From contig JAUVOB010000013.1 in assembly GCA_030599405.1 (NCBI GenBank), forward strand, positions 1 through 11,388: a stretch of DNA of 11,388 bases. Direction: 5' to 3'. Made by a program: the position numbers and the translations under genes. Below are positions 1 to 11,388 of this stretch, piece after piece. Position 1 is the first letter of the stretch. Every line of letters begins with the position of its first letter. The stretch comes from Chloroflexota bacterium (GTDB taxonomy: Bacteria > Chloroflexota > Anaerolineae > Promineifilales > Promineifilaceae). Below the pieces are notes generated by a model that saw nothing but the letters and a program-made list of their open reading frames with translations, made no database searches and was not told the DNA's origin.

Positions 1-2603
1 ATCTGCTCGATTGCCGCGGCGCCAGCGTTCTTTATAGCACCTAGACCATACCGAATAACCGGCTGTTCCTCGTCCCCTTCGATTGAAAAGTCAAGTTCGG
101 ACTGGTTGATCTGAGGTGGTGCTATGGCAATGCCCATACGCCTCGACTCGGCAAGGTATTGGGCGACTTTATCCGTATCGTTCCGTTCCACGCTCAGTAA
201 AGCTGTCATGTACTCAACCGGGTAGTGGGCCTTTAGAAAGGCTGTTTGGCACGTGATAACCGCATAGTCTGCCGCATGAGCCTTATTGAATCCATAGCGG
301 GCGAAGAATTCAATATCGGACCAGATCGCTTCGCATGTTTGTTGTGAATAGCCTTTGGACATGGCCCCATCGCTGAACTGGGCTTTGTGTTTGTCCATTA
401 AGTCGCGCTTCTTCTTGGCGACTGCCTTCCGTATCATATCCGCTTCACCAGGCGTATAGCCGGCAAATTCTGAAGCGATCCGGATTATCTGCTCCTGATA
501 AACCAGAATTCCATAAGTTTCTTCCAAAATCGATTCAAGATCAGGATGGTGGTAGGTTACCGGGGTTTTTCCATGCATTCGACTGATATAGTCGGGTATA
601 TTTTCCATGGGTCCGGGACGGAACAGTGAAATGGCCGCCATAATATGCTCGAAACGGTGCGGTTTCATCCGCATCATCACGCGACGCATCCCCGTCCCTT
701 CGACCTGAAACACACCGGCAACTTCCCCCCTCCCCAACATCTCAAACAGGGCTTCCGGTTTTTTATCAGGATCCGGTCCGATCTGCTCCAAGCGGTAAGG
801 TATGTTTTCCATCGTGTAATGCACTTGATATCGTTTATCAATCAAGTCTGCCGCTGCGCGCAACACGGTAAGGGTACTCAATCCCAGAAAATCGACCTTA
901 AGCAATCCAATCGAATCTAGAATCTCCATTGGCCACTGGGTTACGACACCAATGCCATCATCCTTGCCGCCGCCACTGGTTGGCCGGTGTAAGGGTGTGT
1001 AATCAATCAGTGGCCTATCGGCTATGATCACTCCCGCCGCGTGAGTTGATGCATGACGAGACACTCCCTCAAGATTCTCGGCGGTATCCACCAGGTTTCG
1101 TACTTGGGCATTCTCGCCATACAACTTACGTAGATCAGCCGAGTAAAATTCGTTTTCCGGTGTCAGGGTATCTCGTATGGTCACGTGTTTGCCAGATATC
1201 GCAGGAATTAATTTCGCAACACCGTCAACTTCAGGGAGCGGGACATCCAGGGCGCGGCCTACATCACGAATAGCCGCCCTTGCCCCCATCGTTCCAAATG
1301 TGATGATCTGGGCTACCTTATCCGATCCATACTTGTTAATGGTGTACTCGATCATCTCGTGACGGCGATCGTCGGGATAATCGAGGTCGATATCTGGCAT
1401 TGATACCCGGTCCGGATTCAAGAATCTCTCAAAGATTAGACCGTTAACCAGGGGGTCTATACCTGTGATTCCCAATGTATAAGCAACAACTGAACCAGAA
1501 CCCGAACCACGTACGTTCCACCAAATATCTTTCTGGCGGGCGAATTCGCATAAATCCCAGACGATCAGGAAATAGGCGTCGAAACCCATGTTGTGTATCA
1601 CGCGGAGCTCATAGTTAAGACGTTCTTTCAGGTCCTGATCGGATGCAGCCCTTAATTCACCATAGCGCCAGGTTAGTCCCTTGTCGCACAAGTGTCTCAG
1701 ATAGGTTTCGGGCGTGTATCCTTCGGGAACCTCAAACTTAGGCAAGTGGTAACCATGTGGTATGGGATCGACGTCGCACATCTCGGCAATTAACAACGTG
1801 TTGTCAAGGGCTCCAGGAAACTCGCCGAAGAGCTTATACATCTCGTCGTATGATTTCAAGTAGTAGCTCTGGTCGGACATCCGCATGCGGTCCTGCATAT
1901 CTACAGTCTTGCCGGTCTGGATGCACAGCAGGACGTCGTGCGGGTCAGCCTCCTCAACCGTGGTGTAGTGAACGTCGTTAGTCGCGACCATTCGAAGGTT
2001 ATACCGACCGGACATTTCAAGCAGAGTCTTGTTCACTTCGGTCAGTTCTGGAATTCGGTGCTCCTGCAATTCAATATAAAAGCGGTCGCGGCCGAAAACG
2101 TCAACATACCATTCCATTAACTGGTGAGCTTTGGTGATATTGCCCAATTTAATCGCACGCGGGATCTCACCCGCCAGGCATCCGGTTGTCGCGATTAACC
2201 CATCGCTGTGCCTCTCCAGCAACTCGTGGTCAACGCGAGGACGGTAGTAAAAGCCATTAAGCTGAGCCTCGCTGACGAGTTTCAGGAGGTTGTGATAGCC
2301 ACTTTGATTTTGGGCCAGCAGGAGCAGGTGGAAACGTTCTCGATCAAGATCAGGATCTTTATCTTGCATCCGCCGGCTGGCCACATAGGTCTCAACACCG
2401 AGGATGGGCTTAACCTCTGCCTTCTTACAGGCGCGATAGAAGTCAATCGTGCCGTACATCGTCCCATGATCCGTTAAAGCGAGGGCCGGCATGTTGAGTT
2501 CATTAGCCCTGGCGGTGAGGTGTTTTATTCGGCTCAGACCATCAAGCAGAGAAAACTCGCTGTGAACGTGGAGATGGACGAAAGGCTGGTGTTCTTTGGC
2601 CAT
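1..2603 (-). CDS. dnaE: DNA polymerase III alpha subunit, C-terminal part cut by the window edge
   Basis: This is the catalytic subunit of the replicative polymerase. I read 867 uninterrupted codons, and the frame is still open at the left edge. DnaE proteins usually run to about 1100-1200 residues, so the tau-binding and OB-fold C-terminus is missing. The N-terminal PHP domain begins with HLHVHSEFSLLDG (H10, H12, H14) and has TDHG around residues 44-47. The polymerase active site shows MPDIDLD, with D404 and D406, and KVDFLGL with D571, matching E. coli D401/D403/D555. The ATG at 2603 is the only reasonable start, because an in-frame TGA lies 18 nt upstream. No clear Shine-Dalgarno is visible. 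An extended -10 promoter sits about 105 bp upstream, after a 339-bp spacer from the AOR gene. Identification is firm; only completeness is limited. Confidence 0.97.
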   Translation of the reverse strand, partial: MAKEHQPFVHLHVHSEFSLLDGLSRIKHLTARANELNMPALALTDHGTMYGTIDFYRACKKAEVKPILGVETYVASRRMQDKDPDLDRERFHLLLLAQNQSGYHNLLKLVSEAQLNGFYYRPRVDHELLERHSDGLIATTGCLAGEIPRAIKLGNITKAHQLMEWYVDVFGRDRFYIELQEHRIPELTEVNKTLLEMSGRYNLRMVATNDVHYTTVEEADPHDVLLCIQTGKTVDMQDRMRMSDQSYYLKSYDEMYKLFGEFPGALDNTLLIAEMCDVDPIPHGYHLPKFEVPEGYTPETYLRHLCDKGLTWRYGELRAASDQDLKERLNYELRVIHNMGFDAYFLIVWDLCEFARQKDIWWNVRGSGSGSVVAYTLGITGIDPLVNGLIFERFLNPDRVSMPDIDLDYPDDRRHEMIEYTINKYGSDKVAQIITFGTMGARAAIRDVGRALDVPLPEVDGVAKLIPAISGKHVTIRDTLTPENEFYSADLRKLYGENAQVRNLVDTAENLEGVSRHASTHAAGVIIADRPLIDYTPLHRPTSGGGKDDGIGVVTQWPMEILDSIGLLKVDFLGLSTLTVLRAAADLIDKRYQVHYTMENIPYRLEQIGPDPDKKPEALFEMLGRGEVAGVFQVEGTGMRRVMMRMKPHRFEHIMAAISLFRPGPMENIPDYISRMHGKTPVTYHHPDLESILEETYGILVYQEQIIRIASEFAGYTPGEADMIRKAVAKKKRDLMDKHKAQFSDGAMSKGYSQQTCEAIWSDIEFFARYGFNKAHAADYAVITCQTAFLKAHYPVEYMTALLSVERNDTDKVAQYLAESRRMGIAIAPPQINQSELDFSIEGDEEQPVIRYGLGAIKNAGAAAIEQ

Positions 2604-2707
2604 AGAAGAATCGAGTTTTCAGCGACAATCCGCGGCTTTTCTTGTCAGAATAAGCTGGCGGAAGACATTGAATTTCAAACAGCGACCTTTGTTGTAATAG
2701 CCCGCTT

Positions 2708-2716
2708 AGTATAACA
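2708..2716 (-). promoter_or_regulatory. Candidate extended -10 promoter of dnaE
   Basis: On the minus strand this reads TGT-TATACT, that is TGn followed by a 5/6 match to TATAAT. No convincing -35 hexamer lies 16-18 bp upstream, which is tolerable for an extended -10 promoter. It would start transcripts near 2700, giving a leader of about 97 nt before the dnaE ATG. Inferred from sequence only. Confidence 0.4.
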
Positions 2717-2826
2717 CAGGACGGGAACAGAAGAAGGGGAAAACGGCAAGAGAATCGATCTTTTAAGGAAGTGTTTGCAGGCCACTTTCTATATGAGTCT
2801 GAGAGGCAAAAGATACCCGAGGCGGA

Positions 2827-2854
2827 AGTGACATTGTTGTTATGTCAAGTCACT
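2827..2854. repeat. Inverted repeat with two alternative pairings
   Basis: Two mutually exclusive perfect 6-bp stems are possible: AGTGAC (2827-2832) with GTCACT (2849-2854), or TGACAT (2829-2834) with ATGTCA (2842-2847) around a 7-nt loop. The sequence includes a copy of the recurring TTATGTCAAG motif. It could be an operator or a weak RNA hairpin in the dnaE upstream region. Confidence 0.4.
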
Positions 2855-2883
2855 AAGAGAGTTATATTCTTCTTCGGGTTAAA

Positions 2884-2929
2884 CCAGATAGTGAACAGCT
2901 GATTATAGTTGACATAATCTGATATCTGG
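2884..2929. repeat. Nested inverted repeat just downstream of the AOR stop codon
   Basis: Outer arms CCAGATA (2884-2890) and TATCTGG (2923-2929) pair perfectly. Inside them GATTAT (2901-2906) pairs with ATAATC (2914-2919) across 7 nt. The structure begins 13 nt after the AOR stop. On the minus strand it is followed by only TTTAACC, so it is at best a weak intrinsic terminator. It may instead protect the mRNA 3' end or serve as a protein-binding site. Confidence 0.45.
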
Positions 2930-2942
2930 AGTTACGGCCGGT

Positions 2943-4895
2943 TTAAGCCAACGAGTCAGCCGCCCAACCCAATCCTAACTCTTCGAGTGTCGCGCGCGAT
3001 GGCACTCCCGTTTCAACCTCCCAACCAGCTTGATCGTAGTACATCTCAATGCCGTTCTGAACTTCTTGCTCGTCCAGCTTTAAACCATCGGTACGGCCAC
3101 CCTCCAATCCCTTGCTATATAGCTTCTTAGGCAGAGTATCCTGATCCCTGGCGATTCCCTCACGTGCGTTCAGAGCCCGCATTAGATTCAAACGCCTGCG
3201 GCCGATCTTCTGCACTTCGTCAACACTGAAATCCCATCCCGTAGCCGCAGACATCAAATCGGCCATATCTTGTGGTCCAAAAAGCTGCCAAGCCGGACCA
3301 TAAACAAATTGACACAGGCCCATCGTATCCATGGCGCTGTAATTGTATTGTGTCTTCAAAGCGTACTCGATCTTTCGCTCGTTCAATACCTTCGGATGTT
3401 GGGGATGGAACAGTCCGATCTGATTGAGAAAGCGCTTGTTTCCAGGCTCTTCCTCGGTGCCCTCGTAGCCTTTGGGATTGTAGAGAGTATCGTGCTCGGT
3501 AGACTGGTGGTCGGCGCCGAAAGGATTGGTGGCATAGATCACAGCCAGGCTACGTTTTACGTGGGGCATGTGGGCCGGCAATTCCTGCCCCTTAATTGTA
3601 AGCAGAAAGTCGTGTCCCTTGCCGAGCTTATCGGCCGCCTTGGTCGAGCCCTCGGCGAGTACGTCTCCGAATCCATCCCTGGTTAGGATTTTCTTGAGCA
3701 TGGCTATCATCGCTCCAGAGTCACCGAAGCGGAGTTCAATCCCATCCATGTCATCGGCCGTTAGAACTCCGTGCTCGAAGCAATCCATCGCCCAAGATAT
3801 TGTAGCCCCGCAGGAAATTGTATCCACCCCGTACTGATTGCAAAGCTGATTGGCATAGGTCACCGCGTGCAAATCATCGACGTCGCAGTAGGAACCGAAG
3901 GTGGCGATGGTTTCATATTCTGGACCGCCCAATTGAGGCGTGAGCGCCTGGTGTCGCCATTCAGATTCCACAACCCTCTTGCACCGAACGATACAGGCGT
4001 AACATGTATCACGTCCAAGACGGTCCTGTTTTCCTTCGGCCGCGCCCCGGAGAAGCTCCTCATAAAGCCGTTCCCCGCTGATAGCTTCGGCCGCTTCCTG
4101 GACCATGGCTCCCGAATCCCAATTCCGAGTTGGTAAACCACCTGGCCCTAGATTGTCCATGACCGTATCGGGGGTACCATAACGTCCAAACCACTCCATA
4201 TCGCTGTCGGGATACAATCCCGCACCCTTCTTGGCCAAGGCCGTAACGGCCCTCTTGTCGGCCGGTTCGGCTTTCCGTGATCCCCGCACGACGATGGCCT
4301 TGAGATTCTTGCTTCCCATCACAGCACCGGTTCCAGTACGACCCCAGGCACGGTTGCTCATGTTCATAACCGCCGCGAAATTAGACAAATTCTCCCCGGA
4401 CGGGCCGATCTGGGCGATCTCCACTTTCTTTCCATGCTCTGCTTTGATGATCTCATCCACCTCGTTGGTCAATTTTCCCCAAAGGTGTGATGCAGGTCGG
4501 ATCTCAACCTTATCATCGTTGATCCAGAGATAGACCGGCTCGCTGGCAGCTCCCCTGATGACGATGGCATCATATCCGGCAAACTTCAACTCAGCCGGCC
4601 AGAAGCCACCGGCCTGGCTATCAGACACGCCGCCACTGCTCGGCGACAAGCAGGTCAATGTACAGCGGCTCTGCCCGCTAACGGCCATTCCTGTCGGCGC
4701 GCTGATGGCGAATGTCATCGTGTTTACGGGATCTAATGGCTCAGTTCCCTCTGGCGTAAGCTTCCACAGATAGTAAAGGCCTAACAGGCTTCCGCCGATA
4801 TACTGGCGATAGAATTCCTCGCTCGGTTTCTCAACCTCAACTGACCCGCTCGTTAGATCGATGTGCAGAATCTTTCCGGCATATCCATGTAGCAT
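2943..4895 (-). CDS. Aldehyde:ferredoxin oxidoreductase family protein (tungsten/molybdopterin)
   Basis: Members of this family oxidise aldehydes to acids, or run the reverse reaction, using a tungsto-bispterin cofactor and one 4Fe-4S cluster, with ferredoxin as partner in the cytoplasm. The 650-residue length is normal for the family. The N-terminal beta-rich domain starts GYAGKILHIDLTSG, with the pterin-binding stretch GGFWPAELKFAGYDAIVIRG around residues 96-115 and GRTGTGAVMGSKNLKAIVVRG around 185-205. Cluster ligands are C298-x2-C301-x3-C305 plus C528 in MGLCQFV, so all four cysteines are present. The start is supported by AGGAG at 4902-4906, 6-7 nt before the ATG. No separate FeS subunit or cofactor-synthesis gene is adjacent. 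The subfamily (AOR, FOR, GAPOR or WOR) and the substrate cannot be decided from sequence. Confidence 0.95.
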   Translation of the reverse strand: MLHGYAGKILHIDLTSGSVEVEKPSEEFYRQYIGGSLLGLYYLWKLTPEGTEPLDPVNTMTFAISAPTGMAVSGQSRCTLTCLSPSSGGVSDSQAGGFWPAELKFAGYDAIVIRGAASEPVYLWINDDKVEIRPASHLWGKLTNEVDEIIKAEHGKKVEIAQIGPSGENLSNFAAVMNMSNRAWGRTGTGAVMGSKNLKAIVVRGSRKAEPADKRAVTALAKKGAGLYPDSDMEWFGRYGTPDTVMDNLGPGGLPTRNWDSGAMVQEAAEAISGERLYEELLRGAAEGKQDRLGRDTCYACIVRCKRVVESEWRHQALTPQLGGPEYETIATFGSYCDVDDLHAVTYANQLCNQYGVDTISCGATISWAMDCFEHGVLTADDMDGIELRFGDSGAMIAMLKKILTRDGFGDVLAEGSTKAADKLGKGHDFLLTIKGQELPAHMPHVKRSLAVIYATNPFGADHQSTEHDTLYNPKGYEGTEEEPGNKRFLNQIGLFHPQHPKVLNERKIEYALKTQYNYSAMDTMGLCQFVYGPAWQLFGPQDMADLMSAATGWDFSVDEVQKIGRRRLNLMRALNAREGIARDQDTLPKKLYSKGLEGGRTDGLKLDEQEVQNGIEMYYDQAGWEVETGVPSRATLEELGLGWAADSLA

Positions 4896-4928
4896 GTTTC
4901 ACTCCTGAGTGTTTAACGATGAAACAAT

Positions 4929-4946
4929 GGCAAAAGGTACTTTGCC
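4929..4946. repeat. Inverted repeat upstream of the AOR gene
   Basis: GGCAAA (4929-4934) and TTTGCC (4941-4946) are perfect inverted arms around AGGTAC. The element centres about 43 bp before the AOR start and just upstream of its Shine-Dalgarno, where a repressor or a leader hairpin could act. No convincing promoter could be aligned to it. Confidence 0.4.
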
Positions 4947-5046
4947 TTCAATAGGCCGCTCTAGGCGACAAAATCAGATTGACAGGCACAAATGCAGGTC
5001 GATATCGCCATTGGCATTCTATGACGATCGATAGCAGGACAAGTGA

Positions 5047-6063
5047 CTAGTCCTTATCGTTATTGGAATTGGCGGGCCTGTCGGCAAGCTTATCAAGCTC
5101 ACTATTTTTGGGTACGGTGTTCTCGAGCTCTATCTTTTTCAGCCGGTAAAGGACCTCCTGGGTCAACCTTCGATGCTTGCTGGCGATATCGGCTTGGATG
5201 CCGAAGAGACCGACAATCACGCCAACCAGGAAAAGACCGATACCGATGGTAAGAGATTGCTGATAGCGTCCAATTCCACGCTCACCAATGATGAATAGGA
5301 TTAGGAAACGCAACAGCAAAATTGAACCGGTGATTAAGAAAGGTGCCGCCAAATACGTGAAGGTTCTCAGCGGTTCATAGAAAGCGTAGAGCCGCAAGAT
5401 AGTACCAGCCTGGGCCTTAATGAAATGAAATGCGCTATGTTGTAGTCTCGACGGTCGCGTGGGTGGATTTGTTTGCACAGGAACGCTAGAGATTCTCAGT
5501 CCCTGTTTACCAGCTTGAATAACAGTTTCCAGTGTATAGCTGTATTGGGTTAGGATGTTTAGACGAAGAGCTGCCTCCCTCGTATAAGCCCTAAAGCCAC
5601 ATGGTGCGTCTGGCACTTCCGTTCCACTTACCCAGCGCACCAGACTGCTTCCTGCCCACTGTAGGAACTTCTTAACCGGTGAGAAATAGGGAATGTCTCG
5701 TATCTGCCGGTTGGCGACGACGATGTCGGCCTCGCCCTCGATAATGGGCGCCACCAGATTAGGAATAGCCGTAGCCGGATATTGATTATCCCCATCGGTG
5801 TTTACGATAACATCGGCCCCAAGACGCAACCCGTGTTCCAGACCTGTGGCAAAGGTCTGGGCTAAGCCCATGGTCCGCGTATGCCGGACCACATGATCTA
5901 CACCTAATGATTTGGCTACCTCCACCGTGCCATCATCACTACCATCATCGATCACAAGGGTTTCGATGGAAGCAACACCGGGAATAGAGGACGGAATTCC
6001 CTCCAGCGTTGCAGGCAAGGTCTCCGCTTCGTTCAAGCACGGGATCTGGATAATGAGCTTCAC
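5047..6063 (-). CDS. Family 2 glycosyltransferase with two C-terminal membrane segments
   Basis: The 338 residues form a GT-A catalytic domain followed by a membrane anchor. IIQIPCLNEAETL opens the nucleotide-sugar fold. DDGSDDGT (39-46) and the metal-binding motif TDGDNQY (89-95, DGD at 90-92) follow, and PDAPCGFRAY at 151-160 resembles the acceptor region of polyprenyl-phosphate sugar transferases. Two hydrophobic segments lie at about 237-260 and 268-291, ahead of a charged tail. It probably transfers a sugar from a nucleotide donor to a lipid carrier or glycan at the inner membrane face; donor and acceptor are unknown. The start is GTG. An in-frame TGA two codons upstream rules out an earlier start, and the Shine-Dalgarno is weak. 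It follows the alkyltransferase-like gene by 59 bp with no terminator seen between, so they may be cotranscribed. Confidence 0.92.
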   Translation of the reverse strand: MKLIIQIPCLNEAETLPATLEGIPSSIPGVASIETLVIDDGSDDGTVEVAKSLGVDHVVRHTRTMGLAQTFATGLEHGLRLGADVIVNTDGDNQYPATAIPNLVAPIIEGEADIVVANRQIRDIPYFSPVKKFLQWAGSSLVRWVSGTEVPDAPCGFRAYTREAALRLNILTQYSYTLETVIQAGKQGLRISSVPVQTNPPTRPSRLQHSAFHFIKAQAGTILRLYAFYEPLRTFTYLAAPFLITGSILLLRFLILFIIGERGIGRYQQSLTIGIGLFLVGVIVGLFGIQADIASKHRRLTQEVLYRLKKIELENTVPKNSELDKLADRPANSNNDKD

Positions 6064-6122
6064 GACTCAGATTTTAGGTAAGTGACCGCCATATCGCAAG
6101 TAGTCGATCACACAAACAGGGA

Positions 6123-6494
6123 TTATGGCCCAGTTATAATGTCATCGAGCTCCAGCCAGTGAAGACCTGACCACAGATAGCGGTCGAGGTTGATCTGGAG
6201 ATCTTCGCTAACAACCACGCCTTCTTCGCCTAAAAGTTTCGCCTGCAATTGAGCGCCATATTCACGATTTACAATGCTGATACGCCCCTGGCTATTGACG
6301 ACACGTTGCCACGGGACGTCTGCGTAATCAGGATCTCCTTGTCTGTCTTTTAGCGCCCTAAGAGCATAACCTACCGCTCGCGCTGCGTTTGGCGCACCGA
6401 GCATTTTTGCTATTCGGCCGTAGCTTGTTACGTTTCCTGAAGGTATACATCGAACAACAGCGTACACCTGCTCGTAAAAGTTAGGTTCTGTCAT
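6123..6494 (-). CDS. atl: Alkyltransferase-like protein (ATL), non-catalytic MGMT homologue
   Basis: This 123-residue protein matches the DNA-binding domain of O6-methylguanine-DNA methyltransferases. The acceptor motif PCHRV is replaced by PWQRV (residues 61-65), so Trp62 stands where the alkyl-accepting Cys should be. The flipping residues are kept: Tyr25 in TSYGRIA and the arginine finger Arg39 in AARAVGYALR. Known ATL proteins with a Trp at this place bind O6-alkylguanine, do not remove the group, and hand the lesion to nucleotide excision repair. The same role is inferred here. The start ATG at 6494 has only a weak GAG ribosome-binding site. The upstream region carries two adjacent inverted repeats (6538-6551 and 6554-6575) that may be regulatory. 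Confidence 0.93.
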   Translation of the reverse strand: MTEPNFYEQVYAVVRCIPSGNVTSYGRIAKMLGAPNAARAVGYALRALKDRQGDPDYADVPWQRVVNSQGRISIVNREYGAQLQAKLLGEEGVVVSEDLQINLDRYLWSGLHWLELDDIITGP

Positions 6495-6537
6495 AATTAC
6501 TCGATTCGTTCAGCCGGCAACCTCAGGTGTGCATAGA

Positions 6538-6551
6538 CAGGCATTTGCCTG
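6538..6551. repeat. Inverted repeat CAGGCA-TT-TGCCTG
   Basis: Perfect 6-bp arms flank a 2-bp centre, 44-57 bp before the ATL start and immediately next to a second inverted repeat. Possible operator or leader hairpin. Confidence 0.45.
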
Positions 6552-6553
6552 AA

Positions 6554-6575
6554 TGTCATGGATTTTACCATGACA
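6554..6575. promoter_or_regulatory. Inverted repeat enclosing a -10-like TAAAAT, upstream of the ATL gene
   Basis: Perfect 8-bp arms, TGTCATGG (6554-6561) and CCATGACA (6568-6575), enclose six bases that read TAAAAT on the minus strand, a 5/6 match to the -10 consensus in the direction of the ATL gene. A dimeric regulator binding the arms would cover that -10 box. No good -35 hexamer is found at 16-18 bp, so the promoter assignment is tentative. There is no T tract, so this is not an intrinsic terminator. Confidence 0.4.
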
Positions 6576-6646
6576 ATCGTCACTTCCTTTAGCACCTGTA
6601 CCTGTTAATATATCCACGGAAGTTAAAGAAATCAAACCAGCGACAG

Positions 6647-6675
6647 TTAAGAATAACTGCGCGGTGGTTTATAAG
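6647..6675 (+). promoter_or_regulatory. Candidate promoter of the plus-strand small RNA
   Basis: TTAAGA (6647-6652, 4/6 to TTGACA) and TATAAG (6670-6675, 5/6 to TATAAT) are separated by exactly 17 bp. The predicted start, about 6682, falls 11 nt before the closing helix of the structured RNA, which is the expected geometry. Confidence 0.45.
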
Positions 6676-6681
6676 CACAAC

Positions 6682-6820
6682 TCTCCTGTCGCGCAGGGTC
6701 ACTCGTCGCCAGGCTGAACACGAGAAAATAAATTAGGCACATAGCGCAGCCTCCTCAAAACCGCTAGTAGCCTCGTGTTTAGCTTCATCGAAGCAAAATG
6801 GGTGACCCTGCCCTTTTTTT
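6682..6820 (+). ncRNA. Candidate structured small RNA of unknown family
   Basis: About 139 nt, with ends that pair and a T tract after the 3' arm. Helix P1 joins 6693-6706 to 6798-6811 (14 bp, two G-U pairs, core GCAGGGTCAC/GTGACCCTGC) and is followed by seven T at 6814-6820. Helix P2 joins 6717-6724 (AACACGAG) to 6772-6779 (CTCGTGTT). P2 can extend outward to 6711/6785, or else leave 6782-6794 free to form the hairpin GCTTC-ATC-GAAGC, giving a three-way junction. Inside P2, TAGCG (6742-6746) pairs with CGCTA (6762-6766) and exposes a 15-nt loop containing CCTCCTC. All neighbouring genes are on the other strand, so it is not a leader of any of them. It lacks the SRP RNA signature and does not resemble tmRNA or RNase P RNA; it is short for 6S RNA. 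Expression and family membership are untested. Confidence 0.55.
6798..6820 (+). terminator. Intrinsic-type terminator of the small RNA
   Basis: The 3' arm of the long-range P1 helix, GTGACCCTGC, is followed by CC and seven T residues. The hairpin is not local: its 5' arm lies about 100 nt upstream, so the folded RNA body forms the loop. Confidence 0.5.
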
Positions 6821-6828
6821 GTGATGCA

Positions 6829-6873
6829 GGAGTGGGAGGAAGAGCCCAGTTAGGTGTTCAGAGGGAGTGGGAG
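6829..6873. repeat. Direct repeat GGAGTGGGAG, two copies
   Basis: Identical 10-mers begin at 6829 and 6864, 35 bp apart, in a purine-rich stretch just beyond the small-RNA terminator. No function is evident. Confidence 0.4.
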
Positions 6874-6923
6874 TCGGCGATTATGTCAAGTTTACAGTTC
6901 ACCAAACGCGCTTCTCTATTGCC

Positions 6924-6952
6924 TGTATCCCGATGAACAGAACTCGGATACA
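6924..6952. repeat. Inverted repeat TGTATCC / GGATACA
   Basis: Perfect 7-bp arms (6924-6930 and 6946-6952) are separated by 15 bp in the gene-free region. There is no flanking T tract. Confidence 0.35.
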
Positions 6953-6973
6953 TGTGGTCATGGATTATGCTAA

Positions 6974-6990
6974 GTTCCGCTAGCGGGAAC
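6974..6990. repeat. Near-palindrome GTTCC-GCTAGCG-GGAAC
   Basis: Seventeen bases form a hairpin with one unpaired G around the palindrome GCTAGC. It directly abuts the second copy of the 13-mer GATTATGYYAAGT. No T tract follows on either strand. Confidence 0.35.
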
Positions 6991-7029
6991 GGCTGTAATC
7001 AATTCATAGAGAATTAGAATAAACAAGGT

Positions 7030-7217
7030 ATGGGCACTGTGCTTTTGAATCACGGCACCTCCGGTGAAAAGACTGCATTTGCTACAGGTTATGTCGGTCC
7101 ATACGGGACAGCTATTCGAAGGATTACGTAAAGTACCCGCCGACCAACTATCTATTAGGATTTGAGAGTGGATCAGGTGATATCACGATTATGTTAAGTA
7201 TTCTGGAAGAAGATTGA
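7030..7217 (+). pseudogene. Possible frameshifted coding remnant
   Basis: A 33-codon plus-strand frame starts at ATG 7030 and stops at 7131. A second frame is open from 7068 to the TGA at 7215-7217 and ends with a protein-like stretch, YVKYPPTNYLLGFESGSG, followed by DITIMLSILEED. The second frame has no start codon near its beginning. The two could be pieces of one gene broken by a frameshift. No family was recognised, and chance open frames of this length are common, so the call is weak. Confidence 0.22.
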
Positions 7218-7263
7218 CCTCGTAGACGATCCGATTCGTCCACTCATTGAGGATTAGTCTGAA

Positions 7264-7977
7264 TTAATCGGCGCGATACCTTTCCCCGGCTGTGACGGCG
7301 AATGCAAGGGTGTTTTCTGCTGGAGATAGAGGGCAGATCCATCGCGGATTGTAGGCACAGGAGGGATTGTAACTGAAATTGAAATCCACATTCACTTCGG
7401 CGCCGTTCACACCAAGATCTGCACCTTTGATAGTATCGTAAAGATAACGTCCCCCTCCAAAAGTTGCCTCACCATTGGTCATGTCTCGGAAGGGCAAAAA
7501 AAGCCCTCCCCCATATCCCTCAATCCAGAAAGCGCTCAATGCAGCCTCAATTTGTTTTATGATGAATCTGACACTTCCGACACGGGTCAATTGGATCCGG
7601 CCGTCAGCTCCCAAATCGATTTCGTTGGATACACCTGTCGCTTCGATCTCGAAAGTTCCGGTGACCCGCCAGTCTGGATCATATGCGTAGTACGGCAGTC
7701 CACGGAAAACAGAGCGTTGATCGAAGTCGAGGGGGGATTGGGGATGGTTCTTCAGGAGATCATTGCGAGCAGCACGCCAATCTTGCCAGGCAATCTCCAG
7801 GCTGGCGCTAGGAGCACGCCGGATGTCGGCATAGATTTCAGCCACGCATCGTCGCCAATCTACCAATGAGAGGGGATCTTTCAAATCAAATTTAAAGACT
7901 AACTTTACATAAACCAGCACACGGCCGGTATCAGCCAGGTATGCCTCAGAGGCCGCCGGGGGCGCAGCTTGCCGCAT
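7264..7977 (-). CDS. DUF1684 family protein
   Basis: The function of this family is unknown. The C-terminal half carries its signature: GGGRYLYDTIKGA (221-233 of the longest open frame), then FNFSYNPSCAYNPRWICPLSPAENTL with two cysteines, preceded by W-R-AARNDLLKNHPQSPL and FRGLPYYAYDPDWRV. The start is uncertain. The open frame extends to an ATG at 8118, but that would overlap the zinc-ribbon gene by about 170 bp and adds sequence unlike the family. I prefer ATG 7977 (237 residues), which has GGAG four bases upstream and overlaps the preceding gene by 32 nt. GTG 7920 or TTG 7866 are alternatives; the latter is nearest to where family similarity (DWRRCVAEIYADIR) begins. It is probably cotranscribed with the two genes upstream. 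Confidence 0.82.
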   Translation of the reverse strand: MRQAAPPAASEAYLADTGRVLVYVKLVFKFDLKDPLSLVDWRRCVAEIYADIRRAPSASLEIAWQDWRAARNDLLKNHPQSPLDFDQRSVFRGLPYYAYDPDWRVTGTFEIEATGVSNEIDLGADGRIQLTRVGSVRFIIKQIEAALSAFWIEGYGGGLFLPFRDMTNGEATFGGGRYLYDTIKGADLGVNGAEVNVDFNFSYNPSCAYNPRWICPLSPAENTLAFAVTAGERYRAD

Positions 7978-8149
7978 TAGTCTCCGCCCGCGTTCCACCA
8001 CTGACCTTGCTTGAGAAAAGAGAAATCTTCTTTCTAATCTGCGGGCTTTCACAGGTCGGGCAAATGACACTGTTGATCGCCGATGAACTTCGCAGAAGTT
8101 TGTCGAAGGAATCACCACAGTCGAGACAAACGAATTCGAAAATTGGCAT
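7946..8149 (-). CDS. FmdB-type zinc ribbon protein
   Basis: This 67-residue protein begins MPIFEFVCLDCGDSF and has C8-x2-C11 and C30-x2-C33, the four zinc ligands of the FmdB/CxxC regulatory-protein family, followed by the usual basic stretch (RKKISLF). Members are often called regulatory, from a proposed role in formamidase or amidase expression, but biochemical function is poorly known. The start at 8149 is chosen over the longer open frame from 8233 because the family begins with MPxY/FEF and because GAGGAG (minus strand) sits 9 nt upstream. It begins four bases after the DUF302 stop, and its ribosome-binding site lies inside the last codons of that gene, suggesting translational coupling. 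Confidence 0.9.
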   Translation of the reverse strand: MPIFEFVCLDCGDSFDKLLRSSSAINSVICPTCESPQIRKKISLFSSKVSGGTRAETNAASCAPGGL

Positions 8150-8153
8150 TGAA

Positions 8154-8564
8154 TTAACTCTCCTCAAGAGAATTGGCAACCCGCTCCAATTTCGCCTGCG
8201 CTTCTTCGGCAACGGACCGGAGATTTGGGTCATCTACTACGTTCATCAAGACTAGCGGATCGATGATCGAAACCTCGATCCGTTTCAAGCCGATCTCGGA
8301 TACTGTCACGTTACATGGCAGTAGCAATCCGGCCTGCGGCGATGCACTAAGTGCCCGATGTGCCAATGGTGGATTGCACGCACCGAGTATGCGGTATGGC
8401 CTAAAATCAACGTCAATCTTCGTCTTTAGTGTCTGCTTTACATCTATCTCGGTCAGGATGCCAAAACCCTCAGCTTTAAGGGCGCTTGTCACTTTATCCA
8501 GGGCATCATCCATATCTGTATCTAGAAAGACCGTCCGACCAATCGCTAATGTGTCTGTACTCAT
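8154..8564 (-). CDS. DUF302 domain protein
   Basis: The 136 residues comprise a full DUF302 domain. Characteristic stretches are GFGILTEIDVKQTLK (33-47), DFRPYRILGACNPPLAHRAL (53-72) and GLLLPCNVTV (79-88), then IEVSIIDP. Cys63 and Cys84 lie in the two most conserved segments. The fold is known from structures but the biochemical role is not established; links to redox or metal stress have been suggested for relatives. The ATG at 8564 has GAGG about ten bases upstream. It is the first gene of a compact DUF302, zinc ribbon, DUF1684 cluster. Confidence 0.92.
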   Translation of the reverse strand: MSTDTLAIGRTVFLDTDMDDALDKVTSALKAEGFGILTEIDVKQTLKTKIDVDFRPYRILGACNPPLAHRALSASPQAGLLLPCNVTVSEIGLKRIEVSIIDPLVLMNVVDDPNLRSVAEEAQAKLERVANSLEES

Positions 8565-8624
8565 CCACCATCCTCACTTACATTGTTTTTCGTCATCGTA
8601 CTCTACCACATTTAGATGCATCGA

Positions 8625-8653
8625 ATTAGAGAAGGTTACATCGCAATATACAA
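8625..8653 (-). promoter_or_regulatory. Candidate promoter of the DUF302 cluster
   Basis: On the minus strand TTGTAT (8648-8653) and TCTAAT (8625-8630) are 17 bp apart. The -10 matches 5/6 and the -35 only 3/6. It lies about 60 bp before the DUF302 start in an AT-rich 105-bp spacer. Confidence 0.3.
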
Positions 8654-8669
8654 TCCGAGATTCGGCTGC

Positions 8670-9422
8670 TTAGGCGGTGTGTAATAAAGCCCCCGCATCA
8701 GCATCGAGCATCCAATTGATCTCTCCGGAATCAGGATGGATTCTATGCGCGGGCCATCTTTGGAGATCGAACTCCCCTGATATCGACTGTTTAACAGCAT
8801 TGGCTTTTTCTGATCCAGACACCAGGAAAACGACATGCCTTGACCGGTTAATCGCGCGAGGTGTTAAGGTCACCCGGTGGGCAGGCCGGCCACCGTAGTC
8901 AGCTGATACCGCTATCGCAAACGCAATCCGCTCTTCCTCTTTCATAGAACCAGGGAACAGGGAGGCCGTATGCCCATCGCTGCCTAAACCCAATAGGACC
9001 AGATCAAAGAGAGTTCCATCTCCGGATAAATCAGACAAGGTGGATAATCGTTCAGAGTAGTCTGAGGCAGCACCGATGGGTGATAACTCGCCCTTAATCC
9101 GGTGTAAATTCTCTGTGCGGGCTTGGATTAGATCTAACAATAAGCGCCTGGCCTGTCCGTAGTTGCTACCCTCATGCTCTGGCGGAACGATCCTTTCGTC
9201 ACCCCAATAGAAGTGGGTTACGTTCCAGGGCATTGCGTCCGCGTACGGCGGTAGAGCGAGCTTTTTATAAAGCGGAGCCGGCGTGCTACCACCGGAAAGA
9301 ACGAAATTAAAACGACCTCGTGTGTTGATCGCATCTTCCGCAACGGCAAGGATAAAACTAGCCGTGGCTAGAATTTGTTGATCAATGGTGTCGAATATCT
9401 GAGCTTTGCTACTTGCGTTCAC
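8670..9422 (-). CDS. pgl: 6-phosphogluconolactonase
   Basis: Hydrolyses 6-phosphogluconolactone to 6-phosphogluconate in the oxidative pentose phosphate or Entner-Doudoroff pathway, in the cytoplasm. The 250 residues show the Pgl/DevB motifs in order: FVLSGGSTPAPLY (40-52), FYWGDERIVP (71-80) with SNYGQAR after it, and LLGLGSDGHTASLFPG (143-158), whose His and Asp belong to the active site. Length is typical. The start is GTG at 9422, preceded by a weak GAGAAAG; no ATG lies nearby. It follows glk by 105 bp on the same strand, so the two consecutive steps around glucose-6-phosphate are neighbours, although no dehydrogenase (zwf or gnd) is in the window. Confidence 0.96.
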   Translation of the reverse strand: MNASSKAQIFDTIDQQILATASFILAVAEDAINTRGRFNFVLSGGSTPAPLYKKLALPPYADAMPWNVTHFYWGDERIVPPEHEGSNYGQARRLLLDLIQARTENLHRIKGELSPIGAASDYSERLSTLSDLSGDGTLFDLVLLGLGSDGHTASLFPGSMKEEERIAFAIAVSADYGGRPAHRVTLTPRAINRSRHVVFLVSGSEKANAVKQSISGEFDLQRWPAHRIHPDSGEINWMLDADAGALLHTA

Positions 9423-9527
9423 GTATACTTTCTCGATTGAGTGGCGGCGCTAAGAAGTGAACAATGGAAAGGCTAAGGACTGCCTCTCCACTTTACATAA
9501 ATCGAGGATGTTTTGGATTAATTGAGC

Positions 9528-10541
9528 CTAACCAGGTTTGGAGAACATCATCAGGCAGTGATTAGCCGCTCCGTAGAGTGCCGCTTTGCGGTTTACGATG
9601 ACGCGAATCGGCACGCGATGCAGCACATCAGATAACCTTCCTTTCCGCGTGAATGCATCAAGGAAGGTCTTGCTTTTCAGCTGGTCTATTATCCGTGGTG
9701 GGATTCCACCGGCGAGATAAACTCCACCTGTTGCCATCGCCTGGAGCACAAGATTGCCGGCCTCGCTTCCCAAGATTGACATAAATAGATCCAGAGCGAC
9801 GGTACAAATCTCGGCCGAGCCATCTTGCGCGGCCTCAACAATGATAGGCGTCTGGTCTTCACTCTTTGCCAATTCATTGGCTAACCATCTGGGTTCATCG
9901 TATCGACCGGTGTACCTGAGGAATCGGTATAGATTCGGAATGCCAACACCCGAGCAGACTCGCTCGTAGCTAACATGGCCAAGACGAGGCATCAGATAAG
10001 AAAGAAGCTCTAGCTCCAACTCTGTAGCCGGCGCGAAATCAGTATGTCCTCCTTCGCTCGGTACAGGCCGGTACCTTTTCCCATCCCATATCAGATAAGC
10101 CTCTCCTAGACCCGTTCCAGGAGCGACTATGGCGATGGCGCCATGTTCTTCAGTCTCACCTGGTTTGAGGACAACTGAGTCATCTTTTTCGAGAGCCGGG
10201 ATACCATTAGCGATGGCTTCTAAATCATTCAGCAGATCGACAGGGACTCCATCAAGCGCCTCGCTTAGCCGTGCTCCATCAACTTCCCAAGGCAAGTTGG
10301 TTACCTCGACACGATTTTCGTGGACCGGTCCTGCCACTCCAATCGACGCCGCTTCTGGCTGGCAGCGGTGCTCCCTGACAAATTCCTGGATGATCTCGAC
10401 CAGTGAAGCGTAGTCGCTGCTTCGGAACCTTTCTTCCGCAATGGGGTGTCGAGCACCATGTTCTTGATCGACGAGGGCCAGGATGGTTTTTGTCCCGCCA
10501 ACGTCACCGGCCAGTAACAATCCTGCTTTGGTTGATTTCAT
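9528..10541 (-). CDS. glk: Glucokinase (E. coli Glk family)
   Basis: Phosphorylates glucose with ATP to glucose-6-phosphate in the cytoplasm. The 337 residues carry the phosphate-binding LAGDVGGTKT (10-19), IGVAGPV (67-73), TNLPWEVDG (81-89), LLNDLEAIA with catalytic Asp106, APGTGLGEA (140-148), SEGGHTDFAP (162-171), ERVCSGVGI (193-201) and YLAGGIPPRI (275-284). TNLPW and the SEGGHTDFAP region favour the Glk family (PF02685) over the ROK family, whose zinc-binding CxCGxxGC motif is absent. The ATG at 10541 lacks a recognisable Shine-Dalgarno, which is unusual in this window. Confidence 0.95.
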   Translation of the reverse strand: MKSTKAGLLLAGDVGGTKTILALVDQEHGARHPIAEERFRSSDYASLVEIIQEFVREHRCQPEAASIGVAGPVHENRVEVTNLPWEVDGARLSEALDGVPVDLLNDLEAIANGIPALEKDDSVVLKPGETEEHGAIAIVAPGTGLGEAYLIWDGKRYRPVPSEGGHTDFAPATELELELLSYLMPRLGHVSYERVCSGVGIPNLYRFLRYTGRYDEPRWLANELAKSEDQTPIIVEAAQDGSAEICTVALDLFMSILGSEAGNLVLQAMATGGVYLAGGIPPRIIDQLKSKTFLDAFTRKGRLSDVLHRVPIRVIVNRKAALYGAANHCLMMFSKPG

Positions 10542-10601
10542 GGCTGGGATTTATCTGAGTGAGTAATACTTTGAAAGATAAACCGATCAGCAACAAGCAA
10601 C

Positions 10602-10630
10602 ATTATGTATAGTTAGGCCTATGTTATCGA
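10602..10630 (-). promoter_or_regulatory. Candidate promoter of glk
   Basis: On the minus strand TCGATA (10625-10630, 4/6) and CATAAT (10602-10607, 5/6) are 17 bp apart, placing a start near 10595 and a leader of about 54 nt. The site lies in the 138-bp spacer after the CBM48 gene. Confidence 0.35.
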
Positions 10631-10679
10631 CAGCATTTCTTGTTCGTTGATGGCTATCGTCAAATCCCTTCAACGGATT

Positions 10680-10976
10680 CTAAACCCGGACAACCGAGTC
10701 TTCGCTTCCGAAGTCGTTCGGCCAGTATTCGTCCGCTTCCCATTCATTTTCCCATTTGTCGCCGTTAAGCATGTAGCGAAAGCGATAAGATCTGCCGGCT
10801 TCTAAAGTCATGGTCGTGCTGAAACTGCCGTCTTTAAGCCGCTTCATGGGATTGGCATTCTCGTCCCACTCATTGAAATCGCCGCATAGGGCGGCCTTTT
10901 CCGCCTCTACTTCGGCAGCCAGTTTAAACGTTACTCTGCAGACACGACCAGTTTTACTGTAGCTTTTCTTTATCAT
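10680..10976 (-). CDS. Stand-alone CBM48 / isoamylase N-terminal domain protein
   Basis: The 98 residues form a single early-set immunoglobulin-like domain of the kind found at the N-terminus of glycogen-branching and debranching enzymes and in AMP-kinase beta subunits. Key positions are VTFKL (15-19), CGDFNEWD (31-38), the glycan-facing LEAGRSYRFRYMLNGDKWENE (58-78) and YWPNDFGSEDSVVRV at the end. There is no catalytic domain, so it probably binds glycogen or another alpha-glucan, or serves as a small partner of a glycogen enzyme. I chose ATG 10976, six bases after a strong AGGAGG (10983-10988), over ATG 10979 (three bases away) and ATG 10991, which would precede the site. Cys13 and Cys31 are present. 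The promoter upstream is overlapped by a palindrome. Confidence 0.88.
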   Translation of the reverse strand: MIKKSYSKTGRVCRVTFKLAAEVEAEKAALCGDFNEWDENANPMKRLKDGSFSTTMTLEAGRSYRFRYMLNGDKWENEWEADEYWPNDFGSEDSVVRV

Positions 10977-11018
10977 CATTAGCCTCCTCATTGTCGGTTA
11001 GTTATCGTGTGTCAAAAA

Positions 11019-11066
11019 GAGAATATATTCTCAACTATTCTCATGGCAATTAAATAGAGATTCTCT
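11019..11066. promoter_or_regulatory. Operator-like palindrome and half-sites over the CBM48 promoter
   Basis: GAGAATATATTCTC (11019-11032) is a perfect 14-bp palindrome covering the -10 box. Its half-site TATTCTC recurs at 11036-11042, exactly ten bases (one helical turn) further, inside the -10/-35 spacer. AGAGA-T-TCTCT (11056-11066), another palindrome with ATTCTC, lies just upstream of -35. This spacing suggests cooperative binding of a repressor. The regulator is not in the window. Confidence 0.5.
11022..11049 (-). promoter_or_regulatory. Promoter of the CBM48 gene
   Basis: On the minus strand TTGCCA (11044-11049, 5/6) and TATATT (11022-11027, 5/6) are 16 bp apart. Transcription would start near 11015, giving a leader of about 40 nt that contains the AGGAGG site. 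This is the best sigma70-type promoter in the window. Confidence 0.6.
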
Positions 11067-11388
11067 TATCAAATTATATAATTCCCTTTCTCAGAATCGC
11101 CTGACGTAGTTAAACGAACTCTACAGATAGCTTTTGTTGAACTGGCCCCTATGCTCGTTAGGACTGTCGTCCACTAAAGTCGGATGAGAATTATACATAC
11201 GATGCCGGATGTTGCACGCAATTTCCTTGAAAGTATCTTCGCTAACACAACGATAATCCAGAAGAGATATGAGCGCACCTAACTAGAATGAATACGCAAC
11301 GCTCGCAATTCTGGGACCCTGGCTGGAGGATGTGAGGTACTGCTCGATCATTACCTGAGTTGGCATTGTCTGTTGTGATTATTCCCTG

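Follow-up and report, generated by a model that had tools for sequence, protein, structure and literature searches.

Known small RNAs (sRNAs) that present anti-Shine-Dalgarno (anti-SD) loops on diverging stems are described as blocking ribosome binding (PMC10746234, PMC3927594). NfeR1 of alpha-rhizobia is portrayed as relying on CCUCCUCCC loops that are conserved although the stems carrying them diverge (PMC10746234), and IsrR of Staphylococcus aureus is presented as a C-rich sRNA that blocks start sites without Hfq (PMC9410917). For Chloroflexota, one report lists Chloroflexi-1 RNA (RF01698), a candidate structured RNA, for Chloroflexus aggregans only (PMC2864571). Our literature search returned no regulatory small RNA of such kind in this phylum. 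Here we analyse a stretch of 11,388 bases (the window), which is one whole contig (G000:C273) of a 70%-complete draft genome, and focus on an element that is best read as a free-standing structured RNA with a predicted transcript on the + strand, a reading supported by folding and by comparison with two further genomes of the genus, G001 and G002.

Comparison with described RNAs

Like 6S RNA (RF00013), which is a long, mostly closed rod with interruptions, the element forms a long and mostly closed rod. The invariant apical loop and the lack of matches outside the genus are features of the element that set it against 6S RNA; RF00013 gave no match at the locus, and each genome has its own 6S RNA elsewhere (G000:C226, G001:C66, G002:C231). 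A closer likeness is found in the alpha-r14 or cuckoo sRNAs (NfeR1, Sinorhizobium meliloti), which share an unpaired, ultraconserved anti-SD motif, CCUCCUCCC there and CCUCCUC here (PMC10746234, PMC3927594). As in that group, a helix (P2) diverges with compensation in our element and the loop motif is invariant. The architectures differ: the alpha-r14 RNAs have three (or four) motif hairpins, with the identical CCUCCUCCC unpaired in three of them, whereas the element is one long bent hairpin with a single CCUCCUC loop and a 5′ tail carrying UCUCCUG. The alpha-r14 RNAs furthermore belong to Alphaproteobacteria, and sequence comparison with the element was confined to Rfam scans. With IsrR the element shares C-rich single-stranded regions in loops and near the 5′ end beside a stem (PMC9410917), whereas IsrR differs in having three stem-loops plus a separate terminator, in coming from a different phylum and in having tested targets. 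Chloroflexi-1 RNA, likewise a candidate structured RNA of Chloroflexota (PMC2864571), is not among the Rfam matches of the element.

A preliminary description of the locus had recognised no known family, and the Rfam check bears this out. At the element, Rfam 15 gave two matches to eukaryotic RNA families, both at chance level (9.6 and 13.3 bits against cut-offs of 48 and 39), and scans of the G001 and G002 copies (L004, L005) gave no match. On the basis of the Rfam scans and the literature search, the RNA family appears to be undescribed.

Fold, strand and conservation of the element

We are confident that window 6682-6820 holds a genuine + strand RNA gene. Folding of this segment yielded a minimum free energy (MFE) of -50.7 kcal/mol as compared to -33.6 +/- 3.8 for shuffled sequences (z -4.5), with none of 200 shuffles as good, and the G001 copy folded nearly as well (-50.6 kcal/mol, z -3.9, 1/200 shuffles as good). 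On the opposite strand, z fell to -2.0 in the window and -0.7 in G001. By raw MFE the element ranks 13th among the 1126 stretches of 139 nt on both strands of the window; it stands out relative to its own composition and not by raw MFE, the shuffle z having been computed for the element alone. The helices described beforehand, here P1, P2 with its extension and P3 with a 15-nt loop, together with the T7 tract, are all present (Table 1). An alternative hairpin at 6782-6794, also proposed, does exist in the window, but by eye it is not kept in G001.

Table 1. Positions of the element, its parts and the associated genes in the window
Feature	Position	Strand	Basis or remark
Structured small RNA gene (approximate transcript, ~135 nt; ends predicted by way of the T7 tract and conserved block)	6682..6820	+	MFE z; covariance-model matches in G001 and G002
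Possible -10 element TATAAG	6670..6675	+	Letters differ in both G001 and G002
24-nt 5′ block	6681..6704	+	No difference in G001; G002 shares the first 22 nt
UCUCCUG, SD-complementary	6682-6688	+	Unpaired part of the 5′ block
P1 closing helix (14 bp with G-U)	6693-6706/6798-6811	+	Folding, structural alignment
P1 3′ arm	6798..6811	+	With the T tract a possible terminator stem; terminator-like match at chance level
P2 helix	6717-6724/6772-6779, extendable to 6711-6724/6772-6785	+	Changes with compensation in G001
34-nt apical block	6734..6767	+	No difference in G001; G002 shares 24 nt as far as a scaffold gap
P3 stem	6742-6746/6762-6766	+	Folding, structural alignment
15-nt apical loop CAGCCUCCUCAAAAC	6747..6761	+	CCUCCUC at 6750-6756, anti-SD-like seed
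T7 tract (T4 in G001)	6814..6820	+	
Alkyltransferase-like (atl) gene, PF01035	6123..6494	-	Divergent neighbour of the RNA in three genus genomes
Top-ranked candidate target site, TGAGGAGGCT at the CBM48 (glycogen-binding) gene, where it forms the ribosome binding site	10981..10990	-	10 nt complementary to the apical loop; prediction

The signals expected to flank an sRNA gene are less distinct than its fold. The proposed promoter TTAAGA-N17-TATAAG (6647-6675) is literally there, but a consensus scan gave no promoter on the + strand, and neither hexamer is letter-identical in G001 or G002. The only terminator-like site that the scan gave (6800-6813 plus T7) is at chance level, with 0.8 expected, and for the G001 copy the scan lists neither promoter nor terminator, T4 standing in place of T7. 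Of the properties of an sRNA, a T tract, structure and invariant unpaired segments are present, promoter and terminator being at chance level by the consensus scan. An inverted repeat, CAGTTA-AGAA-TAACTG (6644-6659), overlaps the supposed -35 element and is not kept in G001.

The P1-P2-P3 structure is kept in two species, that of the window and G001. So are two blocks, which do not vary at all and take in the apical loop as well as the unpaired 5′ end. In G002 a scaffold gap interrupts the copy beyond the loop, leaving G001 as the one complete homologue. In a structure-led alignment of window and G001, which was fitted to the window's structure, 23 of 32 pairs are invariant, five show one-sided and three double changes, and one is broken. 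The refutation named in advance, arm changes lacking compensation, was thus put to this single complete homologue, where pairing is kept in eight of nine varying pairs. Pairing cells reached 98.4% for the structure and at most 43.8% when partners were slid by one to three columns; the shuffle control for covariation, weak with two sequences, matched the double changes in 65/500 and the percentage paired in 31/500 cases. P3 is invariant in all five pairs, P1 varies little or not at all, and P2 drifts in a compensated manner. All five one-sided changes interconvert Watson-Crick and G-U pairs on the + strand and would therefore be A-C mismatches on the - strand. Folding and this G-U asymmetry both favour the + strand; the recognised genes all lie on the - strand, as had been stated for a free-standing RNA opposite to the genes, and no downstream + strand gene is recognised in the window. 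Across four neighbouring genes, only 121 of 420 four-fold sites (29%, near chance) are identical between window and G001, indicating saturation. An RNA frozen in two blocks amid such saturated silent sites is, as judged from the sequences, a clean case of strong selection.

Distribution and genomic setting

Several searches confine the element to one genus. By DNA search it was found in 3 of 98 relatives, which are all three genomes of the genus, and covariance model R1, run with stricter filters, matched 3 of 52 family genomes, again the genus members, the other 49 giving no match. R1 was built on alignment A1, in which P2 of G001 pairs out of register, and this model underlies the family count, the G001 and G002 matches and the scores of pattern stretches given below. 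A model made from the window only retrieved the G001 copy at E 6.6e-24; the structure-led alignment made with it gave R3. Among 396 class genomes, R3 matched one, from which the window itself comes; this sample apparently did not include G001 and G002. Each of the three draft genus genomes contains one match. Pattern searches allowing up to three mismatches gave hits in 4 of 52 family genomes (G000, G001, G024, G028), of which those in G024 and G028 were rejected, their surroundings being unlike the RNA and without an R1 match. An 18-nt pattern found 10 stretches in genome contigs, one being G001 (L045). We discarded the nine others, eight scoring at most 16.7 bits with R1 and L048 obtaining no score; at L043, a 15.9-bit R1 match spans the model and omits most of P1 and P2. 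In viral contigs a 17-nt pattern found one stretch (8.5 bits), and the phage and plasmid collections held no match to the element. With single matches per genome and none in these collections, a mobile repeat, phage or plasmid origin was rejected. Taken together, the element very probably represents a genuine family of structured RNAs that belongs to a single genus of Chloroflexota.

The recognised genes of the window, all on the - strand, encode a DnaE-like protein (5′ part, running off the window; a label that we assigned by reading alone), aldehyde ferredoxin oxidoreductase, a glycosyltransferase, Atl, DUF1684, DUF302, a 6-phosphogluconolactonase-type protein, glucokinase and CBM48. The atl product has PWQR where alkyltransferases carry PCHR. 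The CBM48 protein has a homologue with 84% identity in Candidatus Promineifilaceae bacterium. In G001 and G002 the element is flanked by mfs on one side and by atl on the other, and it diverges from atl. The window locus gave no mfs match, and the RNA is nonetheless kept with its structure; about 440 bases without a recognised gene (6820-7264) occupy the place where G001 and G002 have mfs, flanked there by DUF1684 and the RNA. In G001, mfs is broken into two open frames (L004 684-1940, as 684-1421 and 1440-1940), and the gene may therefore be decaying in the genus. Among 27 atl loci of other genera, an mfs match was present in four, at 26, 30, 90 and 128 nt from atl (distance between matches). 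Compared to these, G001 (589 nt) and G002 (415 nt) have larger distances, which point to a spacer that was probably enlarged in the genus. The mfs-atl spacers of two other genera have unrelated inverted repeats of their own (L019 1372-1500, with a stem of ~21 bp, and, as seen by eye, L029 1848-1939), as if this spacer accepted insertions. Upstream of atl, the window holds a further inverted repeat, GTCATGG-N6-CCATGAC (6555-6574), partly kept in G001 and G002. This repeat and the conserved block TTAATATATC at 6605-6614 may jointly form an atl promoter with operator, the promoter-like match itself being at chance level.

Proposed function, rival explanations and candidate targets

Both invariant blocks expose SD-complementary letters, which suggests a trans-acting sRNA that masks ribosome binding sites. 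The RNA is most likely a regulatory sRNA that acts without Hfq, a protein found in 0 of 51 family genomes. In the proposed mechanism, the RNA would be transcribed independently from the + strand, its gene lying upstream of atl and pointing away from it. Its exposed 5′ UCUCCUG and apical CCUCCUC would pair with SD regions of target mRNAs and so block ribosome binding without Hfq, and P1 with the U tract would end transcription and protect the RNA. For this account as a whole, a genus-only, trans-acting and Hfq-free sRNA with its base-pairing mechanism included, our confidence falls slightly short of an even chance. A bolder version, which we put forward as speculative and consider unlikely, is that the RNA copies the ribosomal anti-SD tail in a rigid apical loop, carries another SD-complementary seed at the 5′ end and would thereby found a new Hfq-free regulatory class, arisen within one genus in the enlarged mfs-atl spacer and controlling genes with strong SD sequences such as cbm48.

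Protein binding is the main rival, because the invariant block exceeds seed length and P3 never varies. Here a protein would read the 34-nt apical block, and the RNA would serve as a sponge or scaffold without pairing to mRNA. The extent of that block over the P3 stem and its flanks, with all five P3 pairs unchanged, fits such a role, and so does the finding that start sites show no significant excess of seed complements. However, none of eight neighbouring proteins scanned matches a known RNA-binding Pfam family, and the SD-complementarity of both exposed blocks would then be coincidence. TROVE/Ro (PF05731), moreover, gave matches in 10 of 51 family genomes but in none of the 3 from the genus (drafts, in which absence is not absolute), making a Y-RNA role unlikely. 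On balance we rate protein binding as rather unlikely. The location between mfs and atl in G001 and G002, running in the opposite direction, would also suit a cis-acting antisense RNA or a bidirectional terminator insulating atl from upstream mfs, the more so as mfs and atl matches are 26-128 nt apart in four loci of other genera. Such a role does not call for an invariant 34-nt apical block, and the RNA and its structure are kept at the window locus, where mfs has no match; we consider it improbable.

It is also conceivable that the - strand is the functional one, serving as the atl 5′ leader, in which case a small leader peptide would start from GAGGAGG-N7-AUG within the conserved block. The invariant block indeed reads GAGGAGG followed by AUGUGCCU, a good ribosome binding site towards atl. 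This idea is very improbable given the weak folding of that strand and the five A-C mismatches that the one-sided changes would entail on it, and atl may have a separate promoter in the conserved block that lies between it and the element. The peptide itself fails, because the frame after the AUG runs for 31 codons in the window but stops after 7 in G001; a small peptide on the + strand was likewise rejected, its frame, as read by eye, not being kept. The long inverted arms, finally, could mark a DNA-level element, whether a mobile inverted repeat, a recombination site or a protein-bound palindrome, and the larger mfs-atl gap in G001 and G002 than in the four other loci, two of which have other inverted repeats, would accord with it. 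It is the least probable of the explanations weighed here: each of the three draft genomes has a single match, the phage and plasmid collections have none, and G-U, which takes part in the one-sided pair changes, would not be retained in a DNA palindrome.

Returning to the sRNA that would mask ribosome binding sites, its targets can be tested directly by way of two short candidate seeds. A crude gene finder, applied to 570,378 bases of G000 (121 contigs including the window, about a quarter of the genome), yielded 403 start regions. When the loop was compared with these, cbm48 ranked first by duplex energy (-19.7 kcal/mol), and homologues, mostly of 98 aa, support placing its start at 10976. 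The cbm48 rank is weak evidence, because a loop that resembles the anti-SD will by its nature pair with every strong SD; loop duplex energies correlate with those of the 16S tail at 0.63. Among 18 neighbour start sites, cbm48 obtained p 0.01, and atl 0.04 in the window, 0.81 in G001 and 0.96 in G002. In an analysis of 252 start regions, the loop core had a mean duplex energy below that of each of 20 shuffled loops; a second loop site from this set, L220 (-18.5), was lost under the changed gene choice of the 403-region set. The 5′ segment has nine-letter matches at two sites, one before a gene in L183 that we take to be Jag-like and one before an unnamed gene in L217, and its best site by energy alone is L224 (-22.6, six letters).

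Seeds of at least eight letters were not significantly enriched at start sites, neither for the loop (4/403 start sites vs 3/403 intragenic; reached by 24/200 shuffled seeds) nor for the 5′ segment (4/403 vs 0/403; reached by 14/200). Exact 10-nt complements, counted in the three genomes with the RNA itself left out, fell into long open frames in 20/24, 23/26 and 23/25 cases. Compared to backward-pattern controls they were more frequent (26 vs 18, 29 vs 9 and 28 vs 16), the excess lying inside coding sequence; one was at a gene start (L066, G002), and by eye no target common to the three genomes was seen among these seeds. Because seed enrichment is not significant, complements lie mostly in long open frames, no shared target was seen by eye and an SD-complementary loop pairs with strong SDs anyway, we treat the pairing mechanism as a hypothesis. 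The TROVE/Ro genomes of the family are G004, G009, G016, G023, G027, G035, G040, G044, G047 and G049, and these may hold Y RNAs of Chloroflexota. The Shine-Dalgarno sequence of the CBM48 gene is unusually strong (TGAGGAGGCT, window 10976-10991, - strand).
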